Shown in pieces: positions 1-64,000 of a stretch of DNA of 64,000 nt; within the stretch, counting starts at the first letter, position 1; every line of letters starts with the position of its first letter. The stretch comes from Flagellatimonas centrodinii (GTDB lineage: Bacteria > Pseudomonadota > Gammaproteobacteria > Nevskiales > Nevskiaceae). The DNA is taken from positions 1,736,001-1,800,000 of the forward strand of contig NZ_CP092104.1 in the NCBI RefSeq assembly GCF_016918765.2. Direction: 5' to 3'. The position numbers and the translations under genes are program-made. Below the pieces are notes generated by a model that made no database searches, was not told the origin of the DNA, and saw only the letters and a list, made by a program, of their open reading frames with translations.

Positions 1-82
1 GTCCGTCGTCCCCCTCACAGGCGCTCAGGCCGAAGCCGAGTACTGCGGCGGCCACCGCCACCGTCCACTTGTTCATCTGCAT
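1..82 (-). CDS. N-terminus of a putative lipoprotein (partial)
   Basis: The gene runs off the left edge; only about 27 residues are visible. Reading leftward from ATG at 82 gives a short basic start (MQMNKW), a hydrophobic alanine/valine stretch and the lipobox-like LSAC, followed by acidic residues, so the product is probably exported and lipidated. A good Shine-Dalgarno (AAGGAGT, 88-94) sits 5 nt upstream of the ATG at 82; the ATG at 76 would be further away. Function cannot be judged from this fragment. Confidence 0.6.
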   Translation of the reverse strand, partial: MQMNKWTVAVAAAVLGFGLSACEGDDG

Positions 83-165
83 CCCCCACTCCTTGATCCG
101 GTTTGGAAATCGAATCGGAGAACCTAGGGGGCGCGTGTGACCGCCGGGTGACGGCCCGGTGACGG

Positions 166-354
166 TCAGGTGTCAGCGGATCCGGAATCGGGATAGGCGG
201 CAGCGTGCTCTGCCTCCAGCCGTGCGCACTCGGCGCGCCAGGCCGCCATCTCGTCGACGTAGTCTTCGAGCACGCAGATGGCGCAGCCGCCGGCACAGCA
301 GTCGGGACGGTCGGGCGCTGGCGGCAGTACCAGCGGGGGCGGTTTCATGACCAT
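166..354 (-). CDS. Oxidoreductase-like N-terminal domain protein, 62 aa
   Basis: Small protein of 62 residues with a proline-rich start (MVMKPPPLVLPPAPDRP), then the cysteine motif CCAGGCAICVLEDYVDE at about residues 19-35, and a charged helical tail. Proline-rich start plus CCxxGCxxCVxxxY is the signature of the small oxidoreductase-like family (Pfam Oxidored-like). The biochemical role of the family is not established; the four cysteines suggest metal or Fe-S binding, which is inference. The start overlaps the 3' end of fmt, so it is probably co-transcribed with def-fmt. ATG at 348 is an alternative start. Confidence 0.75.
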   Translation of the reverse strand: MVMKPPPLVLPPAPDRPDCCAGGCAICVLEDYVDEMAAWRAECARLEAEHAAAYPDSGSADT

Positions 355-1274
355 CGAGCCCCCACCTGAAGCCGTCCCTGAGCAGCGACCCTGGCGCTGT
401 CCAGCGGGGTGCCGCCCGGCCACTGCAGGTGGGTAACCCGCAGCACGCCGTCGCCGGTCTGGACGCGGATGCCGTCGTCGGCCACGTGCAGCACCTGGCC
501 GGGCGCGGCGTCGTGATGGTCGGTGCCTGCCTCGGGCTGCGCCAGCCACAGCCGCAGGCGATCTTCACCCTGGGTGGTCCAGGCCACCGGCACCGGGTTG
601 AAGGCACGGATGCGACGGGCGATGACGGCCGCCGGTGCAGTCCAGTCGATGCGGGCCTCCGCCTTGTCCAGCTTGGCGGCGTAGGTCGCCCCCGGCGGCT
701 GCGGGACAGCGGTGAGCTGCCCCTGTGCCAGACCGGCGAGGGTATCGACGATCAGCTGTCCGCCCAGCACTGCCAGGCGATCATGGAGATCAGCGGCGGT
801 GGTGTCGTCGCCGATCGGCACGGCGCCCCGCATGAGCATGGGGCCGGTATCGAGCCCGGCGTCCATCTGCATGATGGTGATGCCGGTCTCGCGGTCGCCC
901 GCTTCGATGGCGCGCTGGATCGGCGCTGCCCCGCGCCAGCGCGGCAGCAGCGAGGCATGGATGTTGAGGCAGCCGCGAGGCGGAATGACGAGGGCCGCGG
1001 CTGGCAGGATCAACCCGTAGGCCACCACCACCATCAACTCGACGTCGAGCTGCCGCAGCAGCGCCTGCGCCTCGTCCCGGAACCGGTCGGGCTTGTGGCA
1101 GGGCAGGCCATGCCGGTCGGCGCAGTCAGCGACCGGTGACGCACTGAGCTTGCGGCCGCGCCCGGCCGGGCGGTCAGGCTGTGTGAACACGCCGGCGACG
1201 TCGTGGCCGGCGGCGATCAGGGCCTCCAGCGCAACCCCGGCGAATGCCGGCGTTCCGGCAAAGGCGATGCGCAT
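345..1274 (-). CDS. fmt: Methionyl-tRNA formyltransferase
   Basis: Formylates the amino group of initiator Met-tRNA using 10-formyltetrahydrofolate, giving fMet-tRNA for translation initiation in the cytoplasm. The 309 residues match the family length. Visible marks are the tRNA-binding loop region PDRPAGRGRKL (33-43), the catalytic Asn104 and His106 in CLNIHASLLPRWRGAAPIQ, and Asp142 in GLDTGP. The C-terminal OB-like domain follows from about residue 205. The start codon overlaps the stop of def by a single base, and the 3' end overlaps the downstream oxidoreductase-like gene, so the three form one transcription unit. This def-fmt pair is standard in bacteria. Confidence 0.97.
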   Translation of the reverse strand: MRIAFAGTPAFAGVALEALIAAGHDVAGVFTQPDRPAGRGRKLSASPVADCADRHGLPCHKPDRFRDEAQALLRQLDVELMVVVAYGLILPAAALVIPPRGCLNIHASLLPRWRGAAPIQRAIEAGDRETGITIMQMDAGLDTGPMLMRGAVPIGDDTTAADLHDRLAVLGGQLIVDTLAGLAQGQLTAVPQPPGATYAAKLDKAEARIDWTAPAAVIARRIRAFNPVPVAWTTQGEDRLRLWLAQPEAGTDHHDAAPGQVLHVADDGIRVQTGDGVLRVTHLQWPGGTPLDSARVAAQGRLQVGARWS

Positions 1275-1780
1275 CAGGCGCGCTTTTCCTGCTTGAGCAG
1301 CTTTTTCAGCAGGCGGTCGCGTTTCAGCGAACTGAGGTAGTCGATGTAGAGCTTGCCGTCGAGGTGGTCGATCTCGTGCTGAATCGCCTGCGCCACCAGG
1401 CCCTCGGCGGACAGCGTGAACGGCTGACCATGACGATCGAGCGCGTTCAGTTGCAGCCGGTTGTAGCGGCTGACCTTCTCGGTGAAGCCGGGCACCGACA
1501 GGCAGCCTTCGTCCATCACCTGGCGGTCCTCCGGCTGCATCACCTCGGGGTTGATGATGACCAGCGGCGCCGGTTGGTCGCTGTCTTCGCCGCAGTCCAT
1601 CACCGCGATCCGCAGGTCGACACCGACCTGAGTCGCAGCCAGGCCGACACCCGGGGCGTCGTACATGGTCTCGAACAGATCGTCGATCAAGGTCTGCAGG
1701 GTGTCGTCGAACACGGTGACCGGCTTCGCCTTGATGCGCAGCCGCGGGTCGGGGTGGTGGAGGATGGGGAGAATCGCCAT
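1274..1780 (-). CDS. def: Peptide deformylase
   Basis: Metalloenzyme that removes the formyl group from the N-terminal methionine of nascent proteins. All three family motifs are present in 168 residues: GVGLAATQ (44-51), EGCLSVPG (91-98, metal ligand Cys93) and QHEIDHLDG (134-142, metal ligands His135 and His139, catalytic Glu136). It is transcribed leftward and leads the def-fmt operon; fmt starts at its last base. The 115-bp region between this start and the LysM gene on the other strand must hold both promoters. Confidence 0.98.
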
Positions 1781-1895
1781 GGGATTTGATCAGCGCCTAC
1801 TAAATCTTGCGAAACAACTGCGGCTTTGGCGTTCAAGTCTTTGCCGCATCAGGGAATCGTGCAAGAATCCGACGACCTTTTCGGGGAGTGCGGAT

Positions 1896-3053
1896 ATGGC
1901 CCAGTATAGCGGTTCGGCCAGCTGGATCGGCGGTGTGGCCGCCATTGCGCTGTTGGCGGCAGGGTGTGCGAGCACGGCGCCGGCACCGGTGACGACCGAG
2001 GCGCCACCGCCCCCTGCGCCGGCCCCGGCCGCTGCGCCCGTCGCGGCATCGGCGCCCGCTCCGCGGCCGACGGCCCCGGTGGCAGTGCGAGAGGATGCGC
2101 CGCTACGCTATGTCGTGCAGCCCGGCGATACCCTCTGGGGTCTGTCGAAGCGCTTCCTGGTGGAACCCTGGCAGTGGCCGGAGATCTGGTACGTCAACGA
2201 GCAGGTGGCAAACCCGCACCTCATCTACCCGGGTGACGTGCTGACCCTGATCATGCGTGACGGCCGGCCGGTGCTTCAGCGCGATTCGGCGCCCGCCCAC
2301 GAGCGGGTGTTGCGGCTGGGGCCACAGGTGCGCGAGCTGGCGCTGGACCAGGCGATTCCGGCAATCCCGCTGGAGGCGATCCGCGACTTCCTCAACAGCC
2401 CGCGACTGGTGGATGCCGATGAGCTGAAACGGGCGCCGTACATCATCGCCTTCGGCGAAGATCAACTGATCGCCGGCGCCAACAGTCCGGCCTATGTTCG
2501 CAACGTGCCCGCCGACAGCGATTACCGCTGGGCCGTGGTGCGGCCCGACGAGTCGATCGTCGACCCCGAAACCAAGGATGTGCTCGGCTTCGCCGCGACC
2601 CCGGTGGGGGGGCTGGAGATCCGCGAGTATTCCGAGCCGGCGGCCTACGGCTGGCTCACCGTCAGCGAGATGGAAGCGCGGGTGGGTGATCGTCTGATCG
2701 CCATCGAGGACCTCAACTTCGATGCCCGCTTCCATCCGCGGGCGCCCACCGAGGCGGTTGATGGCCGTATCGTCTGGATCGCCCAGCAGCGGCTGCAGGC
2801 GACCCAGTATCAGGTGGTGGCCTTCAATCGCGGGCTCGATCACGGGCTGGTGCCCGGCCATCTGCTGACCATCCGTGAATCCGGCCGGGTGGTGACCGAC
2901 CCCTACACCAAAGGCGATGTGGTGCTGCCGGACCGTGAGATCGGCAACCTGATGGTGTTCAAGGTGGGCCCCCGACTCGGCTTCGGACTGGTGCTGGATG
3001 CGACCCGGCCGGTGCAGCGGCTGGACCGCGTGGTGCATCCCGACGGCCCGTGA
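1896..3053 (+). CDS. LysM domain lipoprotein
   Basis: Exported peptidoglycan-binding protein of 385 residues. A lipoprotein signal peptide ends at the lipobox LAAGC near residue 28, followed by a Pro/Ala-rich linker and one LysM domain starting YVVQPGDTLWGLSKRF, which binds N-acetylglucosamine strands. The rest, about 250 residues, has no motif I recognise but is typical of the LysM protein encoded next to dprA in many Gammaproteobacteria. The ATG at 1896 was chosen because GGGGAG precedes it and the signal peptide begins right there; the open frame extends further upstream but lacks support. Its stop overlaps the dprA start, so the two are coupled. Confidence 0.9.
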   Translation: MAQYSGSASWIGGVAAIALLAAGCASTAPAPVTTEAPPPPAPAPAAAPVAASAPAPRPTAPVAVREDAPLRYVVQPGDTLWGLSKRFLVEPWQWPEIWYVNEQVANPHLIYPGDVLTLIMRDGRPVLQRDSAPAHERVLRLGPQVRELALDQAIPAIPLEAIRDFLNSPRLVDADELKRAPYIIAFGEDQLIAGANSPAYVRNVPADSDYRWAVVRPDESIVDPETKDVLGFAATPVGGLEIREYSEPAAYGWLTVSEMEARVGDRLIAIEDLNFDARFHPRAPTEAVDGRIVWIAQQRLQATQYQVVAFNRGLDHGLVPGHLLTIRESGRVVTDPYTKGDVVLPDREIGNLMVFKVGPRLGFGLVLDATRPVQRLDRVVHPDGP

Positions 3054-4162
3054 ATGACGCCGCCACCGCGGCCTGGTTGCGGCTGGTCCGCTGTGCCGGG
3101 GTCGGGCCGGTGCTGGGCCAGCGCCTGCTGGCGCATTTCGGCGACCCGCAGACGCTGTTCGATGCCGGGCCCGGCGCCTGGCGCAAGCTGGGGCTGGCTG
3201 AGGCGCCGATGGCCGCACTGCAGCAACCGGACGAGGCGGGCATCGCCGCCGATCTCGCCTGGCTTGACGGCAGCCCGCGGCGACAGTTGCTGCCACTGGA
3301 CGATCCCCGCTATCCGGCGCGCCTGAAGAGCCTGCCCCATGCGCCCTTGGCCCTGTTCGCCCTGGGAGACCCCGACCTGCTGCCACTGCCGCAGCTCGCC
3401 ATTGTCGGCAGTCGGGCGGCCTCGCCACAGGGGCGCGCCAACGCCACCGCATTCGCTGAGGCGCTGGCCCAGCGCGGTCTCACCATCACCAGTGGGCTGG
3501 CGGCCGGCATCGATGGTGCCGCCCATGAGGGCGCGCTGAGCGCCGGCGGCTTGACCATTGCGGTCTGTGCGACCGGGCTGGACCAGGTCTACCCGGCGCG
3601 GCATCGGGCGCTGGCCCACCGCATTGCCGAGCAGGGGTTGCTGCTGTCGGAGTTCCCGGTGGGGGTCAAGCCGCTGCCGGAACATTTCCCCCGTCGCAAC
3701 CGGCTGATCTCCGGCCTGTCGCTGGGCGTGCTGGTGGTGGAGGCGGCGCACGGGTCCGGGTCGCTGATCACGGCACGGCTGGCGGCGGAACAAGGGCGTG
3801 AGGTGTTCGCCATCCCCGGGTCTATCCACAATCCCCAGGCACGCGGCTGTCATCAGCTGATCCGGCAGGGCGCCAAGCTGGTGGAATCGGTGGACGACAT
3901 TCTGGAAGAGCTGGGTCCGCAGGTCGGCCCGGCCTGGCGACAGGCGCTGGGGGAGGCTCCCCCGTCCGACACGCCCGAGGCCGACACCGACCCGCTGCTG
4001 CGCGCGCTGGGCGACGAGGCCCTGGATGTCGACAGCCTGCTGGTGCGGGTAGGGGGTGACCTCGGCCAACTGGCATCGGCCTTGCTGGCACTGGAGTTGT
4101 CCGGGCAGGTGGTGCAGACCGGCGATGGCCGCTACAGCGCGGTGCGAAAGCCGGTGGTGTGA
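3050..4162 (+). CDS. dprA: DNA-processing protein DprA
   Basis: Loads RecA on incoming single-stranded DNA during natural transformation. The 370-residue protein has an N-terminal helix-hairpin-helix/SAM-like region (about 1-70), the Rossmann-fold DprA core with IVGSRAAS, TSGLAAGIDGAAH, FPRRNRLISGLS and VVEAAHGSGSLITA, and a C-terminal winged-helix domain (about 300-370). It starts with GTG at 3050, overlapping the LysM stop as GTGA; no ATG is available in this frame near the start. Together with comM at 17.9-19.4 kb it suggests that the organism keeps transformation functions, although no pilus genes are in the window. Confidence 0.95.
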   Translation: MNDAATAAWLRLVRCAGVGPVLGQRLLAHFGDPQTLFDAGPGAWRKLGLAEAPMAALQQPDEAGIAADLAWLDGSPRRQLLPLDDPRYPARLKSLPHAPLALFALGDPDLLPLPQLAIVGSRAASPQGRANATAFAEALAQRGLTITSGLAAGIDGAAHEGALSAGGLTIAVCATGLDQVYPARHRALAHRIAEQGLLLSEFPVGVKPLPEHFPRRNRLISGLSLGVLVVEAAHGSGSLITARLAAEQGREVFAIPGSIHNPQARGCHQLIRQGAKLVESVDDILEELGPQVGPAWRQALGEAPPSDTPEADTDPLLRALGDEALDVDSLLVRVGGDLGQLASALLALELSGQVVQTGDGRYSAVRKPVV

Positions 4163-4258
4163 CGGCGATGGCATGTCTTGTGCAGTCACCGAACCGTCAC
4201 GCCGTCAGTCTTTATACTGGGTGACCGCAGCCCACTGCCCGCAGCCCAAGGAGAGCCG

Positions 4259-4726
4259 ATGAAAGAGACCGTCCTTGATGTGCTGATGTACCTGTTCGAG
4301 CACTACCAGTCGGTGGAGTTCAGCGACAGCGAAAACTTCGAAACCCTGCGTGATGAACTGATCGCGGCCGGATTTCCTGACGAGGAAGTGGCGCATGCCT
4401 TCGCCTGGCTCGACGGCCTCACGCGCAGCCGACAGCTGCCGATCATCTTTGGCCCGAGCAACGCGCTGCGCTGCTATGCCCGCGAGGAAATGCAGCGGAT
4501 TCCCACCGATTGCCGGGGCTTTCTGCTGTACCTGGAACAGCTCGGCATTCTGCCGCCGCCAGCCCGCGAGCGGGTCATCGATCGCCTCATGGCACTCACC
4601 GAGGATATCGACCTGGAACGGGTCAAATGGGTCTGTCTGCTGGTGCTGATGAACGAAGAAGACGCCGACGAAGCCTTCGCGCAGGTCGAGGAAATGGTCT
4701 ACTACACGGGCGATTTCCTGCACTGA
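4259..4726 (+). CDS. smg: DUF494 family protein Smg
   Basis: Small acidic cytosolic protein of 155 residues found between dprA and topA in many Gammaproteobacteria. Its sequence (MKETVLDVLMYLFEHYQ, then two helical acidic halves) matches the Smg/DUF494 family, whose function is unknown. The ATG at 4259 has AAGGAGAG 7 nt upstream, which fixes the start; an open frame continues upstream without support. It has its own 97-bp spacer from dprA and a 149-bp spacer before topA. Confidence 0.92.
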   Translation: MKETVLDVLMYLFEHYQSVEFSDSENFETLRDELIAAGFPDEEVAHAFAWLDGLTRSRQLPIIFGPSNALRCYAREEMQRIPTDCRGFLLYLEQLGILPPPARERVIDRLMALTEDIDLERVKWVCLLVLMNEEDADEAFAQVEEMVYYTGDFLH

Positions 4727-4801
4727 GGCCGGGGTCGCCGCAGCGCCCCGCCCGCCGGGGGCCTCACCGTGTCATCCGGGCAACATGCCGGGGGGCGCGG
4801 C

Positions 4802-4831
4802 TTTACATGATGGTCGGCCTGCCTTTATAAG
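4802..4831 (+). promoter_or_regulatory. Predicted sigma-70 promoter for topA
   Basis: TTTACA (4802-4807) and TATAAG (4826-4831) are separated by 18 bp, about 45 bp before the topA start. Both hexamers are close to consensus and the stretch is the only AT-rich patch in the smg-topA spacer. Prediction by eye only. Confidence 0.4.
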
Positions 4832-4875
4832 CCGCCCCTCCGGGTGGTTCCTGGCCACCCCCCGCTGGACAGGAC

Positions 4876-7329
4876 ATGAGCAAATATCTGGTTGTCGTCG
4901 AGTCGCCCGCCAAGGCGAAGACGATCAAGAAGTATCTGGGCAGTGACTACGAGGTGCTCGCCTCGTACGGTCACGTGCGCGATCTGGTGCCCAAGGACGG
5001 GGCGGTCGACGTGACCAACGCCTTCGCCATGAAGTACCAGGCGATCGAACGCAACGACAAGCATGTGCGCGCCATCCAGAGTGCCTTGCGGCATGCCGAC
5101 GGCCTGCTGCTGGCGACCGACCCTGACCGCGAGGGGGAGGCCATCTCCTGGCATTTGCTGGAGTTGCTGAAAGAGCGCAATGCGCTGAAGAACAAGACGG
5201 TGCAGCGGGTGGTGTTCCACGAAATCACCCAGCGTGCCGTGCGCGATGCGGTGGAACATCCGCGTCAGGTGGCCGACGATCTGGTGAACGCCCAGCAGGC
5301 GCGCCGGGCGCTCGATTATCTGGTCGGGTTCAACCTGTCGCCGCTGCTGTGGCGCAAGGTGGCGCCGGGGCTGTCGGCCGGCCGCGTGCAGAGCCCGGCG
5401 CTGCGCTTGATCTGCGAGCGCGAGGAAGAGATCAAGGCCTTCATCCCGCGCGAATACTGGTCACTCATTGCGCAGGCCGACAAGGCCGGCACGGCGTTCA
5501 CCGCCAAGCTGATCGAACTCGACGGGCAGAAGGTCGAGCAGTTCACCGTCACCGATGGTGGCGGCGCCGAAGCCGCCCGCGAGATGCTGCTCCGCAACAG
5601 TGGTGGCCAGCTGTCGGTGGCGGCGGTCGACAAGAAGCAGCGCCGGCGCAACCCGGCGCCGCCGTTCACCACCTCGACCCTGCAGCAGGAGGCCAACCGC
5701 AAGCTGGGGTTCACCTCCACCCGCACCATGCGCACCGCCCAGCAGCTGTACGAGGGGATCGACCTCGGCGGCGAAACGGTCGGTCTGATCAGCTACATGC
5801 GAACCGACTCGGTGACCCTGTCACAGGATGCCCTGGCAGAACTGCGGCAGGTCATCACGCAGGAATACGGCGCTACCAGTTGCCCGCCGGAACCCCGCTT
5901 CTACAAGGCGAAATCGAAGAACGCACAGGAAGCCCACGAGGCGGTGCGGCCGACCTCGTCGCTGCGCACGCCGAAATCGGTGGCACGCTTTCTCGGCCCC
6001 GACCAGCTCAAGCTCTATGAACTGATCTGGAAGCGGACGGTGGCCTGCCAGATGACCCAGGCCGTGTTCGACACGGTCACTGCGGAACTGCGGGTCGACG
6101 GCCGCAATGCCTTTCGCGCCAATGGCTCGGTGTTGGTTGAGCCGGGGTATCTGGCGGTCTACAACGTGTCGCTCGATGTCGGCGAAGAGGCCGAGGACGA
6201 TGACAAGCGGCTGCCGCCATTGGAAGTGGGGGAGCAGGTGACGCTGGCCGACATCCTTGCCGACCAGCATTTCACCGAGCCGCCGCCGCGCTACACCGAA
6301 GCCAGCCTGGTGAAAACGCTGGAGGCCTACGATATCGGCCGCCCGTCCACCTACGCATCGATCATCAGCACCCTTCAGGCCCGCGACTACGTTCGGCTGG
6401 ATGGCAAGGCGTTCCTGCCCACCGATGTCGGCATGATCGTCAACCGCTTTCTCACCGAGCATTTCGAGCGCTATGTCGACTACGACTTTACCGCCAACCT
6501 CGAAGACCAGCTCGATGCCGTGTCGCGCGGTGAGCAGCAGTGGCAGCCGCTGCTGGCAGCGTTCTGGAAGGACTTCAAGCCGCGGGTCGACGAGAAGATG
6601 GAGCTGCGGCGCGAAGAGGTGTCGGAAGCCCGCGTGATCGGCACTGATCCGGTGTCCGGCAAGCCGGTCAGTGCCCGCCTCGGTCGCTACGGGCCGTTCG
6701 TGCAGATCGGCACCAAGGACGACGAGGACAAGCCGCGCTTTGCCTCGCTGCGGGCCAATCAGCGCATCGATACCATCACGCTGGACGATGCCCTGGCGCT
6801 GTTCACCCTGCCGCGCATGCTCGGCCACCTCGACAGCGGCGAAGAAGTGGCCGTCAACATTGGTCGCTTCGGCCCCTATGTGCGCTACGGCTCGCAGTTC
6901 GTCTCGTTGAAGAAGGACGATGATCCGTACACCGTCGAGCTGCCGCGCGCCATCGAGCTGATCGAGCAGAAGGCCGCCGCGCTGGAAGCCGCCACCCTGG
7001 TGCGGTTTGGCGATACCGGCATCCGCATCATCAAGGGTCGCTTCGGGCCCTACATCACCGACGGTGAACGCAAGGCACCGCTGCCGCGCGGCAAGGACCC
7101 CGAGGCGCTGTCGGTGTTCGAGTGTGAGGCCTACCTGACCGAAGCCGCTGCCGCCAAGAAGGCCGGCAAGGGTAAAGGCAAGGCCAAGACCAAGTCGGCG
7201 CCGGCGAAGAAGGCCACTGCGGCCAAGCCGGCGGCAAAGAAAAAAGCGGCACCCAGGAAAAAGGCCGCGCCGAAGAAGAAAGCGCCCGCCAGCAAGGGGA
7301 GTGGCGCCGCTCGCAGCACGCCGGGCTGA
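4876..7329 (+). CDS. topA: DNA topoisomerase I
   Basis: Type IA topoisomerase that relaxes negative supercoils. In 817 residues: Toprim domain with Glu9 in VVVESPAKAK and the acidic DPDREGE triad (82-88); the catalytic Tyr307 in LISYMRTDS; then three C-terminal repeats recognisable as GRYGPFVQIG, GRFGPYVRYG and GRFGPYITDG (about 595-735). There are no CxxC zinc fingers. Instead the last 60 residues are almost only Lys, Ala and Pro (KKAAPRKKAAPKKK), like a histone H1 tail. This layout is known from xanthomonad-type enzymes. The ATG follows ACAGGA. Confidence 0.97.
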   Translation: MSKYLVVVESPAKAKTIKKYLGSDYEVLASYGHVRDLVPKDGAVDVTNAFAMKYQAIERNDKHVRAIQSALRHADGLLLATDPDREGEAISWHLLELLKERNALKNKTVQRVVFHEITQRAVRDAVEHPRQVADDLVNAQQARRALDYLVGFNLSPLLWRKVAPGLSAGRVQSPALRLICEREEEIKAFIPREYWSLIAQADKAGTAFTAKLIELDGQKVEQFTVTDGGGAEAAREMLLRNSGGQLSVAAVDKKQRRRNPAPPFTTSTLQQEANRKLGFTSTRTMRTAQQLYEGIDLGGETVGLISYMRTDSVTLSQDALAELRQVITQEYGATSCPPEPRFYKAKSKNAQEAHEAVRPTSSLRTPKSVARFLGPDQLKLYELIWKRTVACQMTQAVFDTVTAELRVDGRNAFRANGSVLVEPGYLAVYNVSLDVGEEAEDDDKRLPPLEVGEQVTLADILADQHFTEPPPRYTEASLVKTLEAYDIGRPSTYASIISTLQARDYVRLDGKAFLPTDVGMIVNRFLTEHFERYVDYDFTANLEDQLDAVSRGEQQWQPLLAAFWKDFKPRVDEKMELRREEVSEARVIGTDPVSGKPVSARLGRYGPFVQIGTKDDEDKPRFASLRANQRIDTITLDDALALFTLPRMLGHLDSGEEVAVNIGRFGPYVRYGSQFVSLKKDDDPYTVELPRAIELIEQKAAALEAATLVRFGDTGIRIIKGRFGPYITDGERKAPLPRGKDPEALSVFECEAYLTEAAAAKKAGKGKGKAKTKSAPAKKATAAKPAAKKKAAPRKKAAPKKKAPASKGSGAARSTPG

Positions 7330-7338
7330 GTTGTGGTG

Positions 7339-7908
7339 ATGCCGGCCGATGCAGGGATCAGCCCGGTTCATCTGCGACATGCGGTCGCGGCGCTGCGGCA
7401 GGGGCGGTTGCTGGGCTATCCCACCGAGGCGGTGTGGGGGCTCGGCTGCGACCCGCGTGACGACGCCGCGCTGATCGCGTTGCTGCACCTCAAGCGGCGT
7501 GACCCGGCCAAGGGCCTGATCCTGGTGGCAGCCGATTTCGACAGCCTTCAGCCCTATTTGCGAACACCCGCGGCATCGGTGCTCGCACGGGCCATGGCGA
7601 CTTGGCCGGGGCCGGCCACCTGGGTGTTCGCCGCCGCCGACACGGTGTCGCCGCTGCTGACCGGTGACCATGACAGCCTGGCCGTGCGCGTCAGTGCCCA
7701 TCCGGTGGTACGGGCGCTGTGTCGAGCCTTCGGCCATCCCCTGGTATCGACCAGCGCCAATTCGAGTGGTCAGCCGCCAGCGCGCAGCCGCGTGGACCTG
7801 CAACTTCGATTCGGCCCCGGCCTGGCGGTGATGCCCGGCGCCCTGGGCGGCGCCCTGCAGCCCACGCCCATTCGCGATGCGGTCAGCGGGGCGATACTGC
7901 GCGCATGA
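7339..7908 (+). CDS. tsaC: Threonylcarbamoyl-AMP synthase (TsaC/YrdC family)
   Basis: Makes threonylcarbamoyl-AMP from threonine, bicarbonate and ATP, the first step of t6A37 formation in tRNAs that read ANN codons. The 189 residues equal the short TsaC form, without the C-terminal Sua5 extension. Recognisable blocks are [28 protein letters not shown] and [16 protein letters not shown]. Two GTG codons precede the chosen ATG at 7339 and cannot be excluded as the start. The stop overlaps the hemF start as ATGA, so translation is probably coupled. Confidence 0.93.
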
Positions 7909-8843
7909 ATTCGACGACACCCGCTGCTGCCGCCTCCGATGACCCCTTCGTGGGCCGTGTCAGTCAGTGGCTGCACGACCTGCAGAACCACCTGTGCGGT
8001 GCACTTGAAGCCTTCGAGCCCGAGGCCCGCTTCCGGGCCGATGTCTGGCGCAAGCCGCCGGACAGCCCGCTGCAGGGCGATGGCGATACCCGGGTGCTGG
8101 AGGGCGGTGCGGTATTCGAGCGGGCCGGGGTTGCCCGCTCGCGGGTGGCCGGCGCGGCGCTGCCGCCTTCGGCCACCGCCAGCCGGCCGGAGCTGGCCGG
8201 GCGTCCGTTCACCGCGACCGGGGTGTCGGTGGTGTTTCACCCCCGCAATCCGCATGTGCCCACCACCCACTGCAACGTTCGCATGCTGGCGGTCGGCGGT
8301 GATGGACGACCGCCGGTACGCTGGTTTGGCGGCGGTTTCGACCTGACGCCGTACTACGGCTACGAGGATGACGCCCGCGACTGGCACCGGGCCGCTGCCG
8401 CGGCCACGGGCGCGCACTACCCGGCCTTCAAGCGTCAGTGCGATGACTACTTCCACCTGCGCCACCGCAATGAACCCCGTGGCATCGGCGGCGTGTTCTT
8501 CGATGACTGGCAAGTCGGCGGTGATGAGGCGGCCTTCGCCCTGACGCAGCGGGTGGGCGAGGCCTTCTGGCCGGCCTATGCGCCGATCGTGGCGCGCCGG
8601 AAGGACCTGCCCTGGGGCCCCCGCGAGCGGCAGTGGCAGTGCCAGCGGCGCGGCCGCTATGTCGAATTCAACCTGGTGTGGGACCGCGGCACCCTGTTCG
8701 GGCTGCAGTCTGGCGGGCGCACCGAGTCCATCCTGATGTCGATGCCGCCGGAAGTGCACTGGGCCTACGACGCCCGGCCTGCGCCGGGCTCGCCGGAAGC
8801 GGCGCTGCTGCAAGATTTTCTCGTGCCGAAAGACTGGATTTGA
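7905..8843 (+). CDS. hemF: Oxygen-dependent coproporphyrinogen III oxidase
   Basis: Oxidatively decarboxylates coproporphyrinogen III to protoporphyrinogen IX with O2, in the cytoplasm. The 312-residue protein shows the family blocks [43 protein letters not shown] and [16 protein letters not shown] at 7905 overlaps the tsaC stop (ATGA), which fixes the start; the open frame upstream runs inside tsaC. Presence of the aerobic enzyme implies oxygen-dependent haem synthesis. oxyR follows after 37 bp on the same strand. Confidence 0.97.
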
Positions 8844-8880
8844 TAGATACTGACTATCACGCCCCCCGCCTGAGCGGCCC

Positions 8881-9816
8881 ATGACCCTCACCGAACTCCG
8901 CTATCTGGTGAACCTCGACAAGGAGCGCCACTTCGGCCGCGCCGCAGAACGCTCCTTTGTCAGCCAGCCGACGCTGTCGGTGGCGGTGAAGAAGCTCGAG
9001 GACGAACTGGGCGTGATCCTGTTCGAGCGTAACCGGGGCGAAGCCAAGCCGACGCCGGTGGGCGAACGGGTGATTGACCAGGCCAAGCGGGTGCTGGCCG
9101 AAGCCAAGCGGGTCGAGGACCTGGCGCGCGAAGGCCGCGACGAACTCAGTGGTCCGCTGCGGCTCGGGGCCATCTACACGGTGGGTCCCTATCTGCTGCC
9201 GTCACTGGTGCCGATGCTGCGCAAGGCGGCGCCGCGGATGCCCCTGGTGATCGAGGAAAATTTCACCGTCAAGTTGCTGGAGCAGCTGCGCGACAACGAG
9301 ATTGACGTCGCCATTCTGGCCCTGCCGATCGATCTCACCGGGCTGTCGGCCTGGGCGGTCTACGATGAGGCCTTCGTCGTGCTGGTCCCGCCCGAGCACC
9401 CCTGGGCCCAGGAGTCGGCGATCCCGGCGAAGAAGCTCGCCGGCGAGCCGCTGCTGTTGCTGGGGCCGGGGCATTGTTTCCGCGAGCAGGTGATCGAAGC
9501 CTGCCCCAAGTGCGTCGAACCCGATGCCCACGGGCCGCGGCCGCAGACCGGCAGTTCGCTGGAAACCATTCGCCACATGGTGATCAGTGGCCTGGGCATT
9601 ACCGTGTTGCCGCAGTCCTCGGTGGAAAACCGCCCTGACGACACCTCGCTGGTGGCACGGCCGTTCGTGGCGCCGGCACCGAGTCGGCGTATTGCGCTGG
9701 TGTGGCGCAAGTCGTTCCCGCGGCAGAAGGCCATGCGGCTGGTGCGTGACGCCATCCTTGGTAGCGCCATGCGCGGCGTGCAGCTGTTGCCGGATGAACC
9801 ACCGCTGGTGAGCTGA
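8881..9816 (+). CDS. oxyR: Hydrogen peroxide sensor OxyR
   Basis: LysR-type regulator of the peroxide response. The N-terminal winged helix (about 1-60; FGRAAERSFVSQPTLSVAVK) is followed by the regulatory domain. The two redox cysteines fall at exactly 199 and 208 in GHCFREQVIEACPKC, the same numbers as in E. coli OxyR, so identification is firm. A further cysteine at 211 makes a CPKC pair with Cys208. Length is 311 residues. No catalase or peroxidase gene is adjacent; it follows hemF by 37 bp and may be read from the same transcript. Confidence 0.95.
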   Translation: MTLTELRYLVNLDKERHFGRAAERSFVSQPTLSVAVKKLEDELGVILFERNRGEAKPTPVGERVIDQAKRVLAEAKRVEDLAREGRDELSGPLRLGAIYTVGPYLLPSLVPMLRKAAPRMPLVIEENFTVKLLEQLRDNEIDVAILALPIDLTGLSAWAVYDEAFVVLVPPEHPWAQESAIPAKKLAGEPLLLLGPGHCFREQVIEACPKCVEPDAHGPRPQTGSSLETIRHMVISGLGITVLPQSSVENRPDDTSLVARPFVAPAPSRRIALVWRKSFPRQKAMRLVRDAILGSAMRGVQLLPDEPPLVS

Positions 9817-9850
9817 GAGCATGTGAAAAATTAGTTGAGGGCGCGGCCAC

Positions 9851-9880
9851 AAAAAAGCCCCGGTGATGCCGGGGCTTTTT
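9851..9880. terminator. Bidirectional rho-independent terminator between oxyR and sat
   Basis: Perfect stem GCCCCGG/CCGGGGC with a short loop, flanked by A6 on the left and T5 on the right, so it can end both the rightward oxyR and the leftward sat transcripts. Confidence 0.9.
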
Positions 9881-9896
9881 CGGTGCAGGCGGGTGC

Positions 9897-11114
9897 TCAG
9901 CGTGCCGAGTGGCCTTTCAGCTCGACCTTCACCTTTTCGTGCTCGGCGAGGCCCTCGTAGTACTTGCGCAGCACGGCCAGGACCTCGGGTCGTGAGAACT
10001 CGAGGGGCACGTCATCCCCTTCGCTGAGCATCTTGCGCAGCTTGGTGCCGGAGATGAGCAGATGGTCCTTGGCGTCGCCCGGGCAGGTGCGGGCGCTGGC
10101 CATGCCACCGGTGCGGTAGCTCCAGAAGGTCCAGTCGATCTTCAGCGGCCGGGTGTGCAGCGCGTCGGCGGGGATCTCGTCGAATATCTGCTGGGCGTCG
10201 AACGGGCCGTAGAAATCGCCGACGCCGGCGTGGTCGCGGCCGACGATCAGGTGCGAACAGCCATAGTTCTGGCGGAACAGCGCGTGCAGCAGCGCTTCGC
10301 GCGGGCCGGCGTAGCGCATGTCGAGCGGATAGCCGGACTGCACCACGGTGTCCTTCACGAAGTAGTTGTCGAGCAGCACCGAAATGGCCTCGGAGCGCAC
10401 TTCGGCGGGAATGTCGCCCGGCTTCAGCTTGCCCAGCAGCGAGTGAATCAGCACGCCATCGCAGACTTCGATGGCGATCTTCACCAGGTGCTCATGGCTG
10501 CGGTGCATCGGGTTGCGGGTCTGGAAGGCGGCCACGGTTTTCCAGCCCTTGGCCTCGAACATCGCCCGCGCCTCGGCAGGGGTGTGGTAGAGGCCCGGGT
10601 ACTTCTGCGGGAAGCCGCCGTCCGACAGCACCTTGACCGGGCCGGCCAGGTTGACTTCGCCCTGTTCCATCACCATTTTCACCCCGGGGTGGCTGGGGTC
10701 GGTGGTGCGAAACACCTGTTGGCACTCATGCGCCTTGTCGATGCGGTATTTCTCGGTGACCCGCAGGGTGGCGATGATCTCGCCGCGTTCGCCGTCGAAC
10801 AACGCCACCTCGTCATTCAGCGACAACGCCTTGGCGGATTCCTCGGAGACCGACAGGGTGATCGGAATCGGCCAGAACAGGCCGGACGCCATCTTCATGT
10901 TGTCGCAGACGCCCTGCCAGTCGGCCTGGCCCATGAAGCCCGACAGCGGGGTGAAGCCGCCGATGCCCAGCATGATCACATCGCCGACCTCGCGGGAGCT
11001 CAGGGTGATCTGTGGCAGGCCGGCTGCACGTTTCTGTTCCGCCGTGCGGGCATCGCCTTCCAGCAGCAAGGGCTTGAGGGTGTCGGCGCCATGCGGCGGG
11101 ACCAGTTGGGACAT
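9897..11114 (-). CDS. sat: Sulfate adenylyltransferase (homo-oligomeric, sulfur-oxidiser type)
   Basis: ATP sulfurylase interconverting sulfate plus ATP with APS plus pyrophosphate. The 405-residue single-chain enzyme has the nucleotide motif [14 protein letters not shown] and [13 protein letters not shown], and lacks a fused APS kinase. This is the Sat form used in dissimilatory sulfate reduction and, in reverse, sulfur oxidation; it also serves assimilation in some bacteria. It is not the CysD/CysN form common in Gammaproteobacteria. ATG at 11114 has GAAGGAG 9 nt upstream. It lies 52 bp downstream of a TauE/SafE exporter on the same strand; no APS reductase is in the window. Confidence 0.93.
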
Positions 11115-11166
11115 CGGCAGATTCTCCTTCGGTGGTGACGCGGTTTCGCGCTGCGAGTCGCGGATT

Positions 11167-11967
11167 CTACGTGAGCAGCAGGTGCAACCCAATGACCAAA
11201 AGGAGTAGGGCGAAGGCTCGCTTGAGGGTTTCCGGCCGTGCCGCATGGGCCAGCCGGGCGCCCAGCGGGGCGGTGGCGATGCTGAACAGGCCGATCCCCA
11301 CCAGTGCCGGCAGCAGCACGTAGCCGAGCGACGGCGATGGGATGCCGGGCACCGACCACCCGTTCCAGATGAAGCCGAACGCGCCGCCCCAGGCGATCGG
11401 GATGCCGGCGGCCGCTGCCGTGCCTACCGCGCGGTGAATGGTCAGGCCGCGCAGACTCAGGTAGGGCACGCTGAGGGAGCCGCCACCGATGCCGATCAGG
11501 GCGGCGGCGGCGCCGATCACGGTGCCGGCGCCGAACAATTCCGGGGTGCCCGGGCCCGGGCGGGCGGCGTCATGATGCGTCGTCGGTTGCCGGCCCACGG
11601 CCATCTGCGCAGCGACCAGCAGCGCGCCGGTGCCGACGATGTTGCGCAGCAGCGCCCCGCTGAGATGATCGGCAACCTCGGCGCCGATCCAGGCGCCGAG
11701 CAGCAGGCCCGGCGTTAGCCGCAGCAGGACGGGGCCATCGACGCCACCACGGCGCTGATGGGCAGCGGCCGAGGACAGGCTGGTGAAGCTGATCACCGCC
11801 AGTGAGGTGCCGATGGCGACCTGCATGGTGACCGCCTCGGCGACCCCGAGGTGGGGCAGCAGCAGCGCCAGGATCGGCACCATGATCAGGCCGCCGCCGA
11901 CGCCGAAAAGGCCGGCCAGCAGGCCGGCGAAGGCACCAGTGGCAGCAAAAATCAGCCAGTCCGTCAT
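11167..11967 (-). CDS. TauE/SafE family anion exporter
   Basis: Integral membrane protein of 266 residues with about eight hydrophobic segments and the duplicated family signature: [19 protein letters not shown] near the start and [18 protein letters not shown] in the middle. Family members export sulfite, sulfoacetate or related anions. Directly upstream of sat on the same strand (52 bp), so a role in handling sulfite or sulfate is a reasonable inference from context. Start ATG at 11967 gives a plausible short N-terminus. Confidence 0.88.
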
Positions 11968-12016
11968 CGCGACTCCCTAGAATGGGCCGCATGGTAGCCA
12001 ATCAGACAGGTGTGCG

Positions 12017-13942
12017 ATGTTGAGTGGGGTGCGGTTCGGCTTGGGTGGGGTTCTTCTGGCCTTGAGCGTAGCGGTGCCGGCAGCCGAGCCTACGGCGCAG
12101 CAGGCGGCGTTCGAATCGGCGCTGGCGGCGGTACGTGACGACCAGCTGTTGGTGGTGCCGCCGCTGCTGCGGGGCTATCCGCTGCTGCCCTATCTGGAGG
12201 GTACGGTGGTGCAACGGCTGATTGCCCGTGATCGGCCCGAGGCCGATGCCGCCTGGCCGGCGTTCCGCGAGGCACATCCTGACCACCCCTGGCGGCGGGA
12301 TCTGGAACGCGAGTGGTGGCGCAGTCTCGCGCGCCGGCAAGCGTGGCCCGTGTTGCTGGCGGTCATGCCGCAGCCGCCGGAGTTGCCTGACCTGCGCTGT
12401 GCCCACCTGCAGGCGCGTCTGGCGAGCGGACAGCGCGATGCGGCGCTGGTGCGCGATATCCAGGCGGTGTTTCGCACCGGGCAGTCGCTGCCCGAGGCCT
12501 GCACCCGGCCATTCGAGTGGTTGCGCGATAGCGGGCACCGACCGGCCGCCCTGGTCCGCGAGCGTTTTGACCTGGCGGTGGAGGCCAGCGAATGGGGGTT
12601 GGCCCGGTACCTGCTCCGACTGCTGCCGGAGGACCAGCGCGCCCATCCGACACGGTCCTTGCAGCTGCGCAGTGATCCCGGCACGGCGCTGCCGGCGCTG
12701 CTGGCAGCGCCGCCGAAACCGTTACCGGTTGAGGACATCATGGTCGGGTGGCGTGCGCTCACCCGTGCCGACCCCGAAGGTGCAGCGCGCCTGGCCCCCC
12801 GGATCGCCGCGCTCCCGGGCCTGCCGGCGGATGCACGGGCGGCCGTCTGGAGTGGACTGGGGCTGCGGCAGTCGTGGTCGCGGCTGCCGACCGCGCTGAC
12901 GTATTTCCGCAAGGGGGGCGCCGCGGATGACCTGACCCATGCCTGGCGGATTCGCGCTGCCCTGTGGGCGGGGGACTGGCAGCAGGCGGATGCCTGGCTG
13001 GGCATGCTGCCGCCGGCCATGGCCGAAGAAGCCCGGTGGCGCTACTGGCGGGCGCGGGCACGGCAGGCGGTGGGCGATGTGGCGGCGGCCAAGGCCGGTT
13101 TCGAGGCACTTCGGTCTGCCAACAACGTCTACGCCCTGCTGGCGGCCTGGCGTCTTGGTGAGGCGGTGGTCCCGCGGCCGGCGCCCGGGCCCCCGGCCGA
13201 CCCCGCGGTGCAGGCTGATCTCGAGAAGCACCCGGCCATCCGGCGGATGCAGGAACTCCATGCACTCGGCATCCGCGACTGGTTCAACCTGGAGTGGTTC
13301 GCCTTCATGGCCGGGCGTGATGCAGCGTTTGCCAACCAGGTGTCACGGTTCGCGTTTGCCCAGGGCTGGTGGTTGCACGGGGTCGCGGCTGCAAGCCAAT
13401 CCCAGATCTTCGATGACTTCGTCCGGCTGTATCCGCGTCCCTATGACGCCGGGGTGATGAAGGCCGCCGCCGAAACCGGGGTCGCGCCGGCCTTGCTCTA
13501 TGCCGTGATTCGGCAGGAAAGCCTGTTCGAGCGTCAGGCGGTATCCCGCGCCAATGCGTTCGGGCTGATGCAGCTGCTGCTGCCAACGGCCCGCAGTGTG
13601 GCGCGGCGCCACGACCTGCCCCGGCCGGACCGCGACGACCTGTTTGACCCCACCGTCAACATCCCGCTGGGTGCGCGCTACCTCATGGAGATGCGGGACC
13701 GCTTCGACGGCCAGTGGTTGCCGGCCATGGGCGCCTACAACGCGGGCCCCAACGCGGTGGCGCGGTGGCTCCCGGAGCAGCCGATGGTCCCAGACGTGTG
13801 GATGGAGAACATCCCCTACAACGAAACCCGTGAATACATCGGCAAGCTGTTGTGGCATCAGGCGGTCTTCGGCTGGCTGGCCAGCGGTGAGCCGCAGCAG
13901 CCGGCGACGTACCTGCGGCCGGTGGTACAGCCGGCGCCATGA
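12017..13942 (+). CDS. slt: Soluble lytic murein transglycosylase
   Basis: Periplasmic enzyme cleaving the MurNAc-GlcNAc bond of peptidoglycan with formation of 1,6-anhydroMurNAc. A signal peptide occupies about residues 1-22. A long alpha-helical superhelix (to about 470) is followed by the lysozyme-like catalytic domain: the glutamate in LLYAVIRQESLFE is near residue 500, then SRANAFGLMQLLLPTA and MGAYNAGPNAVARWL. The 641-residue length fits Slt70. The stop overlaps the cca start as ATGA. Confidence 0.95.
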   Translation: MLSGVRFGLGGVLLALSVAVPAAEPTAQQAAFESALAAVRDDQLLVVPPLLRGYPLLPYLEGTVVQRLIARDRPEADAAWPAFREAHPDHPWRRDLEREWWRSLARRQAWPVLLAVMPQPPELPDLRCAHLQARLASGQRDAALVRDIQAVFRTGQSLPEACTRPFEWLRDSGHRPAALVRERFDLAVEASEWGLARYLLRLLPEDQRAHPTRSLQLRSDPGTALPALLAAPPKPLPVEDIMVGWRALTRADPEGAARLAPRIAALPGLPADARAAVWSGLGLRQSWSRLPTALTYFRKGGAADDLTHAWRIRAALWAGDWQQADAWLGMLPPAMAEEARWRYWRARARQAVGDVAAAKAGFEALRSANNVYALLAAWRLGEAVVPRPAPGPPADPAVQADLEKHPAIRRMQELHALGIRDWFNLEWFAFMAGRDAAFANQVSRFAFAQGWWLHGVAAASQSQIFDDFVRLYPRPYDAGVMKAAAETGVAPALLYAVIRQESLFERQAVSRANAFGLMQLLLPTARSVARRHDLPRPDRDDLFDPTVNIPLGARYLMEMRDRFDGQWLPAMGAYNAGPNAVARWLPEQPMVPDVWMENIPYNETREYIGKLLWHQAVFGWLASGEPQQPATYLRPVVQPAP

Positions 13943-15198
13943 CCCTTCGCCGCTACCAGGTCGGCGGCGCGGTGCGCGACCGCCTGCTCGGACGCACGCC
14001 GACCGAGATCGACTGGGTGGTGGTCGGCGCCACCCCCGAGGCGCTGCGGGCGCTGGGCTATCGCCAGGTGGGGCGTGACTTCCCGGTGTTCCTGCACCCG
14101 CAGACCGGCGACGAACACGCGCTTGCCCGGACCGAGCGCAAGGCGGGCGCCGGGCATCGCGGGTTCGTGGTGCATGCCGATCCGGAGGTGACCCTGGAGA
14201 TGGATCTGGCGCGTCGCGATCTCACCATCAATGCCATCGCCGAGGATGAGGACGGGCAGTTGATCGACCCGTATGGCGGCCAGCGTGATCTCGAGGCGCG
14301 GGTGTTCCGCCATGTGTCGGCGGCATTCGCCGAAGATCCCTTGCGAGTGCTGCGACTGGCGCGGTTCGCCGCACGCTTTGCCGATCTCGGATTCACGCTG
14401 GCACCGGAGACGGCGACCCTGTGCCGGCAGATGGCGGCGCGTGGCGAGCTCGCCGAACTGTCAGCCGAGCGGGTCTGGCAGGAGACGGCACGGGCGCTGA
14501 TGGAGAGCCCGCGTCCCAGCGTGTACTTCGAGACCCTGCGCAGCCTGGGCGCGCTCGACAGCTGGTTCCCCGAGCTGGCGGCGCTGTTCGGGGTCCCGCA
14601 GCGGGCGGAGTATCACCCTGAGATCGACACCGGGCTCCACACCCTGATGTGTATCGACCACGCTGCACGCCAGGACTACCCGCTGCCCGTGCGCATCAGC
14701 GCACTGACGCACGATTTCGGCAAGGCGCTGACGCCGCCCGCGGTGTTGCCACGGCATCCGGGGCATGAGGCGCGCGGTGTGCCGCTGGTTACGGCCTTCT
14801 GCGACCGCCTGCGGGTCCCCAACCGTTGTCGCGAAGTGGCCTTGATCCACACCCGCGAGCACCTGCTGATCCACCAGGTTCGGCAACTGCGTCCGACGAC
14901 GCTGCTGGCGCTGCTGGAGCGCCTGCAGGCGTTGCGGGCGAGCCCGGTGTTCGCCGCGATCTGCCAGGCGAGCTACTGCGATGCGCGCGGGCGGCTGGGG
15001 CTGGAAGACTGTGAATACCCGCAGGTGGCCTATCTGCAGGCGGCGGCGACAGTGGCCGGGGCGGTGCAGGCACGAGAGCTGATGGGCGATGGCGTCGAGG
15101 GCGCCGCGCTGGGGGCGGCGTTGGCAGCGGCCCGGGTCGAGGCCCTGCGCGAGTGGCGGGAAGCCGGACAGGGGGACGCCGCGCGCGGGCTCGGGTAA
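13939..15198 (+). CDS. cca: CCA tRNA nucleotidyltransferase with HD domain
   Basis: Adds or repairs the 3' CCA of tRNAs; the gammaproteobacterial form also has phosphodiesterase and phosphatase activity through its HD domain. In 419 residues: class II nucleotidyltransferase head (YQVGGAVRDRLLG, TEIDWVVVG), MDLARRDLTINAIA, RVLRLARFAARF, and the HD domain with DTGLHTLMCIDHAA and ALTHDFGKAL. Start ATG overlaps the slt stop. Confidence 0.96.
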   Translation: MTLRRYQVGGAVRDRLLGRTPTEIDWVVVGATPEALRALGYRQVGRDFPVFLHPQTGDEHALARTERKAGAGHRGFVVHADPEVTLEMDLARRDLTINAIAEDEDGQLIDPYGGQRDLEARVFRHVSAAFAEDPLRVLRLARFAARFADLGFTLAPETATLCRQMAARGELAELSAERVWQETARALMESPRPSVYFETLRSLGALDSWFPELAALFGVPQRAEYHPEIDTGLHTLMCIDHAARQDYPLPVRISALTHDFGKALTPPAVLPRHPGHEARGVPLVTAFCDRLRVPNRCREVALIHTREHLLIHQVRQLRPTTLLALLERLQALRASPVFAAICQASYCDARGRLGLEDCEYPQVAYLQAAATVAGAVQARELMGDGVEGAALGAALAAARVEALREWREAGQGDAARGLG

Positions 15199-15239
15199 AC
15201 TCCGCCCTCCCTCAGATCTCAAGTGGCTGGAGCGCGCCC

Positions 15240-15722
15240 GTGGAACACAAAAACCACGATCAGGAATTCGTGATCAATTTCGGTAAGGTGATGGCTGGCC
15301 TGGGTGCCATCTTCGCCATCTGCATCATCGCCGCGTCACTGCTCGGCGGCGCCGACGTTCGTGACGACGCCGCGGCCCTGGCGCAGGTCGATGCCCGCAC
15401 CGCGCCGCCCGGCATGGTGGTGACCGACCCTGCGATGCTGGTCAAGGTGTCCAATACCGCCAAACGCGAGCCCCTGAGCGGTGACCAGGTGGTCGCGCAA
15501 GTTTGCGCCGCCTGCCATCAGGCCGGCGTGTTGCAGGCGCCGAAGATCGGCGACAAGGCGGATTGGCAGGCCCGGCTCGGCCAGGGTTACGACACCCTGG
15601 TGAAGCATTCGGTCGAAGGCATCCGGCAAATGCCGGCCAAGGGTGGTGACCCGGATTTGACCGAAGATGAAATTGGCGCGGCGGTCAAGGTGATGATCGA
15701 GAAGTCGGGCATCACACTCTGA
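15240..15722 (+). CDS. Membrane-anchored cytochrome c5-type protein
   Basis: Monohaem c-type cytochrome of 160 residues. An N-terminal membrane anchor (about 17-36) leaves the rest in the periplasm; the haem site is CAACH at 89-93, with a likely axial Met in IRQMPAKGG. The sequence around the haem (VVAQVCAACHQAGVLQAPKIG) is typical of the cytochrome c5 family, short electron carriers to terminal oxidases. The start is GTG at 15240 with GGAG 7 nt upstream; no ATG fits. It stands 41 bp after cca but may have its own promoter, and it is closed by a terminator. Confidence 0.9.
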   Translation: MEHKNHDQEFVINFGKVMAGLGAIFAICIIAASLLGGADVRDDAAALAQVDARTAPPGMVVTDPAMLVKVSNTAKREPLSGDQVVAQVCAACHQAGVLQAPKIGDKADWQARLGQGYDTLVKHSVEGIRQMPAKGGDPDLTEDEIGAAVKVMIEKSGITL

Positions 15723-15743
15723 TATCGCAATCGCCGGACCGCA

Positions 15744-15776
15744 AAACCGCCGACCCCAGGGTCGGCGGTTTTTTTT
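15744..15776 (+). terminator. Rho-independent terminator after the cytochrome c5 gene
   Basis: Stem CCGCCGACC/GGTCGGCGG followed by eight T residues. An A4 run on the left side could allow weak function on the other strand as well. Confidence 0.9.
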
Positions 15777-15874
15777 CGCCTGTCATATGGAATCGCTAGG
15801 CTTCTGCGCGGCACAGATTGACGCGGCGCGCCCGGTCGGGTTCACTTCGGTGATTCAGGGGTGGTGGGCCAAGT

Positions 15875-15889
15875 GCACCAATAGAGTGC
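15875..15889. promoter_or_regulatory. Possible NtrC site (GCAC-N7-GTGC)
   Basis: GCAC-CAATAGA-GTGC has the spacing of an NtrC operator and lies 51-65 bp before the porin start. No good sigma-54 promoter is visible beside it, so the call is weak and rests on the palindrome alone. Confidence 0.3.
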
Positions 15890-15939
15890 GCCGACGCCCG
15901 CAGCAGGGATTGTCATCATATTCACGCTAGGAGCAAACC

Positions 15940-16998
15940 ATGCAGCATGCAGGTAAATGGGTCATCGCGGCCGCTGCCGCGGTGCTCGCCGCACCGGCCA
16001 TCGCCGCCGACGGTGAAGCACGGATTTACGGGGATTTCCGCTACGCCCTGGTTCACAGCGATGCCGAAGGCACGCCAGCCGACACCGACCTCGCCGGGAC
16101 CAATGCCCACGCCGGCGTCTCGCTGCAGGTCAGCGAAGGCGACTACAGCGCGACCGTGGTCTATGAGCGGACGCTGGCCAATGACGACAGCGTCACGCAG
16201 CTGGACAGCGTGCGGCAGTCGTACCTGCAGGTGGGATCACCCTACGGCACGGTCATTTACGGCCGGGCGCCGACCGCCTACAAGGTCTCGGGCGAGAAGC
16301 TTGACCCGTTCTTCAACACCGGTATCGGCACCATCTCCGGTGCCGGGTTTGCCGATGCACCCGCGCCGGTGCTGGGCCCCAACTACGGTCTGTCGGCGCT
16401 GACCTCCGACACCGTCGGCAACGGCTTCATCAACAACCAGATCGCCTATGTGTCGCCGACGCTGCACGGGGTGACGCTTAATGCGGCGGTGTTCATCTCT
16501 GAAAACGCAGGTGACAACGAGGACCACGATTTCGGTCTGGGCGCGGAATGGAACCACGACGCCATCACCGCCGGCGTGCAGTACCTCAATCTCGAGTCGA
16601 CGCTGGCCAACAACCCCAATGCCAACTTCAACGCCGGCCTGCCGGTGCCGGCCGAGGCGCTGCGCTTCTATGGCGGCTACAAGGCCGAGACCTGGGGCGT
16701 GAGTGCCTCCTGGGAGCCGATCGACCTGAAGAACGGCGGGCTTGATCGCGACTACTACTTCGGTGCCGGTTGGCTGAAGGTGCTGCCGCAGACCACCGTG
16801 GCGGCCTCCTACGGCAATACCGAGGGCACCCCGTTTGAAGGCGACAGCCTGTCACTCGGCGTTTTCCACGAGCTTTTCTCGTCGCTGGAGGTCTATCTGG
16901 CCGCCCGCCACACCGACCGCGATGCCGGGGTGAGTTCGGCCGACTACGTGGCGGGGATCAATTTTGGCTTCAGCCTGGCGCACAGCGGCACGTTCTAG
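15940..16998 (+). CDS. Gram-negative general porin
   Basis: Outer membrane beta-barrel channel of 352 residues. The signal peptide ends at about AIAA-DGEARIYG (residue 23), and the mature protein shows alternating polar/hydrophobic strands, the typical opening strand of trimeric porins (EARIYGDFRYALVH), a loop-3-like segment (YGRAPTAYK) and a C-terminal strand ending in Phe (FGFSLAHSGTF), the signal for BAM assembly. SD AGGAG lies 8 nt before the ATG. It has its own upstream region behind a terminator. Substrate cannot be read from the sequence. Confidence 0.88.
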   Translation: MQHAGKWVIAAAAAVLAAPAIAADGEARIYGDFRYALVHSDAEGTPADTDLAGTNAHAGVSLQVSEGDYSATVVYERTLANDDSVTQLDSVRQSYLQVGSPYGTVIYGRAPTAYKVSGEKLDPFFNTGIGTISGAGFADAPAPVLGPNYGLSALTSDTVGNGFINNQIAYVSPTLHGVTLNAAVFISENAGDNEDHDFGLGAEWNHDAITAGVQYLNLESTLANNPNANFNAGLPVPAEALRFYGGYKAETWGVSASWEPIDLKNGGLDRDYYFGAGWLKVLPQTTVAASYGNTEGTPFEGDSLSLGVFHELFSSLEVYLAARHTDRDAGVSSADYVAGINFGFSLAHSGTF

Positions 16999-17062
16999 GC
17001 GGGTCATGCGGAGTTGGGGGCGGGGTGAGAGCCGCCCCCGATAACAAGTCTCCGGCCACGGT

Positions 17063-17078
17063 TGGCACGGGGGTTGCT
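17063..17078 (+). promoter_or_regulatory. Sigma-54 promoter of the TorF porin gene
   Basis: TGGCACG-GGGG-TTGCT matches the sigma-54 (-24/-12) consensus TGGCACG-N4-TTGCW exactly and sits 69 bp before the start codon. I saw no convincing NtrC operator upstream, but the activator could bind at a distance inside the preceding porin gene. Confidence 0.85.
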
Positions 17079-17146
17079 TTAACGATGGGGGAACCGCACA
17101 CATCATCGTGTACGGCATCTACTCGGACGAATCAGGAGAGTCTTTG

Positions 17147-17851
17147 ATGAACTTCAAGCGTTTGGCGGTTGCTGCAGCTCTGGGGTCGGCAACGGTTTCG
17201 GGGGCGGCGCTGGCCGAGGTTTCGGTCAATGTGGGGGTTGCGAGCCAGTACTTGTTCCGCGGCTTGGAACAGGGCCCGGGAGCGGCTGTTTCCGGTGGTA
17301 TCGACTACGCCTCCGAATCCGGTTTCTACGCTGGTACCTGGGCTTCTAACATCGGGTTTGCATCGGCAAGCGGCTCCTCGGCAGAGGTCGACTTCTATGC
17401 TGGTTTCGGCGGCGAAGCCGGCGGTGTTGGCTACGATCTCGGTGCGATTTATTACTGGTACCCGGAAGAAGATGAACCCGGTTCACCGCCGACGTCGAAC
17501 AACACCATCGAGTTCTACGGCAGCGTGTCGATGGGGCCTGTGTCACTCGGGACCTACATTGCTCCGGATACCTACTTCGGGATCGATGAGTCCGCGTACG
17601 GTTTCAGCCTGGGCTTTTCGGCCCCGGTTTCCGAAATGCTGAGCTTCGATGCTTCAGTTCAGTACAACGGAGGCGATGCCAACGAAATCATCGTCGCAGG
17701 AATCACCGGCGTCATGGAAGAGTATCTCGACTACAGCATCGGCCTCTCCGCCGAGTCTGAATCGGGTCTGTCCTTCGGTCTGGCCCTGGTGGCCACCGAC
17801 ATCGACGATGACGACATCAAGCCGGTCATCAGCGGTGGTTACTCGTTCTAA
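17147..17851 (+). CDS. TorF family putative porin
   Basis: Exported outer membrane protein of 234 residues. The signal peptide ends at ALA-EVSVNVGVASQYLFRGLEQ, and this mature start with SQYLFRG is the hallmark of the TorF/Gcw_chp family. The remainder is acidic and beta-rich, ending in GGYSF, a C-terminal aromatic as in other barrels. The ATG follows CAGGAGAG. The sigma-54 promoter upstream places it under nitrogen or another enhancer-dependent control; family members are often encoded near glnK-amtB, as here. A role in uptake of a nitrogen compound is inference. Confidence 0.88.
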   Translation: MNFKRLAVAAALGSATVSGAALAEVSVNVGVASQYLFRGLEQGPGAAVSGGIDYASESGFYAGTWASNIGFASASGSSAEVDFYAGFGGEAGGVGYDLGAIYYWYPEEDEPGSPPTSNNTIEFYGSVSMGPVSLGTYIAPDTYFGIDESAYGFSLGFSAPVSEMLSFDASVQYNGGDANEIIVAGITGVMEEYLDYSIGLSAESESGLSFGLALVATDIDDDDIKPVISGGYSF

Positions 17852-17865
17852 GCAGCACCGTGGTG

Positions 17866-17896
17866 AAAAGAGCCGCCTTCGGGCGGCTCTTTTTTT
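17866..17896. terminator. Bidirectional terminator between torF-type gene and comM
   Basis: Stem AGCCGCC/GGCGGCT with TTCG loop, A4 before and T7 after, between two convergent genes. Confidence 0.92.
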
Positions 17897-17905
17897 GCCT
17901 GGCCG

Positions 17906-19408
17906 TCAGGCGTCGCTGTCCAGCGCACGGTAGCCCAGGGCTTCGGCCATCATCGGGGGCTCGATGCGGGGCGCTTCGACGAGATCGGCCACGGTCTGCG
18001 CCACCTTGAGCGCCCGGTGGGCGCCGCGGGCCGACAACTGCAGGCGGTCCATTGCCTGCACCAACAGGGTGCGGGCGGCATCGCTCACTGGCAGCGCCGC
18101 CACCGCGGCGGCCGACAGGTCGGCATTGGGCCGTCCCTGGCGGGCCATCTGGCGGGCCAGGGCGGCGGTCACCCGCCGGCGGATCGCCGCCGATCCGGGG
18201 CCGCTGGGCGGGGCAGTATCGAGCACCGCCGCGCGCTCGGCGCGGGGCACGAACAGTTGCAGGTCGATGCGGTCCAGCAGCGGGCCGGACAGCCGGGCGC
18301 GATAGCGGCGGACCGCATCGGGCGTGCAGCGGCAGTCGCGGCCGCGATCGCCGAGATAGCCACAGGGGCAGGGGTTCATCGCCGCCACCAGCTGGAAGCG
18401 GGCGGGGAAGGTGACCTGCCGCGCCACCCGCGCCACATGCACCTCGCCGGTTTCCAGCGGCTGCCGCAGCAGGTCAAGCACTGCACGCGGAAACTCCGGC
18501 AGCTCATCAAGAAATAGAACGCCACGATGGGCGAGGGTGATCTCCCCCGGCCGCGGCTGGCCGCCGCCGCCGACCAGGGCCATGCCCGACGCCGAGTGGT
18601 GGGGCGCGCGGAACGGCCGCTGCCGCCATCGCTCGGGATTGAATCCCTCGTGGCTGATCGAGGCGATGGCCGCCACTTCCAGCGCTGCGGGGGTGTCCAG
18701 GGGCGGCAACAGCCCCGGAAGACGGCTGGCGAGCATCGACTTGCCAGCGCCCGGCGGCCCCACCATCAGCAGCGAGTGGCCGCCAGCGGCGACGATCTCG
18801 AGTGCGCGTTTGGCCTGGGCCTGGCCGCGGACCTCCCGCAGATCGGGGTGCACCATATCGGGGCATTCGGGCGGCGGCGTCGGTGCCGGTTTGAGACCTT
18901 CGCCGTGAAGCGCGCCGCAGACTGCCCCCAAATGGTGCGCCGGCAGAATGTCGGCGTCGGGGCAGCGCTGGGCTTCGGCGGCGTTGGCCGCCGGCAGCAG
19001 CAGGCGGTGCTGGCTGGCGGCCGCCTGCAGTGCCGCGGGCAGGGCACCGGTGACCGGCCGTAGTGCGCCCGATAGCGACAGTTCGCCCAGCACCTCGACG
19101 CCATCAAGGCTGCCGGCTGGCAGGTCGCCCTGGGCCAACAGAATGCCAAGGGCGATGGCCAGATCGAAACGGCCACCATGCTTGGGCAGGTCGGCCGGGG
19201 CCAGGTTGATGGTGATGCGCCGCTGTGGGAAGTGGTAGCCGCTGTTGACGATGGCGGCACGGACCCGGTCCTTGGCTTCGCGCACCGCGGCCTCGGGCAG
19301 GCCGACGATATTCAGCGCTGGCAGGCCGTTGGCGAGGTGAACCTCAACACTGACGAGATCGGCGGACAGCCCGTTCTGGGCGCGCGCCAGGACCGTGGCA
19401 AGGGCCAC
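17906..19408 (-). CDS. comM: ComM / YifB family Mg-chelatase-like AAA+ ATPase
   Basis: Hexameric branch-migration helicase that extends recombination of transforming DNA. The 500 residues match ComM. Visible: N-terminal ChlI-like domain (LVSVEVHLANGLPALNIVGLP), Walker A GPPGAGKSMLASRLPGLLPP near 214-233, HRGVLFLDELPEF as Walker B, and the C-terminal Mg-chelatase subdomain (AHRALKVAQTVADL). It ends at the shared terminator and lies just downstream of ubiK on the same strand (6 bp), a common gammaproteobacterial pair. Together with dprA it argues for natural transformation capacity. Confidence 0.95.
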   Translation of the reverse strand: MALATVLARAQNGLSADLVSVEVHLANGLPALNIVGLPEAAVREAKDRVRAAIVNSGYHFPQRRITINLAPADLPKHGGRFDLAIALGILLAQGDLPAGSLDGVEVLGELSLSGALRPVTGALPAALQAAASQHRLLLPAANAAEAQRCPDADILPAHHLGAVCGALHGEGLKPAPTPPPECPDMVHPDLREVRGQAQAKRALEIVAAGGHSLLMVGPPGAGKSMLASRLPGLLPPLDTPAALEVAAIASISHEGFNPERWRQRPFRAPHHSASGMALVGGGGQPRPGEITLAHRGVLFLDELPEFPRAVLDLLRQPLETGEVHVARVARQVTFPARFQLVAAMNPCPCGYLGDRGRDCRCTPDAVRRYRARLSGPLLDRIDLQLFVPRAERAAVLDTAPPSGPGSAAIRRRVTAALARQMARQGRPNADLSAAAVAALPVSDAARTLLVQAMDRLQLSARGAHRALKVAQTVADLVEAPRIEPPMMAEALGYRALDSDA

Positions 19409-19414
19409 GGCCGC

Positions 19415-19669
19415 TCAGGGGGCCCGGTCGCGCTCGCGCTCCAGCGCTTCCATGCGCGCCTCTAGGGCTTTCAGACGGGATTGGGTGCGCTGCAACAGGT
19501 CGGCCTGTACGTCGAAACGCTCGCGCGACACCAGGTCGAGCTTCTCGAGGTGAGCCCGCAGCACGGTGCGGAAGTTGTCCTGCAGCTCGTGTCGCAAGGC
19601 GCTGAGCCCGGGCGGCAGCACGCTGGTGAGGCGTTCCGTGAGGGCATCGAGGGCACGAGGGTCGAGCAT
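19415..19669 (-). CDS. ubiK: Ubiquinone biosynthesis accessory factor UbiK (BMFP family)
   Basis: Small coiled-coil protein of 84 residues that assists aerobic ubiquinone synthesis by binding UbiJ. It begins MLDPRALDALTERLTSVLP, the middle (LRHELQDNFRTVLRAHLEKLDLVSREEF-like region) is amphipathic, and the C-terminal third is a heptad-rich coiled coil (LKALEARMEALERERD), all typical of UbiK/YqiC. The start at 19669 was chosen by family length. It precedes comM by 6 bp. The glnK promoter region lies on its other side. Confidence 0.88.
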   Translation of the reverse strand: MLDPRALDALTERLTSVLPPGLSALRHELQDNFRTVLRAHLEKLDLVSRERFDVQADLLQRTQSRLKALEARMEALERERDRAP

Positions 19670-19715
19670 GGCGCCAGTGTACCTGCGCCAGTCAGACCCT
19701 GCTGTGGTCACCGTT

Positions 19716-19731
19716 GGCACGGTCCCTGCTT
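19716..19731 (+). promoter_or_regulatory. Sigma-54 promoter of glnK-amtB
   Basis: TGGCACG-GTCC-CTGCT fits TGGCACG-N4-TTGCW with one mismatch and lies 69 bp before the glnK start, the same distance as in front of the TorF-type gene. This is the expected NtrC-dependent promoter of a glnK-amtB operon; it is now cut off from amtB by an insertion sequence. Confidence 0.8.
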
Positions 19732-19754
19732 TCCCGGTGTCGGCGTCCGGGTAA

Positions 19755-21371
<1,617 letters not shown>

Positions 21372-21386
21372 TAAGGAGCTATCGAG

Positions 21387-23279
<1,893 letters not shown>

Positions 23280-23288
23280 CCGCCCCGC

Positions 23289-23531
23289 TCAGGCGGCGGA
23301 ATCGTTTGGCGGATGGTTGTGGCGTCCGTCACACCAGGGTGGCGTTCCGGTGCGCCCACACTCACATAGCCAGACCGTGCCACTTCGCGGCGTGACGGTA
23401 AACCGCCGCTGTTGCCGACAGCTGTTGCCGGCATCCCGACCGTCACACAGCGCGCCGGCGCCGGAGCGACCACAGCCACACCACAGATAATCGCCGGGCA
23501 CCAGGGTGCGTGGTCGTGGCCCGACTGTCAC
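23289..23531 (-). CDS. CDGSH iron-sulfur domain protein, 80 aa
   Basis: Small soluble protein likely to bind a 2Fe-2S cluster. The second half has a full motif, CECGRTGTPPWCDGRH (56-71; three Cys and one His ligand). The first half has a degenerate copy, CGCGRSGAGALCDGRD (18-33), where the His ligand is replaced by Asp. GTG at 23531 overlaps the stop of the upstream gene (GTGA), which fixes the start; an open frame upstream merely shadows that gene. Function of such two-motif bacterial CDGSH proteins is not known; redox or cluster transfer is the usual suggestion. Confidence 0.8.
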   Translation of the reverse strand: MTVGPRPRTLVPGDYLWCGCGRSGAGALCDGRDAGNSCRQQRRFTVTPRSGTVWLCECGRTGTPPWCDGRHNHPPNDSAA

Positions 23532-24409
23532 GGAAGACCTGTCGGTGGAGGCGTCGTCAATTGCGCTCCGAGAAGGCTCCAGTAGTCGCCAGGGGCATAG
23601 AGCGTCAGGTTGTCGAGACGCACCGGGTTGATCGGCATCAGCGTGATCGACAGCGCGTCCGGCTCGCGAATGAACCCGCGCAGGGCTGCTGCGTCCTCGG
23701 GTTGCCAGGCCCAGGCCTGTTCGCGGGCGGTGCCGTCGAGTTTGCGCAGCATCTCCAGCTCCCATCGACGCAGCGGCGCCTGCTGGCGCAGGGCCAGCGT
23801 CTGTTTCACGTCCCGCAACAACCCGTGGTCGCGCCAGGTCAGGGCCAGCTGTTGCAGGGTGGTGCCGTCCATGACCGGCGCCGGGAACCGGGGTCCGGCG
23901 ATCAGCTCCACCGCCATGTCGAGGCGACCCGCGCCCGGGCTCTGCAAGTCGCCATCCAGCACGAACTGCCGACGATCCGGTTGCCACTGCAGTTGGGCCG
24001 TGAGCGTGCCGGTGAAGCGGTCGTGGCCGCTGTCCGCGAGGAGCGCGTAGTGCGGATGTTCACGCGGGACCGTGGCCGACAGACCGCGCAGCTGGAGCTG
24101 CAGCTCGACCGGCCCGGTGTCTGCGCCCGGCAACGGCAGCAGCATCAGCTCCTCGGCCTCGAGCCGGAATCCGACCGGCAGTGCAAGCCGTGTTCGCCAG
24201 GCGCCAACCGGTTCCAGTGTGACGCCGCGCAACCGGACGCCGCCCGGCGGCCAGGCGATGAGCTGGTCATAGCGCAGCAGCAGATGGGGACGCAGTTCAG
24301 TGATCAGCGTCGCCACCGAGGTGCGAGCGCGCTGCTGCAGCCAGCCGGCGGACAGGGCGGCAGCAGCCAGTAACAGCAGCAGAAAGGTGAGGCCACGGGT
24401 CATGCGCAT
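23528..24409 (-). CDS. Membrane-anchored protein of unknown function
   Basis: 293 residues. One N-terminal hydrophobic segment (about 4-24, GLTFLLLLLAAAALSAGWL) acts as a signal anchor, placing the rest in the periplasm. The remainder has many short hydrophobic/polar strands and two-fold pattern (VRLRGVTLEPVG, VELQLQLRGLSATV), suggesting a beta-rich fold as in AsmA-like or DUF945-like proteins, but I cannot assign a family. It is translationally coupled to the CDGSH gene. No clear Shine-Dalgarno; ATG at 24403 is an alternative. Confidence 0.65.
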   Translation of the reverse strand: MRMTRGLTFLLLLLAAAALSAGWLQQRARTSVATLITELRPHLLLRYDQLIAWPPGGVRLRGVTLEPVGAWRTRLALPVGFRLEAEELMLLPLPGADTGPVELQLQLRGLSATVPREHPHYALLADSGHDRFTGTLTAQLQWQPDRRQFVLDGDLQSPGAGRLDMAVELIAGPRFPAPVMDGTTLQQLALTWRDHGLLRDVKQTLALRQQAPLRRWELEMLRKLDGTAREQAWAWQPEDAAALRGFIREPDALSITLMPINPVRLDNLTLYAPGDYWSLLGAQLTTPPPTGLP

Positions 24410-24566
24410 ACCGCATTCTAGCGACCCCCGGCCGGCGCACGCGCAGGCGCGGCCGGCGTGAGGATGGCGATCACCGGTGCGCCGGTCCTGGCGCCGAGGC
24501 GGCGATCATGGTTTGGTTTCACGGCCGGTGCGACTATGCTGTGGCAAACCGCAACCCCGAACCCCA

Positions 24567-24977
24567 ATGCACAAACTCCAGCCCCTGTTGTGGCTTGCAC
24601 TGGCGGTGCCGATGCTGGCGCTGGCGGAGACCTCCGTCTATCGCTGGGTCGACGCCCAGGGTCGCGTGCATTTTGGTGATCCCGCGAGTGCACCGAGCGC
24701 AGCCGAGCGGGTCAATCCGCCGCCGGTCACCACCACCGCGGCGGTGCCGAAGGACGCAACCCCCGAAGCCGAGCGCCAAGCTGATGGGGGTGAGTGCGCG
24801 CGCGCCAGGACCCGGCTGACCACCTATCTGGCTGCCGAACGGGTGATCGAAACCGATGCCCTGGGCCAGCAACGCGAATATTCCGGCGATCAGCGCGAGC
24901 AGTTGATCGCACGTGCCGAGCTGGAAGCCAATCAGGCCTGCAACGGCATTCCTGCGGCCGATGAGGGACCGGAATGA
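24567..24977 (+). CDS. DUF4124 domain protein
   Basis: Exported protein of 136 residues. Signal peptide to about residue 20 (LALAVPMLALA), then the DUF4124 core ETSVYRWVDAQGRVHFGDPAS, a short beta module found at the N-terminus of many gammaproteobacterial envelope proteins, then a Pro/Thr linker and a helical region with two cysteines (GGECARAR, NQACNG) that could form a disulfide. Function unknown. It overlaps the next DUF4124 gene by ATGA; the pair looks like a duplication with divergence. Confidence 0.8.
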   Translation: MHKLQPLLWLALAVPMLALAETSVYRWVDAQGRVHFGDPASAPSAAERVNPPPVTTTAAVPKDATPEAERQADGGECARARTRLTTYLAAERVIETDALGQQREYSGDQREQLIARAELEANQACNGIPAADEGPE

Positions 24978-25438
24978 CCGCAGCGACGGCCGCCCGCCGA
25001 GGTGCCGGGCTGATTCTGCTGCTGATGAGCGCGCTGCCGGGCCCGGTTCCGGCCGCCGGCAGTGTCTACAAATGGGTCGATGGCAACGGCAGGGTTCACT
25101 ACGACGATCAGTCGCTGGTGCGCGGCACCCGTCTGACCCGGGAGTGGATCGACGCCCGCAAGGTGGCCGCGGACCCCGGCTACAGCGGGCCGGTTCCCGC
25201 GGCGTGGGTGGCGCTGTTCGCCCGCGATTGCGAGCGTGCGCAGGCACGCCAGCAGACGCTGCTGGGCGCCGTCGAGCTGTTTGGCATTACGCCGCAGGGC
25301 GAGGAGTACCCCTATACCGACCAGCAACTGCGGCTGATGCGCATCGAGACCGATGCGGAAGTCCGCCGGCTGTGCGCGCCGGATGCCGCCCGACGCGCCT
25401 TTGACGCCGCGCAGCGTGCGGCGCAGGAAGCCCCATGA
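24974..25438 (+). CDS. DUF4124 domain protein (paralogue)
   Basis: 154 residues, with signal peptide (about 1-28) and DUF4124 core GSVYKWVDGNGRVHYDDQSL, then a helical part with two cysteines (ARDCERAQ, RRLCAPDA), the same arrangement as its upstream neighbour. Translation is coupled to both neighbours by ATGA overlaps, including hemDX downstream, so it belongs to the hemDX-hemY transcript. Whether this means a function related to haem is unknown. Confidence 0.8.
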   Translation: MTAATAARRGAGLILLLMSALPGPVPAAGSVYKWVDGNGRVHYDDQSLVRGTRLTREWIDARKVAADPGYSGPVPAAWVALFARDCERAQARQQTLLGAVELFGITPQGEEYPYTDQQLRLMRIETDAEVRRLCAPDAARRAFDAAQRAAQEAP

Positions 25439-27279
25439 GCGACACAGGATTGAGTGGCCAGCAAGTGGTGGTGACCCGCCCCCCGGCACAGGCTGCTGCG
25501 CTGGCGCAGCGGCTGCGCGATGCGGGCGCTGGCGTGCGGTTGCTGCCGCTGGTGGACATCGAGCATCCGCTGACCGCCGACGACTGCCTGGCGGCGCTGG
25601 AGGCACTGGCGCATGCCGACCTGTGGATTTTCACCAGCATCAACGCCGTGGTGGCCCTTGGCGGCCGAACGCCGGCGCGGGTGGCACCCCGTATCGCCGC
25701 CATCGGCCCCGCCACCGCGGCCCGTCTTGCCGAGCTCGGCCTGCGCGCCTGGGTCCCGGCCGCCGGCAGCCGTAGCGAGGATCTGCTGGCCGATCCGCAG
25801 CTGGGCGAAGTCGCCGGCACCACCATTGTCATTGCGGGCGGCGAAGGCGGCCGCGGTCTGCTCGCCGAAACCCTGCAGGCGCGCGGCGCCACAGTACATC
25901 CCCTGAGTGTCTACCGCCGGCTGCCCTTGCAGCCGGACGCCGAAACACTGGCGGCGGCCCTGACCGGCGCCACCGCGATCCATTTCACCAGCGCCAGCGC
26001 GATGGACCAGTTCCAGGCGCTGCAGCCCGAGGCGGCCTACGAGCCGGACTGGGTGGTGATCAGCCCCCGGCTGGCCCGCCATGCCCGTACACTCGGGTAC
26101 CCGCGCGAGCCGGTGCTGACGGCCGGCCCCGGTGACGAGGATCTCGTTGCCGCGCTGCGCGCCCTGAACCACACTGCCGATGCCATGACCGACCCAGCGT
26201 CCGACGCCGAAGCTGCCCCCCCACCCGATGCGCCTGCTGCTGCCACGCCCGCAGCGACGTCGGCGAAGCCCGCCGCCGGCCGCCGACGTGGTGGCCTGGG
26301 GTGGGCAGCGCTGGCCTTGTTGTTGCTGGCGCTGTTGCTGGTGGCCGGCGGCTGGGGCTACCAGCGTCTGCAGCAGCAACAGGCCCGGGTCGAGGCGTTG
26401 CGGGTCGATCTCGCGGCGGCCCGCGACCGGCTGGAGGCGGTGGCCGACGATCAGGCCGATCTGGCCCGCAGTAGCCGCCGCGGTGCGGAGCAGTTGGCGC
26501 TTTTTGATGAGCGGCTGGGGCGCTATGACGAGACCCTGGGCGCCCTGCACGAGCAGGTGTCCGGCGGCCAGGAGCGAGCGCAACTGGCGGCCATTGAGCA
26601 CTTGCTGCTGATCGCCAACGACCGTCTGAAGCTGGCGCACGACGTACCGTCGGCCGAGACCGCGCTGGCGCTGGCCGATGCGCGACTGGCGCGGCTGTCG
26701 GACCCGCGCCTGTTCGGCGTGCGGGAGGCGATCGCGGCCGAGCGCGCGGCGCTGGCTGCGTTGCCGGTGCCGGATCGTGCCGGTATCGCCCTGCAACTGG
26801 CGGGCTGGATCCAGCAGGTGCCGTCCCTGCCGTTGAAAGCGCGGGTACCGAGCGCCTTCGAGCCAACACCGCCTGCGGCCGAGGCTCAGCCGCCGGTCGC
26901 GGCGGATGCCCCGTGGTACCAGCGCAGCTGGGGTCGCCTTCAGGCCATTGCCGGCCAGCTTTTCGTGGTACGCAAGGACCCGGGCCAGGCGGCGCGGCTG
27001 CTGCCGGTGGAGGAAGAAGCCCTGATCTACGGCCTGCTGCGGTTGCAGCTGGAGAATGCCCGCGGTGCCTTCCTGCAGGGCGACGGCGAGAGCTTCGCCG
27101 CCCTGTTGTCGGCCGCGCGCGGTTGGCTGGCACAGTACTTCGCGCTGGATCAACCGGCGGTGCGGGCGCTCGACGCCGGCCTCCGCGACCTGCAAGACGT
27201 CCCGCTGTCGGTGTCGCCGCCGGATATCGCCGGCAGCCTGCAGCGCCTGCGCGCCCAGCTGGAGCCGGCACCGCGATGA
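25435..27279 (+). CDS. hemD: Uroporphyrinogen-III synthase fused to HemX-like membrane protein
   Basis: Two proteins in one frame of 614 residues. Residues 1-250 are uroporphyrinogen-III synthase (VVVTRPPAQAAALAQRL at the start, FTSINAVVALG, FTSASAMDQF), which closes and inverts ring D of hydroxymethylbilane. From Met251 follows a HemX-type region: Ala/Pro-rich cytosolic segment, one membrane helix (about 287-308), and a periplasmic coiled-coil and helical domain. No stop separates the two, although Met251 could serve as an internal start. HemX is not a methyltransferase despite old labels. hemC, the usual neighbour, is absent. Overlaps hemY by ATGA. Confidence 0.9.
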   Translation: MSDTGLSGQQVVVTRPPAQAAALAQRLRDAGAGVRLLPLVDIEHPLTADDCLAALEALAHADLWIFTSINAVVALGGRTPARVAPRIAAIGPATAARLAELGLRAWVPAAGSRSEDLLADPQLGEVAGTTIVIAGGEGGRGLLAETLQARGATVHPLSVYRRLPLQPDAETLAAALTGATAIHFTSASAMDQFQALQPEAAYEPDWVVISPRLARHARTLGYPREPVLTAGPGDEDLVAALRALNHTADAMTDPASDAEAAPPPDAPAAATPAATSAKPAAGRRRGGLGWAALALLLLALLLVAGGWGYQRLQQQQARVEALRVDLAAARDRLEAVADDQADLARSSRRGAEQLALFDERLGRYDETLGALHEQVSGGQERAQLAAIEHLLLIANDRLKLAHDVPSAETALALADARLARLSDPRLFGVREAIAAERAALAALPVPDRAGIALQLAGWIQQVPSLPLKARVPSAFEPTPPAAEAQPPVAADAPWYQRSWGRLQAIAGQLFVVRKDPGQAARLLPVEEEALIYGLLRLQLENARGAFLQGDGESFAALLSAARGWLAQYFALDQPAVRALDAGLRDLQDVPLSVSPPDIAGSLQRLRAQLEPAPR

Positions 27280-28469
27280 TCGTGCTTCTGCTGCTGGCGC
27301 TGCTGGCACTCACCCTCGGCGGTGCAGCCGCGTACACCTTCCGCAGTGAGAGCGGCTATGTGCTGTTCGCCTGGCAGGACTGGACAGTCGAGACCTCGCT
27401 GCCGGGATTCGTCCTGCTGGTGCTGGTGTCGGTGGTCGGCCTGTATCTCGGGTGGCGGCTGTTGTCGGGCGCGGTCGGCCTGCCCGGGCGGATGCAGGCC
27501 TACCTTGCCCACCGTCGCCGCCAGCGGGCTCAGGACACGCTGATTGCCGGCCTGCGGCACCTCGCAGCCGGTGACTTTCGCCGTGCCGAAATCGAACTGC
27601 TGCGACGCGTCGCGGACCATCCGGCGGCCGACATCAACTACCTGGCTGCCGCGCAGGCCGCACACCAGCTGCGGGCGGGTGAGCGCCGCGACCACTATCT
27701 GGCGCTGGCCGCCCAGGCACAGGGGCCGGACAGCCCCGCCGTGCTGTCGGTGCAGGCCAGCCTGCAGCGCGCTGCGGGTCAGGGGCAGGCGGCGCTGGAA
27801 ACGGCGCGCCATTTCCACCAACGCCATCCGCGCCATCCGCATGCCGTGCGGCTCTATGCACGTGCGCTGGCGGCTGCCGGCGAGTCGTCGGTGCTGCTGA
27901 ACCTGCTGCAGTCGCAGGGGGAAGCGGTGCCGGAGGCTCAGCGCCAGGCCTGGCAGGCGCAGGCACTGGGAACGCTACTGCGGGTGGCGGCCGGTGCCGG
28001 ACAACTGGACCAGCTCAAGGCGACCTGGGCGTCGGCCGGCGCGTCGGTACAAGCGTTGCCGGCGGCGCAGCGGGCCTATGCCGAGGGCCTGGTGCAACTG
28101 GGCGCCGAAGCCGATGCGGCGGCGGTGATCGGTCGCGCCCTCAAGCACGGGTGGGACGAACCTCTGGTGCGTCTGTTCGGCGGGCTCGACTCGCTGGACC
28201 CGGTGAGCCAGCTGGCAACGCTCGAGCAATGGCTGCAGCAGCATGGCGAGCAGACCGCCTTGCTGCTGGCCTGCGGTCGCGCCTGCATGCGCAACCATCT
28301 GTGGGGCAAGGCCAGCAGCTACCTGGAGGCAGCGTTGCGGCTGCACCCGGTTCCTGCGGTCTACCTGCTGTTGGCGCAACTGGCCGAGCGCACCCAACGG
28401 CCCGAGGACGCACAGCGACATTATCGTGAAGGTCTGACCCGGGCCGCCAACATGCGCACTGGCGACTGA
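27276..28469 (+). CDS. hemY: HemY-like TPR membrane protein
   Basis: 397 residues: two N-terminal membrane helices (about 1-20 and 42-64) enclosing a short loop (FRSESGYVLFAWQDWTVETS), then a long series of helical TPR-like repeats in the cytoplasm or periplasm. The layout and position directly after hemD/hemX match the gammaproteobacterial HemY, which is not protoporphyrinogen oxidase and whose exact role in haem synthesis is unsettled. ATG at 27276 overlaps the hemDX stop, which decides the start against a longer open frame. Confidence 0.9.
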   Translation: MIVLLLLALLALTLGGAAAYTFRSESGYVLFAWQDWTVETSLPGFVLLVLVSVVGLYLGWRLLSGAVGLPGRMQAYLAHRRRQRAQDTLIAGLRHLAAGDFRRAEIELLRRVADHPAADINYLAAAQAAHQLRAGERRDHYLALAAQAQGPDSPAVLSVQASLQRAAGQGQAALETARHFHQRHPRHPHAVRLYARALAAAGESSVLLNLLQSQGEAVPEAQRQAWQAQALGTLLRVAAGAGQLDQLKATWASAGASVQALPAAQRAYAEGLVQLGAEADAAAVIGRALKHGWDEPLVRLFGGLDSLDPVSQLATLEQWLQQHGEQTALLLACGRACMRNHLWGKASSYLEAALRLHPVPAVYLLLAQLAERTQRPEDAQRHYREGLTRAANMRTGD

Positions 28470-28533
28470 TACCGACAACGGGCCGCCGGGCGTGCGCGGT
28501 ACAATCCCGCGCTTTGGACCTCCCGCCCGCGCG

Positions 28534-30306
28534 ATGAAAGCCCACCTCACCGATTTGCTCTCCACCGCCCTGCGCGTGGTCCTGGCCGACGCGGCCGCAG
28601 ACGTCACGCCCGAGCTGCAGCTGGACGCCACTCGCGATGCCCGCTTCGGCGACTTCCAGACCAATCTGGCCCTGCAGTTGGCGAAGCCGCTGCGTCAGTC
28701 GCCGCGGCAGGTCGCCGAGCGGTTGGTGGCGGCACTGCCGGCATCGCCCCAGGTCGCCCGGGTCGAGGTGGCAGGCCCCGGATTCATCAACTTCTTTCTG
28801 GCGGATACGGCATTTCAGTCGATCGTCGCCGAAGTACTGGCGGCCGGCGCTGACTTCGGGGTCGATCGCAGCGGCAACCGCGGGCGGATCATGGTGGAGT
28901 TCGTGTCGGCCAACCCGACCGGCCCGATGCATGTCGGCCATGGACGGGGTGCCGCCTATGGCGATTCGGTCTGCAACCTGCTGGAAGCCGCCGGTTGGAC
29001 GGTGCTTCGCGAGTACTACATCAACGATGCCGGACGCCAGACCGATGTGCTGGCGGTCAGTGTCTGGTTGCGCTACCTGCAACGCTGTGGCGTGGCAGTC
29101 GATTTCCCGCGGCGGGGCTATCCGGCCGACTACATCCGCACCACCGCGGACCGCTTGTTCGCCGAGGTCGGCGACCAGGCCTGGCGCTGCGACGGCATGG
29201 ATGCCCTGCCACCCGAGCCCGAGGCCGCCGACGATGCCGACGATGCCGAGAAGGGCCGCATCAAGCTGGCGCAGGAGGCCCATCTCGATCGCTGGATTGC
29301 GCTTGCCCGCACCGGGCTCGGCGCGGACTACGACCGCATCAAGCAGGCCGCGCTCAGTGATCAGCTGGCGACCATCCGAGCCACCCTCGAGGCCTTTTCG
29401 GTGCGCTACGACCACTGGACCAGCGAGGCCGAGCTGGTGGCACGCGGTGCCGTGCAGACCGCGCTGACGCGGCTGGCGGATCAAGGCCTGACCTACGAGC
29501 GCGACGGCGCCCTGTGGATGAAGACCGAGGCCTTCGGCGACGAGAAGGACCGGGTGCTGGTGAAGGCCGATGGCGCCGCCACCTACTACTGCAACGATCT
29601 CGCCTATCACGTCGACAAGCTCGACCGCGGCTGGCCGCTGCTGATGGATGTGTGGGGTGCCGACCACCACGGCTATATCGCGCGGGTGCAGGCCGCCATC
29701 GAGGCATTGACCGGCCGTCGGGACGCGCTCAATGTGCAGTTGATCCAGTTCGTCACGTTGTCGTCCGGCCGCATGGGCAAGCGCAGCGGCAATTTCGTCA
29801 CCCTGCAGGACCTGATCGATGAGGTGGGTGCCGATGCCACCCGGTTCTTCTATCTGATGCGCTCGCAGGAGCAGCACCTCGAGTTCGACCTGGATCTGGC
29901 GCGGTCGCGCAGTAACGACAATCCGGTCTACTACGTGCAGTACGCCCACGCGCGGCTGTGCAGCGTGTTCCGGCAGCTGGCCGAGCAGGGCGGCTGCTAC
30001 CGGCGCGAAGACGGCTTGCAAGCGCTGGCGCGGCTCGATACCGAGCATGAGAAGCGCCTGCTGACCGCGCTGGCCCGCTACCCGGAGGTGGTGCAGTCGG
30101 CGGCGGCCGACCATGCGCCGCATCGGATGGCGTTCTATCTCAAGGACGAACTGGCCGAGGCCTTCCACAGCTATTACAACGCCCACAAGTTTCTAGTGGA
30201 GGATGCGCCGCTGCAGGCCGCCCGCCTCGCCCTCTGCGAGGCCACCCGCAGCGTGCTCGCCAGCGGACTTTCATTGCTGGGCGTTCACGCCCCGGAGCAG
30301 ATGTAG
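28534..30306 (+). CDS. argS: Arginyl-tRNA synthetase
   Basis: Class I aminoacyl-tRNA synthetase charging tRNA-Arg. The 590 residues include the N-terminal Add-1 domain for the tRNA elbow, the HIGH-type motif PMHVGHGRGA (near 129-138), the KMSK region reduced to GRMGKRSGN as is usual in many ArgRS, and the DALR anticodon domain at the C-terminus (HSYYNAHKFL). ATG at 28534 was preferred to an upstream start because it fits the family N-terminus. The SPOR gene follows directly after the stop. Confidence 0.97.
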   Translation: MKAHLTDLLSTALRVVLADAAADVTPELQLDATRDARFGDFQTNLALQLAKPLRQSPRQVAERLVAALPASPQVARVEVAGPGFINFFLADTAFQSIVAEVLAAGADFGVDRSGNRGRIMVEFVSANPTGPMHVGHGRGAAYGDSVCNLLEAAGWTVLREYYINDAGRQTDVLAVSVWLRYLQRCGVAVDFPRRGYPADYIRTTADRLFAEVGDQAWRCDGMDALPPEPEAADDADDAEKGRIKLAQEAHLDRWIALARTGLGADYDRIKQAALSDQLATIRATLEAFSVRYDHWTSEAELVARGAVQTALTRLADQGLTYERDGALWMKTEAFGDEKDRVLVKADGAATYYCNDLAYHVDKLDRGWPLLMDVWGADHHGYIARVQAAIEALTGRRDALNVQLIQFVTLSSGRMGKRSGNFVTLQDLIDEVGADATRFFYLMRSQEQHLEFDLDLARSRSNDNPVYYVQYAHARLCSVFRQLAEQGGCYRREDGLQALARLDTEHEKRLLTALARYPEVVQSAAADHAPHRMAFYLKDELAEAFHSYYNAHKFLVEDAPLQAARLALCEATRSVLASGLSLLGVHAPEQM

Positions 30307-30861
30307 ATGGCACGCGATTACGCCCCCCGTTCCGCCCCCCGCCGGCCGCCGGTCCGCAAGAAATCGGGTGGCGGTGTGCCCGGCTGGATCTGGGGCCTGT
30401 TGGGGCTCTCGGTGGGGCTGGCGGTGGCGGCGATGGTCTACATCAAGCGGCCGCCCGAACCGATGCCGAATCGCCGTGAGTCGCCTGCGCCAAGCGCAAC
30501 GGTGAAACCTTCGGTGACGCCCGACAAGCCCGCGCCGCGGGCCTTCACCTTTTATGAGCTGCTCCCCAACCAGGAAGTGGTGGTGCCCGATGGCGCCGTA
30601 CCGGAATCTCAGGCCCCGGCGGCACCGGCGCAGTACCTGATCCAGGTGGCGTCTTATCGCAACCCGCAGGACGCCGACCGCCAGAAGGCCTCATTGGCGT
30701 TGCTGGGGCTGGAGGCACGCGTGGAGACCGTCACCATCGACGGCCGGGAAACCTACTACCGGGTGCGGCTGGGTCCGGTGACCGGGCTGGACGCCGCACA
30801 GCAGATGGTGTCGCAGCTCGACCAGAACGGGATCGAGTCGCTGGTGGTGAAGGTCCGCTGA
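30307..30861 (+). CDS. SPOR domain membrane protein (FtsN-like)
   Basis: 184 residues: short basic cytoplasmic tail (ARDYAPRSAPRRPPVRKKSGG), one membrane helix (about 24-44), a periplasmic Pro-rich linker and a C-terminal SPOR domain (about 112-184; YLIQVASYRNPQDADRQKASL) that binds denuded peptidoglycan at the septum. The layout is that of FtsN, and the position directly after argS is the usual place of this cell-division protein in many Gammaproteobacteria. It begins one base after the argS stop. Confidence 0.88.
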   Translation: MARDYAPRSAPRRPPVRKKSGGGVPGWIWGLLGLSVGLAVAAMVYIKRPPEPMPNRRESPAPSATVKPSVTPDKPAPRAFTFYELLPNQEVVVPDGAVPESQAPAAPAQYLIQVASYRNPQDADRQKASLALLGLEARVETVTIDGRETYYRVRLGPVTGLDAAQQMVSQLDQNGIESLVVKVR

Positions 30862-30870
30862 ACCCGTGAC

Positions 30871-31527
30871 TCAGAAGTTGAGCCGCACGCCCAGGCGCCA
30901 CTCGCCGATCTCATAGCGCAGGTTGCGGCCGTCTTCGTCGTCCCGCGGCTGCTGGTAGCGTAATTCCGAGAACAGTTGCACCGCGGTGGACAATGGGACC
31001 TCGCCGCGCACGGTGGCCTGGAGGCCCTGGCCGGGGTGCAGGGCGTCGTCGTCGTCGATCAGGTCGAGGTCGACATAGCCCACTTCCGCAGACGCCAGCA
31101 GCCAGTCGCTGAGGGCGCCGGCCAGTCCGGCATGCAGCCCCGCACCAAGCGTGCTGGCGTCGCTGCTGCTGCTGCCGAGGCTGGCGCCAGCTTCGGTGTG
31201 GATCAGCTCGAAGCGGGTATAGAAGGCGGTGGCATTGACCACCCCGATGCCGAGCCGGGCCTGCTCCAGGTTGCCGTCGTTGCGGTCACCTTTCAGCCGC
31301 GACCACTCGGCGGCGTAGAACAGCGGACCGCGTCCCGGCCACAGCACCACGCGGGCGCCGAAACCATCGGGGTCGTCGGATTCAGATTCGACGCCAGTGG
31401 CACGGTTGTCGGCCTTGACCTCGGCCACCGGGGTGGCGAACAGGTCGACGCTCCAGTCCAATGCATGGGCAGGCAGCGTGACGGCCAGGGCCAGGCTAGG
31501 CAGCAGGCGGGGGCACAGGGTCGGCAT
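30871..31527 (-). CDS. Putative outer membrane protein (YfaZ-like)
   Basis: 218 residues with a signal peptide ending at PAHA-LDWSVDLF and a series of amphipathic strands (ARVVLWPGRGPLFYAAEW, AFYTRFELIHTE, AEVGYVDLDLI) ending in RLGVRLNF, a C-terminal Phe as in outer membrane barrels. Similar in general to the YfaZ family; the assignment is tentative. GAGGAG 7 nt upstream of ATG 31527 supports this start, which lies inside the 3' end of mtfA; ATG at 31551 would give a more basic n-region. Confidence 0.65.
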   Translation of the reverse strand: MPTLCPRLLPSLALAVTLPAHALDWSVDLFATPVAEVKADNRATGVESESDDPDGFGARVVLWPGRGPLFYAAEWSRLKGDRNDGNLEQARLGIGVVNATAFYTRFELIHTEAGASLGSSSSDASTLGAGLHAGLAGALSDWLLASAEVGYVDLDLIDDDDALHPGQGLQATVRGEVPLSTAVQLFSELRYQQPRDDEDGRNLRYEIGEWRLGVRLNF

Positions 31528-32371
31528 CAGGAAGCTCCTCAAGCGGGTCATCTGGGCCGGCAGGCGGCCAGTCCAGCGCCGCAGTGTCCAGCCCGAAGGT
31601 GTCGTGCAACAGCGTATACAGGTCGGCATGATGCTGCCGCAAGGCGGCGCCTTGCTGGAAATAGGCCTCCATCACCACGCCGAAGAACTCTTCCGGGGAT
31701 TCGGCGCCATAGGGGTCGAGCACACGCGGACGCCGATGGCGCCGAAGCCGGTCGAATTCGGTCTGCATCACCGCGGCCCAGCGGGCCCGGTCGCGCCACG
31801 GCGGGGCGCCGCTGGCATCGGTGGATTCATCGTCAAGCTGGTGGGCAAACTCGTGCACCACCACGTTGACCGGGTCGCCCGCCAGTGCCGCCTCGACGTC
31901 GGCCCACGACAGGATCACCCGCTCCGCATCCCAGCTTTCGCCGATGTGCTCGACCGGTTGGTCGGACACCAGGCCGTATTCATCGGGGTCGGTCTGCGGG
32001 ACCAGGAACGGTTCGGGGTAGACCAGCACGTTTTTCAGGCGGGGATAGGGCGGGGCCGCGCCGGGCAGGTACAGCAGGCAGGCATAGCCCGCGACCGTCA
32101 GGCGCACCTGTGCGTCGACCCAGAAGCCGTTGCAGCCGATGAAACGCACACGATTCCAGAAGGCTTCCACCAAGGCGTGCCAGTGGGCGCGCTGCGCATC
32201 GTCCAGCAGGGCGGCGTGGGGCAGCGCGTCGAGTCGCTGGCGCCAGTTGTCCGGCTTTGGCGGTGGCCCGTCGGGGCCGAGACTGCGCCGCAGCGCGAAC
32301 AGCGGCCCGAGGATCAGCGCCATTGCCGCCAGCGCAATCCACAGCCCGTACTCGCTGACGTCGCCGTTCAT
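31496..32371 (-). CDS. mtfA: M90 family zinc peptidase (MtfA-like)
   Basis: 291 residues with one N-terminal hydrophobic segment (LWIALAAMALILGPLFAL) and the zincin motif VVHEFAHQLDDES, the gluzincin HExxH that defines the M90 family; a downstream glutamate in EEFFGVVMEAYF is the likely third ligand. E. coli MtfA binds the regulator Mlc and affects the glucose PTS; here no PTS gene is near, so the target is unknown. Start overlaps the uvrD stop (ATGA). Confidence 0.85.
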   Translation of the reverse strand: MNGDVSEYGLWIALAAMALILGPLFALRRSLGPDGPPPKPDNWRQRLDALPHAALLDDAQRAHWHALVEAFWNRVRFIGCNGFWVDAQVRLTVAGYACLLYLPGAAPPYPRLKNVLVYPEPFLVPQTDPDEYGLVSDQPVEHIGESWDAERVILSWADVEAALAGDPVNVVVHEFAHQLDDESTDASGAPPWRDRARWAAVMQTEFDRLRRHRRPRVLDPYGAESPEEFFGVVMEAYFQQGAALRQHHADLYTLLHDTFGLDTAALDWPPAGPDDPLEELPDADPVPPPAA

Positions 32372-34563
32372 GCCGGGTCGAGCCGGGCGTAGGCCAGCAT
32401 CAGCCACTTCTGGCCGGCCTGGCGGAAACGGACCTCGACCCGCGCGCCGGCGCCGGTGCCATCAAAGTTGAGCACGGTGCCCTCCCCGAACTTGCTGTGG
32501 CGAACGCGCATGCCGACCGCCAGTCCGTGGTCGGGCGGGGGTGCCACCGCGGCGCCGTTGCCGCGCAACAGGTCCGGGCGCGGCCCGCTGCCCCCGGTGG
32601 GGCGCAGCAGGCCGGCGCGTGGTCGCGTCTCCACCAGGCAGTCCGCCGGCAGTTCGCGAATGAACTGCGAGGGGGGGCTGGTCTGCGGAATGCCGTGGAT
32701 GCGCCGGGCCTCCGCATGGGTGAGATACAACTGCTGGCGGGCGCGGGTAATGCCGACGTAGCAGAGCCGACGTTCCTCTTCGAGATTACCCTCGTCCACC
32801 GTGCGCTGGCTGGGAAACAGGCCCTGCTCGACCCCCACCAGAAACACCACCGGGAACTCCAGGCCCTTGGCGGCGTGCAGGGTCATCAGTTGCACGCAGT
32901 CCTCGCCGGGGCCGGACTGGCCTTCGCCGGCTTCCAGCGCGGCGTGCGTCAGGAACGCGGTGAGCGGGTCGATGTCGGCACTGTCTTCGGGGTCGGGCTC
33001 GAAACTGCGAGTGGCGTTGATCAGCTCGTCGAGGTTCTCCAGACGGGCCTCGGCCACCTCGCCTTTTTCCTTTTCGTAGTGGGCGCGCAGCCCGGAACGC
33101 TCCAGTACGCGTTCGGTGACGTCGCCCAGCGGCAGGTCACGGGTGTCGCGGGTCAGCAGGTCGACGGTACTGACGAACTCCTGCATGGCTTTGGCGGTGC
33201 GGCCCAATGAGGCGGGTGTCGCCTCGCTGGCCGCTTGCCACAGTGAGATTGACTGCGCCTGCGCAACCTCGCGCAGTCGTGCCAGCGAGGTGGCGCCGAT
33301 GCCGCGCGGCGGGGTGCCGACACAGCGTTCAAAGCTGCCATCGTCTTTGCGGTTGTGCAGCAGCCTCAGCCAGGCCATCGCATCACGGATCTCGGCGCGC
33401 TCGAAAAAGCGCAGTCCGCCATAGATGCGGTAGGGCAGGCGGGCACGGATCAGCATTTCCTCGATCACCCGCGACTGGGCGCTGGTGCGGTAGAGGATGG
33501 CGAGGTCGCTGTAGCGGCAGCGACCGTCGAGGTGGTCGCGAATGCGGTTGACCACGAACTCCGCCTCGTCGTACTCGTTGAAGGCGGCATACAACTGGAT
33601 GGGCGGGCCCTCGTTGCCGTCGGTCCACAGCTCCTTGCCGAGCCGGCCGAGGTTGCGGGCGATCAGCCCGTTGGCGGCACGCAGGATGGTGCCGGTGGAG
33701 CGGTAGTTCTGCTCCAGCCGGATGACTTCACAGCCGGGGAAATCGGTGGTCAGGCGCATCATGTGCTCGACCCGGGCGCCGCGCCAGCTGTAGATCGACT
33801 GATCGTCGTCACCGACCGCGAACACCACGCCGTGGGTCCCGGCGAGCAGCCGCAGCCAGTTGTACTGCAGGCTGTTGGTGTCCTGGAACTCGTCGACCAG
33901 CACATGGCGGAAGCGGCTGCGGTAGTGGGCCTGGATGTCGGGCACGTCCCGACAGAGCTCGAAAGCGCGCAGCAGGAGCTCGGCAAAATCCACCAGCCCG
34001 GCCTGTTCGCACTGGCTCTGGTAGGCCTCGTAGACGCGCAGGTAGGTGCGTTGCACGAAGTCGCCGGTGTCGGCGAGATCGCGCGGTCGCAGCCCCTCTT
34101 CCTTGCGGCCGTTGATCCAGCCGGTGACGGTGCGCGGCGGCCAGCGGTCCTCCGGCAGGTCCAGCTGTCGGAGCAGGCGCTTCACCATGCGCTGCTGGTC
34201 GTCGGCATCAAGAATCTGAAAATTCTGCGGCAGCCGGGCGTCCTTCCAGTGAAGCCGCAACATGCGGTGGGCGATGCCGTGGAACGTGCCCACCCACATT
34301 GCCCGCACCGGTACCCGGATCAGCTGTTCGATGCGTCCGCGCATCTCCGCCGCCGCCTTGTTGGTGAAGGTGACGGCAAGGATCGACTGTGGCGACACGC
34401 CCTCGATCGCCACCAGCCAGGCCACCCGATGGGTGAGGACCCGGGTTTTGCCGGAGCCGGCGCCGGCCAGCACCAACCGGTGGGCCGGCGGTGCGGCAAC
34501 CGCCTGGGCCTGGGCGTCATTGAGGTCGGCGGTGAGCTGCTGGCGGGCGTCGGTCAGGTCCAT
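32368..34563 (-). CDS. uvrD: DNA helicase II UvrD
   Basis: Superfamily 1A 3'-5' helicase for nucleotide excision and mismatch repair. 731 residues with the ordered motifs: Walker A LAGAGSGKTRVL (about 34-45), TFTNKAAAEMRGRI, DEFQDTNSLQYNW (motif II), GDDDQSIYSWRGA (III), EQNYRSTGTI (IV), TLHAAKGLEFPVVF (V) and YVGITRARQQLY (VI), and a C-terminal Tudor-like tail. Start at ATG 34563 (MDLTDARQQL). Confidence 0.97.
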   Translation of the reverse strand: MDLTDARQQLTADLNDAQAQAVAAPPAHRLVLAGAGSGKTRVLTHRVAWLVAIEGVSPQSILAVTFTNKAAAEMRGRIEQLIRVPVRAMWVGTFHGIAHRMLRLHWKDARLPQNFQILDADDQQRMVKRLLRQLDLPEDRWPPRTVTGWINGRKEEGLRPRDLADTGDFVQRTYLRVYEAYQSQCEQAGLVDFAELLLRAFELCRDVPDIQAHYRSRFRHVLVDEFQDTNSLQYNWLRLLAGTHGVVFAVGDDDQSIYSWRGARVEHMMRLTTDFPGCEVIRLEQNYRSTGTILRAANGLIARNLGRLGKELWTDGNEGPPIQLYAAFNEYDEAEFVVNRIRDHLDGRCRYSDLAILYRTSAQSRVIEEMLIRARLPYRIYGGLRFFERAEIRDAMAWLRLLHNRKDDGSFERCVGTPPRGIGATSLARLREVAQAQSISLWQAASEATPASLGRTAKAMQEFVSTVDLLTRDTRDLPLGDVTERVLERSGLRAHYEKEKGEVAEARLENLDELINATRSFEPDPEDSADIDPLTAFLTHAALEAGEGQSGPGEDCVQLMTLHAAKGLEFPVVFLVGVEQGLFPSQRTVDEGNLEEERRLCYVGITRARQQLYLTHAEARRIHGIPQTSPPSQFIRELPADCLVETRPRAGLLRPTGGSGPRPDLLRGNGAAVAPPPDHGLAVGMRVRHSKFGEGTVLNFDGTGAGARVEVRFRQAGQKWLMLAYARLDPA

Positions 34564-34586
34564 GCGGGGGATTCTACCGGTCGCCA

Positions 34587-35312
34587 CTAGGCCGCCCGGT
34601 TGCGCCGCACCCGCAGGTTGACGATTTCCACCAGCGTCGAGAACGCCATGGCGAAATAGATGTAGCCCTTGGGCACATGCATGTCGAGTCCTTCGCCGAT
34701 CAGCGCCATGCCGATCAGCATCAGGAATGACAGCGCCAGCACCTTGATGGTGGGATGGTGTTCGACGAAACGCGAGACCGGTCCGGCGAACAGGATCATC
34801 ACCGCCACGGCGGCGAGGATGGCTGCCACCATCACGCCGAGCTGATCGGTCATGCCGACGGCAGTGATCACCGAATCGAGCGAGAACACGATGTCGAGCA
34901 CCATGATCTGCACGATCACCGACAGGAAGTTGGCGGCCACCGCGCGGGTGCCGACACCCTCGTTCAGGTGTTGTCCCTGCTCCTGCACTTGGTGATGGAT
35001 CTCCATCGTGGCTTTCGTCAGCAGGAACAGGCCGCCGCCGAGTAGGACGATGTCCCGGCCGGAAATGGCCTCGCCAAAGATCGTGAACAGCGGTGACGTC
35101 AGGCGGGTAATCCAGGCGAGTGAGAACAGCAGGCCGATGCGGGTCAGCGCGGCGCCGGCGAGACCGATCTGGCGGGCGCGAGCGCGCTGCGCTTCCGGCA
35201 ATTTGTTGGCCATGATCGACAGGAAGATGACGTTGTCGATGCCGAGCACGATTTCCAGTGCGGCCAGGGTCAGGAAGGCGAACCAGATGTTGGGATCGAG
35301 CAGGATGTCCAT
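34587..35312 (-). CDS. TerC family integral membrane protein
   Basis: 241 residues, about seven membrane helices. ALEIVLGIDNVIFLSIMANKLP near the start and MVLDIVFSLDSVITAVGM in the middle are the two conserved TerC acidic helices. Members of this family have been linked to tellurite resistance and metal (manganese) export and loading of exoenzymes; which applies here is open. It lies 5 bp after the LysR gene and 23 bp before uvrD, on the same strand. Confidence 0.92.
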   Translation of the reverse strand: MDILLDPNIWFAFLTLAALEIVLGIDNVIFLSIMANKLPEAQRARARQIGLAGAALTRIGLLFSLAWITRLTSPLFTIFGEAISGRDIVLLGGGLFLLTKATMEIHHQVQEQGQHLNEGVGTRAVAANFLSVIVQIMVLDIVFSLDSVITAVGMTDQLGVMVAAILAAVAVMILFAGPVSRFVEHHPTIKVLALSFLMLIGMALIGEGLDMHVPKGYIYFAMAFSTLVEIVNLRVRRNRAA

Positions 35313-35317
35313 GGGCG

Positions 35318-36214
35318 TCAGGGTGTCAGCTGGGGGGCGTGGCGGAGCACTTCGCCGCGGAACCAGCTTAAGGCACGTCCGTTTTCGCCGCTGCGCCAGG
35401 CCAGATTGAGCTGCGCCGGCGGGCGCGGTGTCTCGACCTCGCGGGTCACCAGCGTCCCGGCCTCGACACTCGGCTGCGCCAGGAATGCAGGGAGAAAGCC
35501 GACCCCCAAGCCTGACACCTGCGCCGCCAGTTTGGCGGCAACACCGGGGACCACCAGCACCGGCTGGCCGGCCTGGAAGCCGCCGCTGCGGGCGGGCAGA
35601 CGCCGTGAGGAATCTGCCGCCACCACCGCCCGATAGCGGGCAATCTGCGACACCGGCAGGGGCTCCGGCAGCGAGGCCAGCGGGTGGTCGGGTGTCATCG
35701 CGAAGACGAACGGCACCTCCAGCAGCTGCCGCGAGCCGAAGCCGTAGCCGGCCGGCGGATCGCCGGCGGCGCCCACCACCAGGTCGGCGCGGTGATCGAT
35801 CAGGGCGTCCCAGGTGCCGCCGAAGATTTCCTGGGTGAGCTGCAGTTGGGTGCCGCTGCGCAGCGCGTCGAAGCGGAGGATGAGCGGGAACAGGCGCTCC
35901 AGCGGCAGGATCTCGTCGACCGCGATCACCAGCCGGGTTTCCCAGCCCTGACCGCTGCGGCGGACCCGTTCCTCCAGGTTTTCCGCCTGCAGCAGCAGCT
36001 CCCGGCCCTGTTGCAGCAGCAGGTGCCCGGTGGCGGTGAGCACGGCGCGATGACCGCTGCGATCAAACAGGGTGACATCCAGTTGTTGCTCCAGCTTGCG
36101 CACGGTGTAGGTCACCGCCGACGGCACCCGGTGCAGCGCTGCAGCTGCGCGGGCGAAGCTGCCATGGGTTTCGATGGCATCCAGGGTGCGCAGGGCGTCG
36201 AGGTCCAATTTCAT
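35318..36214 (-). CDS. LysR-type transcriptional regulator
   Basis: 298 residues with an N-terminal winged helix (DALRTLDAIETHGSFARAAAALHRVPSAVTYTVRKLEQQL, given here in two parts: HTH about 17-38, wing to 60) and a substrate-binding-like effector domain (about 90-290). It is divergent from the pirin and azoreductase genes across a 93-bp AT-rich region, the classic arrangement of a LysR regulator and its target; this suggests control of the pair. The effector is not known. Confidence 0.88.
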   Translation of the reverse strand: MKLDLDALRTLDAIETHGSFARAAAALHRVPSAVTYTVRKLEQQLDVTLFDRSGHRAVLTATGHLLLQQGRELLLQAENLEERVRRSGQGWETRLVIAVDEILPLERLFPLILRFDALRSGTQLQLTQEIFGGTWDALIDHRADLVVGAAGDPPAGYGFGSRQLLEVPFVFAMTPDHPLASLPEPLPVSQIARYRAVVAADSSRRLPARSGGFQAGQPVLVVPGVAAKLAAQVSGLGVGFLPAFLAQPSVEAGTLVTREVETPRPPAQLNLAWRSGENGRALSWFRGEVLRHAPQLTP

Positions 36215-36307
36215 TCATTTATTTTGACTTAAATTGGCAAAACATTCCGATTTCATGAATGACTGCAGGGGTCTAGGCTTGCGGATGTCCTGTCTTTGGA
36301 GGCGCCC

Positions 36308-37006
36308 ATGATGCAGTTCCGACCCGCCGCCAGTCGTGGCCATGCACAGCTGGACTGGCTCGACAGTTGGCACAGCTTTTCCTTCGGCCAGTATTACAAC
36401 CCCGACGAGATGGGGTTCGGTGCCCTGCGGGTGATCAACGAGGACCGGGTCGACCCGGCCGCCGGCTTTCCGCCGCATTCGCACCAGGACATGGAAATTC
36501 TCACCTATGTGCTGGAGGGTGGGTTGCGCCACCGCGACTCCACGGGCGGCACCGGTGTCCTGCGGCCCGGCGAGATGCAGGTGATGAGCGCCGGCCGCGG
36601 CATCACTCACAGCGAGATGAACGATTCCCGCGTCGATCCGGTGCACTTTCTGCAGATCTGGGTGGTGCCGGGTCCGCGCGGCCTGACGCCCGGATACCGG
36701 CAACAGCCGCTGGATGCCTCCGCCGTGCGCGCTGGCTGGCAAAAGGTGGCAGCCCCCGCCGACGAGAACGCCCAGTTCGTGCTGCACCAGGATGCCCGGC
36801 TGTGGATCGGCTGGCCGGCTGCTGGCAGTGCCTGGCGGCAGCCGCTGGCGCCGGAACGGGCCTACTACCTGCACGTTGCCCGAGGTCGTGTGCAGGTCGG
36901 CACGCACACCCTTCAGAGCGGCGACGCGCTGGGCCTGAAGGGCGAGGCGCTGCTGGAAACCGTTGCCGGGACCGACAGCGAACTCCTGCTGTTCGATCTG
37001 GCCTGA
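36308..37006 (+). CDS. Pirin family bicupin
   Basis: 232 residues with the cupin metal site in GFPPHSHQDMEILTYVLEGG: two His and one Glu, then a further His in GRGITHSEMND. Family members such as YhhW have quercetin dioxygenase activity; the physiological role is often oxidative stress related. The SD GGAGG at 36298-36302 serves ATG 36308 or ATG 36311. It is followed after 58 bp by the azoreductase-like gene and faces the LysR gene, a common regulated pair in proteobacteria. Confidence 0.9.
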   Translation: MMQFRPAASRGHAQLDWLDSWHSFSFGQYYNPDEMGFGALRVINEDRVDPAAGFPPHSHQDMEILTYVLEGGLRHRDSTGGTGVLRPGEMQVMSAGRGITHSEMNDSRVDPVHFLQIWVVPGPRGLTPGYRQQPLDASAVRAGWQKVAAPADENAQFVLHQDARLWIGWPAAGSAWRQPLAPERAYYLHVARGRVQVGTHTLQSGDALGLKGEALLETVAGTDSELLLFDLA

Positions 37007-37064
37007 CTTCGCCCTTCACAGATTGAACCGCGACCCCCCCCCCTCACCCTCACGGAGCCCTCCC

Positions 37065-37667
37065 ATGAAAACTCTGCTCGTCACCTTCACCCCACGCACC
37101 GGGTCCCACACCGCCCGGCTGGTGGCCCATGCGCGGCAGCACATCCGCGGTGATATCGACCTCATCGACCTGGCGCGACGGCCGGTAGCGATGCTCGACA
37201 CCGCGGCAGTGGATGCCTACGTCAAGCGCAATTACGGGGGCCAGACCCTGGCGGCCGACGAGGCGGCTGCGTTGGCGGTGCAGGATGCCGATGTCGCCAA
37301 GGTGCTGGCGGCAGACGTGCTGATGCTGGCATCACCGATGCACAACTTCGCCATGCCCGGGCCACTGAAGGCGTTTCTCGACGGCATCATCCAGAAGGGT
37401 CGCACCTGGGATGCCGATGCCAACGGCTATCGTGGACTGATGACCGGACGCCGGGCGCTGGCGCTGTTCAGCTCGGGTGGGGTCTACGGTGACGGCGGCG
37501 GCGACCACTACAGCCCGCTGGCGCGAACCCTGTTCGGCTTCATGGGCTACAGCGAGGCCGAAGTGATTTCGGCGCAGGGCACCAGCCGCGACGCGGCACA
37601 GGCGGTGGCGTCGGCGCAGGCCGCACTCGATGCACTGTTGCCCCGCTGGTATGTCGACGCTGTCTAG
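37065..37667 (+). CDS. FMN-dependent NADH-azoreductase-like flavodoxin-fold protein
   Basis: 200 residues, flavodoxin-like fold. The start KTLLVTFTPRTGSHTARL holds the FMN phosphate loop, and LMLASPMHNFAMPGPLKAFLDGII is the conserved flavin-binding block of AzoR quinone reductases; ALFSSGGVYGDGGGDHYS follows. Likely a two-electron quinone or azo reductase. Coupled in position with the pirin gene. Its last four bases overlap the convergent DUF3187 gene. Confidence 0.88.
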   Translation: MKTLLVTFTPRTGSHTARLVAHARQHIRGDIDLIDLARRPVAMLDTAAVDAYVKRNYGGQTLAADEAAALAVQDADVAKVLAADVLMLASPMHNFAMPGPLKAFLDGIIQKGRTWDADANGYRGLMTGRRALALFSSGGVYGDGGGDHYSPLARTLFGFMGYSEAEVISAQGTSRDAAQAVASAQAALDALLPRWYVDAV

Positions 37668-38623
37668 CGCGACCCGTGGTAGCGCAGCGCGAAATGCAGG
37701 CTGAAGTCCGGGCTGGCGTTGACGATCAGGTCTTCCTGGAATGCGAGGTCGGCCTGCCAGCGGTCGTTGAAAGACCAACGTCCGCCGAGACTCAGCTGCA
37801 GCCCGGGGTCGCCGATATCGCTGTCGACATTGCGGTAGAGCGGTGTATGCGCGTAGAGCTGGCCGAGCGCCGACAGCGGGCCGATCAGGTGCCGTTGCAG
37901 GCCGAGGCTGGCGAAACCGGCGGCTGGCTGCTGCCGGTCGGCGAGGGCGCCACGGGTCTGCTGCAGGCTGCCACCGACGCTGTAGTGACCCCCCCAGTCG
38001 CTGCCGTCGGCGAACGGCAGCGCGCTGTCCAGCCACAGGGCAGCCCCCAGGTGCCCGCCAGTCAAGCGGGCGTCGTCGCCGGTGGGCAGCTTGAGCATCA
38101 GTCGCAGCACCTGGCCCGGTCGCAGGGCGAAGCCGACCCGTGCCTCGAGATCTCCGAGGCCGCGCGCGTTCCGGTCAGTGTCGAGGACCGTGACGCCGTC
38201 CTGCACCAACTGGTAGCGGTACTGATCCTGGGCAAACCGTTCGCGGCCGCCATTGGGCAGGCTAAAGATATCGTGCCAATCCTCGATGAAGCGGTCGAGA
38301 AAGCCGCCGCCGGTATCGAGCAGGCTCAGCCGCAGTCCCCAGTCGACACTGGGGCTCCAGCGTCCCCGAACGTCGATGCCGAGGCGCAGGGTCTCGCCGT
38401 CCAGCCGTATTGATTCGCGGTCGAGGTCCTCCGCATAGAACTCGCTGGTGAGGTCGGTGGTGAACTGCCACTGCTCCGGGCCCTCTGCCGCCAACGCCGG
38501 CGCTCCGGTCAGGGGCAGTGCGGCAAACCGGCTCAGCGCCGCCTCGTTGCGGGTCTGCAACCCGCCGGCCTGGGCGATGACGGGCAGCAGCAGGGCGGCT
38601 AGCAGGGGGATCGCTGGGCGCAT
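37664..38623 (-). CDS. DUF3187-like outer membrane protein
   Basis: 319 residues with a signal peptide (about 1-19, ending VIAQA-GGL) and many amphipathic beta strands, including WQFTTDLTSEFYAED, WGLRLSLLDTGGGFLDRFIEDWHD and LRLMLKLPTGDDARLTGG. The last block with LPTGD and the ending FALRYHGSR are like DUF3187 family members, thought to be outer membrane barrels of unknown role. Start at ATG 38623 is chosen for the signal peptide; the open frame upstream overlaps aroG and is not real. Confidence 0.7.
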   Translation of the reverse strand: MRPAIPLLAALLLPVIAQAGGLQTRNEAALSRFAALPLTGAPALAAEGPEQWQFTTDLTSEFYAEDLDRESIRLDGETLRLGIDVRGRWSPSVDWGLRLSLLDTGGGFLDRFIEDWHDIFSLPNGGRERFAQDQYRYQLVQDGVTVLDTDRNARGLGDLEARVGFALRPGQVLRLMLKLPTGDDARLTGGHLGAALWLDSALPFADGSDWGGHYSVGGSLQQTRGALADRQQPAAGFASLGLQRHLIGPLSALGQLYAHTPLYRNVDSDIGDPGLQLSLGGRWSFNDRWQADLAFQEDLIVNASPDFSLHFALRYHGSR

Positions 38624-38765
38624 GGGGCGAGGCTCGGTTGGCGGTCTTGGCGCCGCAGGGTATCGCACTCCGGCGGCATGACGGTGGTAGGATCGCGCGC
38701 TCGCCAGCGCTGACGTGCGCGTCGCCCGGCGACACGCCCAAAGACTTCTGCAAGGTTGATGTGTC

Positions 38766-39845
38766 ATGACGGTGGTAACTGAAAACGTCCGTATCCAGTC
38801 GGTATTGCCGGTGGCGACGCCGGCCCAGGTCAAACAGGAGCTGCCGCTGTCGGCCGCCGCTGCGGAGACCACGCTGAGTGCCCGCACCGCGATCCAGGAC
38901 ATCCTCCACGGCCGCGACGACCGCTTGCTGGTGGTGGTCGGCCCCTGCTCCATCCATGATCCGGCGGCGGCGCTCGACTACGCCGAGAAGCTGGCGGTGG
39001 TGCGCGAGCGGCTGGCCCGCGACCTGCTCATCGTCATGCGGGTGTATTTCGAGAAGCCGCGCACCACGGTCGGCTGGAAGGGGCTGATCAACGATCCCGA
39101 TCTCGATGACAGTTATCAGATCGACAAGGGCCTGCGACTGGCTCGCAAGGTGTTGTGCGATCTCAATGACCGCGGCATGCCGGCGGGTGTCGAGTACCTC
39201 GACATCCTCACCCCGCAATACCTGTCGGACCTGGTGAGCTGGGGCGCGATCGGCGCCCGGACCACCGAAAGCCAGTTGCATCGCGAGATGGCCTCCGGGC
39301 TGTCGTGCCCGGTCGGCTTCAAGAACGGTACCGATGGCAGCGTCAAGGTGGCGGTCGACGCGGTGGTGTCGGCGCGCAGCCCGCACCGCTTCCTGTCGCT
39401 CACCTCGGAAGGGCAGTCGGCGATCTTCCAGACCACCGGCAACCCTGACTCGCACGTGATCCTGCGTGGCGGCAGCAAGGGCCCGAACTACGACGCCGGC
39501 AATGTCGACGCGGCCAGCGAGGCGATGGAGAAGTCCGGCCTGCAGCCGCAGGTGATGATCGACTTCTCGCATGCCAACAGTTCCAAGCAGCACCGGCGGC
39601 AGGTCATCGTCGGCCACGATGTGGCCAGCCAGATTGCCGGCGGCGACCGCCGCATCATCGGCGTGATGATCGAATCACATTTGGTCGAGGGCCGTCAGGA
39701 CGCGACACCCGGTGGCACCCTCACCTATGGCCAGAGCATCACCGATGCCTGCATTGCCTGGTCGGACACCGAACCGCTGCTGACCCAACTGGCGGAGGCC
39801 GTGGCGACGCGGCGGCAGGCACGGCAGTCGTCTGCCGACGTGTGA
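38766..39845 (+). CDS. aroG: 3-deoxy-7-phosphoheptulonate (DAHP) synthase, class I
   Basis: First enzyme of the shikimate pathway, joining PEP and erythrose 4-phosphate. The 359 residues match the AroF/G/H family, with VVGPCSIHDPAAALDYAEKL (GPCSIHD at 59-65), FEKPRTTVGWKG (97-106), and the metal-binding region IDFSHANSSKQHRRQ. Which of the three feedback types this is cannot be told from sequence; the symbol is generic. It stands alone, with 142 bp to the divergent neighbour and 216 bp of sequence without any credible gene behind it. Confidence 0.95.
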   Translation: MTVVTENVRIQSVLPVATPAQVKQELPLSAAAAETTLSARTAIQDILHGRDDRLLVVVGPCSIHDPAAALDYAEKLAVVRERLARDLLIVMRVYFEKPRTTVGWKGLINDPDLDDSYQIDKGLRLARKVLCDLNDRGMPAGVEYLDILTPQYLSDLVSWGAIGARTTESQLHREMASGLSCPVGFKNGTDGSVKVAVDAVVSARSPHRFLSLTSEGQSAIFQTTGNPDSHVILRGGSKGPNYDAGNVDAASEAMEKSGLQPQVMIDFSHANSSKQHRRQVIVGHDVASQIAGGDRRIIGVMIESHLVEGRQDATPGGTLTYGQSITDACIAWSDTEPLLTQLAEAVATRRQARQSSADV

Positions 39846-40061
39846 GATGTGGGGAGCGCCGCCCCCGAACGGTTGACCTTCAGGCAGACGCGCGGTGCGG
39901 CCGTTCGGGGCCGTCGCTGGACAGGACGTCCAGCGTCGAGCGATCCAGGGATGGACTTGAGCGGGGCCCGAATGGCCGTACCGCGTGGCTGCCAGCACGG
40001 CGACCGTAGCGCGCCGCGCGAATCACCCTGCCCCGTTGCGGCAGCATTCGCCCCCCGGCGC

Positions 40062-42053
40062 TCAGAAGTATTCGCCCTTGAACAGGTTGGCGAACACCAC
40101 CTGTTGCAGGCTCGGCTTGTCCGACTCCCCGCCCTTGCCCTTGCCGCGCGCGGAGCTGGATGAGGGGAACAGGTTGAAGCCCTTGTTGAGCACGTAGTCG
40201 TTCATCTTCGGCCACACCGCGTAGCTGATGGCGGCCGCGGTGCCGAGTGTGGTGGCGACGCTCTTGGGCCGCTCCAGAATCGCCTTCAAGACCACGTCGG
40301 CAGCATGGTCCGGGCTCCAGGTGGGCACATAGTCGTAGATCTTGGTGGGCGCGATCATCGGTGTCCGCACCAGCGGCATGTAGATCGCGGTGATCTCGAT
40401 GTTCTTGTGCTTCACCTCGGCCGCCAGCGAGCGCGAGAAGGCATCCAGTGCCGCCTTTGAGGCAACGTAAGCGGAGAAGCGCGCCGCGTTGGCGAGCACC
40501 CCGATGGAACTGATGTTGATGACATGGCCGCCCTTGCGCTGGGCCATGCTCGGCAGCAGGTTGAGGATCATGCGGATGGCGCCGAAGTAGTTCAGCTGCA
40601 TGGTCCGCTCGAAATCGTGGAAGCGGGTGGTCGATTCCAGCACAGCCCGGCGGATCGAGCGCCCGGCATTGTTCACCAGGATGTCGACATGGCCGAAGTC
40701 CTCGAGGATCTGCTGGGCACAGTGGTCGATCGCCGCCATGTCGTTGAGGTCGCAGGGATAGACGTGCGCTTCGCCGCCGGCCTTTTCGATGATGAAGCGG
40801 GTCTGCTCCAGTTTTTCCCGGGTCCGCGCCACCAGAATGACCTTGGCGCCGGCAGCGCCCAGTTTCTTGGCAACGTTGAAGCCGATACCGCTGGACGCGC
40901 CGGTGACAATGACCACCTTCCCTGCCAGCCGACGCAAGGCGCCCTTCGGGATCTTGACGTCGAGATCGAGGAACAGCTCCCAGTACTCCCACAGCACCTT
41001 GGCGTAGTCGCGGATTTCCGGGCATTTGACGCCACTGCCGCGCAGCGCGCGGCGCGTCAGCGTGTCGTCGAACACGGCCTGGTTGCGGACATAGCCGAGC
41101 ACCGACAGCGGCGCCCCGATGGCCTCGGAAATGGCCTTCTCCACCGAGCGCGGCAAGCGCCGGCCAAGCTCGTTGGCCAGTGGCCGCAGGGCGGCCGGCA
41201 TCGGCGGCAGGTCGATGCGGGTGGCGAACTCGGGACCGTGGGCGGCCTTGAGGAAGGTCTGCAGCAGCTCACCGACGCTGGGGGCATCGGACTGCACCAG
41301 GTGGAAGCACTGGCCGTCGAGCCCTTCCTTGTGTGCCAACGCATCCATCGCCCGCACCACGTAGTCGACCGGCGCGATCGGCACCTTGCCGCCCTCGATG
41401 CCCAGCAGCGGCAGCCAGCGCGGAATGCCATAGCTGATTTTCTGCAGCGTCTTGAAGAAATAGTAGGGGCCGTCGATCTTGTCCATCTCGCCGGTTTCCG
41501 AGTGCCCTACCACCGCGCCCGGGCGGTAGATGCGGAACGGCACCTTGCACTCGTCGCGGACGATAGCCTCGCTCTGGAACTTGGTGCGGAAGTAGGGATG
41601 GTCGACCGGCTGGCCCTCGTCGAACATCTTTTCGGTGAAGCGGCCAACGAAGCTGCCGCCGGCCACGGCCACGCTGGAGGCATGATGCAGACGGATATCG
41701 CCCCCGAGCGCATGCGCCAGAGCCACCACGTTGCGGGTGCCCTCGTTGTTGATGCGATCGCCGGTGGCATCGTCCATGTTCATGTCATAGACGGCAGCAA
41801 GATGGAACAGATGGTCGATCTTGCCCTTGAGCTTCTTCAGGTCGGCGTCGCCGATGACGCCGGCGCTGGTGACGTCGCCAGACACCCGTTTAAGGGTGCC
41901 GGGCGTGCCTTCGTAGCGGCGCTTCAGCCCTTCGAACTTGGCTTCCGAGCCGTCGCGAATCAGGACATGGACGGTGGCGTCTTCACGGGCCAGCAATTCG
42001 CCGAGCAGAAACTTGCCGATGAAGCCGGTGGCGCCGGTGACGAGGTATTGCAT
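40062..42053 (-). CDS. Didomain fatty acyl-CoA/ACP reductase (Maqu_2507-like)
   Basis: 663-residue fusion of two Rossmann reductases. The N-terminal half is an extended SDR (GATGFIG at 7-13; HPYFRTKFQSE with the active Tyr/Lys; FRIYRPGAVVGHSETGEMD). The C-terminal half is a classical SDR (TGASSGIG near 383-390, NNAGRSIRR, YVASKAALDAF near 528). Order, length and wording such as DGPYYFFKTLQKI and FERTMQLNYFGA closely follow the Marinobacter enzyme that reduces fatty acyl-CoA to fatty alcohol in two steps with NADPH. A role in fatty alcohol or wax ester formation follows from the family; no wax ester synthase is in the window. Confidence 0.9.
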   Translation of the reverse strand: MQYLVTGATGFIGKFLLGELLAREDATVHVLIRDGSEAKFEGLKRRYEGTPGTLKRVSGDVTSAGVIGDADLKKLKGKIDHLFHLAAVYDMNMDDATGDRINNEGTRNVVALAHALGGDIRLHHASSVAVAGGSFVGRFTEKMFDEGQPVDHPYFRTKFQSEAIVRDECKVPFRIYRPGAVVGHSETGEMDKIDGPYYFFKTLQKISYGIPRWLPLLGIEGGKVPIAPVDYVVRAMDALAHKEGLDGQCFHLVQSDAPSVGELLQTFLKAAHGPEFATRIDLPPMPAALRPLANELGRRLPRSVEKAISEAIGAPLSVLGYVRNQAVFDDTLTRRALRGSGVKCPEIRDYAKVLWEYWELFLDLDVKIPKGALRRLAGKVVIVTGASSGIGFNVAKKLGAAGAKVILVARTREKLEQTRFIIEKAGGEAHVYPCDLNDMAAIDHCAQQILEDFGHVDILVNNAGRSIRRAVLESTTRFHDFERTMQLNYFGAIRMILNLLPSMAQRKGGHVINISSIGVLANAARFSAYVASKAALDAFSRSLAAEVKHKNIEITAIYMPLVRTPMIAPTKIYDYVPTWSPDHAADVVLKAILERPKSVATTLGTAAAISYAVWPKMNDYVLNKGFNLFPSSSSARGKGKGGESDKPSLQQVVFANLFKGEYF

Positions 42054-42143
42054 GGAAGCGCTCCAGAGATGGCAGACATCAATGGGCGGACTTTACCCCA
42101 GACCGCGGGGGTGGCATTGAACGATCCGTCGGGAACCCGGAGC

Positions 42144-42407
42144 TCAGTGTGTCAGCGAGCAGCTCAGCCGCAGACCGCCGGCACCGGCACGTGGACAGTG
42201 ATGGTCGTCTTCGGCGCGCTGATACGCGGACGGCAGTGCCGGCAGTGCCGGCATCGCCGCATCGGCCAGGGGGACCGGACTCAGACGCGGGGCGTGCGCC
42301 GCACTGGCCATGCCCAGCACCATGCCGAGGCTGACCCAGCCGAGCACGCGCAGGGGGCGCGGCCGGCGGCCGGCGTGAAACTGTTGGTCGTTGATGATGC
42401 GGTACAT
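42144..42407 (-). CDS. Putative small exported protein, 87 aa
   Basis: A signal-peptide-like stretch (basic RRPRPLRVLG, hydrophobic WVSLGMVLGMASAAHA, possible cleavage at residue 38) is followed by a short Pro/Ala-rich mature part with HHCP and SCSLTH at the end, so two cysteines that could pair. AGGGA 8 nt upstream of ATG 42407 is a weak Shine-Dalgarno. I do not recognise a family; high GC makes chance open frames common, so this is uncertain. Confidence 0.4.
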   Translation of the reverse strand: MYRIINDQQFHAGRRPRPLRVLGWVSLGMVLGMASAAHAPRLSPVPLADAAMPALPALPSAYQRAEDDHHCPRAGAGGLRLSCSLTH

Positions 42408-42556
42408 GGCGGCAGTCCCTGGCGGCAGACGGCCATCTCAGCGCATCCGGCGGCGCACAGGGGCGGCTCGCCGACGGGCGGCGCCGACGCAGGGCATCAG
42501 CGGCTGCGGTACCGTAGGGCTGTCACCGACGGGGTGATGCCTGAAGGAGAACGTGC

Positions 42557-42805
42557 ATGGGAATTCTGTCGTGGGTGCTGCTGGGTCTGGTGGCCGGTGT
42601 GCTTGCCAAACTGTTCATGCCGGGCAAGGACCCGGGCGGCTTCATCATCACCATCGTGTTGGGCATCGCCGGCGCCTTCGTCGGCGGCTGGATCGGCACC
42701 CAGCTCGGCATCGCCAGTTTCAACGGGTTCACGCTGCAGGGCATTCTGGTGGCCACCGGCGGGGCGATGGTCCTGCTACTGCTGTACCGGTTCATCCGCC
42801 GATAG
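42557..42805 (+). CDS. GlsB/YeaQ/YmgE family stress membrane protein
   Basis: 82 residues with three membrane helices and the family wording MGILSWVLLGLVAGVLAKLFMPGKDPGG (split: helix 1 at 3-22, then GKDPGG) and ITIVLGIAGAFVGGWIG. These transglycosylase-associated small membrane proteins are general stress induced; exact function unknown. GAAGGAGAA lies 8 nt before the ATG. Confidence 0.92.
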   Translation: MGILSWVLLGLVAGVLAKLFMPGKDPGGFIITIVLGIAGAFVGGWIGTQLGIASFNGFTLQGILVATGGAMVLLLLYRFIRR

Positions 42806-42867
42806 CGATGCAGTGAACGGCCCGCGCCGCAGCGTCCGAAGAGTCGGGCGCTCGCGGCGCGGCGCTG

Positions 42868-43713
42868 TCAGTAGTCCCCCTCCTGATGGCGGGCCGCGTC
42901 GCGGATCTCGCGGCGTTCTGCCAGACGCGCTTCCCGGTCCTTGTCGGTGGCCCAGATCACCTGCGGCAGCAGCAGCACCCGCAGCAGGCCGACCAACATG
43001 TAGAGGTAGCTGGCCGAGAACAGCACGCCGCAGAACATCGAGACCCACTCGAAATTCACCGACACGAACTTGATGCCCCACCACGACATCACGTCGGTCA
43101 CCGAGGCCGCGAGGCCGATCGGAAAGACCCACTGATACGGCCACAGGTGGTTGAAGTGCAGCGAGAACGGGATGCCGATGATGAAGAAGGCGGTGGTGAA
43201 CCCGAACAGATGAGCGTGGGTGAAGGCGATCAGTTTGCCCAGGCTCATCTGCGCGAAGTAGGCCTCGGCATTGCCGTAGACGCCGAGCATGTACCAGATC
43301 TCCGACGCACCGAAGCAGAAGGCGATACCGAACAGCACGGTGGCCATGGCAATGCCCCGTTTCACGCCGGTGGGCATGCCATGCAGGTTGATGTCGACCG
43401 TGTGTGCCTGGAACGGCACCATCCACCAGAAGAACAGCAGCAGGGCGAAGAAAAAGCCGATCAGTGCCAGCGGCCCACCCACGGCTTTCCAGCGCGGGGT
43501 GGGTGGTGGTAGCTCGATCACCGCGGGCGTGTCGACCGGAGCGTCGCTGAAGAAGTCGAAGCCGTCGTCGGCTGCAGATGGCATCGCGGTCTGCACCACG
43601 GGATTGCCGGCCCGCGTTTCCGCCGCAGCGTCGGTGGCCGCGGCGCGGGCCACCAGCGCTACCCCGATGAAGAAGGCAGCCAGCAGTAGTTCCAGCAGTC
43701 TTGCGCGCCACAT
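42868..43713 (-). CDS. Polytopic membrane protein of the cytochrome operon
   Basis: 281 residues. After a signal-like segment (about 6-24) and a linker, five membrane helices follow (about 79-100, 120-144, 161-185, 191-212, 223-248). Histidines 166 and 168 in FTHAHLFGF and 186 and 189 in SLHFNH lie at helix 3 and its edge and could bind haem or a metal. I know proteins of this kind only as hypothetical, encoded beside c-type cytochromes. It is the last gene of a four-gene operon (15 bp after the previous stop), so it may be the quinone- or membrane-side partner of the cytochromes; that is inference. GGAG precedes the ATG. Confidence 0.8.
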   Translation of the reverse strand: MWRARLLELLLAAFFIGVALVARAAATDAAAETRAGNPVVQTAMPSAADDGFDFFSDAPVDTPAVIELPPPTPRWKAVGGPLALIGFFFALLLFFWWMVPFQAHTVDINLHGMPTGVKRGIAMATVLFGIAFCFGASEIWYMLGVYGNAEAYFAQMSLGKLIAFTHAHLFGFTTAFFIIGIPFSLHFNHLWPYQWVFPIGLAASVTDVMSWWGIKFVSVNFEWVSMFCGVLFSASYLYMLVGLLRVLLLPQVIWATDKDREARLAERREIRDAARHQEGDY

Positions 43714-43728
43714 GGGGGTTCTCCGGCG

Positions 43729-44496
43729 TCAGGCGCTCTTGAGGCGCACATAGATGAGGGTGCCGGCGTTCTTCACCGCACGGGTAATCGCGGCAGCGAG
43801 GTCATCGCCGGTGGCGCGCGGCAGCGCATCAAGGGCGATGCCGATGAAATCGGCGTAGACCGGGTGATCCTCTGCCTCAGGCAGTTGTCGACTGTTCAGC
43901 ACGCTGACCGTTTCGACCCGCAGCTGCCGGTCGGTGGTCATCAGCAGGAAAAAGGTCTTGCCCTGATGGTGCACGGGGAAGATCAGCGCGGTTCCCACCG
44001 GCCGGCGGTCCACCAGCGGAATGTAGAGGGTGTTCTCGTCATCGCGCGTGAGCGTGGCGCCAAGGCCCTTGGCGCGGGCGATGTCGGATTCGGTCAACAG
44101 GGCGTCGCGTGGCAGATAGGCCCGCACCCCGGGGAAGGCCGCCTGCACCTCCTGCGGCACCAGGCTGGCGATGTCGAGCCAGTCGCCGGGCGCTGCCGGC
44201 GTTGACCGGCTGCTGCCGGGGTTGGCGCGAGCGCTGGCTTCCACACCGTTTCCATGGCCGTCGCCGTCGCTGTCGAGGCCAGCAATCCGCTCCCAGGCAG
44301 CGGCATTCATGCCGCCAGTCTTGAAGGCTTCGCCATAGGGGTTGACCGGGGTGCCGCCACCGTCCTTGTGGCAGGCGTTGCAGCTTGGCGTATAGCCGAA
44401 CTGCTGCTGGTAGAGGCGCGCAAAGGCGGGCTCCGCAGCGGCTGGCAAGGAGATCGAAGCGAGGGCGATCAGGGTCGCGGGCAACAGGGTCTTCAT
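43729..44496 (-). CDS. Monohaem cytochrome c with Ca-binding repeat and FMN-binding-like domain
   Basis: 255 residues, signal peptide ending at AAA-EPAFARLY. One haem site CNACH (39-43) in an outer-membrane-cytochrome-like context (YTPSCNACHKDGGGTPVNPYG), then DSDGDGHGNG, an acidic loop as in EF-hand or thrombospondin type 3 repeats, then a C-terminal half (PVHHQGKTFFLLMTTDRQLR, VETVSVLNS) that resembles the periplasmic FMN_bind fold of RnfG/NqrC-type proteins. The canonical SGAT flavinylation motif is not present, so flavin binding is only a guess. Gap to the upstream gene is 5 bp. Confidence 0.8.
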   Translation of the reverse strand: MKTLLPATLIALASISLPAAAEPAFARLYQQQFGYTPSCNACHKDGGGTPVNPYGEAFKTGGMNAAAWERIAGLDSDGDGHGNGVEASARANPGSSRSTPAAPGDWLDIASLVPQEVQAAFPGVRAYLPRDALLTESDIARAKGLGATLTRDDENTLYIPLVDRRPVGTALIFPVHHQGKTFFLLMTTDRQLRVETVSVLNSRQLPEAEDHPVYADFIGIALDALPRATGDDLAAAITRAVKNAGTLIYVRLKSA

Positions 44497-44501
44497 CGGG
44501 G

Positions 44502-46217
44502 TTACCAGTCTCCGAACAGGGACGGGACGGCGTCGCGCATGGCCGCCCGGGCAGCCTCACCGGCAGCGCCGGCGGCGACCATCTGCGCGTGTTGTGAAGA
44601 GTCGGCAGGCGGCATCAGCAGGGCGGCTTTGTCGGTGCCGGTGTAACGGGCCCAATCCAGGGCATCGCGGATCTTCGGACTGTCTTCGATGCGTGCCAGC
44701 ACCTCGGCCTCGTCGGCGCCGGCCATGAAGTTCAGGCGCGCTGCCGGGTTGCCGCGGTGACAGGCAAAACAGTAGGTCTCGAAATGCACGAGGACCGAGC
44801 CATTGCTGATGGTCAACGGCGGTACGCCCACGGGTTGCGGTGGCGACAGCGCGGTGGTGTCCAGACAGCAGTAGGCCAGCGAAGGCCCGTCCAGTGACGA
44901 TAACAGCGCCTGCATCAAGGCGATCCGGGCCGCCGGTTCAGGTGCGAACGGCTCTGCCGGTAGCTTGATGACCGCGGCCTCGACCTGCCCGAAATCCCCT
45001 GCGGTGAGCCGCTCCAGCTGGCGGATGTCGTCGACCGTGAACAGACTGGCGAGCCCATAGGCGCCCTCCAACGTCTCGGATGTCAGCACTCGCCGGGGGG
45101 GGCGTGGTGTCAGCGGATCAATGGCGGCCGGCAGCGGCGGAAGCGCTTCGAAGGCGGCGAGATCCTCGTTGCTGCGGGCGCCCCCTTGTGGACCGATGTC
45201 GACAAACAGTCCCCGTATGCGGCCCAGCCAGCCGGTATGGCCGACCAGCGGATCGCGATTGGGCAGGTCGTTATCGGGCACCGGGATACCGGCTGCCGGC
45301 CATGCCCCCGCCTGCAATTGGCGCAGGCGCTCAGCCCCCGCGCTGCGGGTGTCGTAGCCGCCCGGGTCCCAGGCATAGCGCAGCGCTTCGGTCAGCAGCT
45401 GCCGGCGGCAGGGCTCGCCTTCGGTGCCGCAGCCATTGATCCAGACCCCCTGGGTCACGACCAGGAATTGACCGATATCGGTGAGCTCGTCATAGCGCTC
45501 CGGTATGGCCAGCGGCACGGCAGCGGAGACCCCGAGGTAGCCGGACGTCGCCTCGCTGCCGCGGCCGATACGGTCGGAAATGGCGGGGTGCGCGTTGGTC
45601 TCGTTCCAAGGGCGCTGGGGGAAGATCGGGCCACCCCCTTGATGGCAGGTGAGGCAGATGTCGCGCCGGGCATAGACGATGCGCGGCTGACCGTCGGCGC
45701 GGTAGTCCTGCACCAGTTGGAACTCGAACCTGCCGGCGACCTCGTTGTAGCTGATGACTTCGATCTCGTCCGCTTTCTCGGTAAAGCCGAGAAATAGCTG
45801 GCCGCGCGGTGCCAGGCCGAGACTGGCCGGTGTACTGGCCGCCTCGAAATCGGTCGCGACCAGGATTCGCGGCGCCTCGAAATCGGCTTGACCCTTCAGC
45901 AGTGAGCGGCCGAAGGGAATCAGCAATTGCAGCGGTCGGGCCCCCTCGGGATGCTGCTGTGCCAGCAACGCCACCAGATCCTCGAAGGGATAGGGCAGGC
46001 CATCCGCCTGCGCCATCAGGTGATCGAACAGCGAACGGGTCCCCTCCGGTGGCAGGTCGGTTTGGGCGATCCCCTGTCGCAACGGTCCGACAGCACCGGC
46101 CATCACCGCGGCGCGCGCCTGCAGGTCGGGACCCGCCGGCGACACCGCCGCCGGCCATAGCCACCAGCCCCCGATGGCGATCAGGGCCAGGACCAGGCCG
46201 GCGAACAGGGCTTTCAT
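44502..46217 (-). CDS. Dihaem c-type cytochrome, 571 aa
   Basis: An N-terminal hydrophobic segment (about 3-23) serves as signal or anchor. Two haem motifs are widely spaced: CLTCH (189-193 when counted from the GTG one codon upstream) in ARRDICLTCHQGGGPIFPQRPW, and CFACH near 484-488. The stretch after the first haem (GGGPIFPQRPWNETN) resembles uncharacterised cytochrome families seen next to large dihaem oxygenase-like proteins. I cannot name a function. It lies 8-11 bp after the 782-residue cytochrome gene; GTG at 46220 is an alternative start. Confidence 0.82.
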   Translation of the reverse strand: MKALFAGLVLALIAIGGWWLWPAAVSPAGPDLQARAAVMAGAVGPLRQGIAQTDLPPEGTRSLFDHLMAQADGLPYPFEDLVALLAQQHPEGARPLQLLIPFGRSLLKGQADFEAPRILVATDFEAASTPASLGLAPRGQLFLGFTEKADEIEVISYNEVAGRFEFQLVQDYRADGQPRIVYARRDICLTCHQGGGPIFPQRPWNETNAHPAISDRIGRGSEATSGYLGVSAAVPLAIPERYDELTDIGQFLVVTQGVWINGCGTEGEPCRRQLLTEALRYAWDPGGYDTRSAGAERLRQLQAGAWPAAGIPVPDNDLPNRDPLVGHTGWLGRIRGLFVDIGPQGGARSNEDLAAFEALPPLPAAIDPLTPRPPRRVLTSETLEGAYGLASLFTVDDIRQLERLTAGDFGQVEAAVIKLPAEPFAPEPAARIALMQALLSSLDGPSLAYCCLDTTALSPPQPVGVPPLTISNGSVLVHFETYCFACHRGNPAARLNFMAGADEAEVLARIEDSPKIRDALDWARYTGTDKAALLMPPADSSQHAQMVAAGAAGEAARAAMRDAVPSLFGDW

Positions 46218-46228
46218 CACGCGACGGC

Positions 46229-48577
46229 TCAGAGAATCTTGAGGAATTCCCGCAGCGCGTACTTGTCATCGTCACTGAGCGAGATGCCGAACTGATGCCC
46301 CTTGTTCTCGACGAGGTCGTCACATTTCATGAACAGCGGTCGGTGCGGATCGCTGGAGGCAAAGTTGGCGATCGGCGTGCCCTTGGCGACCGGCAGCTTG
46401 ATCGGCCCCTGCATGTCCTCGCGCGGGGCGATACGGATGTCGGTATCGGTCACGCCGATCTTTTGCGGACGACTGGGGGTGATCGCCGGGTCGTCACTCA
46501 TCATCAACTCGGCGTATGCCATCTCGAATTGTTTGATGCGCCCAGCCACCGTGGTGTCGAGCGTTTGCCCGTCATCGAGGTAGGTCAGCTCGCCGATGGC
46601 GTTGTTGTGCAGGAATGGTGCGGTCGCCCACACCGACAGCAATGAGAAGTTGCGCAGGTAGCCGGGGCCGCCTTCAATGATTTTTTCACCGATTTCGATG
46701 CCGCCGAGGCCCGGCACCATGCGGTTGGTGACCCGCGGCACGCTACCGGGGGATGGGCGTTGTTTGTAGGTCTCGGAGGAGAATTCCTCCCAGATATGGC
46801 CGGCGTTGTGGTTGTCGTGCAGGGCGCGACAGCGATTGGTGCCGACCTGGTGGAACGGTACGGGTTCGTCGTTGGATAGCCAGTCCTGGCCAAAGACATC
46901 GGCGTCGGCGAACTGGCGCGGCCGTCCGTCTGCGCTGAGGTACTTGTTGCGGAAGGCTTCATCGGAGCGCTCGGCCTCGCTGAATTCCAGCTGCCAGAAG
47001 GCCTCCGAGCCGAAGACATGTCCTTCGTAGTAGCGCGCCAACGCCGCCTTGTCGGCGCGGATGTTGTCGGGCGCCATCTTCGAGCTGTGACAGCTGGCGC
47101 ATTCGCGGGCGAAGATCTTGCGGCCCTCCGGGATCGCCGTTGTATCGACAAAGTCGCTGCCCGGGGTGCCATCCACATCCACTGCCTTCAGCAGATAGGT
47201 GGGGCCACCGGTGATCAGAAAGGCCGCGAGATCCGGCATTTTGGCGTCGGCATGGTTCCAGGCTTCGCAATCAGCGGCGCACTGTTCGATGGAGAATGGA
47301 CGCTGCGCTGCCTTCTCGCCGAAGAAGGTGCCGGGATTCGGGAATTTCGGCGCCCAGCACTCTTCGGTGCACATACCGATGTTGACGTAGACGCGAATCA
47401 GCGCGAGATGCTCGCCGACCGAGTCTTCGCCGCCCTTGAGCACGTGCAGGGTCTTGGCCTTCTTTACCTCACCGGTCACCGGATGCTTGATGTCCTCCTC
47501 GAACACCCGCTTGTTGAAGAAATCCATGATGTTGTTCTGGGTGCCGGGGTTGTGCTGAAAGTCGTTGGCCACCAGCGAGGTGTCGATGGTGCCGGCACGG
47601 CCGCCCTTGAGTACCTGCCGGATCGGCGAGTCATGCGGCGTGCCCTGAAAGAACATCAGGGGCTGCACGATGTATTGGTTGCCGATCAACGCATGGATGT
47701 TCTCCCACTCCGGTGCGTTGGGGTCTTTCGGCGGATGCGTGGGGTCGAATGCGACATGGCACTGCACGCAGGGATGGCCAATGACGAAGCGCTGGTTGTA
47801 ATCCTCGCTGGCGGGATCGAACACGGTCTTGCCGTCGTCGTCCTTGACGACGCCGGGTGCGGGGTACTTGCGGTATCCCAGCACGCCCGAGCTGAACGGG
47901 TCATCGCAGCGGTCCATCCAGAAGGTGCTGGCATCGCCCTCGGTGCACCCCGGGTCATTGATCAGCCCGTATTGGGTGAAACGGTTCTTGCGCTCGCGGG
48001 TGTCGAGCCAGGGGTAGCGGATATTCTGGATGCCACCGGCTACGCGTGAGAAATGTTGGTAGATCTCATCCTGATTGCCGAAAGTGCCCTTGAACCACAC
48101 ATCGCGTCCGCGGCGGACCTGTGCGCGTGCCAACCGTGCCGCCGCCGGATCGCGAGTCTCCAGCTCGGTGAACAGGGTGGCGACATAGCGGCAGCTTTCG
48201 CGGTCATAGGCGGTGGGTTGGGGTTCGCCGCAGGGCGGTGGCGCCTTCTGTGGAATGGCGACGATATCCCAGGTGATCTCGCCCTGGAATTCATGGGTGG
48301 TGAACGGACCGGTGCCCGCATGCCAGCGCTTCTGGCTGGCCAGGGTGTCGTAGAAGTGGTCGGCGTACCAGTCCCGCTTTTCGGCCACCTGAGGGCTGCC
48401 GTCCCAGACGCCGGTGAGCCGGTCGCGTTCGGCGAGATCGGCGATGGACACTGACCGGTTCTCGGAGCGATAGCCGGCGGCAGCAGCGTCGCCGTCGGAC
48501 GTGGTGGGCTCAGCGAAGGCAAGTGCCGAGTAGCCGAGCAACGCGCACAGGGTCGCCAGCAGGCGGGTGGTTGTCAT
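46229..48577 (-). CDS. Large dihaem c-type cytochrome (RoxA/CCP-like), 782 aa
   Basis: First gene of the operon. Signal peptide to about residue 22 (ALAFA-EPTT). Haem sites are CVQCH (270-274) and CASCH (493-497), 223 residues apart, compared with about 200 in the rubber oxygenase RoxA. Near residue 655 the block GPGYLRNFSLLSVWATAPFLHNN resembles the conserved WATAPFLHN element of RoxA, MauG and cytochrome c peroxidases. Two CxxxC pairs (CTEECW, CAADCE) suggest disulfides. RoxA-like oxidation of an unsaturated substrate or peroxidase activity are possible; substrate unknown. The start was fixed by GGGGGAGAG before ATG 48577 and by the signal peptide. Confidence 0.85.
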   Translation of the reverse strand: MTTTRLLATLCALLGYSALAFAEPTTSDGDAAAAGYRSENRSVSIADLAERDRLTGVWDGSPQVAEKRDWYADHFYDTLASQKRWHAGTGPFTTHEFQGEITWDIVAIPQKAPPPCGEPQPTAYDRESCRYVATLFTELETRDPAAARLARAQVRRGRDVWFKGTFGNQDEIYQHFSRVAGGIQNIRYPWLDTRERKNRFTQYGLINDPGCTEGDASTFWMDRCDDPFSSGVLGYRKYPAPGVVKDDDGKTVFDPASEDYNQRFVIGHPCVQCHVAFDPTHPPKDPNAPEWENIHALIGNQYIVQPLMFFQGTPHDSPIRQVLKGGRAGTIDTSLVANDFQHNPGTQNNIMDFFNKRVFEEDIKHPVTGEVKKAKTLHVLKGGEDSVGEHLALIRVYVNIGMCTEECWAPKFPNPGTFFGEKAAQRPFSIEQCAADCEAWNHADAKMPDLAAFLITGGPTYLLKAVDVDGTPGSDFVDTTAIPEGRKIFARECASCHSSKMAPDNIRADKAALARYYEGHVFGSEAFWQLEFSEAERSDEAFRNKYLSADGRPRQFADADVFGQDWLSNDEPVPFHQVGTNRCRALHDNHNAGHIWEEFSSETYKQRPSPGSVPRVTNRMVPGLGGIEIGEKIIEGGPGYLRNFSLLSVWATAPFLHNNAIGELTYLDDGQTLDTTVAGRIKQFEMAYAELMMSDDPAITPSRPQKIGVTDTDIRIAPREDMQGPIKLPVAKGTPIANFASSDPHRPLFMKCDDLVENKGHQFGISLSDDDKYALREFLKIL

Positions 48578-48823
48578 GGGTCTCTCCCCCAGGTTGGACC
48601 TTTTGTCCCGAGTGTAGCGCCGACGCTCCTTCGCCGGAGCGCTTTTGCGCGATTGCAGCGGCAGGGGGCGAGTCGGGGCACTCACGGACACCGGTTCGGA
48701 CGACATATTAGTGGCGAACCGTATCCGCGACCGAGGCTGCAGCGTATGGTTGACGCCTCGTCGAACCGATCGATACATTCGGCCCGATCAACGATCTGGA
48801 TTATTCGCAAGGAGACCTGCGGC

Positions 48824-49306
48824 ATGCGTCATGCCTGCAGCCTGTTCGTCGCGCTGGCACTGCTGTGGTTGCTCCTGTCGGGGCACTACGCGCCATTGTG
48901 GCTCGGCTTTGGCTTGCTCAGCTGCCTCGCGGTGGTTGCGTTGGCCGTGCGCATGAAGGTGGTTGATGCTGAGTCGGTGCCTTTGCAGCTGGGTCTGCGG
49001 TTGCCCGTATTCTGGCTGTGGCTGGGGTGGGAAATGGTGAAAGCCAACGCAGCCGTGCTTCGCTGTATCGTGATGCCGGGCGCTGCGATCTCGCCGACAT
49101 GGGCGCGGTCGTCGATGCACGAAGTCACCGACGGGGGGCGCGCCATTCTCGCCAATGCCATCACCCTGACACCGGGGACACTCTCGGTGCGGATGCACGC
49201 CGATCACATCGAGGTGCACGCGCTGACCCGCGAGGGGGCCCGTGCCATCGAGGCAGGGGTGATGGATGATCGCGTGACCGCACTGGAACGGGGTGCAGAG
49301 CGATGA
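48824..49306 (+). CDS. mrpE: Cation/proton antiporter subunit E
   Basis: 160 residues, two or three membrane helices at the N-terminus and a C-terminal cytosolic domain. The blocks LGWEMVKANAAVLRCIVMPG, LANAITLTPGTLSV and HADHIEVHAL define the MrpE/MnhE/MbhA family. SD AAGGAGAC 8 nt before ATG 48824. First gene of a nine-gene operon in which almost every junction overlaps; divergent from the cytochrome operon across 246 bp. Confidence 0.93.
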   Translation: MRHACSLFVALALLWLLLSGHYAPLWLGFGLLSCLAVVALAVRMKVVDAESVPLQLGLRLPVFWLWLGWEMVKANAAVLRCIVMPGAAISPTWARSSMHEVTDGGRAILANAITLTPGTLSVRMHADHIEVHALTREGARAIEAGVMDDRVTALERGAER

Positions 49307-49596
49307 CCATGCTGACCGCGGTGATGGTGGCGGTAATGGTGACCATGATCTTGCTGTTGCTGCGGGTGTTTCTCGGCCCGACGGTGTACGACCGCATTCT
49401 CGCCATCAACCTGGTGGGGACCAAGACGGTGCTGTTCATCGCCGTACTCGGGTTCCTCAGCGGCCGCCCCGAGTTTCTCGATATCGCGATCGTCTACGCC
49501 TTGATCAACTTCATCGGGACCGTCGCGGTCCTGAAATTCATGCACTACGGTGATCTGGGGTGGGATCAGGCGGGCCGCGAAGAGGGAGACGTCTGA
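49303..49596 (+). CDS. mrpF: Cation/proton antiporter subunit F
   Basis: 97 residues, three membrane helices, with LLRVFLGPTVYDRILAINLVG and the third helix containing FLDIAIVYALINFIGTVA, the signature of MrpF/MbhB. ATGA overlap with mrpE. Confidence 0.93.
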   Translation: MTMLTAVMVAVMVTMILLLLRVFLGPTVYDRILAINLVGTKTVLFIAVLGFLSGRPEFLDIAIVYALINFIGTVAVLKFMHYGDLGWDQAGREEGDV

Positions 49597-49598
49597 CG

Positions 49599-49922
49599 AT
49601 GGCGACCTGGATCGACGTGCTGGCCAACCTGCTGCTGGGAGCGGGTGCATTGTTGGCGGTGATGGGTGCCATCGGCGTTCTGCGGATGCCCGACTTCTTC
49701 ACCCGTACCCACGCCGGATCGGTTACCGAAACCGGCGGCATGTTGCTGATCATGTCCGGACTGCTGCTGCTGGCGCCGGATCTGGCGGTAGCAGTGCGTT
49801 TGCTGCTGATCGTCGTATTCCTGCTGTTTACCAGCCCGACGGCCGTGCATGCGCTGGCGTATTCCGCGGTTCGTGACGGGCTCAAGCCACAACTCGTTGA
49901 TGGTTCCGGGTCATCGCCGTGA
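49599..49922 (+). CDS. mrpG: Cation/proton antiporter subunit G
   Basis: 107 residues, three helices; AVMGAIGVLRMPDFFTRTHAGSVTETGG is the MrpG/MbhC signature. The start at ATG 49599 follows GGGAGAC two bases beyond the mrpF stop. Overlaps the next gene by GTGA. Confidence 0.93.
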   Translation: MATWIDVLANLLLGAGALLAVMGAIGVLRMPDFFTRTHAGSVTETGGMLLIMSGLLLLAPDLAVAVRLLLIVVFLLFTSPTAVHALAYSAVRDGLKPQLVDGSGSSP

Positions 49923-50458
49923 ACGACACGCTGCTGACCATTCTGCTGCTGACGCTGATGGCCGCCGCCGCCATCGCCATCGCACGCATTCGCAATCTGT
50001 TTGCGGTGGCCATGTTGACCTCGCTCTACAGCCTGCTGTCGGCCTGCATGTTCATGGTCATGGATGCGGTCGATGTGGCGATGACCGAGGCATCGGTCGG
50101 TGCCGGTATCACCACGGTGTTGCTGCTGGCCGCGCTCGCGCTGACACGTTCGCGCGAACAGCCAGTGTCACGCGCGCGCACCGTGCGCGCACTGCTGGTG
50201 ACCGGCCTCACCGGTGCCGCATTGCTCTACGCCACGCTCGACATGCCGCATTTCAATCAACCTGACACCCCGGTGCACCAGCACCCCCTGCGGGCGCACT
50301 ACCTCGAAACCAGCGTGGACGAGATCGGCGTTCCCAATGTGGTGACCTCGGTGCTGGCGAGCTATCGCGGCTACGACACCTTGGGGGAGGTGACGGTGGT
50401 GTTTACCGCCGGGATCGCGGTGATCATGCTGCTGGGTGCCCGGAGACGACGCCGGTGA
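49919..50458 (+). CDS. DUF4040/MbhD-E-like antiporter subunit
   Basis: 179 residues. The N-terminal three helices (AIARIRNLFAVAMLTSLYSLLSACMFMVMDAVDVAMTEASVG in sum; key VAMTEASVGAG near 53-63) are the DUF4040 module, which in classical Mrp is the C-terminal part of MrpA and in archaeal Mbh is MbhD. The C-terminal part (VDEIGVPNVVTSVLASYRGYDTLGE, then a last helix with AGIAVIMLLG) corresponds to MbhE. So this is a fused D-E subunit. Starts with GTG at 49919, overlapping the mrpG stop. Confidence 0.85.
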   Translation: MNDTLLTILLLTLMAAAAIAIARIRNLFAVAMLTSLYSLLSACMFMVMDAVDVAMTEASVGAGITTVLLLAALALTRSREQPVSRARTVRALLVTGLTGAALLYATLDMPHFNQPDTPVHQHPLRAHYLETSVDEIGVPNVVTSVLASYRGYDTLGEVTVVFTAGIAVIMLLGARRRRR

Positions 50459-50907
50459 TGGCCGACAACCCGCTGTTGCGCGTTGTCGCCAAGGCATTGA
50501 TCCCGATGATCATGCTGTTCGCCCTGTATGTGCAGTTTCACGGCGACTTCGGCCCCGGCGGTGGGTTTCAGGCCGGCGTCATCTTTGCCGCTGGTGTGGT
50601 GTTGTATGCGCTGGTGATGGGATTGGACGCGGCGCGGGCCGCAGTACCCTCATGGGCCGTGCGGCTGGCGGTCTCCGGCGGTGTACTGCTGTACGGCGGG
50701 ACCGGTATTGCCTGCATGTTCCTCGGCGGCGCGCTGCTCGACTACGACGTGCTGGCCCATGATCCGCTGCACGGCCAGCACTACGGCATCCTGCTGGTGG
50801 AGGCCGGCGTCGGGCTGACGGTGGCCGGTGCGATGATCGGCATCTTCTTCGTGTTCGCCGGCCGCGGGCGCTTGCGATCGCCGCCGCCGTCCGAGGAAGC
50901 CCCATGA
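50455..50907 (+). CDS. mrpB: Cation/proton antiporter subunit B
   Basis: 150 residues, four helices; HGDFGPGGGFQAGVIFAAGVVLYAL is the MrpB/MnhB signature. GTG at 50455 or ATG at 50458 may be the start; both overlap the preceding stop. ATGA overlap with mrpC. Confidence 0.92.
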   Translation: MMADNPLLRVVAKALIPMIMLFALYVQFHGDFGPGGGFQAGVIFAAGVVLYALVMGLDAARAAVPSWAVRLAVSGGVLLYGGTGIACMFLGGALLDYDVLAHDPLHGQHYGILLVEAGVGLTVAGAMIGIFFVFAGRGRLRSPPPSEEAP

Positions 50908-51287
50908 GCACGGTACTGGGGCTCTACAATTATTGGATTGTGGTGCTGTTGATGATGATCGGGTTTTACATCGTCATCGGCTATGACAACCTGATCAAGA
51001 AATTGATCGGCTTGTCGTTGTTTCAGACTGCAGTGTTCGTGCTCTACATCAGCATGGGCAGCCTGCACGACGCGACCGCGCCGATTCTGATGGAAGGTGG
51101 TGCGTTGTATGCCCATCCGCTGCCGCATGTGTTGATTCTCACCGCCATTGTCGTCGGCGTCGCCACCACGGCCCTGGGTCTGGCGCTGGTGGTGCGAATC
51201 CATGAGGCGTACGGCACCATCGAGGAAGACGTCATCATGGCCGCGGAAGCAGCCTCCCGACCGCCGCCGGAGACCCCCCGCGGATGA
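50904..51287 (+). CDS. mrpC: Cation/proton antiporter subunit C (NuoK-like)
   Basis: 127 residues, three helices homologous to NuoK. LIKKLIGLSLFQTAVFVLYISMG and PHVLILTAIVVGVATTALGLALV are the family blocks. The tail (MAAEAASRPPPETPRG) is a short cytosolic extension. ATGA overlap with mrpD. Confidence 0.93.
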   Translation: MSTVLGLYNYWIVVLLMMIGFYIVIGYDNLIKKLIGLSLFQTAVFVLYISMGSLHDATAPILMEGGALYAHPLPHVLILTAIVVGVATTALGLALVVRIHEAYGTIEEDVIMAAEAASRPPPETPRG

Positions 51288-52774
51288 GCGGCACCTGGCT
51301 GGCACACCTGCCTGCGCTGCTGGTGATGATGCCGCTGATGGCGGCGCCGCTCTGCGTGTTGCTGCGGCGGCCGTTGCTGGCCTGGGCGGTGTATCAGCTG
51401 ACCACCGGGGTCGGGCTGCTGCTGAGCATCGCGCTGCTGCTGCAGGTGATCGAGGTGGGTGTCGTCCGCTACGCCATCGGGGGGTGGGCGCCGCCGGTCG
51501 GCATCGAGTACCGCATTGATGCGCTCAATGCCCTGGTGCTGGTCATCGTCTCCGGCATGGCCGCCCTGCTGGCCCCCTATGCGCGCGCCAGCGTCGCCCG
51601 GGAGATCGACGCAGACCGCGCTTATCTGTTCTACGCGTTGTTGCTGCTCTGCCAGTGCGGGTTGCTCGGCATTGCTGCGACCGGCGATGCCTTCAACCTG
51701 TTCGTGTTTCTCGAAATTTCGTCGCTGTCAGCGTACGCACTGATCGCCATGGGGCGGCACCGGCGGGCGCTGATGGCGGCCTTCGAGTATTTGGTCATGG
51801 GCACCATCGGCGGTACCTTCCTGCTGATCGGTATCGGTCTCATGTACATGATGACCGGCACGCTCAATATGGCGGACCTGGCGGAGCGGTTGCCGGCGGT
51901 CATGCACACCCGCACCATCGAGGCAGCGCTGGCCTTCATCGTGGTGGGCGCCAGCCTCAAACTGGCGCTGGTACCGCTGCACGCCTGGCTGCCCGGTGCC
52001 TATGGCGAGGCCCCGTCGGTAGTGAGCGCATTCCTGGCCGCCACCGCGACCAAGGTAGCGGTGTATGTGCTGGCTCGCTTCCTGTTCACGGTATTTGGTA
52101 TCGGGTTCGCCTTCGGCACGTTGCCGCTGGGCGATATCCTGATGCTGCTGTCGGTGGCGGCGATGCTCTACGGGGCGGTGGCCGCCATCTTCGCCGATGA
52201 CCTCAAACGGGTGTTGGCTTGGTCCAGTGTGGGGCAGATCGGCTACATCGTGCTCGGCCTGTCGCTGGCCACGTTCGACGGGCTGACCGCCTCCGCACTC
52301 CACCTGTTCAACCATGCCCTGATCAAGGGGGGGCTGTTCGCCATGGCGGGGCTGTTGATGCTGCAGGTCGGCGGCACCCGCATGGCGGACCTGGCGGGAT
52401 TGGCGCGACGGTTGCCGGGGCTATTCGTGTTGCTGCTGATCGGCGGACTCGGACTCGTTGGCGTACCGCTGACCGCCGGCTTCGTCAGCAAGTGGGCCCT
52501 GGCGCAGGCCTTGATCGCCGAGGCACAGTGGCTTCCGTTGATCGCCATGCTGGTCAGTTCGCTGCTGGCGCTGGTCTATGTCGGGCGGATGATCGAGATC
52601 GCCTGGTTCCGTGAACCCCCAGAGGATGCGCCCGCCGCGACGCCGACGCCGTTGGCGATGACCCTGACGGCCTGGACCCTGGTCGCCGTGTCGTTGTGGG
52701 TGGCGGTCGACAGTGGGCCGCTGTTGGGGCTGGCGCAGGCGGCGGCGACGGCGGCCCTCGGGGTGACGCCATGA
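51284..52774 (+). CDS. mrpD: Cation/proton antiporter subunit D, first copy
   Basis: 496 residues, about fourteen helices of the proton-conducting NuoL/M/N family. Key features: NLFVFLEISSLSAYALIA (helix 5 Glu), LKLALVPLHAWLPGAYGEAPS (Lys and the broken helix 7), DDLKRVLAWSSVGQIGYIVLG, and LFNHALIKGGLFAMAG. All are standard MrpD residues. It is the most typical of the three large subunits of this cluster. Confidence 0.93.
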   Translation: MSGTWLAHLPALLVMMPLMAAPLCVLLRRPLLAWAVYQLTTGVGLLLSIALLLQVIEVGVVRYAIGGWAPPVGIEYRIDALNALVLVIVSGMAALLAPYARASVAREIDADRAYLFYALLLLCQCGLLGIAATGDAFNLFVFLEISSLSAYALIAMGRHRRALMAAFEYLVMGTIGGTFLLIGIGLMYMMTGTLNMADLAERLPAVMHTRTIEAALAFIVVGASLKLALVPLHAWLPGAYGEAPSVVSAFLAATATKVAVYVLARFLFTVFGIGFAFGTLPLGDILMLLSVAAMLYGAVAAIFADDLKRVLAWSSVGQIGYIVLGLSLATFDGLTASALHLFNHALIKGGLFAMAGLLMLQVGGTRMADLAGLARRLPGLFVLLLIGGLGLVGVPLTAGFVSKWALAQALIAEAQWLPLIAMLVSSLLALVYVGRMIEIAWFREPPEDAPAATPTPLAMTLTAWTLVAVSLWVAVDSGPLLGLAQAAATAALGVTP

Positions 52775-54294
52775 TGCCCGGTCCGGGTCCGATGACCCTG
52801 CTGGCGGCGGTGCTGCTGCCCCTGGCCGGGGCCGCCGCGCTGCTGCTGTTGCGTCGCTGGCCCAATCTGCGCGAGGCCGCGACCTTGGTCAGCGGCCTGC
52901 TGTTGGCCGCGCTGGTGATCCCGCTGTGGTCGACCGATCCGGCACAGCCGCTGCGGTTCACACTATGGCAGTGGATGCCGGGGCTTTCGCTGGCACTCGA
53001 AATGGAGCCGCTGGGGTTGCTGTTCGCCACCGTCGCCGCCTGTCTGTGGCCCATCACGTCGCTGTATGCGATCGGCTATATGCGGACCGCCGGGGAGGGC
53101 CACCACACCCGGTTCTACACCTGCTTTGCCATTGCCATAGCGGCCACCATGCTGATCGCGTTTGCGGCCAACGGCCTGACCCTGTTCATTGGCTATGAAG
53201 TGCTCACGCTGGCCACCTGGCCGCTGGTGGCCCACAAGGGCACGGCGGAGGCGCGTCGCGGCGCCCGCATCTACCTGATCACCCTGCTGACGACCTCGAT
53301 CGGCTTGTTCCTGCCGGCGCTGGTGTGGACCTACGCCCTCACCGGCACCACCGACTTCCGCGACGGCGGCATTCTTGCCGGGACCGCACCGCCTTTCGTG
53401 CTCGGCATTCTCTATGCGCTGTTCCTGTTCGGCATCGGCAAGGCGGCGCTGATGCCGTTCCACCGCTGGCTGCCGTCGGCGATGGTGGCGCCGACTCCAG
53501 TGAGTGCGCTGCTGCACGCGGTGGCGGTGGTCAAGGCGGGCGTGTTTACCGTGCTCAAGGTCACCATCTACTTCTTCGGCATGGACACCATGCGCGTCAG
53601 CGGCGCCGGCGAAGCGATGGCCTGGGTGGCGGCCTTTACCATCGTGGTGGCGGCACTGATCGCCGTGCGCGAAGACAACCTCAAGGCCCGATTGGCCTAT
53701 TCCACCATCAGCCAGCTCAGCTACATCGTGCTGGGCGCTGCGCTGGCGACTTCAGATGCCCTGCTGGAGGGTGCCCTGCACATCGTCACCCACGCCGCAG
53801 GCAAGATCACCCTGTTCTTCTGTGCCGGGGCCATTTACCTGGCCGCGCACAAGACCCGGGTCAGTGAGCTGGATGGCCTGGGGCCGCAGATGCCGTTCAC
53901 CTTCGCCGCCTTCACCCTCGCCGCGATGTCCGTGATCGGTCTGCCGCCGCTGGCCGGCAGCTGGGACAAATTGCTGCTGATGGAAGGCGCGGTCGAAGCC
54001 GGCACGCCGATGATGATGGGGGTGTTGCTGGTCAGTTCCCTGCTGGGCGTCGCCTACCTGATGCCGATCCCGATTCGGGCCTTCTTTCTGCCCCAGCATG
54101 GGGCGCCGGCTGAAGCAGACGACCCCTCCGGGGAGGCGCGGGTCGGCCGCCGCGCGAAGATTCGTGAGGCGCCGCTGGCCTGTCTGATTCCGCTGTGCCT
54201 GACCGCGCTGGCCTGCTTCTTTCTGTTCTTCTTTGAAGACCAGTTGCTCAGCCCGCTGGCCGACCGGCTGGGTTTCGGCTGGGAGGGTAAATGA
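52771..54294 (+). CDS. Second NuoM/MrpD-like antiporter subunit
   Basis: 507 residues, about fourteen helices. GYEVLTLATWPLVAHKGT has the helix 5 Glu, GKAALMPFHRWLPSAMVAPTPVSALLHAVAVVKAG has the conserved Lys and His (helix 7 and 8), and LAYSTISQLSYIVLGAAL follows. Closer to NuoM/NuoL than the first copy is, judged by the HRWLPSAMVAPTPVSALLHA wording. Contains an acidic insert near residue 448 (ADDPSGEARVGRR) between the last helices. ATG overlaps the mrpD stop. Confidence 0.88.
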   Translation: MMPGPGPMTLLAAVLLPLAGAAALLLLRRWPNLREAATLVSGLLLAALVIPLWSTDPAQPLRFTLWQWMPGLSLALEMEPLGLLFATVAACLWPITSLYAIGYMRTAGEGHHTRFYTCFAIAIAATMLIAFAANGLTLFIGYEVLTLATWPLVAHKGTAEARRGARIYLITLLTTSIGLFLPALVWTYALTGTTDFRDGGILAGTAPPFVLGILYALFLFGIGKAALMPFHRWLPSAMVAPTPVSALLHAVAVVKAGVFTVLKVTIYFFGMDTMRVSGAGEAMAWVAAFTIVVAALIAVREDNLKARLAYSTISQLSYIVLGAALATSDALLEGALHIVTHAAGKITLFFCAGAIYLAAHKTRVSELDGLGPQMPFTFAAFTLAAMSVIGLPPLAGSWDKLLLMEGAVEAGTPMMMGVLLVSSLLGVAYLMPIPIRAFFLPQHGAPAEADDPSGEARVGRRAKIREAPLACLIPLCLTALACFFLFFFEDQLLSPLADRLGFGWEGK

Positions 54295-54560
54295 ACGACC
54301 GCCGACGCTGGCTGGATGACCCCAGGAACGTGAGCCGGCTGGTCCATGGCCTGTACGTGCTGTGTGCGGCGCTGTTGCTGGCCGACCTGCTCTATACCAA
54401 GCACACGCACTTCCCCTTTGAGGCCTGGTTCGGGTTCTTCGCCTTCTTCGGTTTTGGTGCCTACGTCTTCATTGTCATGAGTGCCAAGCTGCTGCGGCGC
54501 TGGTTGAAGCGGCCCGAGGATTATTACGAGCGCGACCGGCCGGGAGCGCACGATGACTGA
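54291..54560 (+). CDS. Small two-helix membrane protein in antiporter operon
   Basis: 89 residues, two membrane helices (about 20-37 and 44-66) between a basic head (NDRRRWLDDPRNVSRL) and a charged tail (RRWLKRPEDYYERDRPGAHDD). No family assigned; the KRPEDYYE tail is also seen in small hypothetical proteins of such clusters as I recall. Overlaps both neighbours (4 and 8 bp), so it is very likely a true subunit or assembly factor. Confidence 0.75.
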   Translation: MNDRRRWLDDPRNVSRLVHGLYVLCAALLLADLLYTKHTHFPFEAWFGFFAFFGFGAYVFIVMSAKLLRRWLKRPEDYYERDRPGAHDD

Positions 54561-56250
54561 GGCACTGTTGAACCCGGCCCTGGTGATGATCGTCGGCGGC
54601 ATGCTGCTGCCGCTGTTCAAGGAGACGGCACGCAAGGTGGTGATGCTGGCCCTGCCGGTCGTCAGCCTGGCGCTGTTGTGCTGGCTGCCGACCGGCGATG
54701 CGGGCATGGTGCAGTTCTTCGGCATGACCCTGGAGACGCTGCGGCTCGACCGTCTGGCCTTCATCTTCGGTGTCATCTTCCATATCGCCGCGTTTCTGGC
54801 GGTGATCTATGCCCTGCACCTGAAGGACACACTGCAGCATGTGGCGGCCACGATCTATGCCGGTGCTGCGATTGGCGCGGTTCTGGCGGGTGATCTGGTG
54901 ACGTTGATGCTCTACTGGGAGCTCACTGCGTTGTCGTCGGTGTTCCTGATCTGGGCACGACGGACCGAGCGGGCTTACCACGTCGGCATGCGCTATCTGA
55001 TCATCCAGGTGGGGTCGGGGGTGTTATTGATCGCCGGCATCGCCGTGCGCTATGTCGCCACCGGTAGCATTGATTTCGAGCGGATGACCCTGGCCGAGCC
55101 CGGCGCGCTGTTGATCTTCCTTGCCTTCGGCATCAAATGCGCCTTCCCGCTGATGCACAACTGGCTTCAGGACGCCTACCCGGAAGCCACGGTCACCGGC
55201 ACCGTGGTGTTGTCGGCCTTCACCACCAAGCTGGCGGTCTATGCGCTGGCGCGTGGTTTCGCCGGCACCGAGCTGCTGATCTGGATCGGCGCGGTGATGA
55301 CCCTGTTCCCGATCTTTTTCGCCGTGATCGAAAACGACTTGCGGCGGGTACTCGCTTACAGCCTGAACAACCAGCTCGGGTTCATGGTGGTGGGTATCGG
55401 CGTCGGCACCGAACTGGCGATCAACGGCGCTGCTGCCCATGCCTTCGCTCACATCCTCTACAAGTCGCTGCTGTTCATGGCGATGGGGGCGGTACTGTTC
55501 AGGGTCGGCACGGTCAAGGCCTCCGAGCTCGGCGGGCTTTACAAATCCATGCCCTGGACCGCGGCATTCTGCATCATCGGTTCGATGTCGATTTCAGCGT
55601 TTCCGCTGCTGTCGGGTTTCGTCACCAAGTCGATGATTCTGACGGCGGTGGCCGAGGAGCACCTGTGGGTGGTGTGGCTGGTCTTGCTGTTCGCCTCCGC
55701 TGGGGTGCTGGATCACTCGGGGATCAAGATTCCGTTCTTCAGTTTCTTTGCCCACGATTCCGGTAAACGCTGCGAAGAAGCGCCGCTGAACATGCTCATT
55801 GCCATGGGCATCACCGCCGCACTGTGCATCGGCATCGGCCTCTACCCGCAGCCGCTATATGCCCTGCTCCCATTCGTGGTCGACTACGACGCCTATTCCA
55901 CCACCCACGTGATCACCCAGCTGCAGCTGCTGCTGTTCGCTGCCGCCGGTTTCGCGGTGCTCTACCGGCGTGGCTGGTATCCCCCCGAGATTCCCTCGCT
56001 CAATCTCGACAGCGATTGGCTCTATCGGCGTGCCTGGCCGGCGCTGTGGGGTGGGTTGGCGCGGTTGGCCGGCCGGCCGCAGGCGCTTGCGGTTCGGGCG
56101 CTGCCGGATCGCTCCGCGCAGGGATTGGTGCGCGTATTGCAGCGCCACTTCCGTCCTGGCGGCCTGATGGCCGGCCCCTGGGGTACCGGGTTGATGGTGT
56201 TGTGGGTTGCCGTCCTGCTGATGGTCTACCTGGTGTCGTCGTTCGATTAA
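54553..56250 (+). CDS. Third NuoL/MrpD-like antiporter subunit
   Basis: 565 residues, about fourteen core helices plus a C-terminal amphipathic stretch (about 470-540) and a last membrane helix (VLWVAVLLMVYLVSSFD), which recalls the lateral helix of NuoL. Core: MLYWELTALSSVFLIWARR with Glu, FGIKCAFPLMHNWLQDAYPEA with Lys, ENDLRRVLAYSLNNQLGFMVVG, and HAFAHILYKSLLFMAMGAVL. So all ion-path residues appear kept. It ends the operon; its stop overlaps the convergent HIT gene. Confidence 0.88.
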   Translation: MTEALLNPALVMIVGGMLLPLFKETARKVVMLALPVVSLALLCWLPTGDAGMVQFFGMTLETLRLDRLAFIFGVIFHIAAFLAVIYALHLKDTLQHVAATIYAGAAIGAVLAGDLVTLMLYWELTALSSVFLIWARRTERAYHVGMRYLIIQVGSGVLLIAGIAVRYVATGSIDFERMTLAEPGALLIFLAFGIKCAFPLMHNWLQDAYPEATVTGTVVLSAFTTKLAVYALARGFAGTELLIWIGAVMTLFPIFFAVIENDLRRVLAYSLNNQLGFMVVGIGVGTELAINGAAAHAFAHILYKSLLFMAMGAVLFRVGTVKASELGGLYKSMPWTAAFCIIGSMSISAFPLLSGFVTKSMILTAVAEEHLWVVWLVLLFASAGVLDHSGIKIPFFSFFAHDSGKRCEEAPLNMLIAMGITAALCIGIGLYPQPLYALLPFVVDYDAYSTTHVITQLQLLLFAAAGFAVLYRRGWYPPEIPSLNLDSDWLYRRAWPALWGGLARLAGRPQALAVRALPDRSAQGLVRVLQRHFRPGGLMAGPWGTGLMVLWVAVLLMVYLVSSFD

Positions 56251-56651
56251 TCGAGCGCGGCACGCAGCACCGCCAGCCGCTGCTGCAGGGCAGCGTCGTC
56301 GTAGGGGCGGGCCGGGTGCCGACCCCACACCGGGGCGGGCCAGGCATCATCGCCTTCGAATCGCACGATGTGATGCACGTGCAGTTGCGGCACCACGTTG
56401 CCCAGCGCGGCCACGTTCAGCTTGTGCCCGTCGAAGCTCCGCATCATGGCCGCACCCAGCTGCGACGACTCGCGCCACAGTTGCTGCTGTCGAGCCTCGG
56501 CCAGTTGATGGATTTCTCGCAGATCCGGCAGACGCGGTATCAGCAGACACCAGGGGTAGCGGGCGTCGTTGATCAGGCGAACGCTACACAGCGGGCCGTC
56601 GAGCACCGGCACGCTGTCGGCGGCGAGGCGAGGGTCGAGAACGAAGGACAT
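56247..56651 (-). CDS. HIT family hydrolase
   Basis: 134 residues with the histidine triad QLHVHHIVR (residues about 89-97), here HVHH rather than the textbook HxHxH spacing, as in the gammaproteobacterial Hint-like diadenosine tetraphosphate hydrolase branch. Other blocks: RYPWCLLIPRLPDLREIHQL and KLNVAALGNVVPQLH. Likely acts on nucleotides with phosphoramidate or polyphosphate bonds. Convergent with the antiporter operon, divergent from the next gene (22 bp). Confidence 0.9.
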   Translation of the reverse strand: MSFVLDPRLAADSVPVLDGPLCSVRLINDARYPWCLLIPRLPDLREIHQLAEARQQQLWRESSQLGAAMMRSFDGHKLNVAALGNVVPQLHVHHIVRFEGDDAWPAPVWGRHPARPYDDAALQQRLAVLRAALD

Positions 56652-56673
56652 CGGTGGCGGCTACACTCGGCGT

Positions 56674-57354
56674 ATGGACACTGCCAAGCATACGCAGCAC
56701 CCGCGAACGGCGTTGGTGGCCGGCCCGACCGGCCTGGTCGGCAGCGCCTTGATCCGCCGGTTGTTGGCCGTACCGACGGCCGGACCGATTCTGGCCGTCA
56801 GCCGTCGGCCCCTGTCCGATCACCCCCAGCTGACCGTCTTGCCGGTGCCGGATGGCGGTGCGCTGCAGCTGCCGGTCGCCGTCGATGATTTCTACTGCGC
56901 GCTAGGAACCACGCTCAAGCGGGCGGGTTCGCGGCAGGCCTTTCGCGCCATCGACGTCGACTTGGTGATTGCGTTGGCGAAGGCGGCGCGTTCCGCGGGT
57001 GCGCAACGGGCGGTGGTGGTCAGCGCCATTGGCGCCAACCCCCGCAGCACCTCGTTCTACCTGCGCTGCAAGGGGGAGATGGAGGCAGCGGTCGCGACCT
57101 TGGGCTTTCACTCCCTGCACTTCATGCAGCCGTCGCTGTTGATGGGCGAACGCACCGAACACCGGTGGGGTGAAGGTGTGGCCCAGCGGCTGGCGCCGCT
57201 CTACGCACCGCTGCTGGTAGGCGGGCTGTCACGGTATCGGCCGGTCAGCGGGGAGACGGTGGCCGCACGCATGCAGACCGTGATGGCGACTGCCGCGCCG
57301 GGCGTCCACCGGCACACCTTCGGGACCGATCAGCGGCTCTCGTCGTCGGGGTAA
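56674..57354 (+). CDS. NAD(P)-binding Rossmann-fold protein (atypical SDR)
   Basis: 226 residues. The dinucleotide-binding loop VAGPTGLVGSALIRRLL (15-31) and the later FYCALGTTLKRAGSRQAFRAIDVD, VVVSAIGANPRSTSFYLRCKGEMEAAV (with YxxxK) place it among small atypical SDRs like YwnB or HTATIP2-type proteins. Function not known. The 3' end overlaps the convergent M14 peptidase gene by 25 bp. Confidence 0.85.
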   Translation: MDTAKHTQHPRTALVAGPTGLVGSALIRRLLAVPTAGPILAVSRRPLSDHPQLTVLPVPDGGALQLPVAVDDFYCALGTTLKRAGSRQAFRAIDVDLVIALAKAARSAGAQRAVVVSAIGANPRSTSFYLRCKGEMEAAVATLGFHSLHFMQPSLLMGERTEHRWGEGVAQRLAPLYAPLLVGGLSRYRPVSGETVAARMQTVMATAAPGVHRHTFGTDQRLSSSG

Positions 57355-58250
57355 CGCAGCGGCGGATGCCAGGTGGCCGCGGACCCCGGCACGTGCTCGG
57401 CCAGCCATGTGAGCATGTCGGTCCAGATCCGCTGGGACTGCGCGCGTGTCGGCATGATCCCGGCGTGGGGTAGTTCCAGTGTGATCACCGGCAGTGCCAG
57501 ATCAACGCCGGCGAAGTTGCCGAGTGAGCCTGGATAGGTGCCCAGTTGGTTGAGCCGGAGCAAGCCGAAACGTTGCGGAGGATGTTGCGGGCCATCGAAA
57601 TCCAGCACCCCATAGGGCGCGTGGATGGAGACGATGGCATGCGGCTCGAACTGGCGAATCTGCTCGGTCAGCCACACCGTTTCCGGTTCTGACAGGGCGC
57701 GCGGGCCGGGGTATCGGCGAGGGTCGGCGCCGGTGCGATGACGCCAGTACTCCAGTGCCCGCGTGCCCCAGTCCACCGACGGAAAATTGCGATTGAGGTC
57801 GACGCCACCCCGGTTCATCCGCCAGGACGGCGCCCGCAGCAGGCCATCCGGATTGGCGCTGGGAATCACCCGCCAGTGGAAAGGTTGCAGACGTTCCTGG
57901 TCGAGACGCCGCATCCAGTCGAAGACGATGCTGACCGACGTCAACTCATCGCCGTGAATGCCGCCAATCATCAGCACCCGACGCGGCGCCGCGGCCTCCG
58001 GCCGTGGCCGGAAATCCCGGTGCATCAGCGGAAATCCGGCGCGGCTGGCGGCGTCGGCCTGAAAGCCGGCGGCCTTGCAGAAGTCGGCATCGACGCTTCG
58101 CAGTCGCTGACCCAGACGCTCGCAGGCATGGTCAACCGAGGCCAGCGGAATCGCCGGTCCAGCAAACGAGGGAAAGGTCAGCCCGGCAACAAAAAGCCCG
58201 GCTAGCAGCCGGGCTTTGCAGGCAGGGCGCCCGCGATCAGGGCTTGGCAC
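57330..58250 (-). CDS. M14 family zinc carboxypeptidase (exported)
   Basis: 306 residues with a signal peptide-like segment (LLAGLFVAGLTFPSFA) and the M14 motifs: VLMIGGIHGDELTSV (zinc His and Glu), NRGGVDLNRNFPS (Arg/Asn substrate clamp), SIHAPYGVLDF (third zinc His), and VITLELPHAG (catalytic Glu). Such enzymes in Gammaproteobacteria trim murein peptides, for example MpaA. The only start that keeps the signal peptide is GTG at 58250, inside the 3' end of dsbA, and the dsbA terminator lies within this signal sequence. Start therefore uncertain. Confidence 0.82.
   Translation of the reverse strand: MPSPDRGRPACKARLLAGLFVAGLTFPSFAGPAIPLASVDHACERLGQRLRSVDADFCKAAGFQADAASRAGFPLMHRDFRPRPEAAAPRRVLMIGGIHGDELTSVSIVFDWMRRLDQERLQPFHWRVIPSANPDGLLRAPSWRMNRGGVDLNRNFPSVDWGTRALEYWRHRTGADPRRYPGPRALSEPETVWLTEQIRQFEPHAIVSIHAPYGVLDFDGPQHPPQRFGLLRLNQLGTYPGSLGNFAGVDLALPVITLELPHAGIMPTRAQSQRIWTDMLTWLAEHVPGSAATWHPPLRYPDDESR
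58191..58217 (-). terminator. Rho-independent terminator of the cytochrome c4-dsbA transcript
   Basis: On the minus strand: AAAGCCCGGCTGCTAGCCGGGCTTTTTG, split here as stem AGCCCGGC/GCCGGGCT with a short loop and T5. It lies 20 bp after the dsbA stop but inside the first codons of the M14 carboxypeptidase gene. Confidence 0.85.
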
Positions 58251-58908
58251 GTTCCTGTCGAACCTTCTCGATCAGCACGTCGGCCACCGCCACCATTTCA
58301 TCGAAGCCGCCGGCCAGGGTGGGGTTGGTGTAGTACTTGCCACCCACCACCAATGTCGGGGTGCTGGAGACGCCGTAGCTGCGCGACAGCGCCTCGGCGC
58401 GACGCACGCGGGCATCCACGGCAAACCCCTTGAGGGTGTTTTCCACCACATCCGGCATGATCGGTGCGTTGGCTTCGAAGACTCCGACGATCTGGGCTTC
58501 GGTGGCCAGCGGCAGTCGCCGGACATGCATCGCCTCGAACAGCTTGGGATGGACGCTGTCGATCAGTTTCAGTGTGTCGGCGGTGTAGTAGGCCTTGCTG
58601 TGCAGCAAGCCGATGGGACGGCCGAGGCTGTTCGGTACGCGGACGAAATCGACATCAGCCGGCAGGCGATCAGCCCACGGTTCCAGCGTGTTTTCGAAGT
58701 TATAGCAGTGGCTGCAGCCGTACCAGAAGAACTCTTCGACCGCGATACGCTTGTTGTCCGATGGCTCCGCGACCTCACGCACTTCCTTGTAGTGCTTGCC
58801 TTCGACAAAGGCACTGCCGCTGCCACCTTGCGCCGAACAGGCGAAGGTGAACAGGCTGAGGAGGACCGCCGTCAGGGCGGCGGGGATGCGCAAAGTCATG
58901 GACAACAC
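58237..58908 (-). CDS. dsbA: Thiol:disulfide interchange protein DsbA
   Basis: Periplasmic thioredoxin-fold oxidase of 223 residues introducing disulfide bonds. The active site is CSHC (65-68), in VEEFFWYGCSHCYNFEN; the cis-proline follows in SSTPTLVVGGKYY. Signal peptide about 1-27; FACS resembles a lipobox weakly, but -3 is Thr, so lipidation is unlikely. Standard place downstream of cytochrome c4 (8 bp), as in pseudomonads. Confidence 0.95.
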   Translation of the reverse strand: MLSMTLRIPAALTAVLLSLFTFACSAQGGSGSAFVEGKHYKEVREVAEPSDNKRIAVEEFFWYGCSHCYNFENTLEPWADRLPADVDFVRVPNSLGRPIGLLHSKAYYTADTLKLIDSVHPKLFEAMHVRRLPLATEAQIVGVFEANAPIMPDVVENTLKGFAVDARVRRAEALSRSYGVSSTPTLVVGGKYYTNPTLAGGFDEMVAVADVLIEKVRQERAKP

Positions 58909-58916
58909 TCCTGTGT

Positions 58917-59543
58917 CTACTGAAGGCCGTTGAGGTAGGACGCCAGCGCCTCGATCTCTTCATCGGTCAGCTGCTTGGCGATCGTCACCATCATCTGACC
59001 ATTGTGCGAGCCACCGCGTTCCCCGCTGCGGTACGCGCGCAGGGCGGCCGCGGTGTAGGTGGCGTGCTGGCCGGCCAGATGCGGGTAGGCGGCGGCCGGG
59101 TTGCCGGCACCGGTGGGGCCATGGCAGCCGGCACATCCGGGGATGCCACGTTCGGCGTCGCCGGCCCGGTACAGCGGCTGGGCAACGGCGACAGAGGCCT
59201 CACTGGCGACGCCGGGTTTGGCGGTCTGGGCCGCATAGTAGGCGGCCAGGTCGGCGATGTCCTGATCCGACAGGCCGGCGGCCTGACTGCTCATCAGGAC
59301 ATTCTTGCGCGCGCCGGACCGGAAAGCCTCAAGCTGGGTTTTCAGGTAGGGTGCGCCCTGCCCGGCCAGGCTAGGCCATTCAGGGTTGCCGCTGTTGCCT
59401 TTGGGGCCATGGCAGGCGCCACAAGTCGCGGCTTTGGACTCGCCGCGCGCAACATCGCCGCCGGTGAACAGATTGCCGTCGGTCGTTTCAGCCGCGGCGA
59501 ACAGGGGCAGGCAGAGGGATAGAGCGAGAACCAGGCGCTTCAT
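58917..59543 (-). CDS. Dihaem cytochrome c4
   Basis: 208 residues, signal peptide ending AAA-ETTD. Two similar domains with haem sites CGACH (41-45) and CAGCH (137-141), and axial methionines in NVLMSSQ (84) and HNGQMMV (about 184). Delivers electrons to terminal oxidases (often cbb3). Precedes dsbA on the same strand and is divergent from engB, the conserved gammaproteobacterial arrangement. Start at ATG 59543 was chosen by signal peptide. Confidence 0.96.
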   Translation of the reverse strand: MKRLVLALSLCLPLFAAAETTDGNLFTGGDVARGESKAATCGACHGPKGNSGNPEWPSLAGQGAPYLKTQLEAFRSGARKNVLMSSQAAGLSDQDIADLAAYYAAQTAKPGVASEASVAVAQPLYRAGDAERGIPGCAGCHGPTGAGNPAAAYPHLAGQHATYTAAALRAYRSGERGGSHNGQMMVTIAKQLTDEEIEALASYLNGLQ

Positions 59544-59640
59544 GGGTGGGGAACTCCGCAGGGTTAGCCTTGCCGGACTGGCAGCAAGCGCGTCAAATCG
59601 TTGAAGATGGTCCGCAATTCTACACGGTAGCAGCCAGTTG

Positions 59641-60267
59641 ATGACACAGAATCCCTTTGCTCGCGCGCAGTTCCTGTTGTCCTGCGCCCGCACCGCGCAG
59701 CTACCCGACGACCGCGCGCCGGAGATCGCCTTTGCCGGCCGCTCCAATGCCGGCAAGTCGTCGGCGCTGAACGCGCTGTGTGGCCAGAAGCAGCTGGCAC
59801 GTGTGTCCAAGACCCCCGGCCGCACCCAGCTGTTGAACCTGTTCGAGGTGCCCGGCGGGCGGCTGGTCGACCTGCCCGGCTATGGTTATGCCCAGGTCCC
59901 CGGCGAGGTGCGGCGGGACTGGGGCAAGCTGATCGGCGCGTACATGGAAACCCGGGACAACCTTATCGGTGCCGTGCTGATCATGGACATCCGGCACCCC
60001 TTGACCGATTTCGACACCCAGATGCTCGACTGGTCCGCCAGCCGCCGCCTGCCGGTGCACTGCCTGCTGACCAAGGCCGACAAACTCGGTTACGGCGCGG
60101 CCAAGAACACCTTGCTGCAGGTGCAGCAGGCGATCACTGATCGTGACCAGCCGGAGACCACGGTGGCGCTGTTTTCGTCGACCAGCCGGCAGGGGCTCGA
60201 CCCGGCACGTCAGCACCTGATGGGCTGGCTGGGGATCGGCCCCGACGGTCAGCCGCTGGCAGCCTGA
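59641..60267 (+). CDS. engB: Ribosome biogenesis GTPase YihA/YsxC (EngB)
   Basis: 208-residue GTPase for 50S subunit assembly. G1 FAGRSNAGKSSALNAL, G2 region SKTPGRTQLLN, G3 DLPGYGYAQV, G4 TKADKL. All typical. TTG at 59638 directly before ATG 59641 is not needed. Located near polA as in many Gammaproteobacteria, though here with an extra gene and a repeat region in between. Confidence 0.96.
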   Translation: MTQNPFARAQFLLSCARTAQLPDDRAPEIAFAGRSNAGKSSALNALCGQKQLARVSKTPGRTQLLNLFEVPGGRLVDLPGYGYAQVPGEVRRDWGKLIGAYMETRDNLIGAVLIMDIRHPLTDFDTQMLDWSASRRLPVHCLLTKADKLGYGAAKNTLLQVQQAITDRDQPETTVALFSSTSRQGLDPARQHLMGWLGIGPDGQPLAA

Positions 60268-60309
60268 CCGCCGCCTCACGCCTCACGCCTCACCTATTGG
60301 AGTAACGCC

Positions 60310-61542
60310 ATGTCGCAGCCGGAATTTGATGTCGTGGTCTTCGGCGCCACCAGTTTCGTCGGCCAGATTCTCACGCAGTATCTGTTCGATCGCCATGGCG
60401 CCGGCAGCGCCGAGCTGCGCTGGGCATTGGCGGGACGCTCGCAAGCCAAGCTGGCCCAGGTGCGGGGCGGGCTTGGCGAGAGTGCAGCCGACCTGCCGCT
60501 GATCGTCGCCGATGCTGCCGACTCGGCGGCACTGACCGCGCTCTGCAGCCGGACCCGGGCGGTCATCTCCACCGTCGGGCCGTACGCGCTCTACGGGACG
60601 CCATTGGTCGAAGCCTGCGTCGACAGCGGCACCGATTATTGCGACCTCACGGGCGAGGTCCAGTGGATCGACGAGATGATCCGTCGCTTCGAGACCCGGG
60701 CTCAGGCCTCCGGGGCGCGCATCGTCCACTGCTGTGGTTTTGACTCGATCCCCTCCGATCTCGGCCAGTGGGTGTTGCAGCAGGCATCGCAGCGGCAGCT
60801 CGGGGCGCCCTGCACAACCGTGAAGATGCGGGTCAAGGCGCTGCGCGGCGGGTTTTCCGGCGGCACCGTGGCCAGTCTGATGAACGTTTTCAAGCTGGCC
60901 AGCGAAGACCCGGCGCTGCGCAAGAAGCTCGGCGATCCCTACCTGTTGTGCCCGGACGACCGGCGTGGCGAAGGTCGACAGCCGAACGTCAAGGGGCCCG
61001 CGCTCGATCCCGACTTCCAGGCCTGGGTGGCGCCGTTCGTGATGGCCGGGATCAACACCCGCGTGGTGCAGCGTTCGAATGCGCTCAGCCAGCAGGCCTG
61101 GGGTACCCGCTTCCGCTACGACGAGGCGATGCTCACCGGCAAGGGGTTCAAGGGACGGCTGTCGGCCATCGGCCTCACCGCCGGGCTTGGCGGCTTTCTG
61201 CTCGGCGCCGCGCTACCACCGACCCGGTGGGTCCTTGAGCGCTTCGTCGTGCCCAAGCCCGGCGAGGGTCCCAGCCCGGCGGCGCAGGCCAGTGGGTTCT
61301 TCGACCTGCGATTCCATGGCACCACTGATGATGGCCGCTCGATGCGGGCCAAGGTCACCGGCGATCGCGACCCCGGCTATGGCTCGACCGGCAAGATGCT
61401 GGGCGAAGCCGGCGCCTGCCTGGCGCGCGATATCCCCGACCTGCCCGGTGGTTTCTGGACCCCTGCCACCGCCTTCGGCCAGAAACTGGTCGACCGCCTG
61501 CAGGATCATGCCGGCCTTCATTTCGAGGTGGCGGAGGGCTGA
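60310..61542 (+). CDS. Saccharopine dehydrogenase-like / trans-acting enoyl reductase family protein
   Basis: 410 residues. N-terminal Rossmann motif VVFGATSFVGQILTQYL, then TVGPYALYGTPLVEACVDSGTDYCDLTGE, and IVHCCGFDSIPSDLG, which are the hallmarks of the family containing mycobacterial trans-acting enoyl reductases and saccharopine dehydrogenase-like oxidoreductases. A hydrophobic stretch (LSAIGLTAGLGGFLLGAAL, about 285-303) may contact membrane. Likely a lipid-linked NAD(P)H reductase; substrate unknown. SD GGAGT 7 nt before ATG 60310. Confidence 0.88.
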   Translation: MSQPEFDVVVFGATSFVGQILTQYLFDRHGAGSAELRWALAGRSQAKLAQVRGGLGESAADLPLIVADAADSAALTALCSRTRAVISTVGPYALYGTPLVEACVDSGTDYCDLTGEVQWIDEMIRRFETRAQASGARIVHCCGFDSIPSDLGQWVLQQASQRQLGAPCTTVKMRVKALRGGFSGGTVASLMNVFKLASEDPALRKKLGDPYLLCPDDRRGEGRQPNVKGPALDPDFQAWVAPFVMAGINTRVVQRSNALSQQAWGTRFRYDEAMLTGKGFKGRLSAIGLTAGLGGFLLGAALPPTRWVLERFVVPKPGEGPSPAAQASGFFDLRFHGTTDDGRSMRAKVTGDRDPGYGSTGKMLGEAGACLARDIPDLPGGFWTPATAFGQKLVDRLQDHAGLHFEVAEG

Positions 61543-61585
61543 GTCCTGAACCCGGCCAAGGCGTGAACCCCTTTTAGCGCGACAA

Positions 61586-61757
61586 GGGTTTCAAACAAAA
61601 ACGCCCGGTGGTCGGGGAAACCACCGGGCGACCAACTCCGGCCTAAGGGGGGAGCCGGAATTCCGCCCAGGGAGAGGAGGCGGGAGTGACGGAAGGGAGG
61701 ACCGCCACTCGCAGACTTGGAGGGCGTCGCCGCAAGGAAGTTCCCGCCCCCCGAACG
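61586..61757 (+). repeat. Structured direct repeat, copy 1
   Basis: Opens with GGTTTCAA and carries hairpins in order: A, perfect 11-bp stem CGCCCGGTGGT at 61601-61629; B, TCCGGC/GCCGGA at 61636-61658; C, CCGCC/GGCGG at 61662-61682; D, 9-bp stem with one mismatch at 61683-61709. All recur in copy 2 at 62022-62196. End point approximate. Confidence 0.9.
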
Positions 61758-61817
61758 GAAACTGTGAAATCGCCACAGCGCGCCGTTAGCGAGGGTTGTT
61801 TGAGGAACTCCGGGCAA

Positions 61818-62030
61818 CGTTGAAACCGCCGTGAAGCGTAGCGAGCGAAGGCTGGCTGAAAGCCGCCGGAGCGCAGGAAGCGGAATGTATCGAGAGATAC
61901 ATGAGCATTTGTCAGGCACATCCGTGTGCCTGCCCCCTTCGGGGCTACGCGCAGTTTTCGTTCCAGACGAAACTGTCGAGCACCGCCTGCTTTCAGCCAG
62001 TCGAGCGCAGTAGCTTCACGGTGGTTTCAA
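61818..62030 (+). ncRNA. Candidate structured RNA or palindromic element, 213 nt
   Basis: A 19-bp outer helix (61818-61836 with 62012-62030; 18 Watson-Crick pairs and one G-T, which is a G-U wobble in plus-strand RNA) and a 12-bp perfect inner helix (61851-61862 with 61988-61999) enclose four hairpins: 61884-61901 (7 bp, GAGA loop), 61913-61930 (7 bp, TCCG loop), 61931-61944 (5 bp) and 61951-61974 (9 bp, one bulge). GNRA and UNCG type loops are typical of RNA. No promoter or family match was identified, so a palindromic mobile repeat is the alternative. Confidence 0.5.
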
Positions 62031-62196
62031 CAGAAAGCGCCCGGTGGTTGGGGACACCACCGGGCGACCAGCTCCGGCCATTGGGGGATGCCGGAATTCC
62101 GCCCAGGGAGTGGAGGCGGGAGCAACGGAAGGGATGGCCGTTCCTCGCAAACTTGGAACGTCGGCGGGTGCGGAAGTTCCGGGGGGGTGCACGGAC
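62022..62196 (+). repeat. Structured direct repeat, copy 2
   Basis: Same orientation as copy 1, about three quarters identical. Hairpin A recurs perfectly (62037-62065, with the loop changed), B and C recur, and D (62119-62145) shows a compensatory change: G61687-C61705 of copy 1 is A62123-T62141 here, and the A-C mismatch of copy 1 is an A-T pair here. Its first 9 bases are the right end of the 213-nt fold. Confidence 0.9.
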
Positions 62197-62321
62197 GCCA
62201 ACGCGACACAACCCGTAAGCAAAATCTCACACTTGAAAATCAACCATTTAGCGAGGGGTGGGACGCATCCTGGCCGTGGATGATGTCAATAAAATATTTC
62301 ACAAACAACACGTTGCGAGTT

Positions 62322-64000
62322 CTATCCGTGGGAAGCGTCCCAGTTGGCTCCGAGGCCCGGTTCGGCGACCAACGGTACCGTCAGCACGGATGAACGGCAC
62401 ATGCGTGCCGACAGAACCGGCCCGAGCTCGCGGAGCATGGCCTCGGGGCCTTCGAACACCAGTTCGTCGTGTACCTGCATGATCATCCGCACCTCGGGCG
62501 CTTCATCTTGCAGGAACCCATGGACGTCAAGCATGGCGGCCTTGATGAGATCGGCAGCCGTGCCCTGCAGCGGCGCGTTGATGGCGGTGCGCTCGGCATA
62601 CTGACGCTGTGCCGCGTTGCGGGCGTTGATGTTGGGTAGGTACAACCGGCGACCGCGCAGGGTTTCGACAAAGCCTTGTTCGCGCGCCCGCTCACGGGTG
62701 CCGTCCATGAAGGCCTTGACCCCCGGGTAGCGGGCAAAGAAACGTTCGATGATTTCGGCCGCCTCATTGCGGCCGACGCCGATGTTGCGAGCCAGGCCGA
62801 AGGCGGAGATGCCGTAGATCAGCCCGAAGTTGATCGCCTTGGCGGCACGACGTTGTTCGCTGCTGACGGCATCGAGCGCCACCCCGAACACCTCGGCGGC
62901 AGTGGCGCGGTGGATGTCCTGGCCATTGCGGAAAGCCCCCAGCAGTTTGTCGTCGCCGGAGAAGTGCGCCATCAGTCGCAGTTCGATCTGTGAATAGTCG
63001 ATTGACAGCAGACTGCAGCCCTCGGCGGGCACGAAGGCCTGGCGGATGCGCCGGCCCTCGGCAGTACGGATCGGGATGTTCTGCAGGTTGGGGTCGGACG
63101 AGGACAGCCGGCCGGTGGCCGCGACCGCCTGGTGATAGCTGGTATGGATGCGCCCGGTCTTCGGGTTCACCATCTGCGGCAGGGTCTCGGTATAGGTCGA
63201 CCGCAGCTTGGCGACGCTGCGCCAGTCGAGGATCAGCCGCGGCAGCGGGTGCTCGTCGGCCAGCACTTCCAGTACGTCCTCGGCGGTGGAGGGCTCACCC
63301 TTCGGGGTCTTGCTCACCACCCGCAGGCCGAGCTGGTCGAACAGGATGGCGCCGAGCTGTTTCGGCGAGCCGAGGTTGAAGGGTTGGCCGGCCGCTTCGA
63401 AGCAGTCCTTCTCCAGGGTTTCCATGCGCTGCGCCAGCTCGGTACTGATGCGCTTGAGCAAGGGCACGTCGACGCCCACACCGTGGTACTCCATGTCGGC
63501 CAGTACCGGCACCAGCGGCATTTCCAGCTCACGATAGACCGCCTCCAGCGTGGGCTCGGCCTGCAGCCGCGGGAACAGCGTCTGATGGAGCCGCAGGGTG
63601 ATGTCGGCGTCTTCGGCGGAGTAGGGTGCCGCCTGCTCCAGTGCCACCTGGTTGAAGCTCAACTGCGCCTTGCCCTTGCCCGCGATGTCGGCAAAGGTGG
63701 TGGTGGTGTGGTCGAGGTACTTGCGCGCCAGGGTATCCATGTCGTGCCGGTGCCCGGCGGCGTCGAGCACGTAGCTTTGCAGCATGGTGTCGTGCGCGAC
63801 CCCCTGCACCTCGATGCCATGCCGGCGCAGCACATTGAGGTCGTATTTGAGGTGCTGGCCGACCTTGGGCCGGTCCGGGCTCTCCAGCAGCGGTTTCACC
63901 CGCGCCAACACCTCGGCCATGGGGAGCTGTTGCGGTGCGCCCATGTAGTCGTGCGCCAGCGGCACGTACCAGCCTTCGCCCGCCTTCACCGCAAAGGCCA
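62322..64000 (-). CDS. polA: DNA polymerase I (3' part; 5' end beyond window)
   Basis: About 559 C-terminal residues. The visible part begins in the 3'-5' exonuclease domain (GQHLKYDLNVL as Exo II, YSAEDADITLRL as Exo III, both acidic residues kept, so proofreading is likely) and contains the polymerase motifs A (DYSQIELRLMAH), B (RRAAKAINFGLIYGISAFG) and C (QVHDELVFE). The C-terminus NWDASHG is normal for the family. The N-terminal 5'-3' exonuclease lies outside the window. Transcribed leftward into the repeat region. Confidence 0.97.
   Translation of the reverse strand, partial: AFAVKAGEGWYVPLAHDYMGAPQQLPMAEVLARVKPLLESPDRPKVGQHLKYDLNVLRRHGIEVQGVAHDTMLQSYVLDAAGHRHDMDTLARKYLDHTTTTFADIAGKGKAQLSFNQVALEQAAPYSAEDADITLRLHQTLFPRLQAEPTLEAVYRELEMPLVPVLADMEYHGVGVDVPLLKRISTELAQRMETLEKDCFEAAGQPFNLGSPKQLGAILFDQLGLRVVSKTPKGEPSTAEDVLEVLADEHPLPRLILDWRSVAKLRSTYTETLPQMVNPKTGRIHTSYHQAVAATGRLSSSDPNLQNIPIRTAEGRRIRQAFVPAEGCSLLSIDYSQIELRLMAHFSGDDKLLGAFRNGQDIHRATAAEVFGVALDAVSSEQRRAAKAINFGLIYGISAFGLARNIGVGRNEAAEIIERFFARYPGVKAFMDGTRERAREQGFVETLRGRRLYLPNINARNAAQRQYAERTAINAPLQGTAADLIKAAMLDVHGFLQDEAPEVRMIMQVHDELVFEGPEAMLRELGPVLSARMCRSSVLTVPLVAEPGLGANWDASHG

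Follow-up and report, generated by a model that had tools for sequence, protein, structure and literature searches.

A dispersed palindromic element between two predicted tandem anti-hemB-like sRNA genes downstream of polA in Flagellatimonas centrodinii

Here we describe the intergenic region downstream of polA in a 64,000-nt stretch of the Flagellatimonas centrodinii genome (hereafter the window; contig NZ_CP092104.1, positions 1,736,001 to 1,800,000). As a sequence-only reading of this DNA had placed it, the region lies between polA (PF00476 and NCBIfam) and a reductase-like gene (PF03435), and it comprises two direct repeats of 135 nt (61587-61721 and 62023-62157; identity 84%) with a 213-nt palindromic structure between them (Table 1). 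In the relative G001 the gene order, read by eye, is polA, sRNA, sRNA and a convergent engB, and the reductase-like gene of the window occupies the position held by engB (by eye) in that genome. A 192-aa open reading frame at 59701-60279 was considered as EngB and ruled out, as it has no Pfam or NCBIfam match. The central structure is bounded by an inverted repeat of 19 nt (61819-61837 and 62013-62031; 95% complementary), the sole imperfect position of which is a G-T on the plus strand, as noted earlier from the letters and seen again in the inverted repeat alignment; a second inverted repeat (61852-61872 and 61980-62000) is 21 nt long and 86% complementary. A sigma-70 scan of 61500-62330 gave no promoter-like site on either strand (other promoter types fall outside such a scan), and the region had no plasmid match.

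A similarity search of the own genome and 60 relatives returned matches in 43 of the 61 genomes (own included). In the relatives these matches form two sets at separate places: direct-repeat matches cover query positions ~50-200 and 490-600, and central-structure matches ~290-445. Because the direct repeats and the central structure match at different places, they are separate units, and a single RNA spanning the whole region was ruled out by this difference in distribution. The sequence-only reading had taken the region as one unit and proposed for it a structured RNA or, alternatively, a repeat of REPIN/MITE type; the repeat reading was right for the central 213 nt, and the units number two, not one.

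Table 1. Features of the polA-downstream region (window coordinates).
Feature	Position	Strand	Basis
Reductase-like gene, saccharopine dehydrogenase NADP domain	60310..61542	+	PF03435, E 3.5e-10
Second tandem sRNA gene copy, predicted (anti-hemB-like)	61592..61722	-	44.0 bits, E 6.7e-9; fold z -5.3
Predicted terminator of second sRNA copy, tail TTTTTGTTTG	61630-61602	-	Terminator scan
Promoter-like sequence of second sRNA: GAACTT 61738-61743, 16 nt, TCCAAG 61716-61721	61716..61743	-	Sequence
Whole palindromic element, window copy including module 2	61817..62033	+	Covariance model R1, 94.1 bits, E 5.3e-26
Outer helix 5' arm (TIR-like)	61819..61837	+	Inverted repeat, pairs with 62013-62031
Conserved segment A, GTAGCGAGCGAAGG	61838..61851	+	Invariant or nearly invariant columns, alignment A1
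Inner helix 5' arm	61852..61863	+	Inverted repeat; fold
Conserved segment B with apical hairpin TGTATC-GAGA-GATACA	61868..61909	+	Alignment A1; fold
Module 2, hairpins including GTCAGGCACA-TCCG-TGTGCCTGcC and GCCCC-TTCG-GGGGC	61910..61976	+	Separate nested palindrome, placed elsewhere in own-genome L002/L003
Conserved segment CGAGCACCG, 3' side of second internal loop	61977..61985	+	Alignment A1
Inner helix 3' arm	61989..62000	+	Inverted repeat
Conserved segment C, TCGAGCGCAGTA	62001..62012	+	Alignment A1
Outer helix 3' arm	62013..62031	+	Inverted repeat
sRNA gene copy nearer polA, predicted (anti-hemB-like), C-rich-loop hairpins then terminator	62028..62158	-	39.0 bits, E 1.7e-7; fold z -2.6
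Predicted terminator of polA-near sRNA copy, tail CTTTCTGTTG	62066-62038	-	Terminator scan
Predicted sigmaE/AlgU-type promoter of polA-near sRNA: GAACTT 62174-62179, 16 nt, TCCAAG 62152-62157	62152..62179	-	Sequence; GAACTT position common to relatives
polA, C-terminal part	62322..63989	-	PF00476, E 1.8e-157; NCBIfam DNA polymerase I

On sequence grounds, the direct repeats are two predicted sRNA genes that lie in tandem on the minus strand, downstream of polA, and that are homologous to the Rfam family anti-hemB (RF02837). Both copies fit the three-hairpin model at full length (1-81), with terminators taken from the scan, and both were found at permissive thresholds below the gathering cutoff of 49.5 bits. 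One of the two also matches Pseudomon-1/ErsA (RF01719) weakly (24.7 bits). As minus-strand RNA each repeat forms four hairpins, in keeping with the earlier count for the flanking repeats (fold z -5.3 and -2.6); three of the four have C-rich loops, and each repeat has a terminator-like end. For the paired change described in hairpin D between the copies, one G-C to A-U change stands, and one pair is lost in the copy nearer polA; in that copy the T-tract of the terminator is interrupted (CTTTCTGTTG versus TTTTTGTTTG in the other copy). Behind the second terminator, at 61564-61593, the minus strand has a short palindrome (TGAAACCCTT...AAGGGGTTCA) that resembles the start of the central element's outer arm.

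An anti-hemB match was present in all 20 of the relatives' sRNA loci searched, a subset of the loci returned by the similarity search of the 60 relatives; these loci hold 28 copies, 7 of them above the cutoff, and two loci (L028 and L029, in G005 and G016) carry three tandem copies, not two. An exact GAACTT starts 52-59 nt before the start of the model match in 21 of 30 copies, both window copies included, and many relatives carry, by eye, TCTAA or TCTGA downstream of it. GAACTT with a spaced downstream box corresponds to the consensus of sigmaE/AlgU promoters. A polA-linked position is also that of Spot 42 in E. coli. Like the window sRNAs, ErsA and anti-hemB lie downstream of polA on the same strand and have a GAACTT box; the window pair differs in its scores, which are below the Rfam cutoffs, and in its tandem arrangement. 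The available text of PMC7565897 describes ErsA as strictly sigma22-dependent. The direct repeats, which the sequence-only reading had included under 'undescribed', thus resemble a known family, and the pair would bring the theme of a polA-linked, envelope-stress-type sRNA to this bacterial family, as a tandem.

The central structure, 213 nt long here, represents a palindromic element of ~150 nt that occurs in dispersed copies. Covariance model R1 recovers it at full extent and finds no further match in the 64-kb window at E up to 0.01. The plus-strand RNA fold of 61815-62035 reaches -116.9 kcal/mol (mean of the shuffles -74.9, z -9.6; none of 200 shuffles as good), and the minus-strand fold -110.9 (z -8.2). 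The plus-strand fold consists of nested helices with GAGA, TCCG and TTCG hairpin loops, so that the nested helices and the GAGA and TCCG hairpins first picked out by inspection are recovered in the fold. From the outside inwards, the element is composed of a variable outer helix, a conserved TAGCGAGCGAAGG opposite GAGCGCAGTAG, a variable inner helix, a conserved GGAGCGCAGGAA opposite TTCCGAGCACC, and a small apical hairpin with a GGA/TGA loop.

The window copy carries 67 extra nucleotides (module 2) between GAGCATT and CGAGCACCG. Module 2 occurs at another place, in the inner helix arm, in two own-genome copies (L002 and L003) and, at the same position as in the window, in L053 (G003), and two further copies (L072 and L078) hold other palindromes at that position. 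Its main hairpin is present at three places in the own genome, three in G003, two in G027 and one in G032, and is absent from the 5 other genomes searched. R1 finds nothing at three of the module-2 places (L267, L268 and L271); module 2 can therefore stand alone.

Further copies of the element, anticipated if the structure was a repeat or an RNA family, are numerous. In the own genome R1 gave 7 matches, and BLAST gave 7 partial matches at 5 loci besides the window locus: L002-L004 are MITE-like places, and L005 and L006 are the spacers that precede 23S rRNA in two operons. In these two operons (1481-1631 of L005 and L006) the element lies just before the 23S rRNA gene and could affect pre-rRNA processing. 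A lone right half ending in GTTGTGCAGAGGTTCC, by eye apparently a truncated copy, lies at ~1455-1516 of L046 (own-genome C1, ~1577339), where R1 has no match. Across the order, R1 matches were found in 47 of 85 genomes, with no more than 33 in any one genome; six genomes have 21-33, and some congeners have none. Among genomes drawn from the class, 120 of 369 had matches; at most 8 candidates were scored per genome in this search, so per-genome counts are at least those obtained, and weak matches may include other hairpins. All 26 class loci that were rechecked match R1 at E up to 1e-9, the weakest of them (for example L208) keeping only part of the loop letters. An exact-pattern scan returned 21 stretches, all with R1 matches, from Rudaea cellulosilytica (6 of 21), Nevskia, Stenotrophobium, Nevskiaceae, Rhodanobacter/Rhodanobacteraceae and unclassified MAGs. 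By R1 search, the element is missing from all 20 of the relatives' sRNA loci.

Alignment A1 was built by sequence only: of 45 loci scanned, 8 had no match, 37 copies were extracted, and 24 (149-152 nt, good core) were used, leaving out 13 with insertions or a poor core. It has 154 columns, 26 of them invariant and clustered in segments A, B and C, and RNAalifold predicts 52 pairs from it, 39 of which are kept while altered on both sides. A larger set of 95 loci, most of which lack large insertions, gave 96 matches (at 94 of the loci) and 95 distinct rows; this alignment was fitted to R1 and is hence biased towards the structure being counted. Over its 95 rows, 47 of the 52 pairs change on both sides (35.4 in shuffled alignments). 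The paired share of cells is 94.9%, compared with 70.3% after shuffling and 33-41% after sliding, and covariation scores 0.653 (0.188 shuffled, 0.084-0.114 slid). The evidence for covariation of the element structure, which had been expected of an RNA or repeat family, is strong. Element length is 149-152 nt in 87 of the 96 aligned matches, from sources in which large insertions were mostly omitted, and the outer helix comprises 17 pairs with 93.5% of cells paired in 95 copies. In G039 and G046, the only two genomes of their genus that were compared, the element follows the rpsG stop codon and precedes fusA (genes by eye; 238-388 of L077 and 280-429 of L068). Between these two copies both helices differ by paired changes and most loop letters are the same, which argues for structural constraint after insertion; gene conversion or a second insertion is a possible alternative for this pair. 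In L103, L105, L108 and L115 the reverse strand is also significant in the R1 search (32-46 bits), as near-perfect palindromes should be.

The pairs also distinguish the two strands. Read on the plus strand, G-U exceeds A-C by 161 to 54 over 48 of the 52 pairs in 93 copies, in line with the plus-strand G-U pairing proposed from the window copy. This count leaves out pairs 1, 18, 36 and 47 (two constant G-U, one odd, and the outermost) and drops 3 of 96 rows (a duplicate locus, a reverse-strand match and a partial neighbour); over all 52 pairs the figures are 305 and 106. By helix, G-U/A-C is 69/20 in the outer, 53/15 in the inner and 17/14 in the apical helix. Copy by copy, over the outer and inner helices, G-U is in excess in 51, the reverse holds in 9 and 33 are tied, and the excess persists after clustering at 70-90% identity (42 to 9, 38 to 8 and 17 to 1). 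Folding favours the plus strand in 74 of 93 copies. When the pairs are derived from the minus strand, the excess shrinks to 38 versus 21, so part of the effect is due to the choice of structure; weakened by this control, the data suggest that the plus strand is the folded strand of the element. The flanking genes mostly read through its minus strand, with reading direction taken from a crude ORF caller that uses GC by codon position. In the 32 copies whose neighbours read through the minus strand, G-U still exceeds A-C by 57 to 20, and in 14 convergent copies the difference (17 versus 10) is not significant. The minus-strand read-through of the neighbours is unexplained by a plus-strand fold, and the one-strand signal is the least explained of our results.

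Insertion sites were compared with stop codons of open frames of at least 240 nt in 83 of 111 candidate copies, the others having less than 260 nt of flank or identical sequence. The right end of the element lies at the stop of a minus-strand open frame in 50 of these 83 (TAG in 23, TGA in 22 and TAA in 5), at offsets of 1-7 and mostly 4-5. The left end lies at a plus-strand stop in 16, both ends lie at stops in 8 copies, and random flank positions fall at stops in 3.1% (right) and 4.6% (left) of cases. The asymmetry between the two orientations has a p value of 3e-5, which is too small because the copies are related to one another. The window copy fits this pattern, since its right arm starts directly behind the terminator of a minus-strand sRNA. 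Movement of the element in the past is supported by its dispersal and by a filled and empty site: G001 and G004 lack the copy that the own genome carries in its rRNA spacer. In G001 and G002 the spacers between the tandem sRNAs have diverged too far, by eye, to give an exact empty site for the window copy. Target duplications are weak overall. Symmetric end repeats of 4 nt were seen in 15 of 93 copies (shuffled mean 4.1, maximum 13) and are partly the self-complementary CTAG and TTAA; those of 3 nt (14 versus 10.3, maximum 20) and 2 nt (46 versus 30.9, maximum 47) are within the shuffles. Some copies have a clear direct end repeat by eye, such as TGA in L118, and at the window copy no target duplication was seen by eye. 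No autonomous partner with the same ends at IS distance was found in the own genome, G067, G003 or G001 (one end type per search, with G067 fragmented). No second own-genome element with the window's outer arm was found; the one other exact 16-nt match lies in a stretch without an element.

The 213-nt structure is thus probably a copy of a non-autonomous, MITE-like element (~150 nt plus the nested module) that inserted behind the terminator of the first tandem sRNA. The element is short and multi-copy and has terminal inverted repeats, as MITEs do. It might instead be primarily a functional plus-strand RNA family, acting in trans or in cis, with purine-rich internal loops that bind a protein and with incidental dispersal. 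The GNRA/UNCG loops of the window copy, the purine-rich internal loops conserved in A1, the better plus-strand folds with their G-U excess, and the compensatory changes at the shared rpsG-fusA site are what such a family would show; yet the very uneven counts among congeners look like those of a mobile repeat, most flanking genes read through the other strand, and the sigma-70 scan gave no promoter-like site, so that we consider this account unlikely. Somewhat less likely still is transfer of the element as folded single-stranded DNA (the plus strand) by an HUH-type or other strand-specific enzyme. Such transfer would explain both selection on one strand and oriented insertion at stop codons, and the G-U/A-C asymmetry does persist in the copies whose neighbours read through the other strand. 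Against it, Y1_Tnp (Y1/RAYT, PF01797; the one HUH family searched) is present in 7 of the 10 carrier genomes searched and has no match in the own genome, G003 or G033, and of the 10 Y1_Tnp loci in those 7 genomes one holds an R1 match, a weak one (19.8 bits).

The absence of Y1/RAYT from the host genome also bears on the REPIN option of the sequence-only reading, in which a RAYT mobilises paired REP sequences. The element is palindromic and intergenic and contains GTAG, as a REPIN might, but it is a ~150-nt unit with one continuous covarying hairpin, and we disfavour a REPIN as highly improbable. The window's outer arms could also be host-derived, the core having inserted into a hairpin that already lay behind the sRNA terminator. 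By eye, both sRNA terminators have TTGAAACC behind them, and a short palindrome of its own (TGAAACCCTT/AAGGGGTTCA) comes after the second sRNA. These 8 shared letters may, however, have arisen by chance or mark the border of the duplicated sRNA segment; moreover, the outer helix accompanies the core throughout the 95 aligned copies, and core and arms are absent together from the relatives' rRNA spacer. We rate this origin of the arms about as improbable as single-stranded DNA transfer.

Under the MITE-like reading, the insertion would lie immediately behind the terminator of the first sRNA gene of the tandem, both genes being sigmaE-type and anti-hemB/ErsA-like, and the element would most likely be a trans-mobilised MITE with a selected fold. 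Transposases acting in trans would recognise the terminal helix and duplicate short, often TA-containing targets, the folded strand would be the plus strand, and the purine-rich internal loops would be kept by selection. At each site the element would act as a mostly neutral-to-mild 3' hairpin in the protection or processing of mRNA ends, as reported for ERIC and NEMIS. Its effect at the window locus is probably small, because both promoter-like boxes and both terminator hairpins of the sRNAs remain; it would leave both sRNAs on but lengthen any read-through transcript from the first. A short repeat with an elaborate covarying fold that sits on stop codons offers a test case for the movement of MITEs and for their action after insertion (mRNA 3'-end processing and orientation effects).

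Among known families, sX9 (RF02228) matches part of the element. The Rfam search that had been proposed gave no match at gathering score; at permissive thresholds both anti-hemB and sX9 appeared below their cutoffs. In the window, sX9 matches 61812..61902 on the minus strand with 26.8 bits (cutoff 44), that is, half of the element on the opposite strand. All 17 sX9 matches, from 6 of 41 genomes, fall on element copies, likewise on the opposite strand, with up to 43.6 bits, and at one of 10 loci searched (L118, in a Rhodanobacteraceae MAG) a match above the cutoff (51.7 bits) lies inside an element. The two differ in that sX9 has 76 positions, lies on the other strand and is filed as an sRNA gene, whereas the element is ~150 nt, palindromic and dispersed. 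Judging from the window's relatives and not from the Xanthomonas locus itself, sX9 may represent one half of a mobile element, on its opposite strand. If so, automatic annotation may count repeat copies as sRNA genes; sX9 stands in a survey's list of the most abundant bacterial sRNAs, in the portion of that survey available (PMC9029176). The accessible parts of the literature on the Xanthomonas sX9 sRNA contain no description of it as a repeat, and a search with the exact core strings returned only papers unrelated by title. Judged from literature searches on the core strings, sX9 and MITE/stop-codon themes, the element may be undescribed.

ERIC, NEMIS/Correia and other bacterial MITEs resemble the element in being short, palindromic, intergenic and present in many copies, and orientation-dependent effects on mRNA are described for ERIC in the available text of PMC2229807 and PMC10969869. 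ERIC is 127 bp long and the element ~150 nt, and homology between them was rejected: R1, run on three ERIC loci of E. coli plus a control stretch, scored at best 7.5 bits on ERIC (E 0.36 in 3.9 kb). The apical GGA/UGA loops of the two look alike by eye, a likeness unsupported by the model. Coxiella burnetii QMITE1 and QMITE2 are presented, in the excerpts available of PMC5896051 and PMC10969869, as MITEs at gene 3' ends and a source of sRNAs; they are likened to the element by description only, and QMITE2, unlike the element, has direct repeats of 7-11 nt and a REP. A wider proposal, which we hold as tentative and on the whole doubtful, is that of a Gammaproteobacteria-wide superfamily of ~150-nt mobile hairpins, under selection in the form of one folded strand (plus-strand RNA or single-stranded DNA), with oriented insertion at stop codons, near-invariant purine-rich loops and helices rewritten by compensation, to which sX9 and several anonymous repeat families would belong as fragments. 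Phage and plasmid origins were rejected: copy L085 has no phage match, and a single plasmid match was obtained, for copy L182 on a 4.9-Mb Aeromonas caviae record listed as a plasmid in PLSDB. The copy in this Aeromonas caviae record is a full-length R1 match at 60 bits.
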